A stretch of 64,000 nucleotides of DNA from Leptotrichia sp. oral taxon 498 (GTDB lineage: Bacteria; Fusobacteriota; Fusobacteriia; Fusobacteriales; Leptotrichiaceae), in NCBI RefSeq assembly GCF_002240055.1, contig NZ_CP016753.1, positions 1,240,001-1,304,000 on the forward strand. The letters are read 5' to 3'. Positions within the stretch are counted from its first letter, which is position 1. Every line of letters starts with the position of its first letter. This document shows positions 1 to 64,000 of the stretch, one piece after another. The position numbers and the translations under genes are program-made. The notes below the pieces were generated by a model, which was not told the DNA's origin, made no database searches, and saw only the letters and a program-made list of their open reading frames with translations.

Positions 1-1128
1 GGAAGTTCCGACAAGTATAGTTGGTTTTACAGCTTTTACAGCGTCTTCCAAAGTAGTTAATTCATTTGCATTTGTAAATTCGCTTCGTTTTCTTGCAAAA
101 GTAGTTTGTTCTGGAGTTAGTCCTTCTGTGTCTTCAAATAATAAGCCTTGTCTGTCAACTAGATAAAACCGCTTTTTTGCTTCTTCTTCAGAAAGACCCT
201 GTGCAACCATTTCATTAAAAATACGTCTAGCAATTCCAGCTCCAGCAGTTCCTGCACCAAAACACATATAAACTTGCTCAGTAAGCTTTTCGCCTGAAAT
301 TTTTAATGCGCCTAAGATTCCAGCTAAAGTGATAATTCCAGTTCCCTGTATATCGTCGTTAAAAGTTGCGATTTCATTTTCATATTTATTTAAAATATTT
401 GCCGCATTTAATCTTCCAAAGTCTTCCCAGTGAAGATATAAATTTGGGAAAAGTTTTTCAGCTGTTTTTACAAATTTGTCTATAAAGTTATAATATTCAT
501 CTCCTCGAACTCTCTCAAATCTATTTCCCAGATACAAGTCATTTTCCAGCAGTTCTTTTCTATTTGTTCCAGCATCAATTACAACTGGCAGGACAGTAGC
601 GGGATCAATTCCAGCGGCGGCAGTGTAAACCATCAGTTTTCCAACTGAAATGTCAACTCCGTTAGTTCCCCAGTCACCAATTCCAAGGATTCCTTCTGCA
701 TCAGTAACGACAATTAAACGGATTTTTCTGTTGTCAGCAGCATTTTTTAAAATAGTTTCTATGTTTTCTGGCTCTTTTACTGATAAATAAGCCGCATTTT
801 GAGGATTTACAAATAATTCACTGTAATTTTCTATGCTTTCTGCAATTACAGGATCATAAACAATTGGCATAAATTCAACTACGTGTTTGCTAAATAAATA
901 ATAAAATAATGTTCTGTTTGTATTAAAAATTTCCATTAAGAAATGTCTTTTTTCAATTAACTTGTCTTTTTTCAGAAATTGCCCATAAGTCTGTTTTGCC
1001 TGTTCATCTATAGTTTGAATATACGGCGGTAAAAGTCCTAATAATCCGTATTTTTCACGCTCTTCTTTGGTAAAAGCTGTTCCTTTGTTGAGAAATGGAT
1101 TGTTCAAAATCTCATAGCCTGATTTCAT
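1..1128 (-). CDS. Malolactic / NAD-dependent malic enzyme (3' end outside window)
   Basis: The first 376 codons of a malic-enzyme family protein are present; the rest lies beyond the left edge. It acts on L-malate with NAD and Mn2+, giving lactate (malolactic enzyme) or pyruvate (malic enzyme). Visible blocks are [15 protein letters not shown] (65-79), [15 protein letters not shown] (140-154), FNDDIQGTG (256-264) and a GAGTAGAG nucleotide-binding loop (291-298). From memory, the N-terminus and the spacing of these blocks resemble lactococcal malolactic enzyme more closely than typical malic enzymes, but sequence alone does not settle lactate versus pyruvate as product. The ATG at 1128 follows AGAGGTGAT. 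No partner such as a malate permease is visible before the edge. Confidence 0.9.
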
Positions 1129-1247
1129 AGTTAATCACCTCTAAATAATATTTTAAATTTATTTTTTACAATAATCTGCTAACATTAAGTATAACACTGA
1201 AATATGAAAAAATCAATTTGTTTATCCTGTTACTTAAATTATTTTCC

Positions 1248-1276
1248 TTGTCTGTTGCAATATATTATGATATACT
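1248..1276 (+). promoter_or_regulatory. Sigma-70 type promoter upstream of mnmA
   Basis: TTGTCT (1248-1253), a 17-bp spacer and TATACT (1271-1276). The start codon of mnmA lies about 65 bp downstream and is preceded by AAGGAAAG. It is the best match in the 215-bp gap between the divergent malic-enzyme and mnmA genes. Confidence 0.55.
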
Positions 1277-1313
1277 TATTTTTATAGAAAGAAAGGTTTT
1301 GAAAGAAGTTTAA

Positions 1314-2261
<948 letters not shown>

Positions 2262-2284
2262 TTTTATATTTTCTCCTAAACTTT

Positions 2285-2968
2285 TTATTTCAATTCATAA
2301 ATTTTATCTCTTTTTTGTGTTGTTAAAAATTGTCCTAGTTTTATATAATCTTTTTCATTATTATGAATTACAGTTTCATCGTCTATTAATTTGAAATTAT
2401 GTATAAGTACTTTTTCTTTTTTCATATCGCACATTATTAAAAAGTCATTATATGTTTCTATCTGTTTTATATTCCAAAAAATACTTTCTCTTATCCCAAA
2501 AACTACATTTTTAATTTTTTTAGTTTTTAAATTAATATGTGTAACATCTACTGTATCTCCTTCATCCATATAAAATATTAGATAAATATTAGATAAATAT
2601 TCACCCATTCTAAAAATCTTATATTCATTATTAAACCAATCTTTTTTATCAAATTCTAGCAAATAATCTTCCATAAATTCTGTTTCAACATTAAATCTTT
2701 TTAATTTCCATTTTTTGTCATTTGCAGATAAAAAATATATATTTTTTTCTTTTATTATAAAAAAATCTGTTTTTTCTATTGATTTACAAGTATAATTTTC
2801 TGTTTTATATTTTACAGAATACTCTTTTCCCAATGAAAAAAATTTTTTTGAATAATCATGACACTTATTGGATTTTTCTTCTATATTAAAATGTTTATAA
2901 TTTTTTTGAGTATCCATTAAAAATATATTCGAATAATTATCTAAATAACATAAAATATTTTTATCCAC
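2285..2968 (-). CDS. Uncharacterised protein, probable C-terminal part of the gene at 3025-4047
   Basis: An open frame of 227 codons begins at a GTG without a convincing ribosome binding site. It is probably not an independent gene. The same frame is open upstream through about 18 more codons, back to the TA repeat at 3026-3038. Removing one TA unit there would join it in frame to the 340-codon gene before it. The sequence is rich in aromatic and lysine residues with recurring short beta-strand-like segments (for example NIYFLSANDKKWKL and NIYLIFYMDEGD), compatible with a repetitive beta structure such as a propeller. That reading is a guess. No family was recognised. Confidence 0.55.
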   Translation of the reverse strand: MDKNILCYLDNYSNIFLMDTQKNYKHFNIEEKSNKCHDYSKKFFSLGKEYSVKYKTENYTCKSIEKTDFFIIKEKNIYFLSANDKKWKLKRFNVETEFMEDYLLEFDKKDWFNNEYKIFRMGEYLSNIYLIFYMDEGDTVDVTHINLKTKKIKNVVFGIRESIFWNIKQIETYNDFLIMCDMKKEKVLIHNFKLIDDETVIHNNEKDYIKLGQFLTTQKRDKIYELK

Positions 2969-3024
2969 TTTTATATTAAATTTTTCATATTCTGATTTTG
3001 GAACTTCTATTTTCCCACTTTTAT

Positions 3025-4047
3025 TTATATATATATATTATGAAAATAAATTTCATTATCTTCACTAATTATGTATAATATATCGTTATATGAAGTTATT
3101 TTTTTACTTCCAAAAAGCTCTCCAGTTATATATTCTTTGGTCATTTCAAAATTCAATACAATATCTGTTTTTTCTTTTGTTTCTTTATTCAATGAAATTA
3201 ATTTATCATTTTTAGGATAAACTATAAAATTTGTAGTTTCCACATATATATCATAACTTACAATCTCATAATATTTATTTTTTGCAGTATTATCATTGTA
3301 ATCCTTTAAATATAATTCAAAAATTTCTTTTGTTATTTCTTTTTTTTCTTTTTCTTCTGTTTCTATGTAGTATTCTTTTATATTGATTTCTTCTTCAACT
3401 AAATTATTTTTTTTTATATTTTCAAAATCATAACTATATTTTGAAAATTGCTGATATAAAATTTCTTCACCAAAAATAATAACTTTAAATTCAACTTCAT
3501 TTTCTATATTTTTATTATCTGCCAATCCATATACAAATAATGATAAATACTCAGCATATTTATTTCCATAATTATTGTTATCATTTTCTAAATACAGATA
3601 TTCCTTTATAATTTTGTACATTATTTTTTCTGATTTTTTGCTACCAATATTATCTATTGCTTTTTTAAAGTTATTTTCCTTTAACAAATCTTCAAAATTA
3701 ATCTCAAAATAAAGTGTTAAATTTCTTAAAAATTCTTTTTGATTACTATTACTTCCATATCTTTTTGAAATATCTACTAAAATTTGTAATAATATTATTT
3801 TTTCTTCTTCTTCCAAATCATTTGGATTTGATGTTTTCACTATGCCAAATAATTTTTCTATTTCTGAGTTTTCTAGACTTTTTATAACCTCTTCAAAGGT
3901 TTCCTTTAATTCTCTTGTATCTCCCGTTATATTTTTAAGTATTTCGTATAGTTTGTTTATTGCTCTTGTATCTCTTTTAACAATTTCTTCTGAAAGTCTT
4001 ATTCCACTTTTCATTCCTTCATTAAAACTTTTTTTATTTCCAAACAT
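3025..4047 (-). CDS. Uncharacterised protein, probable N-terminal part (frameshifted)
   Basis: This is a 340-codon open frame with no recognised domain. The N-terminal two thirds is helical and acidic/lysine-rich. The last 80 residues switch to beta-strand-like segments (NFIVYPKNDKLISL, ITSYNDILYIIS) that continue in style into the next open frame. The stop codon falls inside a TA dinucleotide run. Loss of one unit would extend the protein to roughly 585 residues. It lies 14 bp downstream of the 401-residue membrane protein gene, so the two are likely co-transcribed. The ATG at 4047 is preceded by AGAAGGAGAATAAGGT, a strong ribosome binding site. Confidence 0.65.
   Translation of the reverse strand: MFGNKKSFNEGMKSGIRLSEEIVKRDTRAINKLYEILKNITGDTRELKETFEEVIKSLENSEIEKLFGIVKTSNPNDLEEEEKIILLQILVDISKRYGSNSNQKEFLRNLTLYFEINFEDLLKENNFKKAIDNIGSKKSEKIMYKIIKEYLYLENDNNNYGNKYAEYLSLFVYGLADNKNIENEVEFKVIIFGEEILYQQFSKYSYDFENIKKNNLVEEEINIKEYYIETEEKEKKEITKEIFELYLKDYNDNTAKNKYYEIVSYDIYVETTNFIVYPKNDKLISLNKETKEKTDIVLNFEMTKEYITGELFGSKKITSYNDILYIISEDNEIYFHNIYI
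3026..3038. repeat. TA dinucleotide run at a frameshift point
   Basis: Thirteen bases of alternating T and A, about 6.5 units. On the minus strand the 340-codon frame ends here in TAA. Deleting one TA unit gives a continuous reading ATA-TAT-ATA-AAT-AAA-AGT into the 227-codon frame downstream. The tract is either a sequencing or assembly slip or a short phase-variable repeat. Confidence 0.75.
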
Positions 4048-4061
4048 ACCTTATTCTCCTT

Positions 4062-5267
4062 CTAAAAACTATACTCTTCTCCCAAAAACTTATCATATAA
4101 TCTATTTTCCAAATACTCTCTTCTTATTTTTTCTCGTACCGAAGAACTTTTCAAAATTTGATGAACTGCAACTATGTAACCTCCTAAATCAATTTTTTTC
4201 ACTCCCTCTTTTATTAATGCAGTATTTCGTGTATACATTCCTATTCCTACATTAGCACCAACATATGCTATATTTAAAGATTCAGCTATTATATTGGAAA
4301 CTTTTAATATTTTTTGAGTTCTTACATTATACAATTCTCTTGAAATATCATTAGTTTCATCATATAACAAATTATGAAGTATGCTAATTATAAAATTTAT
4401 AACCATTGTTATAATTGCTGAAAAAGTAACTTTTATTATATTTCCTGTACTTACATATTTTGTTAAATTTTCTGCATTCTTTTTAGATAAAACTAAATTA
4501 GCACCTGGAATTTGAATACCTTTTGGCGTATACAAATCTGTTCCTATGTGTATTACCTGTTTAATTAATGCTAAAGCTACTGCTATTTTATCTTCTTTTA
4601 TTCTTTCACCTACTTTTGAAAGCATTAATACTGTTGAAGCCAATTCGGTAATTTGAGGATTTCCATATATCTCATTATATTTAACATGATATGTTGATAC
4701 TAAAGGAATTTGAACAGTCGTTATAGTATTTGTTAATATATTTGCAGTTCCAAATATGAACCCTAAAATTGGATCATGACCAAGTGTAGCAAATCTATGA
4801 TTCGCTCCTTTAAAAAGTTCAAATTTTCCTCCTCCATTTGTAGCATCATAGGGTACTTTGTCTGTTAAAATTTGTTTTAATGAAGCTCTATATTCTTGAT
4901 TTATTTGATCTTTTTTATCTTCAAAATTTTTAAATATTTTTTTTTGAAAATTTTTTAAAGAGTCTTCAAGTTTTCCTTTTCCTGCATTTTCTACCTTAGT
5001 TATCTCACTTATTATGTAAATTCTTGATACCTGTAAAGCAACTGCAGTCCATAAAAATATTTGATCTTTTTTGTTCAAAATTCCTGTTTTTTTAGCAAAT
5101 TCTCTGTCAATATCTTCTAAAACCTTATCCAAATTTTCAAAATTATCGAGCATTCTATTATTTACTTCAATAAATTCTTTCATATTTTTATTAACTTCTT
5201 CTGATCTATTAATTATCTTTTCAAATTGTTTATTTACTTTTTCATTTAATTTTTTATATTTTCTCAT
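4062..5267 (-). CDS. Uncharacterised helical, probably membrane-associated protein with LGHDP/FGTAN block
   Basis: A 401-residue protein with a long N-terminal coiled-coil-like stretch (about 1-60), then a central glycine-rich block: GGGKFELFKGANHRFATLGH (145-164) followed by DPILGFIFGTAN (165-176). A clear hydrophobic helix spans about 277-300. The central NHR, LGHDP and FGTAN residues look like a conserved functional core, but I cannot name the family. The ATG at 5267 follows GGGAG at good spacing. It heads a minus-strand operon with the split protein and the truncated AAA ATPase, a layout that recalls defence or effector operons with a membrane component plus ATPase. That functional reading is inference only. 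Confidence 0.6.
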   Translation of the reverse strand: MRKYKKLNEKVNKQFEKIINRSEEVNKNMKEFIEVNNRMLDNFENLDKVLEDIDREFAKKTGILNKKDQIFLWTAVALQVSRIYIISEITKVENAGKGKLEDSLKNFQKKIFKNFEDKKDQINQEYRASLKQILTDKVPYDATNGGGKFELFKGANHRFATLGHDPILGFIFGTANILTNTITTVQIPLVSTYHVKYNEIYGNPQITELASTVLMLSKVGERIKEDKIAVALALIKQVIHIGTDLYTPKGIQIPGANLVLSKKNAENLTKYVSTGNIIKVTFSAIITMVINFIISILHNLLYDETNDISRELYNVRTQKILKVSNIIAESLNIAYVGANVGIGMYTRNTALIKEGVKKIDLGGYIVAVHQILKSSSVREKIRREYLENRLYDKFLGEEYSF

Positions 5268-5303
5268 TTTTTGCTCCCATAGATTATCTTATTAAACACA
5301 TCA

Positions 5304-5480
5304 TTATTTATTTCTAAAAACCATTGAAATTTCCATCAATTTTTCTATTTTTAATTCTGTTATATTAATTTCTCTTGGATAAAATTTTTTAGAAATACAT
5401 TACTTCTTTCATCATAACTTCCTGTTATAAACAATATAAATCTTTAAAATAAAAAATCTACTTATTTTTAACAATTTATA
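5304..5480 (-). pseudogene. Degraded C-terminal remnant of a coding region
   Basis: Between the operon head and the Nudix gene, the minus strand carries protein-like segments in changing frames. DLYCL is followed in another frame by ITGSYDERSNVFLK, then in a third by FYPREINITELKIEKLMEIS and MVFRNK before a TAA at 5304-5306. The second shift falls in an A6 run (CTAAAAAATTTTATCC) and would be repaired by one more A. This looks like the decayed end of a gene that once preceded the 401-residue gene. No family was recognised. Confidence 0.35.
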
Positions 5481-5492
5481 CACTTCGTACTC

Positions 5493-6125
5493 CTAATCAA
5501 AGACAACCTTCCATTTATCCTTATTCTTATTCGCCTCAAAACACATCTTTATCTGATCAACTGTAATTTTTTTCTCTTCCAGTTCAGGCAATTCATCAAT
5601 CCCAAAATATCTGCTGCCAACCGTTTCAATATTTTTCTCAAATTTTCCACTCACATATTTACACAAAACAAATACTTTCGTTATACCATATGGAATCTTT
5701 TTCTTTTGATTTTTGGTGACATCCAGTAAAGCAATAATCATCTCAGCACTAGCCTCAATCCCAGCTTCTTCCTTAACTTCCTTCAACACATTTTCCTTCA
5801 CAGAAAGATAAACATCCGCCCATCCACCTGGTAACGCCCATTTCCCGTTACTTTCCTGAATTAAAAGAATTTTATCATTTTCAAAAATCACGCCTCTCAC
5901 ATCAATCTTAGGCGTCTGATACCCACTTTCATTACAAAATAAATTCTTTACCTTTTCCACTGAAATCTCAGTTTTATGAGCCACCATTTCTGCCGAAATC
6001 TCCCTAATTCTCTCAAATCGCTCAATATCAAATTTATCTTTCCCATAAGCAAGTCCTGCTTGTGCTAGACTTTGAAGTTCAATTGCCCAGTCTAGCCACT
6101 TTTGTTCTTCTTCATTTTTATTCAT
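5493..6125 (-). CDS. Nudix hydrolase with N-terminal helical domain
   Basis: 210 residues. The N-terminal 1-60 (WLDWAIELQSLAQAGLAYGK) matches the helical domain found before some Nudix hydrolases of the ADP-ribose or nucleoside-diphosphate type. The catalytic Nudix helix lies at about 100-122: PGGWADVYLS, then ENVLKEVKEEAGI. The usual R of REUXEE is K (KEVKEE), and GGWADV replaces the commoner GGxxExGE start, as known for this subfamily. The likely substrate is a nucleoside diphosphate linked to another group; which one cannot be read from the sequence. It is monocistronic on the minus strand, and the ATG has a GTGATAATCA leader with a weak ribosome binding site. Confidence 0.8.
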   Translation of the reverse strand: MNKNEEEQKWLDWAIELQSLAQAGLAYGKDKFDIERFERIREISAEMVAHKTEISVEKVKNLFCNESGYQTPKIDVRGVIFENDKILLIQESNGKWALPGGWADVYLSVKENVLKEVKEEAGIEASAEMIIALLDVTKNQKKKIPYGITKVFVLCKYVSGKFEKNIETVGSRYFGIDELPELEEKKITVDQIKMCFEANKNKDKWKVVFD

Positions 6126-6624
6126 TGATTATCACCTACTGTTTTAAAGTTATTAATTAATTATTATTCTTCAATATTAGCCTACATTATAAAAATTTAA
6201 TTTAGAAAATCATGATAAAATCATTAATCAGGAATATAAATTAATGAAATTTTTTTATTCTTAAAATTTATATCTTCATCAATTTTTTTAAATAATCCTT
6301 TGCTATCTCATCATTTTCTATTAATCTTAGACTGTTTACTATTGATATTCTATATTCTTTATCTACATTTTCCAAAAATTCATTTTCCAAAAGCGGAATT
6401 ATTTCATCAAATCCCTTTACACCTAAAAATCTAACTAAATTTTTTCTTGTATCTAAATCAAATAATTTTAAATATTTTTTAAAAATTGGAATCACATTTT
6501 TATGTTTTTTTTCTAAAAGAATTAAGTCATAAATTGTATTAAAATTATAACCTAAATTATTTATTTCTTTTAAAAAATTTTCCTGTAAATTATTTCGTTT
6601 TTCTCTTTTATATAAATATTCACT

Positions 6625-6736
6625 AGTGAACTACTCCCGCTTTTAGAAGCGGGAGCTTCTTGGGAAGTATCTGCTTTTGTTAGCCAAATATATTTACCAA
6701 GCTCTTCAGGCAGTCCCTGCCCTGTTTCTTTATTTC
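6625..6736 (-). ncRNA. Predicted omega RNA (reRNA) at the element's right end, copy 1
   Basis: The 110 bp between the tnpB stop and the right end is nearly identical in the two copies, including GGCAGGGACTGCC-like pairing and the terminal CTCCCGC/GCGGGAG hairpin. In this family the transcript of tnpB's 3' end and right end is the guide RNA, with the guide read from flanking DNA just past the right end. For this copy the guide would start AGTGAATATTTATATA at 6624 and run downward. The 5' boundary is unknown and may lie inside tnpB. Confidence 0.5.
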
Positions 6737-7834
6737 CTAATATTTCAACATTTCTTTTCCAACATCTCTTATATTCAGTGCCGCATTGTAATCTCTATCA
6801 ATTTCAATTCCACAGCACTCACATTTATAACTTCTTTCTGATAATTTCAGTTCCTCTTTAACATTTCCACATTTACTACAAGTTTTCGACGATGGAAACC
6901 ATTTATCTGTCTTCAAAAATTGTTTCCCTAAAAACATCAGTTTATACTCAAGCATTCTCAAAAACATTCCCCATCCATTATCTCCTACACTTTTCCCAAA
7001 ATTTAATGCTTGACTCATCCCTTTCATATTCAAATCCTCAACAACTACAGCATTATACGCTTCAGACAATTTTTTTGATAATTTATGCAGAAAATCTTTT
7101 CGACAATTTTTAATATACTCATGCAACTTTGATATTTTCGCTTTTTGCTTATACCAATTTTTAGAGAATTTTACTTTTCTCGATAATGATTTCTGTAATT
7201 TTTTCAATTTTTTCTCCAACATCCTAAAATATCTTGGATAATCAGCCCTTTGGTTTTCAGAGCTGACAAATAATTCAGACATTGAAAAATCAAGTCCAAT
7301 CACTTTATCATTACTTGGATTTTTTTGAATTTCTTTTTCAAATTCTGTCAAGATGGAAACATAGTAATTTCCATTACTGTTTGTCAATGTTACTGACTTT
7401 ATCTTGTAATCCTTCGGTATTTCTCTATGATATTTTAATTTAACTTTTTTCAATTTTGGCAAAACCAAATATTTTGTTTCCTCAATTCGTATTGAATTAT
7501 TCACACAATTTGTCGTATAACTTTTAACATTATTCTTTTTAGATTTGAACCTTGGAAACTTCGCTCTCTTTTGAAAGAAATTCATAAACGATCGTTTTAC
7601 ATTCAATTGAGCATTTGAAAGTGCCAGACTATCTACTTCTTTTAAAAATTGATTTTCACTTTTCAAACTGGCAGGTGTAACTATTTTATTTTTTCCAGTT
7701 TCTTCATAAATTTTATTAGCGATACACAAAATCGTATTGTAAACAAAACGAACACATCCAAAAGTCTTATTTATCAATAATTCCTGCTCCTTATTTGGAT
7801 AAATTCTGTATTTGAATGCTAAATTATATTTCAT
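6737..7834 (-). CDS. tnpB: TnpB, RNA-guided nuclease of IS200/IS605 element (copy 1)
   Basis: 365 residues, a compact full-length TnpB. The N-terminal OrfB helix-turn-helix part is about 1-50 (YRIYPNKEQELLINKTFGCV). The split RuvC nuclease is intact: D182 in VIGLDFSM, E266 in VVVEDLNMKGM, and the third acidic residue in DRDYNAALNI (346-355). The zinc finger is CSKC (319-322) with CECC (338-341). Such proteins cut DNA guided by an omega RNA and help keep the element in the population. The ATG follows AGGAGGTGTAATTT. It is about 91% identical by eye to the copy at 9595-10692, so both are recent and apparently functional. Confidence 0.9.
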   Translation of the reverse strand: MKYNLAFKYRIYPNKEQELLINKTFGCVRFVYNTILCIANKIYEETGKNKIVTPASLKSENQFLKEVDSLALSNAQLNVKRSFMNFFQKRAKFPRFKSKKNNVKSYTTNCVNNSIRIEETKYLVLPKLKKVKLKYHREIPKDYKIKSVTLTNSNGNYYVSILTEFEKEIQKNPSNDKVIGLDFSMSELFVSSENQRADYPRYFRMLEKKLKKLQKSLSRKVKFSKNWYKQKAKISKLHEYIKNCRKDFLHKLSKKLSEAYNAVVVEDLNMKGMSQALNFGKSVGDNGWGMFLRMLEYKLMFLGKQFLKTDKWFPSSKTCSKCGNVKEELKLSERSYKCECCGIEIDRDYNAALNIRDVGKEMLKY

Positions 7835-8063
7835 AAATTACACCTCCTTTTGATTTTGAATATTATTTTTAATTATTTCTCTTCGATATTTTATACAAAA
7901 ATTGTATCATAGGCATATCCTTTTTTCAATTTTTTTTACAAAAAAAGCAATTCATCTCCCACTTATAGAAAGCCTACGACTTCTTGCTATCTTTTTGTTA
8001 AAAACTAAAAATAAATTTAAAAGTAATATAATTTTTCTCATAAAATTCTCCCTATTCTTCATT

Positions 8064-8579
8064 TTAATAATCTTCATCTAAAAATTTCTCTTCAGAAACT
8101 GTTGGCACTCCCAAAGTGCTTCCATAAACTTCTACTAAATCTTCATCTACAATTTTAGCACCTTGTTCTTTTATATTTTTTGAAGTTATAGGTAGAATGA
8201 ATCCATCTGGTAAATTTTTGTAAGCTGTTCCACGCATTTGCATGTGCATTCTTAGTATATTATTATCTGAATTATATTTTGCTTGAGCAAGAGCTGTAAC
8301 AGGAATAAAAAATAATTTTTTTCTAATATCATAATTAGTATCCACATATATATAGTCAAACAAAACTGTAACATTCCTTACAACTTTATCATCCACTCTA
8401 CATAAAGCGGCTCTAAAAGTTGTTGTTCCAGTATATTCATCAACTTTATCAACTTTTGCTTTCCCAATTCCTAAGCAATAACCACTCATATTATAATTAT
8501 CATCTTTAATATTAAACGAACTATTAGCCTGTGTCATAAAAGTTAATATAAAAATCCCTAACAAAATAAATTTTTTCAT
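8064..8579 (-). CDS. Uncharacterised exported protein
   Basis: 171 residues with a clear signal peptide (MKKFILLGIFILTFMTQANS). Mature sequence motifs include two cysteines (YCLGIGKAK and ALCRVDD) that could form a disulfide, and a beta-rich core with VLFDYIYVD and FFIPVTALAQAKY. No family was recognised. The ATG follows AGGAGAGATTTGGG. It lies between a lipoprotein gene (start side, 53 bp) and the split exported-protein gene (22 bp), so these three probably formed one envelope-protein operon. Confidence 0.7.
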   Translation of the reverse strand: MKKFILLGIFILTFMTQANSSFNIKDDNYNMSGYCLGIGKAKVDKVDEYTGTTTFRAALCRVDDKVVRNVTVLFDYIYVDTNYDIRKKLFFIPVTALAQAKYNSDNNILRMHMQMRGTAYKNLPDGFILPITSKNIKEQGAKIVDEDLVEVYGSTLGVPTVSEEKFLDEDY

Positions 8580-8632
8580 CCCAAATCTCTCCTTTAAATT
8601 TTTAAAATTATTCTTAATTTCTCTCTCAAATT

Positions 8633-9436
8633 TTAATCTATCGCATGAAATTCCATTGTTAAAGGATCTTTTCCGATTTTTTCAGCCCACTGCATTGAAT
8701 CTGTTTTTAATTTGCCTGTTTTCTTATTTACTTGATAACTAAATAATCGTGGTGCTACACTTGGATCTCCACCACATTTTTCATTATCACTGCGAATATC
8801 GAAATAATAATAATTCTCATCTTGTCCAGTATCTAAAGTCATTATACAGTTAACATCAGCTAAATCATGTTTAATGATAGATTTTCGCACTAACTGATAT
8901 GCTTCTTCTGAACTGCTTATTGTTTTAGTCTTAGCAATTTTTTGTTTTCTTATATTTGCATCAGAAACTAAATCACTTTCTAAAACAATTTTCCATTCAC
9001 CATTAATTTTTTCAAATACTAAATATGATGGATAATCTTTTATCCCTTCCTTTGTCGTAACTTCCTTCACAAACTCTGCTTTTACTTGTCTATCTGATAT
9101 TTTTTCCACTTCAATATTTCCCTTTAAAACCTGTCCATAGACTGGATTTTTCTCAAAAAATTTCTTTTGATCCCTAATATAATAATCCTTTGATACTGTT
9201 GTCTGATAATATTCAATTTTATCTGCCAATATTTTTTCTAAAGTATCAAAATCCCCATTACTAGAGGCTTTATTCCAAATATTTACCATTTCCTTAATTT
9301 CATCTTCCATTGTTTTAGTTTCTAATTGGACATTGGGAATACGATTTTTTTTATTTATATTTCCAGTTCCCTGGCTTTTCTTCCCACAAGCAATTACACA
9401 AAAACAAAACAAAATAACAATCAATAATTTTTTCAT
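8633..9436 (-). CDS. Lipoprotein with NTF2-like domain
   Basis: About 267 residues. The N-terminus KKLLIVILFCFCVIACGKK has a lipobox (VIAC), so the protein should be lipidated and anchored to a membrane. Residues about 45-165 look like an NTF2/SnoaL-like fold (IKEMVNIWNKASSNGDFDTL, then a block ending YLVFEKINGEWKIVLES), and the C-terminus resembles a PepSY-like small domain (SSEEAYQLVRKSI, FSYQVNKKTGKL). The function is unknown. The ATG at 9436 is chosen over the TTG at 9442; both share the GGAGAAAA ribosome binding site. The promoter side is bordered at 9483 by the second TnpB element, which may have displaced or replaced its upstream control. Confidence 0.75.
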   Translation of the reverse strand: MKKLLIVILFCFCVIACGKKSQGTGNINKKNRIPNVQLETKTMEDEIKEMVNIWNKASSNGDFDTLEKILADKIEYYQTTVSKDYYIRDQKKFFEKNPVYGQVLKGNIEVEKISDRQVKAEFVKEVTTKEGIKDYPSYLVFEKINGEWKIVLESDLVSDANIRKQKIAKTKTISSSEEAYQLVRKSIIKHDLADVNCIMTLDTGQDENYYYFDIRSDNEKCGGDPSVAPRLFSYQVNKKTGKLKTDSMQWAEKIGKDPLTMEFHAID

Positions 9437-9482
9437 CCTCAAATTTTCTCCTTTAAATTTTACTATTAATTCACATTCGCAA

Positions 9483-9594
9483 AGTGAACTACTCCCGCTT
9501 TTAGAAGTGGGAGCTTCTTGGGAAGTATCTGCTTTTGTTAGCCAAATATATTTACCAAGCTCTTCGGGCAGTTCCTGACCTGTTTTTTTATTTC
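9483..9594 (-). ncRNA. Predicted omega RNA (reRNA), copy 2
   Basis: Same layout as copy 1: the conserved region after tnpB ends in the hairpin CTCCCACTTCTAAAAGCGGG. One G-to-A change in the stem (AAGTGG instead of AAGCGG on the plus strand) still allows a G-U pair. The guide would begin TTGCGAATGTGAATTA at 9482 and run downward. The 5' end is not defined. Confidence 0.45.
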
Positions 9595-10692
9595 CTAATA
9601 TTTCAACATTTCTTTTCCAACATCTCTTATATTCAATGCCGCATTGTAATCTCTATCAATTTCAATTCCACAGCACTCACATTTATAACTTCTTTCTGAT
9701 AATTTCAGTTCCTCTTTAACATTTCCACATCTACTACAAGTTTTCGATGACGGAAACCACTTATCTATTTTTAAAAATTGCTTTCCTAAAAACATCAACT
9801 TATACTCAAGCATTTTCAAAAACATTCCCCATCCATTATCTCCTACACTTTTCCCAAAATTTAATGCCTGACTCATCCCTTTCATATTCAAATCCTCGAC
9901 AATCACAGCATTATGTTCTTTGGACAATTTTTTTGATAATTTATGTAGAAAATCTCTTCGACAATTTTTGATATATTCATGCAATTTTGATATTTTCTCT
10001 TTTTGCTTATACCAATTTTTAGAAAATCTCACTTTTTTTGATAATGATTTCTGCAATTTTTTCAATTCTTCTTCCAACATCCTAAAATATCTTGGATAAT
10101 CAGCTCTTTGGTTTTCAGAACTGACAAATAATTCAGACATTGAAAAGTCAAGTCCAATTACTTTATCATTACTTGGTATTTTTTGAATTTCTTTTTCAAA
10201 TTCTGTCAAAACAGAAACATAGTAATTTCCATTACTGTTTGTCAATGTTACCGACTTTATTCTGTAATCCTTTGGCATTTCTCTATGATATTTTAATTTT
10301 ATTTTTTTCAATTTTGGCAAAACCAAATATTTATTTTCCTCAATTCGTATTGAATTATTCACACAATTTGTCGTATAACTTTTAACACTATTCTTTTTAG
10401 ATTTGAACCTCGGAAATTTCGCTCTCTTCTGAAAAAAATTCGTAAACGATCGTCTTACATTTAATTGAGCATTTGAAAGTGCCAAACTGTCCACTTCTTT
10501 TAAAAATTGATTTTCACTTTTCAAACTGGCAGGTGTAATTATTTTATTTTTTCCAGTTTCTTCATAAAATTTATTTGCAGTATACAAAATCGTATTGTAA
10601 ACAAAACGAACACATCCAAAAGTCTTGTTTATCAATAATTTCTGTTCCTTATTTGGATAAATTCTGTATCTGAATGCTAAATTATATTTCAT
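9595..10692 (-). CDS. tnpB: TnpB, RNA-guided nuclease of IS200/IS605 element (copy 2)
   Basis: 365 residues, collinear with the first copy. RuvC residues are intact (D182 in VIGLDFSM, E266 in VIVEDLNMKGM, DRDYNAALNI near 346-355) and so is the zinc finger (CSRC 319-322, CECC 338-341). Differences from copy 1 are scattered conservative changes (for example RKVKFSKN versus KKVRFSKN), consistent with divergence under selection rather than decay. The ATG is preceded by AGGAGGTGTAATTTC. Confidence 0.9.
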   Translation of the reverse strand: MKYNLAFRYRIYPNKEQKLLINKTFGCVRFVYNTILYTANKFYEETGKNKIITPASLKSENQFLKEVDSLALSNAQLNVRRSFTNFFQKRAKFPRFKSKKNSVKSYTTNCVNNSIRIEENKYLVLPKLKKIKLKYHREMPKDYRIKSVTLTNSNGNYYVSVLTEFEKEIQKIPSNDKVIGLDFSMSELFVSSENQRADYPRYFRMLEEELKKLQKSLSKKVRFSKNWYKQKEKISKLHEYIKNCRRDFLHKLSKKLSKEHNAVIVEDLNMKGMSQALNFGKSVGDNGWGMFLKMLEYKLMFLGKQFLKIDKWFPSSKTCSRCGNVKEELKLSERSYKCECCGIEIDRDYNAALNIRDVGKEMLKY

Positions 10693-10829
10693 GAAATTAC
10701 ACCTCCTTTTGATATTGTATCATATGTATATTTTTTTTTAATTTTTTTACAAAAAAAGCAATTTATCTCCCACTTATAAAAGTCGGAGACTTCTTGCTAT
10801 CTTTTTGTTAACCCACATTTACCTATTTC

Positions 10830-12010
10830 CTAGTCTTCCAAAATCTCTTTGGCAAAACTTCCTTCTTTTTCAGTCCCCAATAAAATTTCCTCAACAGTCG
10901 CCGCAATATCAGCAAAAGTTTTTCTTGTTCCAATATTTATATTCTTTTTGACATTTTTTCCGTAAATCAATATTGGAATGTACTCTCTTGTGTGGTCAGT
11001 TCCTTTATAAGTAGGATCATTTCCGTGATCGGCAGTGATAATCAAGATTTCATCATCTTTCAAATTTTTCTCAATTTCAGGTAACCAATTGTCAAATTCA
11101 ATCAAAGCATTTACATAACCTTCCACATTTCTTCTATGCCCATAAACTGCATCAAAGTCAACCAAGTTAGTAAAAATCAATCCTTTTGTATCTTCTTTTA
11201 ATGCCACAATTGTTTTCTTAATTCCATCCAAATTATCTTGATTAGCTTTTCTATTGTCTGTAATTCCTTTTCCATTGAACAAGTCACTCGTTTTTCCAAT
11301 TCCAACTACATCAAGTCCAGCTTTTTCCAATCTTTCAAGCATTGTTTCTTTTGGCGGATCAATCGAAAAGTCGTGTCTGTTTGCAGTTCTTTTAAATTCT
11401 CCAACTTTTTTACCAACATAAGGTCTTGCAATTACCCTTGCCACAGGCGATTTTTCATTACAAATTTCAAGTGCAATTTCACATGCTTTGTAAAGTTCTT
11501 CTAATGGTATAATTTCTTCATTTGCAGCAATTTGAAACACAGGGTCCGCTGAACCGTAAACTATCCAATTTCCTGTTCTAATTTGTTCTTCTCCATATTG
11601 GTCAATCGCTACAGTCCCTGAAATTGGCTTATTCAACATAGCTTTTCTTCCTGTTTTTTCTTCAAATTCCTTTATAACTTCATCTGAAAATCCATTTTTA
11701 TAATTTGGAAACGGTCTTTCTAGCGGCACACCAGCTATCTCCCAATGTCCAGTCGTAGAATCTTTTCCATGTGATACCTCAATCGCTCTTCCATAGGCCC
11801 CTTCAGCATTTTCCACAGCTGGAGTCCCTTCAATTTCAGTAATATTTCCAAGTCCTAATTTACCCATATTAGGCAAACTCATTCCACCATGAGCTTTCGC
11901 CATATTCCCTAAAGTATTTGACCCACAGTCATCAAATAAATTCGCATCAGACAATTCTCCTGCTCCAACACTGTCTAAAACTATTATTGTTATTCTTTCT
12001 ATTTTTTCAT
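10830..12010 (-). CDS. deoB: Phosphopentomutase DeoB, apparent frameshift at codon 3
   Basis: DeoB interconverts ribose- or deoxyribose-1-phosphate and the 5-phosphate in nucleoside salvage. The body (10830-11954, 374 codons from a TTG) contains the alkaline-phosphatase-superfamily blocks SHGKDSTTGHWE, LVDFDAVYGHRR and ITADHGNDPTYKGTDHTRE. The family's start, with a metal-binding Asp in VLDSVG, is encoded upstream in the same frame (ITIIVLDSVGAGELSDANLF) but has no start codon there. The ATG at 12010, with an AAAGGAAG ribosome binding site, is out of frame and hits TAG after three codons. One extra A in the A6 run (12002-12007) would give MKKIERITIIVLDSVG. As read, the gene is frameshifted; starting at the TTG would lose the metal ligand. 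Confidence 0.8.
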
Positions 12011-12021
12011 TTTCTTATCTT

Positions 12022-12085
12022 CCTTTCTTTTTTATTTAATTATATCTTTTATCTGTTTTAAAAGCAATTGATTTTAAGATTTTTT
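12022..12085. repeat. 64-bp direct repeat with promoter, copy A
   Basis: Sixty-four bases matching 14707-14770 with one visible mismatch (T versus C near 12054). On the minus strand it holds TTGCTT, a 17-bp spacer, TATAAT and the start of an AAAGGA ribosome binding site. Here it lies between an orphan gene and deoB, so it supplies deoB's promoter. The two copies flank a 2.6-kb cassette of immunity-like genes. Confidence 0.85.
12039..12067 (-). promoter_or_regulatory. Promoter for deoB within direct repeat
   Basis: On the minus strand, -35 TTGCTT is at 12067-12062, followed by a 17-bp spacer and a consensus -10 TATAAT at 12044-12039. It is followed by AAAGGAAG and the ATG at 12010. Confidence 0.65.
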
Positions 12086-12664
12086 TTATTCATCAGAGCC
12101 ATAAACAATCATTAATAAATATTCTTTATACCGTATTATTCCTGCTGAAAAAACATTGTATGCATAAAATTCACTTAAAATAGCTTCATATTTCTTTATC
12201 GCTACATAAAAATTTACAGGCTCACCAAACCAATGTGTTATTTGATTGAAAAAACATCTTACATTCCAGTATTGTTCCTTTTTATCTGCTTTATTTTCTA
12301 AATTTTCAATTATTTCCTCAACAGTAAATTCTGTTTGCAATTTAATAAATTCAGAAATTCTATCGTAACCAGCTTTTGTTTCATTTTGTTTTATCAATTT
12401 TTCATGTTTTCTATTTTTTTTGAAAACAATATTCAATTTTTCCAATTTTTTTCTAGTATTATCATCTTTTTTCTCAGATGAACTACTTTCATAATATTGC
12501 AATAATTTTTTCTTTATTATTTCATTCAAATCATTATTTTTATCATTGTCAATAAAAAATGTATCAATATATATTGCCGTATATTCAGGACAAACCTTCA
12601 TCCCATCATTCCAACACATTAAGACACCTTCAATAAATCCTTCAATGTAATCCCTATTCTTCAT
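12086..12664 (-). CDS. Uncharacterised protein in immunity-like cluster
   Basis: 192 residues, no signal peptide, no recognised family. The N-terminus (IEGFIEGVLMCWNDGMKVCP) and C-terminus (FFNQITHWFGEPVNFYVAIK) are conserved-looking helical segments joined by a lysine-rich middle (85-105). The cytoplasmic, acidic, small character and its place beside an Imm51-like gene fit an orphan immunity protein, but this is inference. The stop codon abuts repeat copy A. The ATG at 12664 has a weak AAAGGAATTATTACA leader. Confidence 0.55.
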   Translation of the reverse strand: MKNRDYIEGFIEGVLMCWNDGMKVCPEYTAIYIDTFFIDNDKNNDLNEIIKKKLLQYYESSSSEKKDDNTRKKLEKLNIVFKKNRKHEKLIKQNETKAGYDRISEFIKLQTEFTVEEIIENLENKADKKEQYWNVRCFFNQITHWFGEPVNFYVAIKKYEAILSEFYAYNVFSAGIIRYKEYLLMIVYGSDE

Positions 12665-12685
12665 TGTAATAATTCCTTTTCAAAA

Positions 12686-13183
12686 TTATGATTTTTTATA
12701 AATATTTGTCAAATCATCAAAAACAACTTTCTCGTAAATCTCAGCATCAGTTATAAACATATATCCATTAAAAAGTACTTCATCGTAAGCCCACACACTA
12801 AATTGACTAATAGAATATGGCATTATTTCATCAATTGTTAAATTTTGGAAGAAAAAGTTTTCTGTAATAATTCCATTTCTAGCATTTTCTACATCGTATT
12901 TAGTTAAGCTATTTCCCAATTTTTGAATAACCTTCTCCAATGGAACAGACAATTTATTCTCTTTTAAACGGCTGTTCGCCATACCTAAATATTTTTTTAC
13001 AATGCTATTCTTTATTTTGACATCCCATTCTTCTACACTATCAAGAATAAGAGACATCTGTTTTTCCAGTTCCTTATCATAAATTTCAGCTTCTTCTATT
13101 GATACGTATACTTTTTTCCCAAGCCAGTCAACTTCAAAATCCTCAATATCGCCATTATCATTTACATTAAACGCTATCTTCAT
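12686..13183 (-). CDS. Uncharacterised protein, DUF2262-like
   Basis: 165 residues. The C-terminal half (LTIDEIMPYSISQFSVWAYD, then EVLFNGYMFITDAEIY) recalls small proteins annotated with DUF2262 or DUF7021-type domains often found in immunity clusters; the match is by memory and tentative. It has no signal peptide and is acidic overall. It is spaced 21 bp from its downstream neighbour and 22 bp from its upstream neighbour, so the genes are co-transcribed on the minus strand. The start ATG at 13183 is preceded by GAGGGAAA. Confidence 0.55.
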   Translation of the reverse strand: MKIAFNVNDNGDIEDFEVDWLGKKVYVSIEEAEIYDKELEKQMSLILDSVEEWDVKIKNSIVKKYLGMANSRLKENKLSVPLEKVIQKLGNSLTKYDVENARNGIITENFFFQNLTIDEIMPYSISQFSVWAYDEVLFNGYMFITDAEIYEKVVFDDLTNIYKKS

Positions 13184-13205
13184 TTTCCCTCATTTCTATT
13201 TTTAT

Positions 13206-13664
13206 CTAAAATGAATCCCAGAAAATATCATCTCCATTTTCCTCAATATATTTATAAATTTTATCTTCATTTTCAATCAAATCCTCAACTATTTCAGCCA
13301 CTTTCCGAATTTTTCCCCAGTTTTCCTTAGTATTTCCAAAATAGCGTCCAGCATATCCCCCAGCTTCAGGATCAGAATCATAGTCTTCATAAAGTTCTGG
13401 ATAATTATTCTCCAAATAACTTTCAATTAAAGCCGCCCATCCATGGCCATTTAAATAAGCTTCTTCATTAATTTCAGATACTTTTTCAAAAATTTCATCA
13501 AATTTTTTATCATTATTCATTAGGCAAAAGGCTACTTGATCGTTAATGTCATCCTTTATTTCCTGTATTTCTTCTTCTGAAAGTTCCATTCCACTTTTTT
13601 TCAAACTTTCAATATATTCCTCAAACCCTTTTTCATCTTACTCATCAATTGCTACATATTTCAT
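13206..13664 (-). pseudogene. Imm51-like immunity protein, early in-frame stop
   Basis: The 132-codon open part (13206-13604) has the features of Imm51-type immunity proteins: LNGHGWAALIESYLENNYPE, YDSDPEAGGYAG, then an acidic helical tail (EDLIENEDKIYKYIEENGDD). The natural start is the ATG at 13664 with an AAGGAGAAATTT ribosome binding site, reading MKYVAIDE, then TAA (13638-13640), then DEKGFEEYIESLKKSGMELS in the same frame. So a nonsense codon sits at codon 9. Translation could restart at the TTG at 13604, giving a slightly shortened protein. No cognate toxin is in the window. Confidence 0.7.
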
Positions 13665-13775
13665 AAATTTCTCCTTCTTTTCTTCATTTTATTTTTAACC
13701 AATCTCCAAAAACGCCATGTATGATAAATAATCCAATAATTTCGTTCATTCCTGTAAATCATTATTTTTATAATT

Positions 13776-14678
13776 TTAATTATCATATTTTTTATAATTT
13801 TTAGGCATAACATTATTTTGAAAATAATAAAAATTAAATTTTACGCTATTAAAATTTGTATTTTCATAATTAACTATCACTTTTTTATCTGTTTCAAAAA
13901 AATCATCCATAATATAAATTTCTTTTTTCTTTTCAGAAATTGATATACTGTAATTACTATATCTTTTCATAATATAATCTTTTTTAAAAAATATTATTAC
14001 AGTTATTACCAGTAATAATATTATTATTGTAAACAATTTAATCATTAAATTTAAATATCCCCAAGTAATTCCAACTGAAAAAATTATTATTATAAAAAAT
14101 ACTGCAAAACACATCATATAATACTTTTCAAAAATTGAATATTTTACATATAATTTTTCTCCATTCACTTTTTCACGAATTTCTTTTTTTGGATAACCTA
14201 TTTTCTCCAATAAACATTCCAAAATTTCATCTTTATTTTTTATGTCACAAAAAATATAACTTTTTTTATGATTACTTTCTATTGAAACATCAATTATTAA
14301 ATTACAGAAATACTTGTAAATATTCATTGAGCTGTCAAAATTTAAAAGAATGTCATACGAGCCTAATATATTTTTTCTCACTGTCAAAGTTTTTATATCA
14401 TTATATGCAATCGTTTTCTCAAAAAATAGACCTTTTATTTTCACTTCATAATCAGAAAAATCAAATTTCATCTTATTTTTAATAATCATTACCAAAAGAA
14501 ATCTATATATAAAATAACTTATTCCAATAGCTAAAAAAAATATCCCGTCCTTTTCTTTCTCATTAAATAAAATATCAATTCCTCCTAATAAATGTCCTAA
14601 AAACAGTATTAGAAAAAATATATCCCACATATTAATTTCAAATTTTGAATATTTTATTTCCATATAATTTATCTCCAT
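13776..14678 (-). CDS. Membrane protein with PH-like domain
   Basis: 300 residues with two pairs of hydrophobic helices: about 17-60 (MWDIFFLILFLGHLLGGIDI and FFLAIGISYFIYRFLLVMII) and about 188-232 (MMCFAVFFIIIIFSVGITWG and IIILLLVITVIIFFKK). After each pair is a beta-rich soluble segment (MKFDFSDYEVKIKGLFFEKT; YSNYSISISEKKKEIYIMDD) typical of bacterial PH-like or YdbS-like proteins. No enzyme motif is seen. It starts just downstream of the second copy of the 64-bp promoter repeat and ends about 110 bp before the Imm51-like gene. The role is unknown. Confidence 0.6.
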   Translation of the reverse strand: MEINYMEIKYSKFEINMWDIFFLILFLGHLLGGIDILFNEKEKDGIFFLAIGISYFIYRFLLVMIIKNKMKFDFSDYEVKIKGLFFEKTIAYNDIKTLTVRKNILGSYDILLNFDSSMNIYKYFCNLIIDVSIESNHKKSYIFCDIKNKDEILECLLEKIGYPKKEIREKVNGEKLYVKYSIFEKYYMMCFAVFFIIIIFSVGITWGYLNLMIKLFTIIILLLVITVIIFFKKDYIMKRYSNYSISISEKKKEIYIMDDFFETDKKVIVNYENTNFNSVKFNFYYFQNNVMPKNYKKYDN

Positions 14679-14706
14679 ATTTTACTATTTCTTTCAATAC
14701 TTTCTC

Positions 14707-14770
14707 CCTTTCTTTTTTATTTAATTATATCTTTTATCCGTTTTAAAAGCAATTGATTTTAAGATTTTTT
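14707..14770. repeat. 64-bp direct repeat with promoter, copy B
   Basis: Second copy of the repeat at 12022-12085. Its promoter-distal end contains the last four codons of the 228-residue gene. The minus strand again carries TTGCTT (14752-14747), 17 bp, and TATAAT (14729-14724), and so can drive the membrane-protein gene downstream. Confidence 0.85.
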
Positions 14771-15445
14771 ATAATACTTCTCTGCAATATCTGTTATATC
14801 TATGCTTACATCCAGTCCTGTATTCAAATATATTTTATCATCCTTTTTCAAAAATGCTTCCCAAATTTTTCCCGTATTCAAATAAGCCGTGACAATTTCA
14901 AAATCATTTTTTAAAATTTTTACTATTTCTCTATTTCTTAGTTTCGATATTTCTTTAAAAAAATTTTCAATATTATTATCTAATTTATCTATATCAACAA
15001 AATATATATCATAAAATAATTGTTTTTTATATTCTTCAAATGTATCAAAATATCCTTTAAAATTACTCAATCCTAACCACTGTAACAAAATATCTGAACA
15101 AGAAATTTTGTTTATTAAACTTATTTCTTCTTTAGACATCAACCTTAATAACTGATGTTCAGTAAATTTTAAAGGTAAATATTTGTAATTGTGTTGATAA
15201 ATTTTTTCTCGATATGGAACCATCAAAAAATTATTCTCAAATTTTACTATACCTGTATCACATTTATTTTTTATATCTCCATAATTAAATTCAAACACAA
15301 ACTTATATCGTACTTCTTCATTATAAGAAATTAATTCATACCAATATCCATAATAAACAATTTCATTATTTTTCATAATTTGAAGATAATCCTCGTAACA
15401 ACTATCATAATAATTTTCATCCCAAGTAATTATACTTACATCCAT
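14759..15445 (-). CDS. Uncharacterised protein in immunity-like cluster
   Basis: 228 residues, cytoplasmic, rich in Tyr, Ile and Lys. Motif-like segments are YYGYWYELISYNEEVRYKF and LLQWLGLSNFKGYFDTFEEY. No family was recognised. The last codons lie inside direct repeat copy B, which means the gene's 3' end and the following promoter were duplicated as one unit. The ATG at 15445 has a weak leader (GGATGAGATAAA). An orphan immunity or toxin-antidote role is possible from context only. Confidence 0.55.
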   Translation of the reverse strand: MDVSIITWDENYYDSCYEDYLQIMKNNEIVYYGYWYELISYNEEVRYKFVFEFNYGDIKNKCDTGIVKFENNFLMVPYREKIYQHNYKYLPLKFTEHQLLRLMSKEEISLINKISCSDILLQWLGLSNFKGYFDTFEEYKKQLFYDIYFVDIDKLDNNIENFFKEISKLRNREIVKILKNDFEIVTAYLNTGKIWEAFLKKDDKIYLNTGLDVSIDITDIAEKYYKKS

Positions 15446-15526
15446 TTTATCTCATCCTGTTTATATTAATTTATTCTTGAATTATCATAATTTTTTATAA
15501 TTCTTAAATATTTAAAAATTTAAATT

Positions 15527-16528
15527 TTATTTCTTCCTATATTTTCTCCCTTTCTTCTCTCCAATCGCCTCCAAAATCCCATTTTTCACAAGTTTATTCA
15601 AAAATCTTCTTGCCGTAGAATCCGAAACATTCAAAATTTTTTGAGCCTCACTATTGTCAATATAATTATTTTTCTCAAAATACACTTCCAGTATTTTCAG
15701 CCTTTGTAACTCTTTATCAGTCATTTTATCAGTCAAAATATCAGTCATTTTTAAGTCATTTTTTTGCAATTCTTCCAAAGTTTCTTTTATTATTTCAAGA
15801 ATAAATGTAATAAATGGCGTAGATTCTCCAATATTATTCGATAAATTTATCGCCTCATAATATTTCTGCTGTTTTTTCTGAATCAAAGTTTCAATTGGAA
15901 GCCAAGCAAAAAACTCTTTCCATTTTGATAGGATTAATGTATGCCAAAGCCGTCCTAACCTTCCATTTCCATCTTGAAACGGATGAATAAATTCAAATTC
16001 ATAATGAAATACACATGCCTTTATTAGTGGATGAACTTTACTTTTTTTCAACCACGAAAAAAGCTGGTCGATTAATTCAGGAATATATTGAGGTGGTGTC
16101 CCTGCATGAATCAGCTGACTTCCCTGATAAACTCCTGCTCCTTTTGTACGAAATCTTCCATTTTCATTTATTAAATCAGCAGTCAAGATTTTATGTGCCT
16201 TGAGTAAATCTTTAATCGAATATGGATTTAATAAAGTTAATTTTTCATAGATTTCATAAGCATTCTTAACTTCTTTTATATCCTTTGGCGGAGCTAAAAT
16301 TCTTTTCCCATTAATCACGTCCGTCACTTGTTCAAATGTTAGTGTATTTTGTTCTATCGCAAGTGATGAATAAATTGTTTTTATTCTATTTTCTCTTCTC
16401 AAAACTGGATTTGAAGATAATTTTTCTGAAACTATAATCATTCCTGTTAATTCAGTAATCTGAGCCACAAGCTCAATTATCTCATTTGTAATCTCAAATG
16501 GTGGATTATAATTATATTCTTTTCCCAT
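15527..16528 (-). CDS. Fic family protein (protein adenylyltransferase type)
   Basis: 333 residues. The catalytic Fic motif HPFQDGNGRLGR is at 182-193, matching HPFx(D/E)GNGRxGR in full, so AMP transfer to a target hydroxyl is expected. An N-terminal inhibitory-helix-like motif S55-LAI-E59 matches (S/T)xxxE, with Q in place of the usual G or N. The C-terminus (275-333: LKILEVYFEKNNYIDNSEAQ, then a helix ending STARRFLNKL) is a winged helix, so it may also bind DNA. It starts 7 bp after the stop of the DUF4143 ATPase and is co-transcribed with it. The target protein is unknown. Confidence 0.88.
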   Translation of the reverse strand: MGKEYNYNPPFEITNEIIELVAQITELTGMIIVSEKLSSNPVLRRENRIKTIYSSLAIEQNTLTFEQVTDVINGKRILAPPKDIKEVKNAYEIYEKLTLLNPYSIKDLLKAHKILTADLINENGRFRTKGAGVYQGSQLIHAGTPPQYIPELIDQLFSWLKKSKVHPLIKACVFHYEFEFIHPFQDGNGRLGRLWHTLILSKWKEFFAWLPIETLIQKKQQKYYEAINLSNNIGESTPFITFILEIIKETLEELQKNDLKMTDILTDKMTDKELQRLKILEVYFEKNNYIDNSEAQKILNVSDSTARRFLNKLVKNGILEAIGEKKGRKYRKK

Positions 16529-16535
16529 TTTAAAA

Positions 16536-17861
16536 CTATCCTTTATTATTTTTTTCTTTTTTCACAATATTTCCGATTTCTTCTGTCATATACAACGGTA
16601 AATTTAACAACCATTCTTCTTTTTTATAATCATTCATTGATATTCTTACTGATATTTCGGGGTTATATTTTTCTTTATATATTTTCAAACTTTTGGCTTT
16701 TAAATTTACTTCGGCTTTTACTTCGACAGGGATTATACTTTCTCCATTATCTAATAAGAAGTCAATTTCACATGAACCACGGTCATTTGTGTAATAATAT
16801 ATATTCAAATTTTCAATTGTAACAAGTTGTTGCAACACATATTGTTCTGTTAATGCTCCTTTAAATTCAACAAATAGTTTATTTCCTTCAATAAGTGTAC
16901 TCTGATTCAATCCTGTCATGCAGGTAAGAAGTCCTGTATCAAGCAAGAACAGTTTAAAAGCCTTCAAATCTCCGTATGCTTTTAATGGAAGTTTAGGGTT
17001 ATTAACTCTATTCACTTTATAAATAAGACCACAGTCAATAAGCCACATTAATGCCATTTCGTATTCTTTTGCCCTCGCACCTTCCCTAACCAAACCATAA
17101 ATAAATTTTTTATTTTCTTTTGCAAGTTGTGATGGAATACTATTCCATAACATTCTCAATCTAGGCACAATTTCATTTGGAGCATGTTTTGAAAAATCCT
17201 GTTCATAAGCTAAAAGTATACGCTTTTGAATTTCCCTAACTTCATTAAAATCTTTATTTTCCGAAAAATGAAGTACGCATTCAGGCATTCCTCCTACAAA
17301 ATAGTAGTATTTAAGTATATCTATAAATTTTTGCCTAAATACTTTTATCATCTGATAATCATTATTTTCAATAAGTTTTAAAAATTTCCCATTCCCTGTG
17401 GCAAGTAAAAATTCCTCAAAAGATAAAGGATACAACTTTAAAAAATCAATTTTCCCAACCGGAAACGATGTCCCCTCATGCAGTGCAACTCCTAATAATG
17501 AACCCGCACAAACAATATGATACTGCCGTGCATTTTCGTAAAAATATTTAAGGCTAGAAATTGCTCTTGGAACTTCCTGAACTTCATCAAAAATAATCAA
17601 AGTTTCTTTAGGCACTATTTTTATTCCGCTATAAAGCTCAATCCCCATAATTAGTCGGTCTACATCTAAATCTACTTCAAACAATTCTTTCATATTAGAA
17701 TTAGAATCAAAATTTATATAAACTGTATTTTTATAAGCCTTCTCTCCAAATTCCTTCATAAGCCAAGTTTTTCCCACTTGTCTTGCCCCTTGTATAACCA
17801 AAGGTTTCCTATCTTTTTTATTTTTCCATTCATAAAGATTTTCAATAGCAACTCTATACAT
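16536..17861 (-). CDS. AAA+ ATPase with C-terminal DUF4143
   Basis: 441 residues of a common but poorly understood ATPase family. Walker A GARQVGKT is at 25-32, Walker B LIIFDEVQ at about 88-95, and a sensor-type segment YHIVCAGSLLG follows near 115. The C-terminal DUF4143 region ends with CEIDFLLDNGESIIPVEVKA, a nuclease-like D...ExK arrangement seen in this family. Family members are often variable accessory genes. It is the first gene of a two-gene operon with the Fic protein. The ATG follows AAGAGGTGTTTT. A good promoter and three phased repeats lie directly upstream (17887-17990). Confidence 0.85.
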   Translation of the reverse strand: MYRVAIENLYEWKNKKDRKPLVIQGARQVGKTWLMKEFGEKAYKNTVYINFDSNSNMKELFEVDLDVDRLIMGIELYSGIKIVPKETLIIFDEVQEVPRAISSLKYFYENARQYHIVCAGSLLGVALHEGTSFPVGKIDFLKLYPLSFEEFLLATGNGKFLKLIENNDYQMIKVFRQKFIDILKYYYFVGGMPECVLHFSENKDFNEVREIQKRILLAYEQDFSKHAPNEIVPRLRMLWNSIPSQLAKENKKFIYGLVREGARAKEYEMALMWLIDCGLIYKVNRVNNPKLPLKAYGDLKAFKLFLLDTGLLTCMTGLNQSTLIEGNKLFVEFKGALTEQYVLQQLVTIENLNIYYYTNDRGSCEIDFLLDNGESIIPVEVKAEVNLKAKSLKIYKEKYNPEISVRISMNDYKKEEWLLNLPLYMTEEIGNIVKKEKNNKG

Positions 17862-17886
17862 AAAACACCTCTTTTCACAACTTTAT

Positions 17887-17924
17887 GTATAAAATATAGC
17901 ACATCTTAACAAAAATTACAACGA
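17887..17924 (-). promoter_or_regulatory. Promoter of the ATPase-Fic operon, overlapping repeat 1
   Basis: On the minus strand the TTGTAA of the gene-proximal TCGTTGTAA repeat serves as -35, followed by 17 bp (TTTTTGTTAAGATGTGC) and TATATT as -10. The ATG at 17861 lies about 35 bp further on. A protein bound to the repeat would cover the -35 element. Confidence 0.55.
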
Positions 17925-17989
17925 AAAAATGTTCTCTTCATACACTTTTTACAACGAAAAATACAAATATATTGCAAAAATTACAACGA
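17916..17989 (-). repeat. Three phased TCGTTGTAA repeats (operator-like)
   Basis: TCGTTGTAA occurs at 17924-17916, 17957-17949 and 17989-17981 on the minus strand, mostly followed by TTTTTG. The spacing is 33 and 32 bp, close to three helical turns, so all copies face the same side of the DNA. The rest of the 300-bp gap up to the HxlR remnant shows nothing else I can identify. Confidence 0.6.
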
Positions 17990-18158
17990 TACTTTATCAT
18001 TTTTAAATTTATTAAAAGCCATGCAACCCCCTTTTTTTCATTAAATAGTAGCTTTAACAACTCTATTATGATAGAAAATATTTTTTACTTGAAAATTTTG
18101 TTTCCGCATAACTTATTTTTAAACCTTATCTGTATTACTATCAATCAATTCCAAATAG

Positions 18159-18475
18159 TCATTTCCCCCAATCGCATAAAGTTTTTAATACAGGATCAAT
18201 AGAACTACCTATGTCAGTTAGAGAATATTCGACTCTTGGAGGAATTTCAGGATAAATAGTTCTTTTTATCATTTTTTTATCTTCAAGTTCTCTCAATTGC
18301 TCTGTCAAAGTTTTTGTAGTAATATTCTCCAGATTTCTTTGCAATTCATTAAATCTGACCACTTTTTTAATATACAAATTCCGTAAAATCCCTAATTTCC
18401 ATAATGTCTCTGTTGCTCATCCCTTTAGCATGAAGGGAAAGAATCTGTGTCAATTTTCTTTTCAGCCATAACAAA
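18159..18475 (-). pseudogene. HxlR-type regulator, damaged 5' end
   Basis: 18159-18377 is open and encodes the winged-helix core of an HxlR (MarR-like) repressor: VVRFNELQRNLENITTKTLT, EQLRELEDKKMIKR, then VEYSLTDIG and LKTLCDWGK. The frame extends upstream (TLWKLGILRNLYIKK) to a TGA near 18403. The ATG at about 18469 with a GGAGG ribosome binding site starts MAEKKIDTDSFPSC and then stops in another frame. A third frame there reads KRKLTQILSLHAKGMSNRDI, which resembles the N-terminal helix-turn-helix of an IS21-like transposase. The gene is therefore either an HxlR gene with indels or a chimera of an IS start and HxlR. The product is probably non-functional. Confidence 0.6.
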
Positions 18476-18523
18476 AACCTCCAAATATTATATAGTTATT
18501 TTACCATATATTATTTAGAGGTT
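18476..18523. promoter_or_regulatory. 48-bp interrupted palindrome, operator-like
   Basis: Left arm AACCTCCAAATATTATA and right arm TATATTATTTAGAGGTT are inverted copies with two mismatches, around a 14-bp centre. It lies just before the start of the damaged HxlR gene and overlaps that gene's ribosome binding site. An autoregulatory operator or a relic of an IS end are both possible. There is no T-run, so it is unlikely to be a terminator for engB. Confidence 0.45.
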
Positions 18524-18536
18524 TACACAAAAATTT

Positions 18537-19127
18537 TTATTCGTAATTTTGAGTTTTTTCTTCGATAAATTTGAGAAGTTCTTCCCGTCCAGTATTTTTT
18601 AGTGAAGAATAAAAAAATACATCTTCATTGTCAAAGACGAGCTTTTTCTTAATTTCTTTTAACTGCTTAAATTTTTCGTTATTCGACAATTTATCGGATT
18701 TTGTAAAAATTATATAATATTCTATTTCAAAGTGTTCCAGCCACTTTAACATCTCCATATCTTCATTTGACGGAATTCTTCTCAAATCCAAAAGCAAAAA
18801 CACAATTTTTTTTCTATCTGAAGTTAAATAATCTTCTATAATTTTTCCCCAATTTTTTTTAACAGCTTGAGGAACTTTTGCAAATCCGTAACCAGGCAAA
18901 TCGACAAAATGAATTTTATCATTTATCAAAAAATAGTTAATTAATTGTGTTCTTCCAGGAGTTTTACTTGTTCTGGCAAGGTTTTTCCGCTTTGTCAAAG
19001 AATTTATCAAAGAAGATTTTCCAACATTTGAACGCCCAATAAAAGAAAATTCTGTAAAATTGTTGAATTTTGGATATTCATTTGCATAGACAGCGGATTT
19101 TATAAATTCAGCTTTTTTAATTTCCAT
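18537..19127 (-). CDS. engB: Ribosome biogenesis GTPase EngB (YsxC/YihA)
   Basis: 196 residues, the normal length. GTPase motifs are G1 GRSNVGKSS (31-39), G2 region around TPGRTQ (56-61), G3 DLPGYG (76-81) and G4 TKSD (142-145). EngB acts in large-subunit assembly in the cytoplasm and is generally essential. The ATG at 19127 follows AGAAAGGAAAAAA. The upstream gap of 110 bp to the LCP gene is very AT-rich, and no clear terminator was seen. Confidence 0.95.
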   Translation of the reverse strand: MEIKKAEFIKSAVYANEYPKFNNFTEFSFIGRSNVGKSSLINSLTKRKNLARTSKTPGRTQLINYFLINDKIHFVDLPGYGFAKVPQAVKKNWGKIIEDYLTSDRKKIVFLLLDLRRIPSNEDMEMLKWLEHFEIEYYIIFTKSDKLSNNEKFKQLKEIKKKLVFDNEDVFFYSSLKNTGREELLKFIEEKTQNYE

Positions 19128-19236
19128 TTTTTTCCTTTCTTTGATTTTATAAAAATTTTATTATTATTATTATTATATCACAAAAGTTGTATTTTTATAA
19201 AATAATAATTTAAAAAAATTTCTTTAAAAAATTTAT

Positions 19237-20046
19237 TTAATTTTGAAAATCATAAATTATGTCGTTTAGTGAATTATCGTTTAAAATATAGTAATAAACA
19301 CCATTAATCATTCGTCCATCTCCCTGAAGTTCATGCTGTTCAATTGGATGATGCAATAAAATTGCAGGTGCAGCGCTTAGAGCTTTTATAGGATTTACTT
19401 CAATTTCCATATTTTTTTTTGTGTAGTCCAAAACTTTTGGAATGTATTTCCATCCTGAAGGAGCTGAAAGTTTTTGCACAATTCCTTGAATGACCTGTCT
19501 TTGTCTTTCATCCCGCTTAAAAGCAGTGTCACTTTTTCTATGTCTTGTATAAGCAAGTGCTTGTCGTCCTTTTAAGTTATAAACTTGCCCTTTGTTAAAG
19601 TGAAAAACTTCCTGATCAAAATAGTCTTGATTAAAAGTGTGATTTGCAACAACGTCAACTCCGTCAATCATCGTTGTGATGTCCATAACATTTTCAAATC
19701 TGAATAAAATGTGATAATCAACTTTTACATCAAGCAATTTTTCCACAGCTTCCACAGTACAAGGAGTTCCTCCAAAAGCGTGAGAGTGCGTAATTTTATC
19801 CATCTTATAGTTTTCGCAAGGAATTTCGGCATAAGAATCTCTAGGAATTGAAACCATTTTAATTTGAGCTGTAAGCGGCACAACTCTAACAAGAATTAAA
19901 CCGTCGCTTCTTGAACCTTTTGTTGGCTGATTTGCATAAGCGTCACTTCCTATTATAAGAATATTAAACGGCACAGAAAGCCAAGCTATAAAACCAGCTA
20001 AACCAGCTAAAATAGCCAAAGTAATAAATAATATTATTTTTTTCAT
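19237..20046 (-). CDS. LytR-CpsA-Psr (LCP) family protein
   Basis: 269 residues from the ATG at 20046, which has the AGAGGTG ribosome binding site; longer starts lack one. The N-terminal membrane anchor (IILFITLAILAGLAGFIAWL) is followed by the LCP domain: ILIIGSDA, SDGLILVRV, MVSIPRDSY, then RHRKSDTAFKRDERQRQV near residue 185. In monoderm bacteria LCP enzymes attach undecaprenyl-linked polymers to peptidoglycan. Here, in an LPS-bearing cell, the substrate is uncertain. The start is 1 bp after the coaE stop (TAAATG context), so translation is likely coupled to coaE. Confidence 0.88.
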   Translation of the reverse strand: MKKIILFITLAILAGLAGFIAWLSVPFNILIIGSDAYANQPTKGSRSDGLILVRVVPLTAQIKMVSIPRDSYAEIPCENYKMDKITHSHAFGGTPCTVEAVEKLLDVKVDYHILFRFENVMDITTMIDGVDVVANHTFNQDYFDQEVFHFNKGQVYNLKGRQALAYTRHRKSDTAFKRDERQRQVIQGIVQKLSAPSGWKYIPKVLDYTKKNMEIEVNPIKALSAAPAILLHHPIEQHELQGDGRMINGVYYYILNDNSLNDIIYDFQN

Positions 20047-20047
20047 T

Positions 20048-20653
20048 TTACACCTCTTTTTTTTCAAAATTTAGTTTAGTTTCCAAAAAATTAATAAAAT
20101 CATCTATTTTATTTTTTAAATCTTCTAAATTATCGTTGTTATTTTCAATGACATAATCGCTTTTTTTTATTTTTTCATCCAAAGAAATTTGAGAATTTAT
20201 TATATTTTCCGTTTCATTTTCACTCCGCTTATCTCTAGCCAAAACTCTCTTAATTTGAGTATTTTTATCAGCCCAAACGAGTAAAATTAAATCAAATTCA
20301 TTCTCCCATCCAACTTCAAAAAGCAGCTGAATTTCCACAAACACAAGATTTTTTTTGCTTTCATTAATTTTTTTTCGCATTCTTTTCAAAATTTCAGGAT
20401 GCATAATGGAATTTAATTTTTTCAATTTTTTTTTATTCTCAAAAACAATTTTTCCCAATTTTTTTCGTGAAATCTCTTCTTTGTCAAAAATTTCACTTCC
20501 AAAATTTTTAAAAATTTCTGTTTTTATTCCTGGATCTTGAATGACTTCGTGAGAAATCGTGTCTAAATCGACAAAATAAAACCCTTTATCTCTCAAAATT
20601 CGGCTGACAGTGCTTTTTCCACTTCCAATTCCTCCTGTAATACCGACAATCAT
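20048..20653 (-). CDS. coaE: Dephospho-CoA kinase
   Basis: 201 residues from the ATG at 20653 (AGAAGGG ribosome binding site); an upstream TTG would add 22 unrelated residues. Last step of CoA synthesis: phosphorylates the 3'-OH of dephospho-CoA with ATP. P-loop GGIGSGKST is at 7-15, the DTISHEV segment is near 35, and the lid-like VLARDKRSENE lies at about 140. It is followed directly by the LCP gene. The divergent gene at 20864 has its own promoter. Confidence 0.95.
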   Translation of the reverse strand: MIVGITGGIGSGKSTVSRILRDKGFYFVDLDTISHEVIQDPGIKTEIFKNFGSEIFDKEEISRKKLGKIVFENKKKLKKLNSIMHPEILKRMRKKINESKKNLVFVEIQLLFEVGWENEFDLILLVWADKNTQIKRVLARDKRSENETENIINSQISLDEKIKKSDYVIENNNDNLEDLKNKIDDFINFLETKLNFEKKEV

Positions 20654-20742
20654 AGTATTTTCCCTTCTTTTTAAAATTTTTATACAATCTATTTTATATC
20701 TTTTTTCATTTAATTGCAAATTTTATTTACTAATTTCTTCCC

Positions 20743-20771
20743 TTGTAATTAATTAAAAAATATGGTAAAAT
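20743..20771 (+). promoter_or_regulatory. Promoter for the 20864 gene
   Basis: TTGTAA (20743-20748), 17-bp spacer, TAAAAT (20766-20771). The ATG is about 92 bp downstream after AAGGAGAGTTTT. Confidence 0.5.
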
Positions 20772-20863
20772 TTCTTATGAATTAAAGGATAAGCTATATA
20801 TTTATGCTAAAAAAATAAAAAAAGCAAAAATTTTATTCCTGGTGTTATAAGGAGAGTTTTATA

Positions 20864-21403
20864 ATGAAAAAGTTTGTATTTTCGTTGGCATTGCTAATCT
20901 CTGGGATTTCTTTTTCGGGAACTTGCCATTGGATTAAAAATCCTAATTTTTATGTAAAAAAAGAAATAGATTTGATTAATAGCACAAATTTAAAAGGAAA
21001 TGTCTATTGTGACATTGACAATGATTTTTTGACTTACTATATCGGAACTGGAAATTTAGAAATTGGACTTTTGTACAATGAAAAAGAAAAAAAAGAATTA
21101 ACTTATGAAAATATTATGAATATCTTGCTAGATTTTGAAGGTGATATTGCAAAATTACTGCCAAGTAATATTTCATCAAGAGAGTTAAAAGATAAGCCTC
21201 AGTTTTATACATACAGATTATATATTTACGACGCTAAGCAAAATGATACATTTATGTTTTTCAAATATATTTTAGATACAACTAAACATGATGGGGATTG
21301 GAAGATGTATTACAACAGTGAAATTTTTTCTAAAATGAATGACAATGTAGTTGATCTATTCCAAAAAAATGGATATGGACCAACGGAAGATATTGTTTAT
21401 TAA
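20864..21403 (+). CDS. Uncharacterised exported protein
   Basis: 179 residues with a signal peptide MKKFVFSLALLISGISFSG and cysteines at about 21 and 49 (TCHWIK, YCDIDND) in the mature part. No recognised domain; alternating charged and aromatic segments suggest a small beta-alpha periplasmic fold (FMFFKYILDTTKHDGDWKMY). It shares a transcript with the next gene (24-bp gap). Confidence 0.65.
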   Translation: MKKFVFSLALLISGISFSGTCHWIKNPNFYVKKEIDLINSTNLKGNVYCDIDNDFLTYYIGTGNLEIGLLYNEKEKKELTYENIMNILLDFEGDIAKLLPSNISSRELKDKPQFYTYRLYIYDAKQNDTFMFFKYILDTTKHDGDWKMYYNSEIFSKMNDNVVDLFQKNGYGPTEDIVY

Positions 21404-21427
21404 AAGGGTACTTAGGAAAGTAATAAA

Positions 21428-22315
21428 ATGAATATAATTTTAGAAGAAGATATAACGTATAATACAAAAGTTAATGATTTTGGTGTGGAACCCATAAATA
21501 AAAGAATTATTACAACTGGTGAAAAGTTAATTTTTTTTAAAAAAGGAATATTTGAAAAAGAAAGCGGCGGAAAAGTAAAAAATAGTAAAATTATAAAATA
21601 TATAAAAGAAAAAAATCAATTGTTTGTATCAAGCATATTTTTTGTGTCAACTCCAAATGGAAAAGTTTATAAATGTGATGGAAATAAAAAAAGAATAAAA
21701 GCGCTTGTCTTTGAAACAGATAAGTTAATCACGGCTATGAATTTTATAACGAGCGGAAGAATTGTATATATTGAAAATAATATATTATTTTCCTATGATG
21801 TTGACACAGAAGAATTAATTTTTACAAAAATAAATAAAAATAAAAAAACTGGAAATTATGATATTTTTACAAGTGGCGAAAATGTTATAATTAAATTTAG
21901 AGAAGAAGAAAAAGAAAATAATATAATCTACATTTTTGAAAATAAATTAAAAAAAATATTTGAAATAAAAACGGAAAATGATCACACCTATTCTAAAATA
22001 GTCGGACTAAAATATTTTGCTGGAACAGAAGATGGCGAAATAGAAATTTGGAATATTCTAGATAAAGAATTGTACAATTCTATAAAAGTAGCAAATGCAA
22101 AAATTAATTATATTGAAGAAAACGAAGGAAAGTTTTTTATTGGATTAGTTGATGGAACGATGCTAATTACCGATGAAGAGTTTAAAATATTAATAGAAAA
22201 AAAAGTTGCAGATAGCGAAATACGAAAGATATGTATAATCGAAGATGAAATTTATATTTTAATTTCAGACAAAAGAGTTATAAAGTATCGGATATTTAAA
22301 AAGAAAAAAAATTAA
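21428..22315 (+). CDS. Uncharacterised beta-propeller-like protein
   Basis: 295 residues without a signal peptide. There are repeated beta-strand groups (FFVSTPNGKVYKCDGNKKRI, IVYIENNILFSYDVDTEELI, GTEDGEIEIWNILD, IGLVDGTMLITDEEFKILIE) with WD40/PQQ-like spacing, so a seven-bladed or partial propeller is plausible. That rests on pattern only. The style is similar to the split protein at 2285-4047, though I see no alignable identity. The ATG lies after AGGAAAGTAATAAA. It is followed by fruK after 28 bp, which may make fruKA part of this transcript. Confidence 0.6.
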   Translation: MNIILEEDITYNTKVNDFGVEPINKRIITTGEKLIFFKKGIFEKESGGKVKNSKIIKYIKEKNQLFVSSIFFVSTPNGKVYKCDGNKKRIKALVFETDKLITAMNFITSGRIVYIENNILFSYDVDTEELIFTKINKNKKTGNYDIFTSGENVIIKFREEEKENNIIYIFENKLKKIFEIKTENDHTYSKIVGLKYFAGTEDGEIEIWNILDKELYNSIKVANAKINYIEENEGKFFIGLVDGTMLITDEEFKILIEKKVADSEIRKICIIEDEIYILISDKRVIKYRIFKKKKN

Positions 22316-22343
22316 TAATTTAAAAAAACTTGAGGAGGAAAAG

Positions 22344-23261
22344 ATGATTTACACATTGACATTAAATCCTGCATTGGATTACGACATGTATTTGGAAAAT
22401 GAATTGGAAGCAGAAAATTTGAACCTTGCGAAAAAAGTAAACTATAGAGCAGGTGGAAAAGGAATAAATGTTTCAAAAGTTTTGAAAAACTTAGGAATTG
22501 AATCTACAGCATTAGGGTATGTTGCGGGATTTGTAGGAGATTTCATTGTAGAAAATTTGCAAAAAGATGGAATAAAATCAGAATTTGTAAAGCTAGACGG
22601 AATCACAAGAATTAACGTAAAAGTTAATGGAAATGATAAAGAAACAGAATTAACTGGAGTTTCACCAAAAATAACAGATGAGAAATTACAGGAATTAGTG
22701 AAAAAAATGTCAGATTTAAAAGATGGAGATATTTTAGTGCTGTCTGGAAGTATTCCTTCATCAATTAGCAGCAAGATTTATAAAGAATTGTCAGGAAATG
22801 TAAAAGCGAATGTGGAAATAGTGCTTGATACGAGAGGAAACTTATTGCAGGACAACATTCATAACAATCTTTTCGTCAAACCGAATATCCATGAATTGAG
22901 AGATATGTTTGGTGAAAAATTGAAAACTAAACAGGAAATCGTTGAAAAATGTAAATATTTCTTGGACAGAGGGGTAAAAAATGTGATTTTATCTCGTGGT
23001 GGAGATGGAGCTTTGCTTGTAAACAAAGATTTTGTTTTAGAAGCGAGTGTTCCAAAAGGAAAACTGATTAATTCGATTGGTGCTGGAGATTCAATGGTAG
23101 CTGGATTTGTGGCAGGATTTGTCAAAGGAATGACTATAGAAGATGCTTTTAAATTAGCAGTTGCTTCAGGAAGCGCGACAGCTTATTCTTATGGAATGGC
23201 AGAAAAAGATTTAGTTGATAAGTTATATAGTGAAATTGAGATTTTAAAAGAAAAATTATAA
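22344..23261 (+). CDS. fruK: 1-phosphofructokinase
   Basis: 305 residues of the PfkB family. Phosphorylates fructose-1-phosphate, made by the neighbouring PTS, to fructose-1,6-bisphosphate. The N-terminus MIYTLTLNPALDYDM and YRAGGKGINVSKVLKNLG (33-50) are hallmarks of the 1-PFK/tagatose-6-P kinase branch; SIGAGDSMVAGFVAG near 249-263 holds the catalytic Asp. The ribosome binding site is TGAGGAGG. It pairs with fruA 34 bp downstream. A FruR-type regulator gene is not present beside it. Confidence 0.93.
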   Translation: MIYTLTLNPALDYDMYLENELEAENLNLAKKVNYRAGGKGINVSKVLKNLGIESTALGYVAGFVGDFIVENLQKDGIKSEFVKLDGITRINVKVNGNDKETELTGVSPKITDEKLQELVKKMSDLKDGDILVLSGSIPSSISSKIYKELSGNVKANVEIVLDTRGNLLQDNIHNNLFVKPNIHELRDMFGEKLKTKQEIVEKCKYFLDRGVKNVILSRGGDGALLVNKDFVLEASVPKGKLINSIGAGDSMVAGFVAGFVKGMTIEDAFKLAVASGSATAYSYGMAEKDLVDKLYSEIEILKEKL

Positions 23262-23295
23262 AATTTAAAAATAAAAATATGAAAGGTGGAAAGAT

Positions 23296-25272
23296 ATGAG
23301 AATATCAGATTTATTAATAAAAGATAGAATAAATCTTGACATAAAATCAAGTGATAAGCCAAGTGTTATAAGAGAATTAGCAAGACTTCACGAAAAAACA
23401 GGTGTTTTAAATGATTACGATGGATATGTAAAAGCGCTTGAAGCAAGAGAAGAACAAAGTTCAACAGGAATTGGAGAAGGAATTGCTATTCCTCATGCAA
23501 AGACGGAATTTGTAAAAGAACCAGCTCTTGCAATGGGAAGAAAAATGAGTGGAATTGACTACGATTCATTGGACGGAGAACCTGCAACATTGTTCTTTAT
23601 GATTGCAGCACCAGATGGAGCGAATAATACTCATATTGAGACATTAGCTAGACTTTCACAGTTATTATTGGATGATGATTTTAAAGAAGCTTTGGAAAAA
23701 GCTCCAACAGCAGATGCAGTTTTAGATATTATCAATAAAACAGAAGCGGAAAAATTCCCAGATGAAGCTAAAAAAGAAGAGATGAAAAAAGTGCCGGCAT
23801 CGGTAGCTAACTCTTCGTCTTCAGATGATGAACCTTACATTATTGCAGCAACAGCTTGTCCAACAGGGATTGCGCATACATATATGGCAGCGGCAGCCTT
23901 GAAAAAAGCAGCTGAAGAAATGGGAGTAAAAATAAAAGTAGAAACAAATGGAGCAGACGGTAGAAAAGATGTTTTGACAAGCGATGACATCAAGAAAGCA
24001 AAAGGTGTTATTTTAGCGATAAATAGAAATATTGAAGTGGATAGATTTGATGGAAAACCGTTAATTCAAGTGGAAGCAAAAGAAGGAATTAATAATGCAA
24101 AAGCGTTAATTCAACAAGTCTTAGATGGAAAAGCACCTATTTTCCATGCAAGTGGTTCTTCGGAAGCTTCTTCAGGTGAAGAGGCTTCAAGTGAGAAAAA
24201 AGGACTTTACAAACACTTATTAAGTGGAGTTTCTTATATGTTGCCGTTGGTAATAAGTGGAGGAATTTTGATTGCATTGGCGTTTTTGGTTGATACGTTG
24301 ACAGGCCATGCAAATGCAGGATCTAATTTTGGTACAACAAATGCAATGGCGAAATTGTTGATGACAGTTGGAAAAGCGGCATTTGGATTGTTCTTGCCAA
24401 TTTTAGGTGGATACATAGCGTTTAGTATGAGTGAAAGAGCTGCGTTAACTCCAGGACTTGTTGCAGGATTCTTAGCAACTCAGCCAATAGTAAAAGATGG
24501 TCCAGTTTCAGGATTTATTGGTGCATTAATTGGTGGATTTTTAGCAGGTGTAGTAGTTAAACTTTTAATAAAAGTATTGTCAGGATTGCCAAGATCATTA
24601 AATGGATTAAAAATGATTTTATTATATCCAGTATTATCAGTATTAATAACAGGAACAATAATGTGGGTAGTTGTTAATCCGATAGCTACTTTCATAAATG
24701 TTTGGTTAAATAATGGTTTGGCTTCAATGCAAGGAGCAAGTGCAATATTATTAGGAGCAATATTAGGTGGAATGATGTCAGTAGACATGGGTGGACCTAT
24801 AAATAAAGTAGCATATGTATTTGGAACAGGAACATTGACAGCAGCAACAATGACTTCGGGAGGAACTTTCTCAATGGCGGCAGTCATGGCTGGAGGAATG
24901 GTTCCACCAATAGCAATTGCATTGGCATCTACACTGTTTAAAGATAAATTTACTGCACAAGAAAGAGAAGCAGGACTTACAAACTACATTATGGGATTCT
25001 CATTTATTACAGAAGGTGCAATTCCTTATGCGGCAGCAGATCCTACAAGAGTAATACCTGCAAGTATTGTAGGTTCAGCAGTGGCAGGAGCTTTAATTGG
25101 ATTATTCAGAGTTAAAATACCAGCACCACATGGCGGAATTTTAGTAATGGGATTAAGTAAGACTGCAAATGGTGGAAACGGTTTCTTCTTGTATTTATTC
25201 GCAGTTGTAGTTGGTGCGATTATATCAGCAATATTGCTAGGATTATTAAAGAAAAAAGTAGATGAAAAATAG
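23296..25272 (+). CDS. fruA: PTS fructose transporter, EIIABC fusion
   Basis: 658 residues in A-B-C order. EIIA (1-150) has phosphorylated H67 in GIGEGIAIPHAKTE. EIIB (about 180-275) has C188 in ATACPTGIAHTYMAAA. EIIC (about 305-650) has about ten hydrophobic helices with GGPINKVAYVFGTGTLTAAT and FITEGAIPYAAADP. It imports fructose at the inner membrane and delivers it as fructose-1-phosphate to FruK. A Ser/Glu-rich linker (SGSSEASSGEEASSEKKG) joins B and C. PTS enzyme I and HPr are not in the window. Confidence 0.95.
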   Translation: MRISDLLIKDRINLDIKSSDKPSVIRELARLHEKTGVLNDYDGYVKALEAREEQSSTGIGEGIAIPHAKTEFVKEPALAMGRKMSGIDYDSLDGEPATLFFMIAAPDGANNTHIETLARLSQLLLDDDFKEALEKAPTADAVLDIINKTEAEKFPDEAKKEEMKKVPASVANSSSSDDEPYIIAATACPTGIAHTYMAAAALKKAAEEMGVKIKVETNGADGRKDVLTSDDIKKAKGVILAINRNIEVDRFDGKPLIQVEAKEGINNAKALIQQVLDGKAPIFHASGSSEASSGEEASSEKKGLYKHLLSGVSYMLPLVISGGILIALAFLVDTLTGHANAGSNFGTTNAMAKLLMTVGKAAFGLFLPILGGYIAFSMSERAALTPGLVAGFLATQPIVKDGPVSGFIGALIGGFLAGVVVKLLIKVLSGLPRSLNGLKMILLYPVLSVLITGTIMWVVVNPIATFINVWLNNGLASMQGASAILLGAILGGMMSVDMGGPINKVAYVFGTGTLTAATMTSGGTFSMAAVMAGGMVPPIAIALASTLFKDKFTAQEREAGLTNYIMGFSFITEGAIPYAAADPTRVIPASIVGSAVAGALIGLFRVKIPAPHGGILVMGLSKTANGGNGFFLYLFAVVVGAIISAILLGLLKKKVDEK

Positions 25273-25348
25273 ATTTTATTTAATATAGTCGAAATTATTT
25301 TAATTGTTTTATTAATTTTGAAAAAGTGTAAAATAATTACAAAATAAA

Positions 25349-25408
25349 AAATGTACCAAAGAAGCGGAAGATGTGAAATTGGAAGATTTGGAGGTGCATT
25401 TTTTTTAT
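25349..25408 (+). terminator. Probable terminator after fruA
   Basis: AAATGTACC (25349-25357) pairs with GGTGCATTT (25393-25401) over nine positions with one G-U, then a run of eight T. The loop is long (35 nt). The rest of the 400-bp gap after fruA is AT-rich, with no other gene seen up to the hairpin at 25603. Confidence 0.5.
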
Positions 25409-25602
25409 TTATAGAAAAATTAAATTCATATTTTTAAAGAAAAAAAGATGAAGTTGCCTCATAAAGTAGTTAGAATTACTAAATATATGGAACAGACCCT
25501 AACAGTATTATATATATTTTCTTTTCTTTTTTCTTTCTCTTAATTTATGAACAAAGTATAACATAAAATATAAAAAAAATTATAATAATTGCTAAAATAA
25601 AT

Positions 25603-25645
25603 AAGGATTAACTTATATTCTATGAAAAAGTTAATCCTTTTTAAA
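25603..25645. terminator. Bidirectional terminator between fruA and the 25676 gene
   Basis: Perfect 12-bp inverted repeat AAGGATTAACTT / AAGTTAATCCTT (25603-25614, 25628-25639) with TTTT on the plus side and TTATTTATTTT on the minus side. Confidence 0.75.
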
Positions 25646-25675
25646 TTAATTAAGATTAAATATTTAATTTTTAAA

Positions 25676-26068
25676 TTACATATTTTTTGTTTTTAATTTT
25701 TTCAATATTTTTCTTAAAATATCATCACTGATTTTTTGTAAAAGTATTTCAAAATGTTCGTATTTTTCTTTTTCAGTTGAGTGGAAAATCAAGAAATATA
25801 AATCCGAATAAAAATTTTTCTTTTCTGAAAATATTTCAAATTCCCCACAATCTATCACCTTGTCAGTCTTTATTACTACAAACTCCCCATTTCTTTTTTT
25901 ATTCTTAAGAAAATAAACTCCAAAAGCCAAATTTTTAATCTGTATTTTAATTATATTTTCATCTAAAATATCAAATTCATTTATACAGAACTTATTTTTT
26001 ATTTTTTGCTTAAATTCTTCTAAATTAGCAATATTTAAACAAAGTGTCTTGTTTTCAATATTACTCAT
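25676..26068 (-). CDS. Uncharacterised small cytoplasmic protein
   Basis: 130 residues, ATG at 26068 after AAGGAGGAGATTA, an excellent ribosome binding site that supports translation. No signal peptide or recognised domain. The N-terminal half is beta-rich (IIKIQIKNLAFGVYFLKN), the C-terminal half is helical and basic (LLQKISDDILRKILKKLK). It stands alone on the minus strand between a strong terminator and a 500-bp gap. Confidence 0.6.
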   Translation of the reverse strand: MSNIENKTLCLNIANLEEFKQKIKNKFCINEFDILDENIIKIQIKNLAFGVYFLKNKKRNGEFVVIKTDKVIDCGEFEIFSEKKNFYSDLYFLIFHSTEKEKYEHFEILLQKISDDILRKILKKLKTKNM

Positions 26069-26322
26069 TAATCTCCTCCTTTTTCCTTATTTTTTATTTT
26101 AACAAATTCTAATATATTTATAAAAAATAGGCAAGGTATATTTTGTTATATTCTTAAATTATAAATATACTTTTTTATATGGATTATATGATTTATAAAA
26201 ATTAATTTAAAATTAAAATATTAAATGTTATTATTCTATAGTGTATTAATACAGGATTATTAACATTAAAAAATTTTCAATTCCTTAAAATAAATTTTGA
26301 ATTTTCAATTGTGAATATCTAA

Positions 26323-26397
26323 GCTTAAATCCAAATAGATAGCTAGGCTGTAAATTTACGGTGTCAAAGTAATGGTAGCACTTAAGCCTCATTTTTT
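26323..26397 (+). ncRNA. Candidate structured small RNA with terminator-like end
   Basis: In the 500-bp gap before the methyltransferase gene. The 3' arm TTAAGCCT (26382-26389), followed by CATTTTTT, has two possible upstream partners: AAGCTTAA (26321-26328) and AGGCT-G-TAA (26345-26353). Between them are GTAAATTTAC and GTG...GCAC pairings. Mutually exclusive stems plus a T-run suggest a small RNA or attenuator. I do not recognise a known riboswitch class. The next promoter starts about 130 bp further on, so it is probably a separate transcript. Confidence 0.3.
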
Positions 26398-26527
26398 ATC
26401 TCTTTAGTATATTTTAATTAATTTTAAAATAAAAAAAGTCGAATAAAAATTCAGATGATTTTTTCGTATAATATGTTTCTTAATAATAATTTATATTATT
26501 ATCAACGTGTTTTTTGCTAAAATTTTG

Positions 26528-26536
26528 TGTTATAAT
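26528..26536 (+). promoter_or_regulatory. Extended -10 promoter for the methyltransferase
   Basis: TGTTATAAT is an extended -10 (TGn plus a consensus TATAAT). No good -35 is found at 16-18 bp. It is about 40 bp before the ATG at 26575. Confidence 0.45.
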
Positions 26537-26574
26537 ATAACTAAAATTAAAGAGAGAAAAGAAAGGTGAGAAAT

Positions 26575-27321
26575 ATGGAACATAAAGAATTTGCGGAAAT
26601 TTATGATATATTCATGAAACACGTAGATTATGACAGCTGGTATAATTTTCTTAGGAGTTTTATTAGGGAAAAAGGAACTTTGCTGGATTTGGGATGTGGA
26701 ACTGGGGAGTTTTCAGTTCGGTTTTTGAGAGATGGATTTTCAGTAACTGGAGTTGATTTATCGGAGAAAATGTTGGACATTGCGGAGAAAAAAATAGCTG
26801 ATAAAAAACTTGAAAATTGCGACTTTAAACTTATAAAAGAAAATATTATAGATTTTGAGAGTACTTTTAAAAATGGTGAAATTTGCCAAGTTGACAATAT
26901 TATTTGTAATTTTGACACGGTAAATTATTTGAAAAATGGAAGCGAATTTGAAAAGTTTTTGGAAAAATGTTCTAAAAATTTGAAAAAAGATGGATTTTTA
27001 ATTTTTGATGCCGTCACGGAAGATATTTTTTCTGAAATTTTTGAAAATGATGTATTTTTGGATGAAGAGCCTGAATATACGAGTATTTGGCGTCACGAAA
27101 AACTTTCGCAAAGAAAACATCTTGTGGAAATAGATTTGTTTGTCAGGGAAAATTCCAATGATAATTTATTTAGAAAATACAATGATATTCAGTACAAATT
27201 TATTTATGATCCGAAGTGGATAATTAAAACTGCTCAAAAAAATGGATTTGAAATATTTGACACGGCGAGTAATCCTGAATTTGGGGAGAGCCGAATATTT
27301 TTTGTATTAAAAAAAATATAA
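26575..27321 (+). CDS. Class I SAM-dependent methyltransferase
   Basis: 248 residues from the ATG at 26575, which follows AAAGGTGAGAAAT; the GTG at 26566 lies inside that ribosome binding site. Motif I LLDLGCGTGEFSVRF lies at about 36-50, motif II near VTGVDLSEKMLDIA, and the post-motif DNIICNFDTVNYL is typical of small-molecule (ubiE/YodH-like) methyltransferases. The substrate is unknown. It is followed after 18 bp by the atp-associated genes and is probably on the same transcript. Confidence 0.8.
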   Translation: MEHKEFAEIYDIFMKHVDYDSWYNFLRSFIREKGTLLDLGCGTGEFSVRFLRDGFSVTGVDLSEKMLDIAEKKIADKKLENCDFKLIKENIIDFESTFKNGEICQVDNIICNFDTVNYLKNGSEFEKFLEKCSKNLKKDGFLIFDAVTEDIFSEIFENDVFLDEEPEYTSIWRHEKLSQRKHLVEIDLFVRENSNDNLFRKYNDIQYKFIYDPKWIIKTAQKNGFEIFDTASNPEFGESRIFFVLKKI

Positions 27322-27339
27322 GTTAGGAGAAAAGTAAAT

Positions 27340-27696
27340 ATGTCAGAAAATAAAAAAAATTTTAATATAAATGAAAAAAATACAGACAAAAAAAATATTG
27401 ATGAAGAAGAAAAAAGAAAAGAAAGAATTTATGAAATTGAAAAAAAACTTGGACGGCACAATGAAAATGAGAAAAAAAATCGAAAAAGAAATAATAAACT
27501 TATAAAATATTTTGCACTAGCTACAAATATGGTTTATACTTTATCCGTGCCAGTACTTCTTATGTTAGGATTTTATATGCTTTTAAAAAAGTTTTTATTT
27601 AAAACTGATCAGCCGATAGTTTTAGTTATATTTCTTGTGATTGGCGCGGTTTCAGGTTATTGGTCTTTAATTAAACAAATTAATAATATAAAGTGA
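27340..27696 (+). CDS. atpZ: AtpZ/AtpI-like ATP synthase accessory membrane protein
   Basis: 118 residues. The first 60 are highly charged (Lys/Glu/Asn), then two hydrophobic helices (about 68-88 and 94-112) with the family pattern LATNMVYTLSVPVLLMLGFY and a G..GY end. Proteins of this family sit at the start of F0F1 operons and are thought to assist c-ring assembly or Mg uptake. It is followed 9 bp later by the subunit I gene. The ribosome binding site is TTAGGAGAAAAGTAA. Confidence 0.75.
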   Translation: MSENKKNFNINEKNTDKKNIDEEEKRKERIYEIEKKLGRHNENEKKNRKRNNKLIKYFALATNMVYTLSVPVLLMLGFYMLLKKFLFKTDQPIVLVIFLVIGAVSGYWSLIKQINNIK

Positions 27697-27705
27697 GGAG
27701 TAAAA

Positions 27706-28098
27706 ATGTTTGAAAATATGCCTTGTGAAATAAGAAAAAATTATAAACTTTCAATTTATATTACAATAATTGTATTTTTTATTGGACTTGTTTTTAAAAT
27801 TGTAGAACTTTACTTTGGATTTTTTGTGGGAGGAATAATTTCATTAATAAATGTTAGGCTTCTTATTTCGGGAATAAATAAGATTTTGTACTTTAAAAAT
27901 AATCCAAAATTACGTGGAAATTTTGAGCTTTGGAAAAGACTTTTAGTTTTTTGCATCGGAATGTTTATTGTTGGAAAAGTCAGCCAGAGATATTTTGTGG
28001 GGCATGTACTGACAAATCTTTTATTTACTGGGATTGGAGCGACAAATTATAAACTCTCGATTATTTTGAATAATTATTTAAAAAAAATTAAACAATAA
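27706..28098 (+). CDS. atpI: ATP synthase subunit I-like protein
   Basis: 130 residues with four hydrophobic segments (about 17-36, 38-54, 84-99, 104-120). The block FFVGGIISLINVRLLISGIN followed by a second pair of helices fits ATP-synt_I (UncI), a c-ring assembly chaperone. The ribosome binding site is TGAGGAG. It lies 235 bp before atpB, and that gap contains a strong promoter. Confidence 0.7.
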   Translation: MFENMPCEIRKNYKLSIYITIIVFFIGLVFKIVELYFGFFVGGIISLINVRLLISGINKILYFKNNPKLRGNFELWKRLLVFCIGMFIVGKVSQRYFVGHVLTNLLFTGIGATNYKLSIILNNYLKKIKQ

Positions 28099-28231
28099 TT
28101 ATTTTTGTATTAATAAAACATTGTGTTATTTTATTGAAAAATAGATTAAAATATCTAAATAAAAAGACTTGATTATGATACAAAGTCAATAAAATCAAGA
28201 AAAAGTGAAATTTTAAACTAAAGAATAAAAT

Positions 28232-28260
28232 TTGCAAAAAAAAAATAATTGGAGTATAAT
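28232..28260 (+). promoter_or_regulatory. Main promoter of the atp structural operon
   Basis: TTGCAA (28232-28237), 17-bp spacer, consensus TATAAT (28255-28260), about 75 bp before the atpB start. It would let atpB-atpC be transcribed more strongly than the accessory genes upstream. Confidence 0.7.
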
Positions 28261-28335
28261 GAAAGTACGAGTGAAGTTTTTAATCTTTTTGCTCCAAAAA
28301 TAAAAAAGAACTCTTAGAAGAAAGGAGGAAAATTG

Positions 28336-29241
28336 ATGAAAAATAAAGTTTTTAAATTTATTGGACTCTTAATTCTTATGATGGTGATTGTAAATGTTAT
28401 TTTGGCAATTGTAAGTACGGTTTTGCCGATTAATTTTGAATCGCCGAGTTCAGTTGTAGAGCCCCCGCATTATTTTAATTTTATTATCGGCAGCTTTAAA
28501 TTCTCGCTAAGTCAGACAGTATTAAATACTTGGGTTTTAATGCTTGTAATAATGTTCATTATAAATTTGGGGACAAAAAATGCAAGTGTAAAAAATCCAA
28601 GCAAAATGCAAATTATAATGGAAGAATATTATAATTTTATTGAAAATACATTTCTTACAACTTTTGGAAAATATAAAAAGAAATATATTCCATTTTTTGC
28701 GGCACTATTTGCCTTTATAATGTTTTCAAATTTATGTGGATTTCTATTTCCGTTTGTGATAATGATTTTAAAAGGACAGCATGGAATGGAAATAAAACCA
28801 TTTTTTAGAACGCCGACAGCTGATCCAAATACGACAATTGGACTGTCACTTGTAGTAATTGTTCTTTTTTTAACAGTTTCTATAAAAAAAGGCGGATTTA
28901 GAGCATATTTAAAATCGTTGTTTGAGCCAATGTGGTTTATGTTTCCGCTAAATATTGTTGACATCTTTTCAAAAGTTTTGAATACATCAATGCGTTTATT
29001 TGGGAATATGCTTGCAGGATTAGTAATCGTGGGACTTTTATACAGCCTTGTGGGGCATCAGTTGTTTCAGTCTATAACGAATAATTTATTAAAAGGAAAT
29101 TTCTCGTTCGCAGTGGGTTGGACAATGATTTTACAACTATATTTAGATTTATTTATAGGAATTGTTCAAGCGTTTGTCTTTACAGTGTTGTCATCCGTTT
29201 ATATCAGTGAAGGATTAGGCGAAGAAGAGGAAGATGAATAA
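28336..29241 (+). CDS. atpB: ATP synthase F0 subunit a
   Basis: 301 residues. Ion channel half of the F0 rotor-stator interface in the inner membrane. Essential stator arginine is in SMRLFGNMLAGLV (about 217-229), and the last helices WTMILQLYLDLFIGIVQAFV carry the conserved Gln. The ATG at 28336 lies 8 bp after GGAGG; the TTG just before it is less likely. The N-terminal part with PPHYFNFIIGSFKFSLSQTV is typical of fusobacterial and clostridial a subunits. Confidence 0.95.
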   Translation: MKNKVFKFIGLLILMMVIVNVILAIVSTVLPINFESPSSVVEPPHYFNFIIGSFKFSLSQTVLNTWVLMLVIMFIINLGTKNASVKNPSKMQIIMEEYYNFIENTFLTTFGKYKKKYIPFFAALFAFIMFSNLCGFLFPFVIMILKGQHGMEIKPFFRTPTADPNTTIGLSLVVIVLFLTVSIKKGGFRAYLKSLFEPMWFMFPLNIVDIFSKVLNTSMRLFGNMLAGLVIVGLLYSLVGHQLFQSITNNLLKGNFSFAVGWTMILQLYLDLFIGIVQAFVFTVLSSVYISEGLGEEEEDE

Positions 29242-29319
29242 TTTAAGATAAATTTGAATATCAAAGAGTATAAAGAATAAAAAACTAATAAAAAAAATAA
29301 AAAAATAGGAGGATTTAAA

Positions 29320-29565
29320 ATGGCAGCAACAGCAGAAATCATTAATGCAGCAGCATTATTAGGAGCAGGAATAGCAGCAATAGGAGGAGTTGGAGCAGGA
29401 CTTGGGCAAGGAATTGCAACAGGATATGCAGTAGAAGCTATTTCAAGACAACCTGAAGCAAAACAAGATATTATGCAGACATTAATTACAGGATTGGCAA
29501 TTACTGAGTCATCAGCAATTTATGCATTAGTAATCGCATTCTTATTAATTTTCTTAAAAGGATAG
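29320..29565 (+). CDS. atpE: ATP synthase F0 subunit c, sodium-type
   Basis: 81 residues, two transmembrane helices around the RQPEA loop (43-47). The ion-site residues are Q30 in GLGQGIA and E63-S64 with Y68 in AITESSAIY. These correspond to Gln32, Glu65, Ser66 and Tyr70 of the Ilyobacter tartaricus sodium c-ring (known family fact), so this enzyme is predicted to use Na+. The ribosome binding site is TAGGAGG. It is followed, unusually, by the 443-codon gene at 29590 rather than by atpF. Confidence 0.95.
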   Translation: MAATAEIINAAALLGAGIAAIGGVGAGLGQGIATGYAVEAISRQPEAKQDIMQTLITGLAITESSAIYALVIAFLLIFLKG

Positions 29566-29589
29566 TTCTTATATTTTTAAAGAAAGGTT

Positions 29590-30921
29590 GTGAGTGTCAT
29601 AAATTTAAAAAAAATAACAATAGGATTGTATTTAATTACATTTTTTAATATATCTTTTGGAGTGGCAGTAAATAACCAAACACAAAAAAAATCTGAAACT
29701 ACAAAACCTAAAACAGTAACTCCAAAAAAAGGAACAGGAACGCTGAAAAAGGAGACTGGCGATAAATCAAAAGAAACAAAAGAGGTAACTAAGCAGACAA
29801 CTACAAAGAAAACGGCTGGAAGTACCCAAAAAAATGACACAAAAATTACAAAACCAGCACCAAAAAGTTCAGCTACAACAAAGACAAAATCTGTTAAAAC
29901 ACCAGCAAAAACAGTTGATAAAAAAGTAGACACAAAATCGATGCCAAAAACTTTAAATCCAGTAAATAATAAAAAGCTTCCTAAAATAATGGGAAAAAAG
30001 ACTTCTGATGAAAAAAATCCAGAAAATAAAAAGAATAACAATAAGTCATCTGGAAAAAAAACAACTGAGGGAAAGTCAAATAATAGTGGAATAAATAAAC
30101 CATCGAGTACTAAGGGTTTAAGTGATGTAGAGATAGGAAAAGATATAAATAAAACTAAGAAATCAATTGAAAAAGAGTTTTCTGGTAAAAAAGAAAATAT
30201 GAAAATTTTAGAGAAATCGCAAAAAATGGTAGATGATAAAATTGAAAAAGATAAACAAGTTGATAGGGTAAAAATAGATAAAATTACAAAAGTAAATCCT
30301 GAAAAAATATTGTCTTTCACTAAAAATTCGGAAGAAATTTTAGCAAGTGCAACTATGGTGTCAACTGAAAATTATAAAATTTTATTTACTGGAATTAATG
30401 AGGTCAATTCTGATGAAAGTAGTGAACTTACAAAATCTGATAAATTAAATACAAGTTTTGTTGCTGGTTTTCAGATAAAAAAACCAGAAATTGAACTGGA
30501 AAGCGTAAAAGTTTATTTGATTATATCTGAAAAAAGTGAAAAATTATTGATTTCTTCAAAAGTTCCAGAAAATAGAGTAAAGAGAGAAGAAAATAAACCT
30601 TTTGTGGAAGAATGGGGAACTGAAGTTGGTAAAAATTCTAAAATAAAAGGGTTTGGAAACGAGAAAGACCAAAACCCTGTCAGTTGGAATGGAGAATCGG
30701 ACATTATTGGTACAGTTAGTTTAAGAAATTTGTTAAAAGATAATAAAATTGATTTAGAAAAAGTAAAAATTTCTAAATTAAAAGATCTGTTTGCATTAAG
30801 CAACAAAAAATATCGTTATTTATTTAAGTTTGTGATAAAAGCTAAAGGAAAAGAAGAGGAAGTTATTTTTCAACCTGGTATTTTGAATATAAAATTAATA
30901 GGGGGTAAAAATATAAAATAA
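29590..30921 (+). CDS. Lys/Thr-rich exported protein inserted in the atp operon
   Basis: 443 residues, start GTG at 29590 by default because no ATG is near; the initiation site is uncertain. A signal-peptide-like segment KKITIGLYLITFFNISFG is followed by about 160 residues of low-complexity Lys, Thr, Ser and Asn, then a structured C-terminal region (about 235-440: SFVAGFQIKKPEIELESVKV, PVSWNGESDIIGTVSLRNLL, YRYLFKFVIKAKGKEEEVIF). No family was recognised. It lies 24 bp after atpE and 30 bp before atpF, on the same strand, where the atp operon normally has no gene. It could be a surface or periplasmic protein carried along by transcription. Confidence 0.65.
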   Translation: MSVINLKKITIGLYLITFFNISFGVAVNNQTQKKSETTKPKTVTPKKGTGTLKKETGDKSKETKEVTKQTTTKKTAGSTQKNDTKITKPAPKSSATTKTKSVKTPAKTVDKKVDTKSMPKTLNPVNNKKLPKIMGKKTSDEKNPENKKNNNKSSGKKTTEGKSNNSGINKPSSTKGLSDVEIGKDINKTKKSIEKEFSGKKENMKILEKSQKMVDDKIEKDKQVDRVKIDKITKVNPEKILSFTKNSEEILASATMVSTENYKILFTGINEVNSDESSELTKSDKLNTSFVAGFQIKKPEIELESVKVYLIISEKSEKLLISSKVPENRVKREENKPFVEEWGTEVGKNSKIKGFGNEKDQNPVSWNGESDIIGTVSLRNLLKDNKIDLEKVKISKLKDLFALSNKKYRYLFKFVIKAKGKEEEVIFQPGILNIKLIGGKNIK

Positions 30922-30951
30922 AAAATAATTCTAAAAAATTAAGGAGAAAAA

Positions 30952-31446
30952 ATGAATGAAGGAGCAAAATTAGTAAATATTGATTTTACAATGGCTATTC
31001 AAATAATAAATTTTTTAGTATTAGTCTATTTTTTCACGCGGGCATTTTCAAAAAAAATTGGAAAAATTTTGGAAGATAGAAAAAAAATGGCGTTATCAGA
31101 AATGGAAATCGTTGAAAATGAAAAAGAAAAATTGGAAGAAAAAAAGAAAAATATTGAAAAGTTAAAAAAAGAATCCAAAAGACGTGCAAATGACATTTTG
31201 ATAAAAGCTGAAAGACAAGCTGATGAAAGAAAAGATCAAATTATAAATTTGGCTATGAATAACCGTGAAAGAATGATGATGAAAGCGGAAGCTGATATTG
31301 AAAAAATGCGACAAAAAGCTAAATTTGAGTTGCAAAAAGAAGTCGGAGAAATGGCTGTGGATCTTGCAGAAAAAATTATTAAAGAAAATATTGATAAAAG
31401 TCAAGATAAAACAATTGATAAATTTATTGATGGATTAGGAGATTAA
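30952..31446 (+). CDS. atpF: ATP synthase F0 subunit b
   Basis: 164 residues: one N-terminal membrane helix (about 14-32, MAIQIINFLVLVYFFTRAFS) and then a long charged coiled coil (DRKKMALSEMEIVENEKEKL onward). It forms the peripheral stalk linking subunit a to delta and alpha. The start ATG follows AAGGAGAAAAA. Four bp separate its stop from atpH. Confidence 0.92.
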   Translation: MNEGAKLVNIDFTMAIQIINFLVLVYFFTRAFSKKIGKILEDRKKMALSEMEIVENEKEKLEEKKKNIEKLKKESKRRANDILIKAERQADERKDQIINLAMNNRERMMMKAEADIEKMRQKAKFELQKEVGEMAVDLAEKIIKENIDKSQDKTIDKFIDGLGD

Positions 31447-31450
31447 AATT

Positions 31451-31975
31451 ATGGAAGACGAGATTGCAAAAACATATGCCAAAGCTATCTATGATATAGC
31501 AAAATCTTCTAATAAAATAGATGAAGTTCGAGAAGTGCTTAATATTTTAATTGAAAAATATTCAGAAGAAGAACAGTTTAGAAGAATTTTAGAAAATCCG
31601 ATAATTAAATTTTCTGAAAAGGAAGAGTTTTTAAAAAAATCTTTTAGTTTTGCTAGTGCAGAGTCAATTAAAGTGGTAAGATATATCATTAAAAAAAATA
31701 GATTATCTTCAGTAGCGAAAATAAAAGCTAAATTTTTGGAAATTTATTACAAGGAAAATAATAAACTTCCTGTGACAGCTATATTTGCAAAAAAATTATC
31801 AAATGAACAGGAAAAGAAATTAACAAAAAAATTGGAAAAAAAATACAATAAAAAAATTGTATTAAATTTAGTTGTTGATAAAAGTATAATTGGTGGAGGA
31901 ATCATAAAGGTAAACGATGAAATAATTGATGGTTCAATAAAAAATCAAATAAGCGATATGAAAAAAGTTTTTTAG
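31451..31975 (+). CDS. atpH: ATP synthase F1 subunit delta
   Basis: 174 residues of the OSCP/delta family: [20 protein letters not shown] at the N-terminus and the C-terminal signature [28 protein letters not shown]. It caps the F1 head and holds the peripheral stalk. The gene lies between atpF and atpA with 2-17 bp gaps, so it is tightly coupled. Confidence 0.92.
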
Positions 31976-31992
31976 AAATGGAGGTGCTTTTT

Positions 31993-33498
31993 TTGAAGAT
32001 TAAACCAGAAGAGGTAAGTAAGATAATTCGTAGCGAAATAGAAAATTACAAAAATAAAATTGATATTTCCAACACTGGAACAGTTCTCGAAGTTGGAGAT
32101 GGAATTGCTAGAATTTATGGATTAAGTGATGCTATGTCTGGAGAACTATTAGAATTTGAGAATGGTGCAACTGGAATGGCTCTAAATCTAGAAGAAAGCA
32201 ATATCGGAGCAGTTATTTTTGGAGAAACAATCGGAATAAAAGAAGGAAGTTTAGTAAAGGGAACAGGAAAAGTTGCACAAGTGCCTGCTGGAGAAGAATT
32301 ACTTGGAAGAGTTGTAGATGCACTGGGAAATGCTATTGATGGAAAAGGTGAAATAAAAGCTAGTAAATATATGCCAATAGAAAGACAGGCTTCTGGAATA
32401 ATAGCAAGAAAACCTGTAAGTGAACCGCTGCAAACTGGAATAAAAGCAATTGACGGAATGTTTCCAATTGGAAAGGGACAAAGGGAACTTATAATTGGAG
32501 ATAGACAAACTGGAAAAACAGCAATAGCAATTGACGCAATAATAAATCAAAAAGAAAATGACACGATTTGTATTTATGTTGCAATTGGACAAAAAAGATC
32601 GACAGTTGCACAAATTTATAGAAAATTAGAGGAAACAGGAGCGCTTGACTACACTATAATTGTGGCGGCAACAGCGTCAGAATCTGCACCGCTTCAATAT
32701 TTGGCACCATATGCGGGAGTGGCAATGGGAGAATATTTTATGGATAATGGAAAAAGTGTTTTGATAATTTATGATGATTTGTCTAAACACGCTGTAGCTT
32801 ATCGTGAAATGTCTTTACTGCTTAAAAGACCGCCTGGAAGAGAAGCCTTTCCTGGAGATGTATTCTATTTGCACTCAAGACTTCTTGAAAGAGCTGCAAA
32901 ATTAAGTGATAAATTGGGTGGTGGCTCAATTACGGCGCTACCGATTATTGAAACAAAAGCTGGAGATATTTCGGCATATATTCCAACAAATGTAATTTCG
33001 ATTACAGATGGACAGATTTTCTTGGAAACTGATTTATTTAATTCAGGATTTAGACCAGCGATAAATGCAGGAGTTTCTGTATCAAGGGTCGGTGGATCAG
33101 CACAAATAAAAGCGATGAAACAAGTTGCTTCAAAAGTGAAATTGGAACTTGCACAATATAATGAATTACTTGCGTTTACACAATTTGGTTCAGACTTGGA
33201 CAAAGCGACAAGAGATCAATTAAATCGTGGTTCTAAAATAATGGAAGTATTAAAACAAGGACAATACAGTCCGTATAAAGTGGAAGAACAAGTAATTTCA
33301 TTTTACTGTGTAACAAATGGATTTTTTGACGATGTTCCAACAGAAAAAGTTCGACAGTTTGAAAGAGAATTAATTGATGCACTTTCAAGCAAAACGATTA
33401 TTTTGAAACAGATTTTGGAGAAAAAACAGATTGATGATGAAATTAAAAATTCTTTAAATGACTTTATTCAAGACTTTAAAGAAGAGTATGTCTGGTAA
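31993..33498 (+). CDS. atpA: ATP synthase F1 subunit alpha
   Basis: 501 residues from a TTG at 31993. The in-frame ATG at 31978 is part of the GGAGGTG ribosome binding site, so the TTG ([12 protein letters not shown]) is preferred. P-loop GDRQTGKT lies near 170-177, and the signature [17 protein letters not shown] near 355-371. It is the regulatory, non-catalytic nucleotide-binding subunit of the F1 hexamer. Confidence 0.95.
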
Positions 33499-33512
33499 GT
33501 AGGTGAAAAAAT

Positions 33513-34373
33513 ATGGCTGCAAATATGAAAGAAATAAAAGAGAGAATTGACAGCGTAAAAAATACGAGTCAAATCACAAATGCGATGAATATTGTTTCTT
33601 CTACAAAATTTAAAAAGTTTCAAGTATTGACGCTAAAATCTCGTAGTTATGCGGAGACACTGGATATAGCGTTTGATAACTTAGTTGCGGGATTAAAAGG
33701 TAATAAATTTGTAATATTCGATGGAAAATCTCAGGTAAAAAAAGTTGGAATTATTGTTATGACTTCAGATAGAGGGCTTTGTGGAAGTTTTAATTCAAAT
33801 ACGCATAGAAAACTTGAAGAAATGAGAAGAAATTTTCAAAAAGAAAATAAAGAGATTTCTGTAATTACAATCGGAAAAAAGGCGAAAGATTATTGCAAAA
33901 CAAGAAATATAGATGTCGATAGTGAATACACACAAATGATACCTGAGACTATGTTTGAAAAAGCAAAAAAAATAAGTGAAGATGTTGTACAGTTTTATTT
34001 GGATGACTACTATGACGAAGTTTATTTAATTTACTCAAAATTTGTATCAGCGGTAGAATATAATATCCAGACAGAAAAATTACTTCCAATTGAAAAAAAG
34101 GAAGGGCTTCCAACAAAAGAGTATATGTTTGACCCATCGGAAGATGAAGTGCTAAATGCGTTTATTCCACAAGTTTTAAACATAAAATTGTATCAGGCTC
34201 TTTTGGAAAATTCTGCAAGTGAACATTCAGCCAGAATGTCAGCAATGAAGCAAGCCAATGACAATGCTGCAGATATGATAAAAAAATTGGAAGTGCAGTA
34301 CAACAGAGAGCGTCAAGGACTTATAACACAGGAATTGACCGAAATAATCGGAGGTTCATCGGGAGTACAGTAG
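33513..34373 (+). CDS. atpG: ATP synthase F1 subunit gamma
   Basis: 286 residues. The N-terminal helix MKEIKERIDSVKNTSQITNA and the C-terminal ITQELTEIIGGSSG are the two ends of the central rotor shaft; TSDRGLCGSFNSN near 88-100 is the family signature. It couples c-ring rotation to the catalytic beta subunits. The ATG at 33513 follows AGGTGAAAAA. Confidence 0.95.
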   Translation: MAANMKEIKERIDSVKNTSQITNAMNIVSSTKFKKFQVLTLKSRSYAETLDIAFDNLVAGLKGNKFVIFDGKSQVKKVGIIVMTSDRGLCGSFNSNTHRKLEEMRRNFQKENKEISVITIGKKAKDYCKTRNIDVDSEYTQMIPETMFEKAKKISEDVVQFYLDDYYDEVYLIYSKFVSAVEYNIQTEKLLPIEKKEGLPTKEYMFDPSEDEVLNAFIPQVLNIKLYQALLENSASEHSARMSAMKQANDNAADMIKKLEVQYNRERQGLITQELTEIIGGSSGVQ

Positions 34374-34412
34374 AAATTAAATTTACATAAACAGAAAGGA
34401 GAGCGAAATTAA

Positions 34413-35813
<1,401 letters not shown>

Positions 35814-35824
35814 AATGAGGAATT

Positions 35825-35849
35825 AGGAGTATTAATGTGCTCCTTTTTC
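35825..35849 (+). terminator. Terminator-like hairpin between atpD and atpC
   Basis: AGGAG (35825-35829) and CTCCT (35840-35844) flank a 10-nt loop, followed by TTTTTC. The stem is short, so partial termination or attenuation is more likely than a full stop. Confidence 0.45.
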
Positions 35850-35886
35850 GTGTTTATAAAATTTTTTAGTTGTTAAAGGAGGGAAG

Positions 35887-36276
35887 ATGGCTACAGAATT
35901 TATTTTAAAAGCAGTAACTCCGGAAGGTCTTGTGTTTGAGAAGCCGGTAACTTTCGTGAAGCTTAGAACAGAAAATGGAGATATTGGAATTCTTGCCAAA
36001 CATATAAATTTTATTTCCCCAATCGGTGCTGGAGAAATGGTAGTTAGGGAAAATGACAAAGAGGAAGTTACATATTATTTGGAAGGTGGATTTTTAGAAG
36101 TAAGACAGGATAAAGTTGTAATTTTGGGGGAAACTTTGGTTGAATCAACAAAAGCTGAAGCTGTCAAAAGAGCAAGAAATGCTGCAATTGAAATTGCAAA
36201 AAAACATAAAATTCAAGAAGAACGTGATATTTTAGGGACTAAAAAACGACTTCAAAGTAATTTGACAAGAAAGTAA
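35887..36276 (+). CDS. atpC: ATP synthase F1 subunit epsilon
   Basis: 129 residues: N-terminal beta sandwich (AVTPEGLVFEKPVTFVKLRT, GDIGILAKHINFISPIGAG) and a C-terminal helical hairpin (KAEAVKRARNAAIEIAKKHK). It links gamma to the c ring and can inhibit ATP hydrolysis. It is 73 bp from atpD, separated by the hairpin above, so its expression may be lower than that of atpD. Confidence 0.92.
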   Translation: MATEFILKAVTPEGLVFEKPVTFVKLRTENGDIGILAKHINFISPIGAGEMVVRENDKEEVTYYLEGGFLEVRQDKVVILGETLVESTKAEAVKRARNAAIEIAKKHKIQEERDILGTKKRLQSNLTRK

Positions 36277-36325
36277 ATTTAATGTAAAATATAGGTATAA
36301 AAAATTTATGGGAGGCGGTGTTATC

Positions 36326-37336
36326 ATGGTGCAAAAAAATCGTAGGGCAAAAAGAACACATTATAGAAATTATGTAAATAAAAAATTTACAATGAATAAA
36401 AAAATAGAAAGAGAATTAAGAAAAATATTAAACTTCGTTCCATTTGAAGTTGTTGAACGAATGTTGATAGTAAAATCTTTAAAAAATATTTTTGAAATAA
36501 AAAGAAGCAAAGTTTTTTATAGAAATTTTATAAATAAAAAACTAATAGGAAGTTTAGGTAAAAAATATAGAAAAATTTTTAGAGAAATATCCTTTAATTA
36601 TGAAAGTATGACAGTAGATCAAATAAAAAAAAGACATACCGAAACAGAAATAAATCGTTCAAAATTTGCGATAGGAACAGAATTTGATGGAAATTCTAAT
36701 CACGGAGATATTTATTTTGATAAATCACCGCTTCCATCTTCATACTTTGTAGATGAAATAGTTCTTATGCCAAAAAATCCAACAACATTGTTTGCTTATT
36801 GGGAAATTAGGGAAGATACATTTAGAAGATTGTCGAATGACAACAATGTAGTTGATAATATAATTATTAAATTGTTTAAAGATGGACAAGAATACAGAAA
36901 AATAGTAAGGCATGAAAGAATTGGTTCGCATTATATTACAGGAATTGATGTAAACGAGCATTATGAAGTTTCAGTTGGATATGAAGATATTTATGGAAAT
37001 TTTTCTGAAGTAGCGCATTCAGTTGAGGCAATTTCACCAAATGATAAAATATCTGATAATTTAGACTTATTATGGGGAACTGTAAAAGAAGATAAAAATA
37101 CTAATCAACTTATAAAATATATAAATATTCCTGTGATGACACCAGAAAATAAAGAGTTCTTGGAACTTTCTGGAGAATTTGAAGATGAAACAGGAGATGA
37201 ATTTATTTATGAAATAATAAGAAGATTGAGAAAAGTTGGTTCATCTGAAATTTTAGTCGAAGAAGAAGCATTAAAAGGAAGAACATTGAAATCAAAACCA
37301 GATAGGCTTGATATGAGTGGAGCTAGAAGTAGTTAA
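36326..37336 (+). CDS. DUF4912 domain protein
   Basis: 336 residues from the ATG at 36326; the earlier ATG at 36308 overlaps the GGGAGGCGG ribosome binding site. The N-terminal 1-110 is very basic (MVQKNRRAKRTHYRNYVNKK) with helical segments. Residues about 130-225 match DUF4912 (DEIVLMPKNPTTLFAYWEIR, then YRKIVRHERIGSHYI and YEVSVGYEDIYGNFSEVA). This domain is found in a number of anaerobes but has no known reaction. It is followed by a strong terminator, which closes the atp region. Confidence 0.8.
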   Translation: MVQKNRRAKRTHYRNYVNKKFTMNKKIERELRKILNFVPFEVVERMLIVKSLKNIFEIKRSKVFYRNFINKKLIGSLGKKYRKIFREISFNYESMTVDQIKKRHTETEINRSKFAIGTEFDGNSNHGDIYFDKSPLPSSYFVDEIVLMPKNPTTLFAYWEIREDTFRRLSNDNNVVDNIIIKLFKDGQEYRKIVRHERIGSHYITGIDVNEHYEVSVGYEDIYGNFSEVAHSVEAISPNDKISDNLDLLWGTVKEDKNTNQLIKYINIPVMTPENKEFLELSGEFEDETGDEFIYEIIRRLRKVGSSEILVEEEALKGRTLKSKPDRLDMSGARSS

Positions 37337-37351
37337 TGAGCAATTAATTTT

Positions 37352-37380
37352 GAGAGAATAAAATGTTCTCTCATTTTTTT
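37352..37380 (+). terminator. Terminator after the DUF4912 gene
   Basis: GAGAGAA (37352-37358) pairs with TTCTCTC (37366-37372), followed by A and eight T. The longest open frame of the next gene begins inside this hairpin, which argues that gene's start lies further downstream. Confidence 0.8.
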
Positions 37381-37413
37381 TCGATTAAATCGCAAATAGG
37401 GGAGATGAAAATA

Positions 37414-38160
37414 GTGGATATGGAAAGTTTTGAAAAGACAAGCAAATTGAGAAAAATAATAGAAGAAAGTAAAAAAATTGTATTTTTTGGAGGAGCTGGA
37501 GTTTCCACAGAGTCTGGAATTCCTGATTTTAGAAGTGCAAATGGAATTTATAGTCAAAAGTTGAATAGACATTTTTCACCTGAAGAGCTGATTTCACACA
37601 CAATGTATTTAAAATATCCAGAAGATTTTTATGATTTTTATAAAAAAAATTTAATTTATAAAAAAGCTAAACCCAATTTTACACACTTTTATTTAGCTAA
37701 ACTGGAAAAAGAAGGAAAACTGAGTGCTGTTGTAACTCAAAATATTGACTGTCTGCACGAGATGGCTGGAAGTAAAAATGTTTTGAAAGTGCATGGCACA
37801 ATTGATAGAAATATTTGTACAAAATGTGGAAAAGTCTATAATTTAGACGAGTTTTTGAGTTTTTGCGAAAGGGAAAAAATTCCACATTGTCCTGACTGTG
37901 GTGGAGTTATAAAGCCAGATGTGACTCTTTATGAAGAAGGTCTAAATATAGAAGTCTTTTCAGAAGCGATAAGACAAATTTCAAATGCTGATACTTTGAT
38001 TATCGGCGGAACATCTTTAATCGTTCATCCAGCAGCTTCATTGATTCAATATTTTAATGGAAAAAATCTCGTTTTAATTAACAAAAGCTCAACTGATAAA
38101 GATTATTTGGCAAATTTAGTCATTCACGATAAAATTGGAGAAGTTTTTAAAAAATTATAA
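37414..38160 (+). CDS. NAD-dependent protein deacylase, Sir2 family
   Basis: About 248 residues from a GTG at 37414, 9 bp after AGGGGAG; ATG codons at 37405 and 37420 are alternatives. Rossmann loop GAGVSTESGIPDFRSANG, catalytic His in LKVHGTI, TQNIDCLH, and a zinc site of two CxxC pairs (CTKCG and CPDCGG) are all present. It removes acetyl or other acyl groups from lysines using NAD. It lies alone between the terminator and mvaK2. Confidence 0.88.
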   Translation: MDMESFEKTSKLRKIIEESKKIVFFGGAGVSTESGIPDFRSANGIYSQKLNRHFSPEELISHTMYLKYPEDFYDFYKKNLIYKKAKPNFTHFYLAKLEKEGKLSAVVTQNIDCLHEMAGSKNVLKVHGTIDRNICTKCGKVYNLDEFLSFCEREKIPHCPDCGGVIKPDVTLYEEGLNIEVFSEAIRQISNADTLIIGGTSLIVHPAASLIQYFNGKNLVLINKSSTDKDYLANLVIHDKIGEVFKKL

Positions 38161-38188
38161 TTGACAAAATATATTAAAATGGTAAAAT
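38161..38188 (+). promoter_or_regulatory. Promoter of mvaK2-fni
   Basis: Consensus TTGACA (38161-38166), 16-bp spacer, TAAAAT (38183-38188), about 42 bp before the mvaK2 start. It begins immediately after the sirtuin stop codon. Confidence 0.65.
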
Positions 38189-38229
38189 ATTATAAATAAT
38201 TTAAATTTTTTGGAAAGTGAAAATTTTAG

Positions 38230-39282
38230 ATGGAAGATAAAAATAATAATGGAAATAGGGATAAAAATAAAAAAATAAATATAAAAACTTGTGGAAAACT
38301 TTATATTGCTGGAGAATATGCCGTATTAAACTGTGGAAATAGTGCGATTATAAAAAATGTTGATATTTTTATGAATGCACAAATAAATTTTTCTAAAAAT
38401 TCAGAATATCATATATTTTCAGATATGTTTGATTATTTAGTTACACTTAAATACGATAAAAATTATTCATTAATTCAAAATACGATAAAAAATGTAAATG
38501 ATTTTTTGATTTTAAGTAAAATAAATCCAGAGCCAATTGATTTAAAAATAACTGGAAAAATGGAGAAAAATGGGAAAAAATATGGAATCGGATCAAGTGG
38601 AAGTGTTGTAATTTTGGTAATAAAAGCTATGTTTGAGTTATATTATAAAAAATTAAATAAAAAATTTTTTTCAAAAGAAATAATTTTTAAATTGGCAGCT
38701 TATACATTGCTAAAATTGGGAGATAATGGCTCAATGGGAGATTTAGCCTGTATTTCTTATGAAAATATGGTATTTTACACATCTTTTGACAGGGAAAAAA
38801 TAAAAGAATTTATTGAAAAAAAAGATTTAAAAGAAGTTTTGGAGATGGACTGGGGATATAAAATTGAAGAGATAAAATGTGGAATTGAATGCAATTTTTT
38901 AGTTGGCTGGACGAAAAAGCCGTCAATTTCTAGTGAAATGATTAAAATTGTGAAATCTTCAATAGATAAAAAATTTTTAAGTGAAGTTCAAGATATTGTA
39001 AATAATTTGAGAGAAGCTATTATTAACGGAGAAAAAGAAAAAATAAAAAAATTGATTGAAAATAATGGAAATATTTTGAAAAAATTAAATGAAAATATTT
39101 ATAGTTTAGAATTGTTAAAACTTGTCCAAGCTACACAAGGACTTGATATATGTGCTAAAAGTAGCGGTTCTGGCGGTGGCGACTGTGGAATTGCGATTTC
39201 TTTTGATGAAAATGACAGTAAAGAATTGATTAAGAGATGGGAAAAATTGGAAATAGAGATAATATTTTCTGGAAAATTATAA
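38230..39282 (+). CDS. mvaK2: Phosphomevalonate kinase
   Basis: 350 residues of the GHMP kinase family. Phosphorylates mevalonate-5-phosphate in the mevalonate route to isopentenyl diphosphate. GEYAVLNCGNSAI near 25-37 and the ATP loop YGIGSSGSVVILV (about 118-130) with LLKLGDNGSMGDLACISYEN are typical of the bacterial (streptococcal) enzyme; SSGSGGGDCGIA is the third GHMP motif. It is paired with fni downstream. Mevalonate kinase and diphosphomevalonate decarboxylase are not in the window. Confidence 0.9.
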   Translation: MEDKNNNGNRDKNKKINIKTCGKLYIAGEYAVLNCGNSAIIKNVDIFMNAQINFSKNSEYHIFSDMFDYLVTLKYDKNYSLIQNTIKNVNDFLILSKINPEPIDLKITGKMEKNGKKYGIGSSGSVVILVIKAMFELYYKKLNKKFFSKEIIFKLAAYTLLKLGDNGSMGDLACISYENMVFYTSFDREKIKEFIEKKDLKEVLEMDWGYKIEEIKCGIECNFLVGWTKKPSISSEMIKIVKSSIDKKFLSEVQDIVNNLREAIINGEKEKIKKLIENNGNILKKLNENIYSLELLKLVQATQGLDICAKSSGSGGGDCGIAISFDENDSKELIKRWEKLEIEIIFSGKL

Positions 39283-39381
39283 AAAATGGATAAATTAAAT
39301 AAATAAATTAAAACTTAAAAATAAATAAATAAAAAATTTAAGAATTTAAATATTAAATAAAAGAAAGGAAAAAATTTATTT

Positions 39382-40383
39382 ATGAAAAGAAAAGATGATC
39401 ACATTAAGTTTGCTCTACGGTGTAAAAGTGATTATAATAGCTTTGACGATGTTCAGTTGGAGCACAGTTCACTGCCAAAATATAATTTGGAAGAAATTGA
39501 TTTATCGACAAATTTTGCAGGACATAATTTTAAGTTTCCATTTTTTATCAATGCAATGACAGGTGGAAGTGAAGCTGGAAAAAATATCAACGAAAAATTG
39601 GCTAAAATTGCAAATGAATGTGAAATTTTGCTTGTAACTGGTTCATACAGCGCAGCACTGAAAAATAAAGATGACGATTCATTCAAAATTGTGCGAAAAA
39701 ATAATAAAAATTTATTACTTGCGACAAACATCGGAATTGATAAAGATTTCACAAGTGGACAAATAGCGATAAAAGAATTAAATCCAATATTCTTGCAAAT
39801 TCATATAAATCTTATGCAGGAGCTCATAATGCCTGAAGGAAGTCGAAATTTTAATGAATGGGAAAGTAATTTGGGAAATTTTATAAAAAATATAAAAGTT
39901 CCGTTGATTTTAAAAGAAGTTGGCTTTGGAATGGACAGCAAAACCATTGAAAAAGCGATAGAATTGGGAATAAAAACAGTGGATATAAGTGGTCGTGGCG
40001 GAACAAACTTTGCTTATATCGAAAATATGCGCCGTAAAAATCATTTTGAATATTTGAATGACTGGGGAAAGACGACGGTTCAAGCACTTTTGGATGCAAA
40101 AAAGTTTGATGGAAAAGTTGAAATTGTTGCAAGTGGCGGAGTGAGAAATCCGCTTGATGTAATAAAATGCCTTGTATTAGGAGCAAGTGGCGTTGGAATT
40201 TCAGGGACAATTTTAAAATTTTTGAGTGAATATTCTACAGATGAAATTATAGAAATTTTGAATAGCTGGAAACATGAGTGTAAAATGATAATGTGCGCTT
40301 TAAATACGAAAAATTTAAATGAATTAAAAAATGTGAAATATTATTTGTATGGAAAAACACTAGAGTATTATAAAAATTTATAA
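39382..40383 (+). CDS. fni: Isopentenyl-diphosphate delta-isomerase, type 2 (FMN)
   Basis: 333 residues. Interconverts isopentenyl and dimethylallyl diphosphate using reduced FMN. Motifs: FPFFINAMTGGSEAGKNINE (about 52-71), LLVTGSYSAAL, and flavin-binding loops VDISGRGGTNFA and VEIVASGGVRNPLDVIKCLV. It is the unrelated type 2 enzyme, common in bacteria with the mevalonate pathway. Start ATG after AAAGGAAAAAATTT. It forms an operon with mvaK2 (99-bp gap) and the HAD gene (14 bp). Confidence 0.92.
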   Translation: MKRKDDHIKFALRCKSDYNSFDDVQLEHSSLPKYNLEEIDLSTNFAGHNFKFPFFINAMTGGSEAGKNINEKLAKIANECEILLVTGSYSAALKNKDDDSFKIVRKNNKNLLLATNIGIDKDFTSGQIAIKELNPIFLQIHINLMQELIMPEGSRNFNEWESNLGNFIKNIKVPLILKEVGFGMDSKTIEKAIELGIKTVDISGRGGTNFAYIENMRRKNHFEYLNDWGKTTVQALLDAKKFDGKVEIVASGGVRNPLDVIKCLVLGASGVGISGTILKFLSEYSTDEIIEILNSWKHECKMIMCALNTKNLNELKNVKYYLYGKTLEYYKNL

Positions 40384-40397
40384 AGAGGAGCTGATTT

Positions 40398-41060
40398 ATG
40401 AAAAAAAAATTAGTTGTGTATGATTTTGACAAGACAATTTACGATGGAGAAACTGGAGTTAATTTTTCGGTATTTTATTTAAAAAAATATCCGCTAAAAT
40501 CTATCTTATTTTTGATTACTTATTCCAGATATTTATTTTTGTATCTTTTTAAAATTGTAAATTTGTCAAAAATAAAGGAAAAATATTTTAAATTTTTGGA
40601 ATCTCATACAAAAAAGGAAATACAGGATTTGATTGATGAATTTTGGGAAACAAAAAAAAGTAAAATTTATCCTTGGGTAAAAGAAGAGTTAAAAAAAAAT
40701 AAAAAAGAAGCCGACTTTGTCATTGTGAGTTCAGCAAGTCCGTTATTTTTAATCGAAAATTTTTTACTCTCACAAGGATTTGATGTGATTTTTGGAACAA
40801 AATTTGTGGGAGATAATCAAAAAAAATTTGTTGCTCAAATTAATGGGAAAAATAATAAAGGTGATGAAAAAGTAAAAAAATTAAACAGATGGGCAAAGCA
40901 AAATAATTATGAAATTGAAATAGTGAAATTTTATTCTGATAGCCTTGCTGACAAGCCTTTGTATGATATTGCAAAGCAAAAATTCTGGATAAAAAGGGGT
41001 AAAATTTTAGAAGGAATGCCAAAGAGAAAAACTTTAATTGATAAATTATTTTGGAACTAA
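40398..41060 (+). CDS. HAD-IB family phosphatase
   Basis: 220 residues. HAD motifs: I DFDKT (9-13), II VIVSSASP (about 111-118), III with YSDSLADKPL (about 177-186). The SerB-like subfamily IB arrangement suggests a phosphatase on a small phospho-compound, but the helical cap (SILFLITYSRYLFLYLFK) is unlike SerB, so the substrate is open. It sits 14 bp after fni and ends before a terminator. Confidence 0.8.
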   Translation: MKKKLVVYDFDKTIYDGETGVNFSVFYLKKYPLKSILFLITYSRYLFLYLFKIVNLSKIKEKYFKFLESHTKKEIQDLIDEFWETKKSKIYPWVKEELKKNKKEADFVIVSSASPLFLIENFLLSQGFDVIFGTKFVGDNQKKFVAQINGKNNKGDEKVKKLNRWAKQNNYEIEIVKFYSDSLADKPLYDIAKQKFWIKRGKILEGMPKRKTLIDKLFWN

Positions 41061-41087
41061 AAAAATAAAAATATAAAAAATGAAAAG

Positions 41088-41115
41088 ATTGTTCTAATTT
41101 TAGAGCAATTTTTTT
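41088..41115 (+). terminator. Terminator after the HAD gene
   Basis: ATTGTTCTAA and TTAGAGCAAT pair over ten positions with one G-U, followed by seven T. Confidence 0.75.
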
Positions 41116-41140
41116 ATAAAAAAGTAAAAATAATAACAAA

Positions 41141-41190
41141 AAAAAGATTAATTTATAAAATTAATCCCAATTAATTATAAAAATCTTTTT
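41141..41190 (-). terminator. Terminator after alr
   Basis: AAAAGATT (41142-41149) and AATCTTTT (41182-41189) are inverted, with further AT pairing inside; the minus strand continues in T-rich sequence. It stands head-to-head with the plus-strand terminator 26 bp away. Confidence 0.55.
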
Positions 41191-41191
41191 T

Positions 41192-42331
41192 TCAATCAAT
41201 TTTAAAGTTGGTCAAAACATCATCTTGTATAGTATTTGCCCATTTCGCCATCTGTCTTAATGTTATTTTATTTTTCCAGCTTTTCTTATTTCCAACAATT
41301 AAAACTTCATCTCCAATTTTTACATCTTGAATATCAGTTAAATCAATAAAAATCATATCCATACATATTTCGCCCAAAATATTTGCTTTTTTGTCATTTA
41401 CAAGCACATACGCACAGTTTTTTTTATTTTCAATTTGTTTTGGAAGTCCGTGTGCATAACCTATTGCGACAATTCCAACTTTTGAATCTCTTTTCAAAAT
41501 TCCTTTATTTCCATACGAAACTTTTTCATCTTTTTTCACTTCACGAATATTTATAATTTTTGATTCCACTAAAATGGCATTTTCCAAACCGACATCGTAA
41601 GAAAGCGGCTCTAAACCATAAATTGCCATTCCAACACGGCAAAAATCATAGTTATATTTTTTTTCGTATTTAAATAACAGCGGACTTGCTTGTAAATGTC
41701 TATATTTATATTTTATTTCGTTATCGTCAAAAATTTTTAAAATTTTTTCAAATTTTTTTACTTGCTTTTCAGTTTCGGTTTTATTTTCAGCTTCAGAAAT
41801 ATGTGAAAAAATCGAGATAATTTCCAATTTAAATTTTTTATCCTTCAAAAATTCAGAATTTATTTTTTTAATTTCTTTTATTATTTCAAAAACTTCATTT
41901 TCATCAAATCCAAGTCGATTCATTCCGCTATTTATTTTTATGTGAATTCTTAATCTTAAACAGACATTGTTTTTTAAATTATTTAAAATATCAATATAAT
42001 CATAAAATTGTTTTTTACTGAAAACTGTTATTTCAAAACCATTTTTAATCGCTATTTCTAGCTTTTGCGGTTCCACATAGTTAAGTGTCATCACATTGCA
42101 ACTATTTTTTTTGTCTAATTTTTTTAAAATCTTAAAAACTTTCATAGCTTCTTCAAGATAAGCTACCGCAAAATAATTAAAGTTATTTTTTATCAAAATC
42201 GGCAAAATTTTTTCTATTTTTAGACCGTAAGCATCATCTTTTATAACACAAATCACATTTTTATTAATAGAGCGAATTTTTTCCAAATTTTTTTTTATGC
42301 TTGAGTTATTTATTTTTAAATTTACTAACAT
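41192..42331 (-). CDS. alr: Alanine racemase
   Basis: 379 residues, fold type III PLP enzyme making D-alanine for peptidoglycan. PLP lysine K31 in VIKDDAYGLK; the usual AxAYGHG is DDAYGLK here, a variation seen in divergent members. RLGFDENE and LQASPLLF follow, and the second catalytic Tyr is in VSYGNKG. GYAHGLP replaces the commoner GYADG. GEICMDM is intact. The start overlaps the rdgB stop by one base (TAATG), so it is translationally coupled to rdgB. Confidence 0.9.
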   Translation of the reverse strand: MLVNLKINNSSIKKNLEKIRSINKNVICVIKDDAYGLKIEKILPILIKNNFNYFAVAYLEEAMKVFKILKKLDKKNSCNVMTLNYVEPQKLEIAIKNGFEITVFSKKQFYDYIDILNNLKNNVCLRLRIHIKINSGMNRLGFDENEVFEIIKEIKKINSEFLKDKKFKLEIISIFSHISEAENKTETEKQVKKFEKILKIFDDNEIKYKYRHLQASPLLFKYEKKYNYDFCRVGMAIYGLEPLSYDVGLENAILVESKIINIREVKKDEKVSYGNKGILKRDSKVGIVAIGYAHGLPKQIENKKNCAYVLVNDKKANILGEICMDMIFIDLTDIQDVKIGDEVLIVGNKKSWKNKITLRQMAKWANTIQDDVLTNFKID

Positions 42332-42927
42332 TATTTTTTACTTTCCAAAATTTTTGATTCAATTAATTTTCTAAAGGCTCTTCCTCTGTGACTCACAGAT
42401 TTTTTTTCCTCAGGCGAAGCAACACCAAAACTTTTTTTCAAATCATATGAATAAAACAGCGGATCATATCCAAATCCTCCATCTCCACAATTCTCAAACA
42501 AAATTTCCCCATCAGCTCTTCCAGAAAAAGACTCAACTTTGCCATCTGGAAAAGCAATACTTACAACTGAGATAAAATGTGCTGTTCTTTTTTCTTTTGG
42601 TACATCTTTCAAATTTTGTAAAAGTTTTTTGTTATTTTTTTCATCATTTCCATCTTCTCCCGCATATCTCGCTGAAAAAATTCCAGGCTCTCCATTTAAT
42701 GCGTCAACGCAAAGACCAGAGTCATCAGAAATTGTTGTAATTTTTATAAATTTAGAAATTTCAAGCGCTTTTTTTTGTGAATTTTCTTCAAAAGTAGTTC
42801 CATCTTCCACCACATCTGGTATTTCTATATCGTCCAAAATCGACAAAACTTCGATATTCATTCCTTCAGTCAGCTTTTCAAAATCTTTAATCTTTCCTTT
42901 ATTTTTTGTAGCTAAAAATATTTTCAT
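42331..42927 (-). CDS. rdgB: dITP/XTP pyrophosphatase
   Basis: 198 residues of the Ham1 family. Removes non-canonical purine triphosphates (dITP, XTP) from the pool. Motifs: ATKNKGKIKDFEKL (6-19), SDDSGLCVDALNGEPGIFSA (about 68-87), SVSHRGRAF near the C-terminus. The ATG follows AGGAGAAAAATA. It forms an operon with alr on the minus strand; plsC lies 48 bp upstream. Confidence 0.93.
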   Translation of the reverse strand: MKIFLATKNKGKIKDFEKLTEGMNIEVLSILDDIEIPDVVEDGTTFEENSQKKALEISKFIKITTISDDSGLCVDALNGEPGIFSARYAGEDGNDEKNNKKLLQNLKDVPKEKRTAHFISVVSIAFPDGKVESFSGRADGEILFENCGDGGFGYDPLFYSYDLKKSFGVASPEEKKSVSHRGRAFRKLIESKILESKK

Positions 42928-42974
42928 TATTTTTCTCCTAAAAATTGCTTTCTATGTCTGTAATTTTTTTTAAT

Positions 42975-43718
42975 TTACATTTTATATTTTTTTAAATTTT
43001 CTCTTATTATGTCATTCACGATTTTATGAATATTTTTTTGTTCTTGAATTGGCAAATTAGTAAGATCAATAGGTTTGTCAACTATTACTTTAATATTTTT
43101 GTTACCTTTAACTTTCAAGCTTTTTTTACTTTGAACTTCATAAGTTCCACAAATTGTTAACGGTAAAATTCTTACTTTGCTGTCTTTTGCAAGTTTAAAA
43201 CTTCCTTTTTTAAATTCTCCGACTTCTCCATTTTTAGTTCTGCTTCCTTCTGGAAAAATTACATAAGAATATCCGTCTTCTACTTTTGAAATTGCATTTT
43301 TCATATCTTTCATTCCTTGACGAGCATTTTTTCTATCCAAAAAGATACAGTTTAATGCTTTCATCCAGCCACCGATAAGAGGCCAATTCTTCATTTCTTT
43401 TTTTGCAATAAAAGCAAAATCTAGTGGTAAATATCCAAGAAGAGTTGGAATATCTAAATTACTTTGATGATTTGAAATTAAAATGATAGGTTCTCCTGTT
43501 TCCTTTATTTTTTTTATTTCTTTTTCACAGTCATTTTCGTAAATGACTTTCACTTTACTCCCTGATGCCCAAACTAAATTTTTTCCCCAGTTTGTTCCAA
43601 CTTTACGAGCAAAGTTGTGAGCATCTCGACCTTTTTTAAAAAGTAATGTCGGAGCCCTAAAAATCATTCCATATAGAAATGTTCCTACAAGTATAAAATG
43701 GTAAAATATTGTTCTCAT
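42975..43718 (-). CDS. plsC: 1-acyl-sn-glycerol-3-phosphate acyltransferase
   Basis: 247 residues. Acyltransferase motifs NHQSNLD (83-89, the H-x4-D catalytic pair), FLDRKNARQG near 127-136, and FPEGSRTKNG (155-164). An N-terminal hydrophobic segment (YHFILVGTFLYGMIF) anchors it at the inner membrane. Converts lysophosphatidic acid to phosphatidic acid in phospholipid synthesis. The ATG follows AAGGAGAGTAAAAA. It lies between recX and rdgB on the minus strand. Confidence 0.9.
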   Translation of the reverse strand: MRTIFYHFILVGTFLYGMIFRAPTLLFKKGRDAHNFARKVGTNWGKNLVWASGSKVKVIYENDCEKEIKKIKETGEPIILISNHQSNLDIPTLLGYLPLDFAFIAKKEMKNWPLIGGWMKALNCIFLDRKNARQGMKDMKNAISKVEDGYSYVIFPEGSRTKNGEVGEFKKGSFKLAKDSKVRILPLTICGTYEVQSKKSLKVKGNKNIKVIVDKPIDLTNLPIQEQKNIHKIVNDIIRENLKKYKM

Positions 43719-43760
43719 TTTTTACTCTCCTTATTCAAAATTTATTTATAAAATTTTATT

Positions 43761-44374
43761 TTAAAAATGTGATTTATATTCTTTAATTTTTTCAAATATT
43801 TTGTCCAGTGAAAATCCTTGTCTTGCCAAAAATTGTATAAATTTTTGTTCTTCTTTTAGTTGTTTTAAATATTCTTCTTTTTTTAAGTCAGAATTTTTGT
43901 AAGCCAATTTTTTTTCATTTTTTTTGATTAAAGTCTCAAGCCTTTTGTCGTCAATGTTTTCTTCAGTTTCCAATTCTTCATATGCAAGTTCTACTATTTT
44001 TTTTTCAATTCCTTTTTGTATCAAATTGTAAGTAATTCTATTTTTTCCATATTTTTTATTTTTTATGTAGGAAATTGAGTAGTCTAAGTCATTTACATAT
44101 CCTAGTTCTTCTAATTTTTTTATCGCTTTTTTATTGAATTTTTATTTTGATATTTTTCTTCTAATTTTTTGTAAAGTTCTTTTTTAGTTCTGTCTTTTAA
44201 AGAAATTAGAAAAATCCCTTTTTCTAAGGCAGCCTCATATGAAATATCATCATAGAGGCTAGAAATATCATCATTTACTTTTAATCCATATTTTTGCTTT
44301 ATAAATGGACTTATATCCATTATCTCTTCCGTCGATAAATACAGTTTATTTCTTGATATTTTTTTTATTATCAT
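43761..44374 (-). CDS. recX: Regulatory protein RecX, apparent frameshift
   Basis: RecX binds RecA and moderates its filaments. The sequence holds it in two frames: 44374-44120 (84 codons, N-terminal half, ending NKNSIKKR) and then, in another frame, AIKKLEELGYVNDLDYSISY through KYGKNRI and the C-terminal half (43761 end) with FIQFLARQGFSLDKIFEKIK. The shift is in an A6 run (44127-44132, T6 on the plus strand); one more A would restore a single protein of about 204 residues. The start overlaps the recA stop (TAATG). Pseudogene versus sequencing slip cannot be decided here. Confidence 0.8.
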
Positions 44375-45489
44375 TAATTTTTCATTTCATTGGAATCGCT
44401 AGAATTATTTTGACTTTCTGTATTTTCCATATTTTCAGAGCTTTCAGCCATAACATTAAGTCCCAATTTTTCTCTAATTTTTTCCATAACTTGAGCTTCG
44501 ATTCGTGAAAATAACTCGGTATTTTCTTTTAACATCTTTTCAACATTAATTCGACCTTGACCTAATTTCTCATCTCCATAAGCAAACCAAGAACCACTTT
44601 TTGAGATAACTCCAAAATCAATTCCAGCGTCCAGTATTTCTCCAATTTTTGAAATTCCTTGTCCGTACATCACATTAAATCTAGCTTCTTTAAACGGCGG
44701 TGCAACTTTATTTTTAGTAACTTTGACTAAAACTTCATTTCCAACCATTTCATCCCCTTGTTTTACTGAACCAACTCTTTTTACCTCCATTCTCACTGTT
44801 GAAAAGAATTTTAGTGCACGACCTCCTGAAGTAGTTGTCTGAACTCCTGGAACAAATGAAAATCCACCAATTTTTTCTCTTATCTGATTGATAAAAATCA
44901 TAACTGTATCAGATTTTGCAATAGTTCCTGTCAATTTTCTAAGCGCTTTTGACATAAGCCTTGCTTGAAGTCCCATTTGCTGATCTCCCATTTCACCTTC
45001 AATTTCCGCTTTTGGAACAAGAGCTGCAACAGAATCTACCACAATTACATCCATAGCTCCACTTCGTACAAGCATATCAGCAATTTCAAGAGCCTGCTCC
45101 CCTGTGTCAGGTTGAGAAATTAAAAGTTCGTCAATGTTTACTCCCAGCGCTTTAGCATAGACAGGATCAAGTGCATGTTCAGCATCAATAAATCCTACAA
45201 CTCCGCCTTCTTTTTGAGCTTCTGCAATGATATGCAGTGCAAGAGTCGTTTTTCCAGAAGACTCAGCTCCATAAATTTCAACGATTCTTCCTCTTGGAAC
45301 ACCTCCTACACCAAGTGCTATATCTAAATTTATACTCCCAGTAGAAATGGCTTTTATGTTCATTTTATGATTTTCTCCAAGTTTCATGATAGCACCTTCA
45401 CCGTAGTCTTTTTGTATTTGTTTCAGTGCTAAATCTAACATTTTCTCTTTATTTTCTTTATTTTTTTCATCAATTTTTTTCTTAGCCAT
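44374..45489 (-). CDS. recA: Recombinase RecA
   Basis: 371 residues from the ATG at 45489, which follows AAAGGAGAGG; a TTG 12 codons upstream would precede that ribosome binding site. P-loop GAESSGKTT near 68-76, MAW-type signature [14 protein letters not shown], and the C-terminal Asn/Ser/Glu-rich tail are as expected. It drives homologous recombination and the SOS response. No SOS box was recognised upstream; a weak promoter ends in TATAAT about 45 bp before the start. Confidence 0.97.
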
Positions 45490-45672
45490 TATAACAACCT
45501 CTCCTTTATTTTTTATTTTTTTCAATTTATATTATATCATAAATTTAAAGTTTTTATAAATTTATTTTTCTCTTAATCTTTTATTTTTTAAAATTGACCG
45601 ACTGTACAAAATATTAAAAATTTAGTATAATATATTAAATTAAGTACTTTTTATTCAAAAAAAGGAGAAAAT

Positions 45673-46416
45673 ATGAAAATAGTAGTTTATGGTGCTGGGG
45701 TTATGGCACAATATGTAAAGGAATCTATAATAAACAGTAAAAATGAATTTGTAGGTTTTGTTGATCCACTTGGAAAAGGGGATTTTGTTAATTTAAAAGG
45801 AGAAAATTCAAATGTGGAATATGATGCAATAATTGATTTTTCGCATTTTAGCTTAATCGATGATGTCTTGGAAGCGGGAATTGCTAAAAAAGTTCCAGTT
45901 TTGGTGGCAACAACTGGTCATACGGAAGAGCAATTAAAAAAAATTGAAAAAGCTGCAGAATTAATTCCTGTAATTAAAGCAACGAATACTTCGCTAGGAG
46001 TAAATATTGTAAATGAAATAGTTGCATTTGCTACAAAATTATTAAAAGATTTTGATATTGAAATTGTGGAAAAACATCACAACAGAAAAATTGACGCTCC
46101 AAGTGGGACAGCTTCAACACTTTTAGAAATTGTAAAGGAAAATTTGAATGACGGAAATGATTACAGAACAGTTTACGGAAGAGAAGGATACAGTAAAAGA
46201 GCTGAAAAAGAAATAGGAGTTCATGCAATTCGTGGAGGAAATATTGTAGGAGAACATACTGTTATTTATGCAAAAAATGATGAAATTATTGAAATAAAGC
46301 ACGAGGCGTTGTCAAGAAAAATGTTTTCTGATGGTGCAGTAAAAGCGATAGAATTTTTAAGTGGTAAAAATGCTGGAAAATATACTATGAGAGATGTTTT
46401 GGGAATAAACAAATAA
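45673..46416 (+). CDS. dapB: 4-hydroxy-tetrahydrodipicolinate reductase
   Basis: 247 residues. NAD(P)H-dependent step of the diaminopimelate/lysine pathway. The N-terminal dinucleotide loop is YGAGVMAQYVK, which is GxGxMx rather than the usual GxxGxMG. Substrate-binding VEKHHNRKIDAPSGTA (about 133-148) is complete, as is GVHAIRGGNIVGEHTV. The ATG follows AAAGGAGAAAAT. It is followed by dapH after 91 bp with that gene's own promoter. Confidence 0.92.
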   Translation: MKIVVYGAGVMAQYVKESIINSKNEFVGFVDPLGKGDFVNLKGENSNVEYDAIIDFSHFSLIDDVLEAGIAKKVPVLVATTGHTEEQLKKIEKAAELIPVIKATNTSLGVNIVNEIVAFATKLLKDFDIEIVEKHHNRKIDAPSGTASTLLEIVKENLNDGNDYRTVYGREGYSKRAEKEIGVHAIRGGNIVGEHTVIYAKNDEIIEIKHEALSRKMFSDGAVKAIEFLSGKNAGKYTMRDVLGINK

Positions 46417-46424
46417 AATATTTG

Positions 46425-46453
46425 TTGTAAAATTTTAAAAAAAGTGGTAAAAT
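46425..46453 (+). promoter_or_regulatory. Promoter of dapH
   Basis: TTGTAA (46425-46430), 17-bp spacer, TAAAAT (46448-46453), about 55 bp before the dapH start. Confidence 0.5.
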
Positions 46454-46507
46454 AAACAAAAAATGTAATATGATTAAATTTTGAAAATATTAAAAAATGG
46501 AGGGAAG

Positions 46508-47206
46508 ATGACGGAGTTAGAAAAGTCAAAAGCTATTATTCAATATATCGCCGATGCAAAAAAGACAACACCTGTAGAACTTTATACAGATGAAGAAATA
46601 AAAGATTTTTATTCTTGTAAAGTTATCGGAAAAGATGGATTAAAAGTTGTTTTTGGTGATTGGGAAGAAATAGAAAAAATCATAAATGAAAATAACTTAC
46701 AAAATTATTATTTAAAAAATGACAGAAGAAATTCTGGAGTTCCTATGCTTGATATGAAAAATATTAATGCTAGAATTGAGCCAGGAGTATTTATTAGAGA
46801 TAAAGTTAGTATTGGTGACAGAGCTGTAATAATGATGGGTGCAGTTATAAATATTGGCGCTGAAATCGGTGAAGGAACAATGATTGATATGAATGTTGTT
46901 TTAGGCGGAAGAGCCAAAGTTGGTAAAAACTGTCACATCGGTGCAGGAGCAGTGCTAGCTGGAGTTATCGAGCCGCCTTCAGCAGATCCAGTTGTGATCG
47001 AAGACGATGTAGTTGTAGGAGCAAATGCAGTAGTCTTAGAAGGAGTCAGAGTTGGAAAAGGTTCAGTAGTTGCGGCAGGAGCAATAGTTACGCAAAATGT
47101 TCCAGAAGGTGTCGTAGTTGCAGGAACACCAGCTAGAATTATAAAGGGAGTTGACGCTAAAACAGCTTCAAAAACTGAATTAGTTGACGCTTTAAGAAAT
47201 TTATAG
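46508..47206 (+). CDS. dapH: Tetrahydrodipicolinate N-acetyltransferase
   Basis: 232 residues from the ATG at 46508, right after GGAGGGAAG. Left-handed beta-helix acyltransferase: hexapeptide repeats from about residue 90 ([20 protein letters not shown] onward) with [20 protein letters not shown] and [20 protein letters not shown]. The N-terminal domain ([17 protein letters not shown]) marks the acetyl (DapH) rather than the succinyl (DapD) branch. It acts after DapA/DapB in DAP synthesis; dapB lies upstream. Confidence 0.92.
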
Positions 47207-47260
47207 AAATTTATCATTTAAATTATTTAAAAATAGATAAATCAAAATTAGGAGGAAATT

Positions 47261-48403
47261 ATGAAAAAATTATTACTAATAGGAGCAATCTTAGTAACAG
47301 GAGCTTTATCATTTGCTGACTCAAAAGCTGACTATGAAAAAGCAAGAACCTTAGCAGGACAAAAGAAAACAGCAGAAGCAGTTAAAATTTTGGAAACACT
47401 TTCAAAAACAGGAGATGCAGAATATAAACAAAGAGCGAATTTAGAATTAGGTTCTTATTATTTGCAACAAAATCAAATATCTAAAGCAAAACCTTATTTG
47501 GTAACAGCTTTTGACGATGGAAAAGTTGTAAATGGCTACAGCGCTGAAGCGGCAAGATTGTTATATTTAGTGGGAATTGCTGAAAAAGACAAAAAGTCAG
47601 CTGAAAAATATATTCTTTGGACAGATGAAAAAACAGAAGGGAAAGATGCTGATATAACTTCAAGTTTAATCATCTTTTACTTCGATAATAACGAGCAATC
47701 AAAAGGAACTGCGAGATACAATAAAGCTATGAAGTCGACTGACAAAGCTTTCGTATCAGAAGTAAACTACAATGTGGGACAATATTATATGACAAAAAAT
47801 AACAATGCTCAAGCCAAAACGTATTTACAAAAAGCATACACAGATGCGCCACAAAAAGTAAATGGAGCTGGAATCTTATTAGCTGAAATAGCTATGTCTG
47901 AAAAAAATACCGCTCAAGCTGAAAAATATTTAACTGAAATGAATACAGCAGCAGGTGGAAAAAATACTCAAATCTTAGGAATGCTTGGTACTTTCTACTT
48001 ACAAAAAGGAGATGCGACAAAAGCTGAACAATTTTTATCAAAAGCAGTTGCTGCAGAGCCTAAAAATGTAGAAGCAAAAGTTTTGCTTTTAGGAATTTAT
48101 GAAATGCAAAAGAATACAGCAAAAGTAAATTCAACATATAGTCAGTTAAAATCAGGAACTCCAAAAGTTACTAACGCTCAAATCGGTACTTATTTTGCGC
48201 AAGCTGGAGCTGGAGATTTAGCTGTTAAATATTTACAAAAATCAATTTCAGAAGATAAAAATAATGAAGCAAAAGTTGTATTGGGACAAGTTTATGCAGC
48301 GGCAGGTAAAAAAGCGGAAGCTGTAAAAGTTTTAGAGGAAGCTGTAAAAGCTAAGGTAAAAGGTGCAGCAGATGTTTTAAAACAAGTTCAATCAATGAAA
48401 TAG
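47261..48403 (+). CDS. Exported tetratricopeptide-repeat protein
   Basis: 380 residues. Signal peptide MKKLLLIGAILVTGALSFAD, then TPR-like helical pairs through the length (ADYEKARTLAGQKKTAEAVK, NVGQYYMTKNNNAQAKTYLQ, LGTFYLQKGDATKAEQFLSK, LGQVYAAAGKKAEAVKVLEE). It is probably periplasmic and acts by protein-protein contact; the partner is unknown. The ribosome binding site is TTAGGAGG. It ends before a strong terminator. Confidence 0.85.
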   Translation: MKKLLLIGAILVTGALSFADSKADYEKARTLAGQKKTAEAVKILETLSKTGDAEYKQRANLELGSYYLQQNQISKAKPYLVTAFDDGKVVNGYSAEAARLLYLVGIAEKDKKSAEKYILWTDEKTEGKDADITSSLIIFYFDNNEQSKGTARYNKAMKSTDKAFVSEVNYNVGQYYMTKNNNAQAKTYLQKAYTDAPQKVNGAGILLAEIAMSEKNTAQAEKYLTEMNTAAGGKNTQILGMLGTFYLQKGDATKAEQFLSKAVAAEPKNVEAKVLLLGIYEMQKNTAKVNSTYSQLKSGTPKVTNAQIGTYFAQAGAGDLAVKYLQKSISEDKNNEAKVVLGQVYAAAGKKAEAVKVLEEAVKAKVKGAADVLKQVQSMK

Positions 48404-48440
48404 TAGAAATGGTAAATGTAATGAATAAAGAAATAATAAA

Positions 48441-48476
48441 AAATAGTGAAATTTTTAAATTTCACTATTTTTTATT
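48441..48476 (+). terminator. Terminator after the TPR gene
   Basis: Twelve-base inverted repeat AAATAGTGAAAT / ATTTCACTATTT (48441-48452, 48459-48470) followed by TTTTTA. Confidence 0.8.
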
Positions 48477-48499
48477 GTAATAATTTTTATTCTGAAGAT

Positions 48500-48770
48500 C
48501 TTAAGTGAATTGATCTACTTATTGAATCTCTCACGACTGAAGTTGCGAGATTCTTAAGTACTATTTAGTTTCTTTTGAATATCTAGTATTCAAACACTAG
48601 CTAATTTCCTTAAGACTTTAATGGACAAGCTCTCCACCAAGAACATTAGCGTCCTGTTGACTCGGTTCAAAACCAGTTTTATTATTTAACTATTTCAAAT
48701 TTTTTCGTTGCCAAAAAATATGCCATTCATCTCATTCCTTGCGTCGGGAGTGTCTGGCATAACTCATAAA
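48500..48770 (-). mobile_element. Internally deleted IS200/IS605-like relic with both ends
   Basis: On the minus strand, a left-end-like hairpin (ATGCCAGACACTCCC ... GATGAATGGCAT, 48760-48720) is followed by 80 bp and then a tnpB-tail/omega-RNA-like stretch (GGTTTTGAACCGAGTCAA, GGTGGAGAGCTTGTCC), ending in the hairpin GAATCTCGCAACTTCAGTCG with TGAGAGATTC (48552-48523). No transposase reading frame remains. This fills most of the 385-bp gap between the TPR gene and the 48790 gene. Exact borders are not determined, and it is a different subfamily from the two copies at 6.6-10.8 kb. Confidence 0.5.
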
Positions 48771-48789
48771 AATATATAATTAAGAAAGT

Positions 48790-49206
48790 TTATTTATTTG
48801 TAGGTGCGACTGTTGGAGTTTTATTTTCTATTAAATCTTTTGGATATGATTTGTCATTTGTAAAAGCCCAAGTACCATTATAAAAATAGTTACCATTGTT
48901 ATTAACTAGGTCTTTTCCAGCTTTTAAGTGCATAAATTTATATTTTTTTAAATAATTTTCAACTTTATCTTTATCTTGAATTAAAATTCCAATTTTTACA
49001 TTTTCATAATTTTCGCCATCAAATATGCAGTTTTCAAAGTCGATGTCCACACGGCTGTCTTTTTCATTAATTTTTTTATAATCTCCATGTGATTTTGGAA
49101 CTTTACAATAAGAATTTTTTTCTAATTTTGCAGTTTTTTCATGATTTTTTTCAGCAAAAGCTGCAAAAGAAAATAAGATTAATAATGCTAATATACCTTT
49201 TTTCAT
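48790..49206 (-). CDS. Uncharacterised exported protein
   Basis: 138 residues with signal peptide MKKGILALLILFSFAAFAEK. The mature part has two cysteines (SYCKVPKSHGDYKK, ENCIFDGENYENVKIG) and a conserved-looking core GNYFYNGTWAFTND. No recognised family. It ends in a Thr/Pro/Asn tail. Monocistronic on the minus strand; the ATG at 49206 follows AGAAGGAATAATGA. Confidence 0.65.
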   Translation of the reverse strand: MKKGILALLILFSFAAFAEKNHEKTAKLEKNSYCKVPKSHGDYKKINEKDSRVDIDFENCIFDGENYENVKIGILIQDKDKVENYLKKYKFMHLKAGKDLVNNNGNYFYNGTWAFTNDKSYPKDLIENKTPTVAPTNK

Positions 49207-49386
49207 TTCATTATTCCTTCTTTCTATAATTTTTTATTATAACACCTGTCATATATTTTACATAATTATTATAACAGATATTCAAAGATTTTGCAATGAT
49301 AATTTTAAAAAAATAAGAAAATAAGATGAAATTAATAAAAAAATAGTAAAGATAATATAAAATTATCATTACTATTTTGGATTTTT

Positions 49387-51045
49387 TTAACTAAAAAATA
49401 TTTGTAAATCATTATCAACAGTAGTTATACCAGTCAGACCAAATTGTTCATTCAATAAACTTGCAACGTTTTTAGAAATGAATGCTGGTAAAGTCGGACC
49501 AATATGAATATTCTTAATTCCTAAGTAAAGTAACGCAAGCAGTACAATTACGGCTTTTTGTTCATACCATGCAATGTTAAATTCGATTGGCAAGTCATTT
49601 ATATCGTTTGCATTAAAAATTTCTTTTAATTTTAGTGCCACAACTGCCCAAGAATAAGAATCGTTACATTGTCCAGCATCAAGCACTCTAGGTATGCCGT
49701 CAATATCTCCCAGATTTAATTTATTATATCTGAATTTTGCACATCCTGATGTTAAAATTACCACATCTTTTGGCAATTTTTTTGCAAATTCAGCATAATA
49801 TTTTCTTGTTGTCTGTCTTGCATCACATCCGCTCATAACTATAAATTTTTTAATTGCTCCTGATTTTACTGCCTCGACAATTTTATCAGCAAGGGCAAAT
49901 ACCTGACCATGTGCAAATCCACCTGTGATTGTTCCACTTTCAATTTCGGTTGGCGATTTACATTTTTTTGCTAATTCTATAACTTCACTAAAGTCAATTT
50001 TCCCATTTTCGTCTGTTTTCAATTTTTTCCAGCCTGGAAGTCCTGTTGCATTTAATGTAAATATTCTGTCGTTGTAAGTAGCATTTTTCTTAGGCGGAAC
50101 TAAGCAATTTGTAGTAAATACGACAGGTCCATTAAATGTTTCAAATTCTGTTGTCTGATGATACCAAGCATTTCCGTAATTTCCAACTAAATGCTTGTAT
50201 TTTTTTAATTCAGGATAGTAGTGAGCTGGCAACATTTCTGAATGTGTGTAAACATCAATTCCAGTTCCTTCAGTTTGCTCTAAAAGTTCTTTTATATCTT
50301 TTAAATCGTGTCCAGAAATCAAAATTCCAGGATTTTTTCCAACTCCTATATTTACTTTTGTCATTTCAGGCGTTCCAAAAGCTGAATTATTTGCTCTGTC
50401 TAGAAGTGCCATCACATCTACACCAAATTTTCCAGTTTCAAAGACAAGGTTTGTAAGTTTTTCAGCACTCAAGTCGTTATCTTCAGTCGCAATTAATGCT
50501 TTTTCAAAAAAGTCAAAAATTTCGTTACTTTCAAATTTTAAGTTTAGTGCGTGAAAACCATAAGCAGAAAGCCCTTTTAGTCCATATAAAATTATTTCCC
50601 GAAGTGAACGGATGTCTTCATTTTCAGTTCTCAAAACTCCAATTTCATGGGCTAGATCTACTAAGTCACAGCTTTCATCAAACTCAAAAGTGGCAAGTCT
50701 TGAACCTTCAAATTTAGAATCAATCAAAATTTTTGTATTTTCCAATTCTTTTGCTAAAAATTTTCTTAATTTTATGCCTTCGTAGATATATTCTTTGATT
50801 TCCTCTCCATCAAAATTCGCATTTGTTATAGTTGAAAAAAGTGCACGATATAAATATTCATTTACATTTTCATAAATTTTATTATTTTGTCTAAGTTTGT
50901 TTGAATAAAGTGCAACTCCTTTTACAACAAAAATAAGCACATCTTGTAAATTTGAAACTTCGTCATTTTTCCCACAGACTCCCATAACTGTACAGCCTTG
51001 ATTTCTACTTGTTTCCTGACATTGAAAACAAAACATGTTATTCAT
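49387..51045 (-). CDS. hcp: Hydroxylamine reductase (hybrid cluster protein)
   Basis: 552 residues. The N-terminal Fe-S motif is C6-x2-C9-x8-C18-x5-C24 in [20 protein letters not shown], the form of strict anaerobes. Hybrid-cluster ligands are in the expected C-terminal blocks ([34 protein letters not shown], then EQKAV). Hcp reduces hydroxylamine and scavenges NO in nitrosative stress. The ATG follows GGAGAGAAAATT. Upstream there is an FNR/CRP-type palindrome placed for activation. No hcr reductase partner is adjacent. Confidence 0.95.
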
Positions 51046-51141
51046 AATTTTCTCTCCATTTTTAATTTATTTTTTTTTGAAATATTTAATTTTAAAATCT
51101 CCACAATTTTAAAATTAATTTTTTATTATTTCAACAAAAAA

Positions 51142-51184
51142 ATTATATAATAAATTAAAAATAAATTCTGTAACTTATATCACA
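51142..51184 (-). promoter_or_regulatory. hcp promoter with FNR/CRP-type box at -41.5
   Basis: On the minus strand TGTGATATAAGTTACA (51184-51169) is a near-perfect TGTGA-n6-TTACA palindrome. Twenty-one bases later comes TATAAT (51147-51142). Taking +1 seven bases after the -10, the palindrome centre falls at -41.5, the class II activator position. HcpR, a CRP/FNR-family regulator of hcp in anaerobes, is the obvious candidate; its gene is not in the window. Confidence 0.6.
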
Positions 51185-51221
51185 CTTTTTAATTTTTTTT
51201 GAAAATAAATTTTATATAAAA

Positions 51222-52718
51222 TTATTTTTTTAAATATTTTTTTACAATTTCTCTATCGTCAAAATGAATTTTTTCTTTTCCAATTATTTGATAAGTTTCG
51301 TGCCCTTTTCCAGCGATTAAAAGGCTATCTCCTTTCTGAAGCATTCCTAGTCCTCTTTTTATCGCTTTTTCCCTATCGGCGACAATTAAATATTTATCAA
51401 ATGGATAATCAATTTGAACAAGTCCTTTTTCAATTGCAGCTAAAATTGAAATTGGATTTTCTGTTCTGGGATTGTCAGAAGTTAAAATTATAAAGTCGCT
51501 AAATTTTGCAGCAGCTTTTGCCATTTTTGGTCTTTTATCGTGATCTCTGTCTCCACCCGCTCCAAAAATTGTAATCACTCTGTTGTCAGTAATTTTTTGC
51601 AAAGTTTTTCCAATATTTAAAAGCCCATCGTCTGTGTGAGCGAAATCTACAACAATTCTAGCTTCCAAATCATTTTTAATAGTTTCAAATCTTCCTGGAA
51701 TTGAAGAAATATTTGATAATTTTTCTAAAATGTAGTCGATGTCAATTCCCATTGATAAAAGACCGGCAACGCATCCTAAAATGTTATAAAGATTGTAATC
51801 TCCAATTAAGTTCACTTCCACAACATATTCAGATTCATTTGAAATAGAACTAATTTTCTCGAAATAATTTTTAGCATTAATTTTTATTTTCATTCCGTCA
51901 TTTGTGTAATTGATAATTTCTCCGTAAACATCGGCACTTTTATCATTTTTTGAAAATGAGATGTAGTTTCTTCCACGATTTTCTTCAAAAATTATTTTTC
52001 CATATTTGTCGTCAATGTTTATAATTCCAGCGCCATCACTTTTTAACAGTGTAAATATTTTTTTCTTGGCATTGAAATAGTTTTCCATTGTTTTGTGAAA
52101 ATCTAAGTGGTCTTGAGTTAAATTCGTAAAAATTGCACTGTCAAATTTTAACATATCCACTCGTCCAATTTGAAGAGCATGGGAACTCACTTCCATTATA
52201 AAATATTTTGCACCCATTTTTACACTTTTATCTATTAATTTTATTAATTCAAGTGATTCTGGAGTTGTATTTACAGTTGGAAAATTTTCGTTTAGAATAC
52301 GATTTCCAGTTGTTCCAATCCGAGCAGTTTTTTCTAAAATATTTTCTAAAATGAAACTTGATGTAGTTTTTCCGTTTGTTCCAGTGATACCGATTATTTT
52401 TATTTTATTTTGTGGAAAGTCATAAAAATTTGAAGCGATGATTCCTAATTTTTTTCTTATATTTGAGATGAAAACAAAAGTAATATTTTTTGAATTTTCA
52501 TATCTTTCAGGATTTACCATTTTTTCAACGACAATCATTTTTGCACCTTTGTCAATTGCACTTTGAATAAATTCGTGTCCATCAACAACGCTTCCAATCA
52601 TAGCGATAAAGACGAAGTCATTTTCTATTTTTCTGGAATCATATTCTATACCTTTTATTTCAAAAGTTTCCCCTTCGTGAAAAACTTCATAGTCAACATT
52701 TTCAAAAATTTTATACAT
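51222..52718 (-). CDS. murE: UDP-MurNAc-tripeptide synthetase
   Basis: 498 residues. Adds the third amino acid to the peptidoglycan stem peptide. ATP loop GITGTNGKTTS (110-120), EVSSHALQIGRVD (176-188), VDFAHTDDGL (358-367), and the substrate motif DNPR (415-418), which in characterised MurE enzymes marks meso-diaminopimelate selection. This agrees with dapB and dapH nearby. Fusobacterial relatives can use lanthionine with a similar motif, so DAP is likely but not certain. Start ATG at 52718 after AGGAGATGATAATGA. Confidence 0.93.
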   Translation of the reverse strand: MYKIFENVDYEVFHEGETFEIKGIEYDSRKIENDFVFIAMIGSVVDGHEFIQSAIDKGAKMIVVEKMVNPERYENSKNITFVFISNIRKKLGIIASNFYDFPQNKIKIIGITGTNGKTTSSFILENILEKTARIGTTGNRILNENFPTVNTTPESLELIKLIDKSVKMGAKYFIMEVSSHALQIGRVDMLKFDSAIFTNLTQDHLDFHKTMENYFNAKKKIFTLLKSDGAGIINIDDKYGKIIFEENRGRNYISFSKNDKSADVYGEIINYTNDGMKIKINAKNYFEKISSISNESEYVVEVNLIGDYNLYNILGCVAGLLSMGIDIDYILEKLSNISSIPGRFETIKNDLEARIVVDFAHTDDGLLNIGKTLQKITDNRVITIFGAGGDRDHDKRPKMAKAAAKFSDFIILTSDNPRTENPISILAAIEKGLVQIDYPFDKYLIVADREKAIKRGLGMLQKGDSLLIAGKGHETYQIIGKEKIHFDDREIVKKYLKK

Positions 52719-52817
52719 TCATTATCATCTCCTATTTATCTTTTTAAAGATTTTAAATATTATATTTTTATTATATCACTTTTATTTAGTTTTTTTAAGT
52801 TTAAAAATTTTATTTTG

Positions 52818-52846
52818 TTGAAAAATAATAAAAAAAATTGTAAAAT
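52818..52846 (+). promoter_or_regulatory. Promoter of pepT
   Basis: TTGAAA (52818-52823), 17-bp spacer, TAAAAT (52841-52846); the ATG is 28 bp downstream after AAGGAGAATTTT. Confidence 0.55.
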
Positions 52847-52873
52847 ATATTAAATAAAAATAAGGAGAATTTT

Positions 52874-54106
52874 ATGAGATATGAAAATTTAAAAGAAAGA
52901 TTTTTTAGATATGTGAAATTTGAAACAAGGTCAGATGAAAATAGCGCTTCAATTCCATCGACACCTTCACAAATCAAATTTGCCAAAATGCTAAAGCGTG
53001 AATTGGAAGAAATAGGACTAGAAGATGTCAGCATAGACAGCACCTGTTTTGTAAATGCAACTCTCCCAGCTAATTTTGATAAGAAAGTACCAACAATAGG
53101 ATTCATTGCTCATATGGATACAGCAGATTTTAATGCAAGAAATGTAAGTCCAAAAGTTTTTGAAAATTATGACGGAAATGATCTTTTATTAAATGAAAAT
53201 TTAAAAGTGATTTTGTCGCCAAAAGAATTTCCAAATTTGAAAAATTATATTGGAAAAACTTTGATTACGACTGATGGAACAACGCTTTTGGGAGCTGATG
53301 ACAAAGCTGGAATTGTGGAAATCATTGAAGCAATGAAATTTTTGATTGAAAATCCACAGATTAAGCATGGAAAAGTGAAAATAGCCTTTGGTCCAGATGA
53401 AGAAATAGGTAGAGGCGCGGATAATTTTGATGTAAAAAAATTTGGTGCAGATTTTGCATATACAATGGATGGCGGACCAGTTGGAGAACTTCAATATGAA
53501 TGTTTTAATGCGGCACAGTCAACTTTTAAAATAAAAGGAAAAAGTGTTCATCCAGGAACGGCAAAAAATAAAATGATTAATGCAAATGTTGTAGCAATGG
53601 AAATTGCAGATAGTTTTCCAGAAGAAGAAGTGCCAGAAAAAACAGAAGGTTATGAAGGCTTTTATTTGCTTGAAAAAATGACTTCAAACATTGAAGAAGG
53701 GAAAATGTCATATATTTTGCGTGATCACGATAGAGAAAAATTTGAAGCAAAAAAAGAATTTGTAAAAAAAGTTGCTAAAAAAATAAATGAAAAATATGGT
53801 GATAAAATTGTAGAAGTTGAGATAAGAGATCAATATTATAACATGCGAGAAATTATAAAAAATCATATGAATGTTGTAGAAATTGCTCAAAAAGCTATGA
53901 AAAATGTTGGAGTTAAGCCAGTGATTGAGCCAATTCGCGGGGGAACAGATGGTTCAAAAATCTCGTTTAAGGGTCTTCCAACTCCGAATATTTTTGCAGG
54001 TGGGGAAAATTTTCACGGAAAATATGAATTTGTTGCACTTGAAAGTATGATTTTGGCAACTGATGTGATTGTGGAAATTGTGAAGTTGAATGGAGAAGGG
54101 AAATAA
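52874..54106 (+). CDS. pepT: Peptidase T (tripeptidase)
   Basis: 410 residues of the M20 di-zinc family. Removes N-terminal residues from tripeptides in the cytoplasm. Metal and catalytic residues: H80-x-D82 in AHMDTADF, D142 in LGADDKAG, E176-E177 in FGPDEEIGRG, and PIRGGTDGSKISFKGLPTPN with the late region GENFHGKYEF. Full length. It is followed 3 bp later by the next gene. Confidence 0.95.
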   Translation: MRYENLKERFFRYVKFETRSDENSASIPSTPSQIKFAKMLKRELEEIGLEDVSIDSTCFVNATLPANFDKKVPTIGFIAHMDTADFNARNVSPKVFENYDGNDLLLNENLKVILSPKEFPNLKNYIGKTLITTDGTTLLGADDKAGIVEIIEAMKFLIENPQIKHGKVKIAFGPDEEIGRGADNFDVKKFGADFAYTMDGGPVGELQYECFNAAQSTFKIKGKSVHPGTAKNKMINANVVAMEIADSFPEEEVPEKTEGYEGFYLLEKMTSNIEEGKMSYILRDHDREKFEAKKEFVKKVAKKINEKYGDKIVEVEIRDQYYNMREIIKNHMNVVEIAQKAMKNVGVKPVIEPIRGGTDGSKISFKGLPTPNIFAGGENFHGKYEFVALESMILATDVIVEIVKLNGEGK

Positions 54107-54109
54107 TGA

Positions 54110-54862
54110 ATGAGAAAAGCGTTAGTGAAAACATATATATATGAATTAATTTTTTTGTGTATTTATTTAACAGTTATGAATAAACTTTTGGAAATTTTTG
54201 AAGAAAAATTTATTTTAGGAGTTTTTATAATTTTAATAATAAACATAGTGGTGTTTTTTTATTTGATAATTTATTTAATAATTTCTTTAAGATCACAATA
54301 TCATGTGTATAAATTGAATCTTTCAAAAAGTATTGTGATGGAGAAAAAATTATATAAGATTAAAAAAATTAATATTATGAAAGATATTCATAGAATTAAT
54401 TTGTCAGCCTATTACTGGTTATTAGATAAAGAGGAAGAAGCATTGAGGTATTTGAATGAAGTGAGAATAAGCAGGTTTACATTGCCAATAGTGAGATATT
54501 GTTATTATATGAATTTAGCAGAATATAAATATTACGATGGAAAAAAAGAAGAAGCTAGAAAAATACTTGATGAGAATATTAAGAAAGAATCTAACAAAAA
54601 CTTATTAGAAATTTTTTTAGATTATGAAGATAATCCTAAACAAAAGGTTTTTGAACTTGAAAAAATATTACCAAAACAGAGAAATAGATTGTATAAAATG
54701 CAAGTGGAGAATGCTTTGGCAATAGCATATGAAGAAATTGGAAATTTTGAAAAAGCATTGGAATTTTATAAGAAAGTGGCTGAAAAGGAAAGTGAAATTT
54801 ATTTTATTAAAGTTGCGAAAGAAAAGGTTTTGGAGTTAAGTTTAAAGAATAAAGAAATGTAG
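54110..54862 (+). CDS. Membrane protein with TPR-like domain
   Basis: 250 residues: two N-terminal hydrophobic helices (about 11-26 and 33-58) and a cytoplasmic helical domain with TPR-like pairs (MNLAEYKYYDGKKEEARKIL, NALAIAYEEIGNFEKALEFY). No enzyme motif. It starts 3 bp after the pepT stop, so the two are coupled. The role is unknown; the arrangement fits a membrane-tethered scaffold. Confidence 0.65.
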   Translation: MRKALVKTYIYELIFLCIYLTVMNKLLEIFEEKFILGVFIILIINIVVFFYLIIYLIISLRSQYHVYKLNLSKSIVMEKKLYKIKKINIMKDIHRINLSAYYWLLDKEEEALRYLNEVRISRFTLPIVRYCYYMNLAEYKYYDGKKEEARKILDENIKKESNKNLLEIFLDYEDNPKQKVFELEKILPKQRNRLYKMQVENALAIAYEEIGNFEKALEFYKKVAEKESEIYFIKVAKEKVLELSLKNKEM

Positions 54863-54883
54863 CAGGAAAGGATATGAGATAAA

Positions 54884-55636
54884 ATGTTTGATTTAGCAGG
54901 TGAGGTTGCTCTTGTTACAGGAGGAGCAAAGGGAATTGGAAAAGGAATTGCAAAAGCATTGAAACAGGCTGGGGCAAAGGTTATTATTGGAGATATTGAT
55001 AAGGAAAAAGGGGAGATGACAGCAAATGAGCTGGATGGGGATTTTTACTATCTTGATGTTATAAATAAAGAACAAGTGCAGTATGTTGTTCAAAGCATTT
55101 GTGAAAAATATGGAAAATTGAGTATTCTTTGTTCAAATGCAGGAATTTTCCCGCAAGTGACTATTGAAAATATGACGGAAGAAGATTGGGATAAGGTTCA
55201 GAATATAAATGTAAAAGGAGCTTTTTTGGTAATACAAGCGACATTGAAACATATGAAAAAACAAAATTATGGACATATAGTATTAACATCTTCAATTACA
55301 GGTGATATTACTGGATATCCAGGATGGGCACATTATGGAGCGAGTAAAGCGGCTCAATTAGGATTTATGCGAACTGCAGCTTTAGAATATGCAAAATATG
55401 GAATTACAATTAATGCTATTCAACCAGGGAATATTTTGACAGATGGATTAATAGAAGCTGGAGAAGAATATATGAATAAAATGAAAAGTGTCATTCCAGT
55501 TAATGTTTTAGGAAAACCTGAAGATATTGGATATACAGCTGTTTTCTTGGCAAGTCGTGAAGCAGGATTTATTACAGGGCAAAGAATAGTTGTAGATGGT
55601 GGACAAATATTGCCAGAAACACCTGACTTTCAATAA
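54884..55636 (+). CDS. Short-chain dehydrogenase/reductase (FabG-like)
   Basis: 250 residues. Cofactor loop TGGAKGIGKGIA (9-20), NAG in LCSNAGIFP, catalytic Ser-Tyr-Lys in LTSSITGDITGYPGWAHYGA (Tyr in HYGASKAA). The C-terminal INAIQPGNILTDG and FITGQRIVVDGGQ are classical SDR. NAD(P)-dependent; it could be a 3-oxoacyl-ACP reductase or a polyol/sugar dehydrogenase. No fatty-acid synthesis genes are adjacent, so no symbol is given. Confidence 0.85.
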   Translation: MFDLAGEVALVTGGAKGIGKGIAKALKQAGAKVIIGDIDKEKGEMTANELDGDFYYLDVINKEQVQYVVQSICEKYGKLSILCSNAGIFPQVTIENMTEEDWDKVQNINVKGAFLVIQATLKHMKKQNYGHIVLTSSITGDITGYPGWAHYGASKAAQLGFMRTAALEYAKYGITINAIQPGNILTDGLIEAGEEYMNKMKSVIPVNVLGKPEDIGYTAVFLASREAGFITGQRIVVDGGQILPETPDFQ

Positions 55637-55669
55637 ATAAAATATTTTTATTTTCTTTTGAAAAAAGTG

Positions 55670-55699
55670 TTGAAATTATTGTATATTTCGTGTTAAAAT
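55670..55699 (+). promoter_or_regulatory. Promoter of guaB
   Basis: TTGAAA (55670-55675), 18-bp spacer, TAAAAT (55694-55699). The start codon at 55806 is about 100 bp further on. I see no purine riboswitch in the leader. Confidence 0.5.
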
Positions 55700-55805
55700 A
55701 ATATAATTAAAAAAAGTAATATAAAAAATATGGTTTAGTTAGGGAAATTTTGAAAGATAAGAAAAATAAACAAAGTTTAAAAATAAAATGAGGAGGAATC
55801 TTAAA

Positions 55806-57281
55806 ATGAGTCAAAAAGATAAAGTTGTAATTTCTGAAGGATTGACATTTGACGATGTGCTTCTTATTCCGCAAGCGTCGGAAGTAGCGCCTAATCAAGT
55901 TATATTAAAGACAAAGTTGACTAAAAATTTGGAATTGAATGTGCCAATTTTAAGTGCAGCTATGGATACTGTAACAGAATCAAAACTTGCGATTGCTATT
56001 GCAAGAGAAGGTGGAATTGGGTTTATTCATAAAAATATGACCATTGAAAGACAAGCTGAAGAAGTGGCAAGAGTTAAAAGATATGAGAGCGGAATGATTA
56101 CAAATCCTGTTACATTGCGGCAAGATGCCATTTTAGAAGATGCTAATAAACTTATGAGAGAATATAAAATTTCAGGACTTCCAGTAGTTGATGGCGAAGG
56201 AAATTTAAAAGGGATTATTACAAATAGAGATTTAAAATATAGAGAAGATTTGTCATCTAAAGTGACAGAAGTTATGACAAAAGAAAATTTAATAACAGCG
56301 CCAGTCGGAACTACATTGGATGAAGCAAAAACAATATTACTTCAACATAGAATTGAAAAATTGCCAATTGTAGAAGGAACAAAACTAAAAGGATTAATCA
56401 CGATAAAAGATATTGACAATGTAATAAATTATCCAAATGCCGCAAAAGACAGTCAAGGACGACTTCGTGTGGGAGCTGGAGTTGGTGTTGGACCTGATTC
56501 TGTGAGAAGAGTTCAAGCTTTAGTTGAAGCTGGAGTTGATATAATTGCGGTGGATTCGGCTCATGGGCACTCAAAAGCGGTTATTAATAAAATTAAAGAA
56601 ATTAGAGAAGCTTTTCCAAAATTGGACATTATCGGTGGAAATATTGTTACGAAGGAAGCCGCACTTGATTTGATTGAAGCTGGAGTAAATGCAGTAAAAG
56701 TTGGTGTTGGACCTGGCTCAATCTGTACGACGAGGGTTGTGTCAGGAGTAGGAGTTCCACAGATTTCAGCAGTTATGGACGTTGCTGAAGTTTGTAGTGA
56801 AAAAGGAATTGGAGTAATAGCAGATGGGGGAATTAAATTGTCTGGGGACGTGGTAAAAGCAATTGCCGCTGGAGCAGATTGTGTAATGCTTGGTGGAATG
56901 CTTGCTGGAACTGATGAAGCACCAGGAGAAGAAATTTTATATAACGGAAGAAAATTCAAAACTTATGCTGGAATGGGTTCGCTTGCAGCTATGAAAAGAG
57001 GAAGTAAGGACAGATATTTCCAATTGGAATCAGCCACAGAAAAATTAGTTCCAGAAGGAATAGAGTCAATGGTTCCATATAAAGGTGCATTAAAAGACAC
57101 GGTTTATCAAATTTGTGGAGGACTTCGCTCAGGAATGGGGTATTGCGGAACTCCGACAATTGAAGATTTGAAATTGAATGGAAAATTTGTGAAAATTACA
57201 GGAGCAGGACTTAAAGAAAGTCATCCGCACGATGTAATTATTACAAAAGAAGCTCCAAATTACAATAATTCAAATAAATAA
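55806..57281 (+). CDS. guaB: IMP dehydrogenase
   Basis: 491 residues from the ATG at 55806; the ATG at 55788 belongs to the ATGAGGAGG ribosome binding site. Oxidises IMP to XMP with NAD, the committed step to GMP. Start of the TIM barrel GLTFDDVLLIPQASEV (14-29), paired CBS domains inserted at about 97-209, catalytic Cys307 in GVGPGSICTTRVVSG, and the flap with ESATEKLVPEGIESMVPYKG. Monocistronic, ends before an inverted repeat. Confidence 0.96.
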   Translation: MSQKDKVVISEGLTFDDVLLIPQASEVAPNQVILKTKLTKNLELNVPILSAAMDTVTESKLAIAIAREGGIGFIHKNMTIERQAEEVARVKRYESGMITNPVTLRQDAILEDANKLMREYKISGLPVVDGEGNLKGIITNRDLKYREDLSSKVTEVMTKENLITAPVGTTLDEAKTILLQHRIEKLPIVEGTKLKGLITIKDIDNVINYPNAAKDSQGRLRVGAGVGVGPDSVRRVQALVEAGVDIIAVDSAHGHSKAVINKIKEIREAFPKLDIIGGNIVTKEAALDLIEAGVNAVKVGVGPGSICTTRVVSGVGVPQISAVMDVAEVCSEKGIGVIADGGIKLSGDVVKAIAAGADCVMLGGMLAGTDEAPGEEILYNGRKFKTYAGMGSLAAMKRGSKDRYFQLESATEKLVPEGIESMVPYKGALKDTVYQICGGLRSGMGYCGTPTIEDLKLNGKFVKITGAGLKESHPHDVIITKEAPNYNNSNK

Positions 57282-57290
57282 AAAAATAAA

Positions 57291-57323
57291 AGGCTGTCTT
57301 AAAAATTATTTTTAAGGCAGTCT
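57291..57323. terminator. Hairpin after guaB
   Basis: AGGCTGTCTTAAAAAT / ATTTTTAAGGCAGTCT nearly perfect inverted repeat. The plus strand lacks a T-run after it, while the minus strand has CCTTTTATTTTTTT, so termination is clearer for transcripts from the right. Confidence 0.5.
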
Positions 57324-57359
57324 GAAGTTTAAGATTAAATGGACTTTGAAAGGAAAAAA

Positions 57360-57947
57360 ATGAAAAAAATAAAAAATTTGATTATTTATTCAGTGATGGT
57401 TTTTGGAATGAGCAGTTTTGTTTATTCTTATGAAGATTATTATGAAAAAGTTTACATTGTAAAAGTATCCAAAGGCGATATTTTTAAGAAGTTGAATGTG
57501 ACAAAAAAACAACAGAAAAAATTAGAAAAAATATTTGATAAATATCAAAATAAAGCAAAAGATATTGAAAAAGAATTAATAACATTTGAAGAAAAAAAAG
57601 AAAAAATTGGAAAAATTGAAATACAAAGATACGAAGAAATTGCAAAAATTCTGACAAATGAGCAGTTAGAAGAATATAATTCTTATATAAATTCAAAAAA
57701 ACAGTCTTTTAACGAAAAAATTGACAGAATAAAAAAACTTGAAGATAATGTGAGTTTGTCTAATGAACAAAAAGCAAAGGTACTAAAATTTGAGCGTGAT
57801 TTTAAAAGAAACGTAGAAAAATTAAAAAATGATAGATTGAGTGTAGAAATGTTTACACAAAAATATGAAGAATTAAAACAAAAAAGAAATGAACAAATTC
57901 GTTCAGTTTTGACAGATGAACAAAGTAAATATTTTAGTGAAAATTAA
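57360..57947 (+). CDS. Exported Spy/CpxP-like helical protein
   Basis: 195 residues from the ATG at 57360 (AAAGGAAAAAA before it). Signal peptide KKIKNLIIYSVMVFGMSSFV. The mature protein is an all-helical, Lys/Glu-rich chain with LT.EQ-type motifs (ILTNEQLEEYNSY; VLTDEQSKYF), as in the LTXXQ family of periplasmic stress chaperones and metal sensors. A chaperone-like role is a cautious inference. It is followed by a terminator. Confidence 0.65.
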   Translation: MKKIKNLIIYSVMVFGMSSFVYSYEDYYEKVYIVKVSKGDIFKKLNVTKKQQKKLEKIFDKYQNKAKDIEKELITFEEKKEKIGKIEIQRYEEIAKILTNEQLEEYNSYINSKKQSFNEKIDRIKKLEDNVSLSNEQKAKVLKFERDFKRNVEKLKNDRLSVEMFTQKYEELKQKRNEQIRSVLTDEQSKYFSEN

Positions 57948-57956
57948 AAGATAACA

Positions 57957-57988
57957 GAGTAGATTTTAAAAATTTACTCTATTTTTTG
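57957..57988 (+). terminator. Terminator after the Spy-like gene
   Basis: AGAGTA (57957-57962) and TACTCT (57976-57981) with inner ATTTT/AAAAT pairing, then ATTTTTT. Confidence 0.75.
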
Positions 57989-58060
57989 TTTAATTAATAT
58001 TTTCACAAATTCTACTGTCATTTAATTGAGAATTCGGTTTTAAAAAAAATAAAAATAATC

Positions 58061-58088
58061 TTGATTTTTTTAGTGTATTTGATAAAAT
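58061..58088 (+). promoter_or_regulatory. Promoter of the cupin-TraX operon
   Basis: TTGATT (58061-58066), 16-bp spacer, TAAAAT (58083-58088), 33 bp before the cupin ATG. It excludes an upstream start for the cupin gene. Confidence 0.55.
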
Positions 58089-58120
58089 CAAAGTATAAAA
58101 AAAGTATTGGAGGAATTTTT

Positions 58121-58402
58121 ATGGTTGGAAATGTAAAAAACGAAATTGGAGTATTATTTTCAAAAGATAATTTTATGTTGATTAAGAAAAAACTAAAAAA
58201 AGATGAGAAAATTGAAAAACATAATCACGAAAACGAAGAGATTATTTTTACGGTTCTAAAAGGAAAAGTGGAAGTGTTTTTAAATGAAAAAGAAAATCAT
58301 ATTTTAGTGCCAGGAGAAATTCTACAATTTGATGGAATAAACTTTATAAGTGCAGTTGCAATAGAAGATTCTGAATTTAGCGTCACGCTTATAAAAAAAT
58401 AG
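58121..58402 (+). CDS. Small cupin-domain protein
   Basis: 93 residues from the ATG at 58121 after TTGGAGGAATTTTT. Single cupin barrel: KHNHENEEIIFTVLKGKVEV (about 35-54) holds the HxH...E metal-binding pattern, and LVPGEILQFDG is the second motif. The ligand or reaction is unknown. The stop codon directly abuts the ATG of the TraX-like gene. Confidence 0.8.
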   Translation: MVGNVKNEIGVLFSKDNFMLIKKKLKKDEKIEKHNHENEEIIFTVLKGKVEVFLNEKENHILVPGEILQFDGINFISAVAIEDSEFSVTLIKK

Positions 58403-59071
58403 ATGAATTTATTTTGTCTAAAGATAATTGGCATAATAACAATGTTTATTGACCATTATCACTATATAATAGTTGGAAATCAAATATTTAACATAATTGG
58501 AAGAATTGCTTTTCCGATATTTGCGTTTTCCCTTAATGAAGGTTATTTTCACACAAGCAATTTGAAAAAATATTTAATTAGATTATTTACTTTTGCAGTA
58601 ATTATACAAATTCCTGCAATTTTATTTAAACTTAATTATCCAGTTAATATATTTTTTACACTATTTTTTGGATTACTTGCAATTTATATTTTAAATTTAA
58701 AAAATAAAAAAATGCCTTTATATATTTTTGTTTTTTTAAAAATATTTTTGATATTCTTAATTTTTTATATAAGTAAAAAATTTAAATTTGATTATGGAAT
58801 ATATGGAATTTTGCTTATAATAATTTTTAATATATTTAGAAACAAAAAATTATTTTTATTCTTAGCGTTTTTTTTATTAAATTTGGCAGTTGTAGTTTTC
58901 CCAAATATTTTTGGATTATTTAAAATACAGTTTTTTTCAATGTTTTCATTGGTTTTCATATTTTCTTACAATGGGAAAAAAGGTAAAAGTTTAAAATATT
59001 TTTTCTATCTATTTTATCCGATACATTTTTTAATTTTAGAAACAATAAATTTTTTCCTTAAAAAGTTGTGA
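58403..59071 (+). CDS. TraX-like multipass membrane protein
   Basis: 222 residues with about seven hydrophobic helices. The N-terminus LKIIGIITMFIDHYHYII, GRIAFPIFAFSLNEGYFHTS and LIRLFTFAVIIQIPAILF match the TraX family (named for F-pilin acetylation, but mostly chromosomal and of unknown function). Acyltransferase-like activity is possible from remote similarity. Zero spacing from the cupin gene suggests coupled translation. Confidence 0.8.
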   Translation: MNLFCLKIIGIITMFIDHYHYIIVGNQIFNIIGRIAFPIFAFSLNEGYFHTSNLKKYLIRLFTFAVIIQIPAILFKLNYPVNIFFTLFFGLLAIYILNLKNKKMPLYIFVFLKIFLIFLIFYISKKFKFDYGIYGILLIIIFNIFRNKKLFLFLAFFLLNLAVVVFPNIFGLFKIQFFSMFSLVFIFSYNGKKGKSLKYFFYLFYPIHFLILETINFFLKKL

Positions 59072-59108
59072 TATGAAAAGTGAGAATTGAAATAAATAAG
59101 GTGATAAA

Positions 59109-59753
59109 ATGACGAAAAAAGAAATATTTGATAAAGTATTTCCGATATTGGAAAAAAAGTTTGGTAAAGCAAAAGCAGCTCTGAATTACGAAACGCCATT
59201 TCAGTTTATGATTGCTGTAATACTTTCAGCACAATGCACAGATGCAAGAGTAAATATTGTTACAAAAGAGCTGTTTAAAGTGGTTAAAAATCCAGAAGAT
59301 ATTAGAAAAATGGATATTAAGACATTGGAAGAATACATTAAATCGACGGGATTTTTTAGAAATAAAGCTAAAAATATAAAATTAAATGCCCAAATGATGA
59401 AAGAAAAATATAATGACAAATTGCCAAGAACAATTGAAGAATTACTAGTTTTGCCAGGAGTTGGGAGAAAGACGGCCAATGTCATATTGGGAGATTTGTG
59501 GAATATAAGGCAAGGAATTGTCGTAGATACGCATGTTAAAAGACTCTCAAATTTAATTGGATTTGTTGAAAGTGATAATCCAGAAATTATTGAAAGAGAA
59601 CTTATGAAATTTGTACCAAAAAAATATTGGTTTGAATACTCGCACTATTTGATTTTGCACGGTAGAGATAAATGCGTAGCCAGAAGACCAAAATGTTTGG
59701 AATGTGAAATAAATAAATATTGTAAACATGGACAAAAGTTAATTAATAAATAA
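59109..59753 (+). CDS. nth: Endonuclease III
   Basis: 214 residues. Base-excision glycosylase/AP lyase for oxidised pyrimidines. Helix-hairpin-helix LLVLPGVGRKTANVILGDLW with catalytic K121, catalytic D140 in VVDTHVKRL, and the 4Fe-4S ligands C189-x6-C196-x2-C199-x5-C205. Start ATG after AAGGTGATAAA. It lies between the TraX-like gene and the carboxypeptidase gene on the plus strand. Confidence 0.96.
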   Translation: MTKKEIFDKVFPILEKKFGKAKAALNYETPFQFMIAVILSAQCTDARVNIVTKELFKVVKNPEDIRKMDIKTLEEYIKSTGFFRNKAKNIKLNAQMMKEKYNDKLPRTIEELLVLPGVGRKTANVILGDLWNIRQGIVVDTHVKRLSNLIGFVESDNPEIIERELMKFVPKKYWFEYSHYLILHGRDKCVARRPKCLECEINKYCKHGQKLINK

Positions 59754-59784
59754 AGATTGATAAATAAAAAAAGAAAGGAAAGTA

Positions 59785-61248
59785 ATGTTTAGTAAAACAA
59801 AAAAAATTTTAATTTTAACAGTATTTTTTGCAGTTCTGTTGTATGGGGAAGGAGAAGGAACAAGTGAAAAGCAGGACAGCGGTAGTAGTAAAAGTGAAGC
59901 AGTAAAGGTGGTGAAAAGTGGTTCAGATGAAATAGAGCAAGCAACAAATCGTGGAAACAGCGCTCATAAGTACTCAAAAAAATCATCAAAACATAATAAA
60001 AAACATAAAAACAAAAGTGAATGGAATTCCAAAAATTCTAAAAATACATCTTCAAAAGCGTCAGATACATTAAACAGCAAAGGTAAAAACTCAAAATCCC
60101 AGACAGATTCTTTAACAAAATCGAAAAAAAATGTGAAAATTGTAAAAGCGGTAGAAAAAGAAAAAGAAGGGGAGTCAAAGTATAACGGAAAAGTTATAAA
60201 ATTTATAGCAACAACAGATGGAAAAGTTATAAAAAATGAAGATGCAAAACAAAAACACCCAATAGCTTCGCTTACAAAAGTTATGAATATAATGGTTGCA
60301 CTTGACCAAGTTGATAAAGGAAAGGTAAAATTAAGCGACAAAGTTTGCTTTACGCCTGATGTGGTTGATACAGGCGGAAGCTGGTTAAATGCAAAAGCAG
60401 GAGATTGTTTTACACTAAGAGATTTGCTTCGTGCAGAAATAATTTATTCAGCTAATAATGCGGCTTATATGGTTGCTTCCTATATCGGAAAAGGAAATCT
60501 TGACAACTATGTAAAACTTATGAATGAAAAAGCAAAAGAATTTGGAATGAAAGACACGCAGTATTTTACACCAGCTGGGCTTCCGACTTCGATGACTAAA
60601 AAGCAAATGGATATTTCTACAGCATATGATATGTATTTATTGGGGCGACAGGCAATTAAAGATGAAAGACTTAGGGAATGGATGAGTGAAAAAGAACTTG
60701 AATTATTGAATGAAAAAGGTGAAGAAGTTGTCTACAATAATCGTAATCACTTACTTGGACAATTCGGAGTTTTTGGGCTTAAAACAGGATTTCATGAACA
60801 AGCTGGATATAATATGATAGTTTCGAGTAAAATTGGAAATCTTGAAATAATTTCAGTTTCGCTTGGAAATAAAAGTGATGTTGAAAGAACAGAAGAGCAG
60901 AAAAAAGAATTTCAAGCGATAGAAAAAAATCTTGTGCCAATTTACAAAGCGGGACAAGTTGTGGCAAATAAATTTAAAATAAAAGATGCTGTAAAAAAAG
61001 AAATTACTGGAATTTTAGCTGAAAACGTGTATCAATTGGGAAATACGGATTATAAATTTGAAGTAAAAGATTTAAGGGTTACAGCAGAAAAAGATGGAAT
61101 TTTAAAAGGAGACGTAATTGGGAAATTACAAGTTTTATCAAATGATAACAAGATTGTAAATACAATTGATATAGTTGCAAGTAACGACTACAAACGGTTA
61201 TCGTTGCTTGGAAAAGTTTTAAGATTTGTAACTTTTGGAATGGCATAA
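59785..61248 (+). CDS. D-alanyl-D-alanine carboxypeptidase (PBP5 type)
   Basis: 487 residues. Signal peptide (KKILILTVFFAVLLYGEG), then an unusual 110-residue Ser/Lys/Asn-rich linker (about 24-135), then a serine peptidase domain: SxxK S162-LT-K165 in PIASLTKVMN, SxN in YSANNAAYM, KTG in FGLKTGFHE. The C-terminal region (385-487) is the beta-rich DacA tail. It trims the terminal D-Ala of peptidoglycan stem peptides in the periplasm. The long basic linker is not usual for the family and may reach the cell wall. Confidence 0.92.
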   Translation: MFSKTKKILILTVFFAVLLYGEGEGTSEKQDSGSSKSEAVKVVKSGSDEIEQATNRGNSAHKYSKKSSKHNKKHKNKSEWNSKNSKNTSSKASDTLNSKGKNSKSQTDSLTKSKKNVKIVKAVEKEKEGESKYNGKVIKFIATTDGKVIKNEDAKQKHPIASLTKVMNIMVALDQVDKGKVKLSDKVCFTPDVVDTGGSWLNAKAGDCFTLRDLLRAEIIYSANNAAYMVASYIGKGNLDNYVKLMNEKAKEFGMKDTQYFTPAGLPTSMTKKQMDISTAYDMYLLGRQAIKDERLREWMSEKELELLNEKGEEVVYNNRNHLLGQFGVFGLKTGFHEQAGYNMIVSSKIGNLEIISVSLGNKSDVERTEEQKKEFQAIEKNLVPIYKAGQVVANKFKIKDAVKKEITGILAENVYQLGNTDYKFEVKDLRVTAEKDGILKGDVIGKLQVLSNDNKIVNTIDIVASNDYKRLSLLGKVLRFVTFGMA

Positions 61249-61259
61249 AATAAAAAAAT

Positions 61260-61310
61260 CACACTTTTATTAATTAATAAAAATTTAATTTTTAAAGGTG
61301 TGTTTTTTTT
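61260..61310 (+). terminator. Terminator after the carboxypeptidase gene
   Basis: CACACTTT (61260-61267) pairs with AAAGGTGTG (61294-61302) with one bulged G, then eight T. Confidence 0.7.
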
Positions 61311-61373
61311 GTGTGCAAATTAATAAAAAATATGATAAAATTAAATATAAGAATTGAAAAAAGGGAGAAAAAT

Positions 61374-62120
61374 ATGAAAATATTGGGAGTGATACCAGCG
61401 AGATTTTTTTCAACAAGATTTGAAGGAAAGCCACTAAAAGATATAAATGGAAATCCGATGATTGAATGGGTTTACAAACGAGCTAAAAATGCTAATATTG
61501 ATGAATTAATTGTTGCAACTGATGATAAAAGAATATTTGAGGCAGTTAAAAAATTTGGCGGAAAGGTAGTTATGACATCAAGCGATCACAAAAATGGGAC
61601 TTCAAGAATAATTGAAGTTATAAATAAAGAAAAATATAAAGATTTTGATTTTGTAATAAATATTCAAGGAGATGAGCCGTTAATAGATATTAAGTCTATA
61701 AATATTCTGGCTGATAATTATAGAAGCCAAAATTCTGAAATCATTACATTAAAGCAAGAAATTATTGAAGAAAGTGATATTTTAAATCCGAATGTTGTAA
61801 AAGTTATCACAGATTTTTATGATAATGCAATTTATTTTAGCAGGCTTCCAATTCCATTTGAGCGGGAAAAAATACAAAATTTTAAATATTATCGACATAT
61901 TGGGATTTATGGATATACGACAAAATTTTTGAATGAACTTAGTAATTTGAGAGATGGAATTTTGCAAAGAATGGAGTCGCTTGAACAGCTAAAATTTATG
62001 GAAAATGGTTATAAAATAAAAGTTTTGGAAACAGATTCCAAAGTTATTGGAGTTGATACAAAAGAGGACTTGGAAGAAGTTATAAAGTTTATCTGCAAAA
62101 ATGGAATTATTTTGGAGTAA
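61374..62120 (+). CDS. kdsB: CMP-Kdo synthetase
   Basis: 248 residues from the ATG at 61374 after AAGGGAGAAAAA; the upstream open frame overlaps a terminator. Activates Kdo with CTP for LPS inner core. Motifs: VIPARFFSTRFEGKPL (5-20), VVMTSSDHKNGTSRI, VINIQGDEPLI, and SRLPIPFEREK. The gene shows that the organism makes Kdo-containing lipopolysaccharide, hence a diderm envelope. Other kds genes are outside the window. Confidence 0.95.
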   Translation: MKILGVIPARFFSTRFEGKPLKDINGNPMIEWVYKRAKNANIDELIVATDDKRIFEAVKKFGGKVVMTSSDHKNGTSRIIEVINKEKYKDFDFVINIQGDEPLIDIKSINILADNYRSQNSEIITLKQEIIEESDILNPNVVKVITDFYDNAIYFSRLPIPFEREKIQNFKYYRHIGIYGYTTKFLNELSNLRDGILQRMESLEQLKFMENGYKIKVLETDSKVIGVDTKEDLEEVIKFICKNGIILE

Positions 62121-62219
62121 AAAAATTTTTAGAAAATTGAAAATTTATTGTAAATTAAAAAATTTAAATTCTGACTGAAATGATTTTTAATAAAATTTTA
62201 TGAAAAGAGGTGCTTTTTT

Positions 62220-62858
62220 ATGAAAAAGAGGATTCTATTTTTAATTTTCTCTGTCTTATTTTTAAATTCTTGTGCAGCGACTGCGGTTGCGACTGGACTT
62301 TTAATGACTTATGAACTTGGGTGTAATGAAGGGGAAATGAAAACTTGCGATTCAGATGATTCTGTTGTGAAAAGAGTGGCTAAAGGACTAACTTGGCCTG
62401 TGATAGAGCCAATAAAAAGTATTTCTGATGGTATAGAAGATTATCAGCCAAAAAGAAAAAATAGATATATGGCATATTCAAATAAAAGTCATAAGGAATC
62501 TGTTAGTCGTGTAACGTTACGAGTGATAGATAGAGAAATGGCGACACAAACAGTAAATATTTTGGGTAAAAATATACAAATTTCAGTTCCTAAAAATGTT
62601 GAATTAAAAGTTATAGATAATGATATAGAAATGATAGATGCACAGTCTGGTTATGGACTTCCAATAAAATTTTTTACTGTTTCAAATCCTTGTAATAATC
62701 AGGAAGAATGGAAAAATAAAGAGTACAAAGATAAATATTTGAAAAAAATATCTAAAGATGAATATTTTTATTTAAAATCTTATACCTATGATGGAAAAGA
62801 GCTGGAAGATAAAATTGTAAAAGCAAATAACATGGAAAAGATTTGTGAAAATAATTAA
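62220..62858 (+). CDS. Lipoprotein, paralogue of the next gene
   Basis: 212 residues. Signal and lipobox KKRILFLIFSVLFLNSCAAT (LNSC). A shared C-terminal block with the next protein: SGYGLPIKFFTVSNPCNN, then DEYFYLKSYTYDGKELEDKI and a terminal Cys (KICEN). The middle is basic and without a known domain. The ATG lies after AAAGAGGTGCTTTTTT. First of at least three envelope genes in a row. Confidence 0.75.
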   Translation: MKKRILFLIFSVLFLNSCAATAVATGLLMTYELGCNEGEMKTCDSDDSVVKRVAKGLTWPVIEPIKSISDGIEDYQPKRKNRYMAYSNKSHKESVSRVTLRVIDREMATQTVNILGKNIQISVPKNVELKVIDNDIEMIDAQSGYGLPIKFFTVSNPCNNQEEWKNKEYKDKYLKKISKDEYFYLKSYTYDGKELEDKIVKANNMEKICENN

Positions 62859-62884
62859 AAATTAATGATTGGAGAATTAATATT

Positions 62885-63457
62885 ATGAAAAAAGCATTTT
62901 TATTAATTTTGAGTGCAATTTGTTTGAATTCTTGTCATGCTCTTGTTATAAGACCGCTGACAGAAGCGACAGTTGCAGTTATAGGAGCACCGTTTTATGC
63001 AGTTGGTAAGTTACTTCCTAAAAAAGATGAGCAGGATTATGGTAAATATAGAGAAGGTTATCGTGCCTATAAAGTCGAAGAATATAAAGATAGAATTGAC
63101 AAATTGATGAGTGATATTTTACAAAGGGAATGGGAAAAAACGACATTTTTTTCTGGTTTTGTGGATACGGATTACCATACAGAACAAATTTTACTTCCTA
63201 AAGGTTTAGTTGTAGAAAAAGATGTGTTGGTTGATAAAGAAACTGGTTATGGATTGCCTGTTCATTTTTTAAAAGATGAGTACCCTTGTTATTTTGACAG
63301 AAAAAAAGGGATATATGATTTGAAGTCAAAAGAAGAATATTTTATAAAAGGGAATAGAAGAGATTATTTCAGAATTGAAAGTGAAACTGAAAAAGGAAAC
63401 TTACTTGAAAAAATGATTTTGGAGAAAAATAATGTGCAAAGAGGGTGTAAGCAATGA
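62885..63457 (+). CDS. Lipoprotein, paralogue of the previous gene
   Basis: 190 residues. Lipobox LNSC in KKAFLLILSAICLNSCHALV. The C-terminal block SGYGLP-type (TGYGLPVHFLKDEYPCYFDR, EEYFIKGNRRDYFRIE, then a terminal CKQ) aligns with the previous gene, so the two arose by tandem duplication and then diverged. Function unknown. The stop overlaps the next start by 4 bases (ATGA context), so the third gene is coupled. Confidence 0.75.
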   Translation: MKKAFLLILSAICLNSCHALVIRPLTEATVAVIGAPFYAVGKLLPKKDEQDYGKYREGYRAYKVEEYKDRIDKLMSDILQREWEKTTFFSGFVDTDYHTEQILLPKGLVVEKDVLVDKETGYGLPVHFLKDEYPCYFDRKKGIYDLKSKEEYFIKGNRRDYFRIESETEKGNLLEKMILEKNNVQRGCKQ

Positions 63458-64000
63458 AAAAATTGATACTTTTTTTGATAATATTTACCAGCTTTATCGT
63501 ATTTCCTGAGCAAAAAGATAAAAATAGTGAAATTTATGAAAAAAGAAAATATTCAACCGTTTTAAAAATTGAGAATGATGACTATGATAGAGCTGTTGGG
63601 ATAAGGACGAGCAATAGAAGAGATTTAAAAGGGGTAATGACGGTTATAATGGGAGGAAGTTTTTCTGTAGACAATGATGTGGCTAGTATATACAATCAAA
63701 TATCTAAAAATGCGAATAAAGTTACATTGATTTATTTCGATGACAAAGATACACCTACTATAAAAAGAGTAATTGATACTTTAAAAAAGAAAAAATTTAG
63801 CGGAAAAGTTGAAGTTATTTCTTTTTTGAATAAAGAAAGCAAAATTTTAAAAAATAGTTTTGCAAAAAAAGATTGGAGTTACTCAAATTATTATAATTTA
63901 GATGATATTTCAGAATTAGTTAGTTATGATGGGGAGAAAAAAACTAAAAGTGAAGTTATAAAAATATTTTTAGAAAAAATAAAAAAATCTTTAGAAAATA
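63454..64000 (+). CDS. Exported uncharacterised protein (3' end outside window)
   Basis: 182 codons are visible before the right edge. Signal peptide MKKLILFLIIFTSFIVFPEQ, then a mixed alpha/beta domain: GVMTVIMGGSFSVDNDVASI, VTLIYFDDKDTPTIKRVIDT, KVEVISFLNKESKIL. The repeated strand-helix alternation resembles a Rossmann-like or flavodoxin-like fold, but no family was recognised. The start overlaps the stop of the upstream lipoprotein gene. Confidence 0.65.
   Translation, partial: MKKLILFLIIFTSFIVFPEQKDKNSEIYEKRKYSTVLKIENDDYDRAVGIRTSNRRDLKGVMTVIMGGSFSVDNDVASIYNQISKNANKVTLIYFDDKDTPTIKRVIDTLKKKKFSGKVEVISFLNKESKILKNSFAKKDWSYSNYYNLDDISELVSYDGEKKTKSEVIKIFLEKIKKSLEN

Follow-up and report, generated by a model that had tools for sequence, protein, structure and literature searches.

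A Putative Exported Envelope Protein Encoded between atpE and atpF in Leptotrichia

Introduction

Bacterial atp operons are known to carry accessory genes in addition to those for the subunits of the ATP synthase, AtpZ and AtpI being examples. In the stretch of DNA analyzed here, 64,000 nucleotides from Leptotrichia sp. oral taxon 498 (contig NZ_CP016753.1, positions 1,240,001 to 1,304,000, called the window below; its genome is denoted G000), the operon reads atpZ-atpI-atpB-atpE-X-atpF-atpH-atpA-atpG-atpD-atpC, where X is a gene whose predicted product is rich in lysine and threonine. A literature search found no paper on extra genes in the atp operon of Leptotrichia or Fusobacterium.

A first-pass annotation of the window had singled out X as an exported-type protein in an operon whose order is otherwise nearly universal, with an implied significance for the ATP synthase. 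As discussed below, a highly conserved bacterial operon can evidently hold an unrelated gene, here for a probably exported protein, in lineages separated by the deepest split within the genus.

Results and Discussion

The coordinates of the features considered are collected in Table 1. Gene X starts 24 bp past the stop codon of atpE (29565) and ends 30 bp ahead of the ATG of atpF (30952). Its 443-codon reading frame, its position between two neighbors that are both confirmed by Pfam, and its signal pattern, recognized by eye, all stand as first described. The chance of a 442-codon stop-free run at the base composition of the window is about 2e-20, and the frame and both termini are kept in three other species, with every indel being a multiple of three. 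Together with the dN/dS values given below, these results establish that the gene is real.

The GTG start codon had been called unusual, a description that we do not retain, GTG starts being common in bacteria. This codon is common to all three species of the window's clade, and the Shine-Dalgarno-like AAAGAAAGG precedes it in the two others as well (G006 and G012). The start is probable but not certain, and its placement may be off by a few codons, because the gap between AAAGAAAGG and the GTG is so short and because the start codon of the G001 orthologue, an ATG, falls in the alignment opposite a GTC of the window that lies two codons past the GTG. An antisense open reading frame of 247 aa (29577-30320, minus strand) overlies the Lys/Thr linker and is open also in G012. 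As an alternative gene it was rejected, since in G006 and G001 it does not stay open, whereas the sense frame of X does so in all four species, and it is probably a by-product of the AAA/ACA-rich codons.

Table 1. Features of gene X, its operon neighbors and its homologues; positions refer to the window unless a locus is named.
Feature	Position	Strand	Evidence	Remarks
Shine-Dalgarno-like AAAGAAAGG	29579..29587	+	sequence	ends only 2 nt before the GTG of X
Gene X, exported Lys/Thr-rich protein (putative)	29590..30921	+	ORF, orthologues, purifying selection	443 aa; GTG start as listed
X, N-terminal signal peptide (putative)	29590..29664	+	sequence, composition; by eye	residues ca 1-25; cleavage after ...LYLITFFNISFG, before V; no lipobox Cys
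X, Lys/Thr-rich low-complexity linker	29665..30345	+	composition, alignment	ca 227 aa
X, conserved C-terminal domain	30346..30918	+	alignment, AlphaFold2	ca 190 aa; beta-rich; YLFKFVIKAKG-EEVI-QP motif
atpB (a subunit)	28336..29241	+	Pfam ATP-synt_A
atpE (c subunit)	29320..29565	+	Pfam ATP-synt_C	upstream neighbor of X
atpF (b subunit)	30952..31446	+	Pfam ATP-synt_B	downstream neighbor of X; own SD AAGGAG
atpH (delta subunit)	31451..31975	+	Pfam OSCP
Exported protein, L. hongkongensis JMUB5056 (G007; NZ_AP019846.1)	L069 4735-5400	minus		221 aa
Small Fusobacteriaceae lipoprotein	L133 4253-4798	minus	X-domain homologue	182 aa
Small Fusobacteriaceae lipoprotein	L132 1906-2499	plus	X-domain homologue	198 aa

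Promoter-like sites in the atp region are no commoner than in shuffled sequences and none stands out at the boundaries of X. The sole terminator-like site of the region follows atpD (35825-35844), with none between atpB and atpD. Since no signal of either kind stands out at its boundaries, X is probably co-transcribed with the atp operon. A search for RNA families in the operon found none. Upstream of atpB, the Pfam matches to AtpI and AtpZ/ATPase_gene1 are weak. For atpB itself, the sequence makes ATG 28336 a likelier start than the listed TTG 28333. In the case of atpA the listed start is ATG 31978, but TTG 31993, with a GGAGG ahead of it at about 31979-31983, may be the true start (region 31978-32000). 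The c subunit carries Q30, E63, S64, S65 and Y68, a pattern that we take to fit the c-rings of Ilyobacter and Propionigenium, which bind sodium, and the ATP synthase of the window may thus be sodium-driven.

The protein encoded by X appears to be built from three parts. At the N-terminus, the pattern LKK, hydrophobic core and SFG/A was assigned by eye; judged in the same way, a basic start, a hydrophobic core and an SFG/AFG cleavage-like site are present in all five Leptotrichia members. The low-complexity region that follows is indeed rich in Lys and Thr, as had been noted: the linker contains 26% K and 14% T, has a net charge of +31 and a pI of 10, and its length varies from 173 to 259 aa among relatives. 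The C-terminal domain was modeled with AlphaFold2, giving a pLDDT of 69.1 and a pTM of 0.70 with five sequences and 73.8 and 0.74 with seven, which corresponds to moderate confidence. The model has a mostly beta core with two helices. When it was compared with folds in the PDB, the best matches were Ig-like domains, with an E-value of 0.03 and a TM-score of ca 0.3, which is not significant, and a viral library gave low TM-scores, with none passing an E-value of 0.001. An Ig-like beta-sandwich is no more than a suggestion.

Searches of Pfam, NCBIfam and PHROGs with X gave low-complexity or insignificant matches only, and a sequence search of the PDB gave no accepted match. Neither X nor its homologues had an accepted match in Pfam or NCBIfam, the families of ATP synthase subunits included. 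The C-terminal domain, first described as unknown, is thus absent from Pfam, NCBIfam and PHROGs, but it can now be placed in a family. Profile searches detected relatives in L. hongkongensis, in another genus of the Leptotrichiaceae (G021) and in two members of the Fusobacteriaceae (G069 and G072, incomplete assemblies that are 82% and 71% complete). The G021 relative is decayed: ca 40 residues of the C-terminal end are left, in a stop-interrupted frame (L070, ca 2129-2257) between argG-like and sucrose-hydrolase-like genes. Those of G069 and G072 are small lipoproteins, MKKKSLFLFFLVLLISSC... and MIKKIVVLSLFSLLLTSC..., of 182 and 198 aa, which match the X profile with E-values of 9.2e-6 and 6.6e-7. 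In reverse searches with single sequences, the four atp-operon copies and that of L. hongkongensis were matched at E-values of 1.5e-4 to 1.3e-3, and hhalign aligned the lipoproteins with the X family at a probability of 98.3%. The core common to both is Y-LFKF-IKA-G--E--I-QP, plus an upstream F-IKNP-I--E-VKV block. From these alignments, the C-terminal domain of X belongs to a small and patchy fusobacterial family that includes lipoproteins. These two distant relatives have a lipobox in place of the SFG/AFG-type signal. The X protein lacks any cysteine, and it therefore has the domain in common with the lipoproteins without being one.

Several weaker candidates were discarded. At the G080 locus we found an unrelated regulator-like protein, the match at G001:248292 falls in a frame full of stops that overlaps the gene of a ribosomal protein, and in G021:C48 and G022 only the signal and the Lys-rich part match. 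A phage or plasmid origin was likewise rejected, as tblastn of X and the lipoprotein gave no match in phages or plasmids and none in viral contigs, and a role as a defense system was dropped after a negative PADLOC result.

The distribution of X at the atpE-atpF site is narrow. It is found there in four of 13 species-level Leptotrichia genomes (G000, G006, G012 and G001), in the three orthologues on the same strand and in the same frame, whereas the other nine have an atpE-atpF spacer of 60-173 bp. Among 38 other fusobacterial atp loci, 35 have no gene at this site and the remaining three are the X carriers G001, G006 and G012, which bears out the nearly universal order. With three other species carrying X, the gene is clearly not absent from all relatives. 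In a genus tree built from eight Atp proteins, G000, G006 and G012 form one clade (clade A), while G001 lies in the sister clade B, within a subclade whose remaining members all lack X in the operon.

The simplest account of this pattern would be a single gain before the deepest split of the genus, followed by about two losses. A competing history, compatible with any function, is that two separate gains of X occurred at one and the same site, or that it passed from one species to another. G001 is the only one of ten clade-B genomes to have X in the operon, the nine empty spacers, all from this clade, show no remnant of X above shuffles (local alignment p 0.33-0.97), and homologues are sporadic elsewhere in the phylum. 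However, the insertion point is identical in both clades, the ancestral gain with its losses accounts for the tree, and a missing remnant is weak evidence because AT-rich spacers decay fast. We regard repeated gain or transfer as possible but rather unlikely.

Among the three species of the window's clade, the C-terminal domain evolves with a dN/dS of 0.13-0.17 and the linker with one of 0.30-0.45 (dS 0.5-1.4). Against G001 the values are 0.33 and 0.59, with dS near-saturated. The variable sites of the C-terminal domain are distributed over codon positions 1, 2 and 3 as 35, 31 and 75. X is taken to be a functional gene under purifying selection, and this selection means that it is not a chance insertion.

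As to what X does, the explanation that we favor, with moderate confidence, is that it is an envelope protein, lineage-restricted and patchy in its retention, with a basic linker that would space the beta-domain from the cell wall and a gene that rides a constitutive operon. X would be translated from the atp polycistronic mRNA and exported by the Sec route with cleavage of the signal peptide, after which the mature protein would stay in the periplasm or envelope. Judging from charge alone, the basic, presumably disordered linker could lie along or span anionic wall or membrane polymers. It would hold the C-terminal beta-domain at a distance, a role that the lipid anchor may fill in the lipoprotein relatives. 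The location in the atp operon would provide steady, growth-linked expression and would not point to a function in making ATP.

Another option considered was a surface-exposed or secreted adhesin-like protein, in which a Lys/Thr stalk projects the beta-domain to bind host or bacterial partners. The architecture of signal peptide, long low-complexity stalk and beta-rich domain is consistent with it, as are the fast-evolving and length-variable linker, the patchy distribution and the Ig-like matches, weak and without significance as these are. This assignment is nevertheless doubtful. We found no known adhesin domain, and neither an anchor for the outer membrane nor an autotransporter beta-barrel or sorting signal; a stalk is missing from the homologous lipoproteins, and the low dN/dS of the C-terminal domain indicates conservation and not diversification.

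It is also conceivable that X serves the ATP synthase as a periplasmic accessory factor, for example one that stabilizes or tethers Fo at the periplasmic face or tunes ion access, and that it owes its place between atpE and atpF to this role. Both clade A and G001 have kept the site, across the deepest split, and AtpZ/AtpI demonstrate that accessory genes can reside in atp operons. On the other hand, the nine congeners without X there have AtpB and AtpE that are 77-79% and 92-95% identical, and the domain homologues in G007, G069 and G072 are at non-atp loci. No atp genes were present near these relatives or the G021 fragment in the stretches read. The lipoprotein genes have as neighbors pflA and an ABC ATPase in one case and an FAD oxidoreductase and thiE in the other (named by eye), and so the relatives give no link to the ATP synthase. 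An action of X on this enzyme would be surprising if true, position being the single argument for it, and we consider the accessory role quite improbable. Even less credence is given to the more specific idea that X is a periplasmic partner, particular to this lineage, that would act on the outer face of the fusobacterial ATP synthase. The significance for the enzyme implied by the first-pass annotation is thus not borne out, nine of 13 Leptotrichia and all other Fusobacteria tested lacking X at the site and the homologues occurring at unrelated loci.

Finally, a recent neutral insertion or a decaying gene without function is the least probable reading of all: most relatives lack the gene and the stop-interrupted fragment in G021 shows that the family can decay, but X is intact in four species at a whole-gene dS of 0.5-1.2 with dN/dS well under 1, so that it is already contradicted by selection.

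Conclusion

X defines a small, uncharacterized fusobacterial domain, probably of the envelope, that occurs in stalked, plain and lipid-anchored forms and is missing from the family libraries searched.

The plain form is the L. hongkongensis protein, which, like X, starts with a putative signal peptide and whose C-terminal domain matches that of X (36-37% identity across the aligned region), including the motif YLFKFVIKAKG...EEVIYQP. It differs from X in having no Lys/Thr linker and in being encoded outside the atp operon, between fba and yebC. In several sister species of L. hongkongensis the latter two genes directly adjoin, and the linker-less paralogue is not upstream of yebC in its closest relative (G011). 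The lipid-anchored Fusobacteriaceae proteins are also exported, by their sequences, and have a homologous domain with 28-31% identity to that of X. Unlike X, they have a lipobox-cysteine lipid anchor, no linker, a shorter domain and unrelated gene neighborhoods. With atpZ and atpI, X has in common that it is a non-structural gene inside the atp operon. However, these two genes lie upstream of atpB and encode small membrane proteins, whereas the product of X is probably exported, soluble by sequence, encoded between atpE and atpF, and without sequence relation to AtpZ or AtpI.
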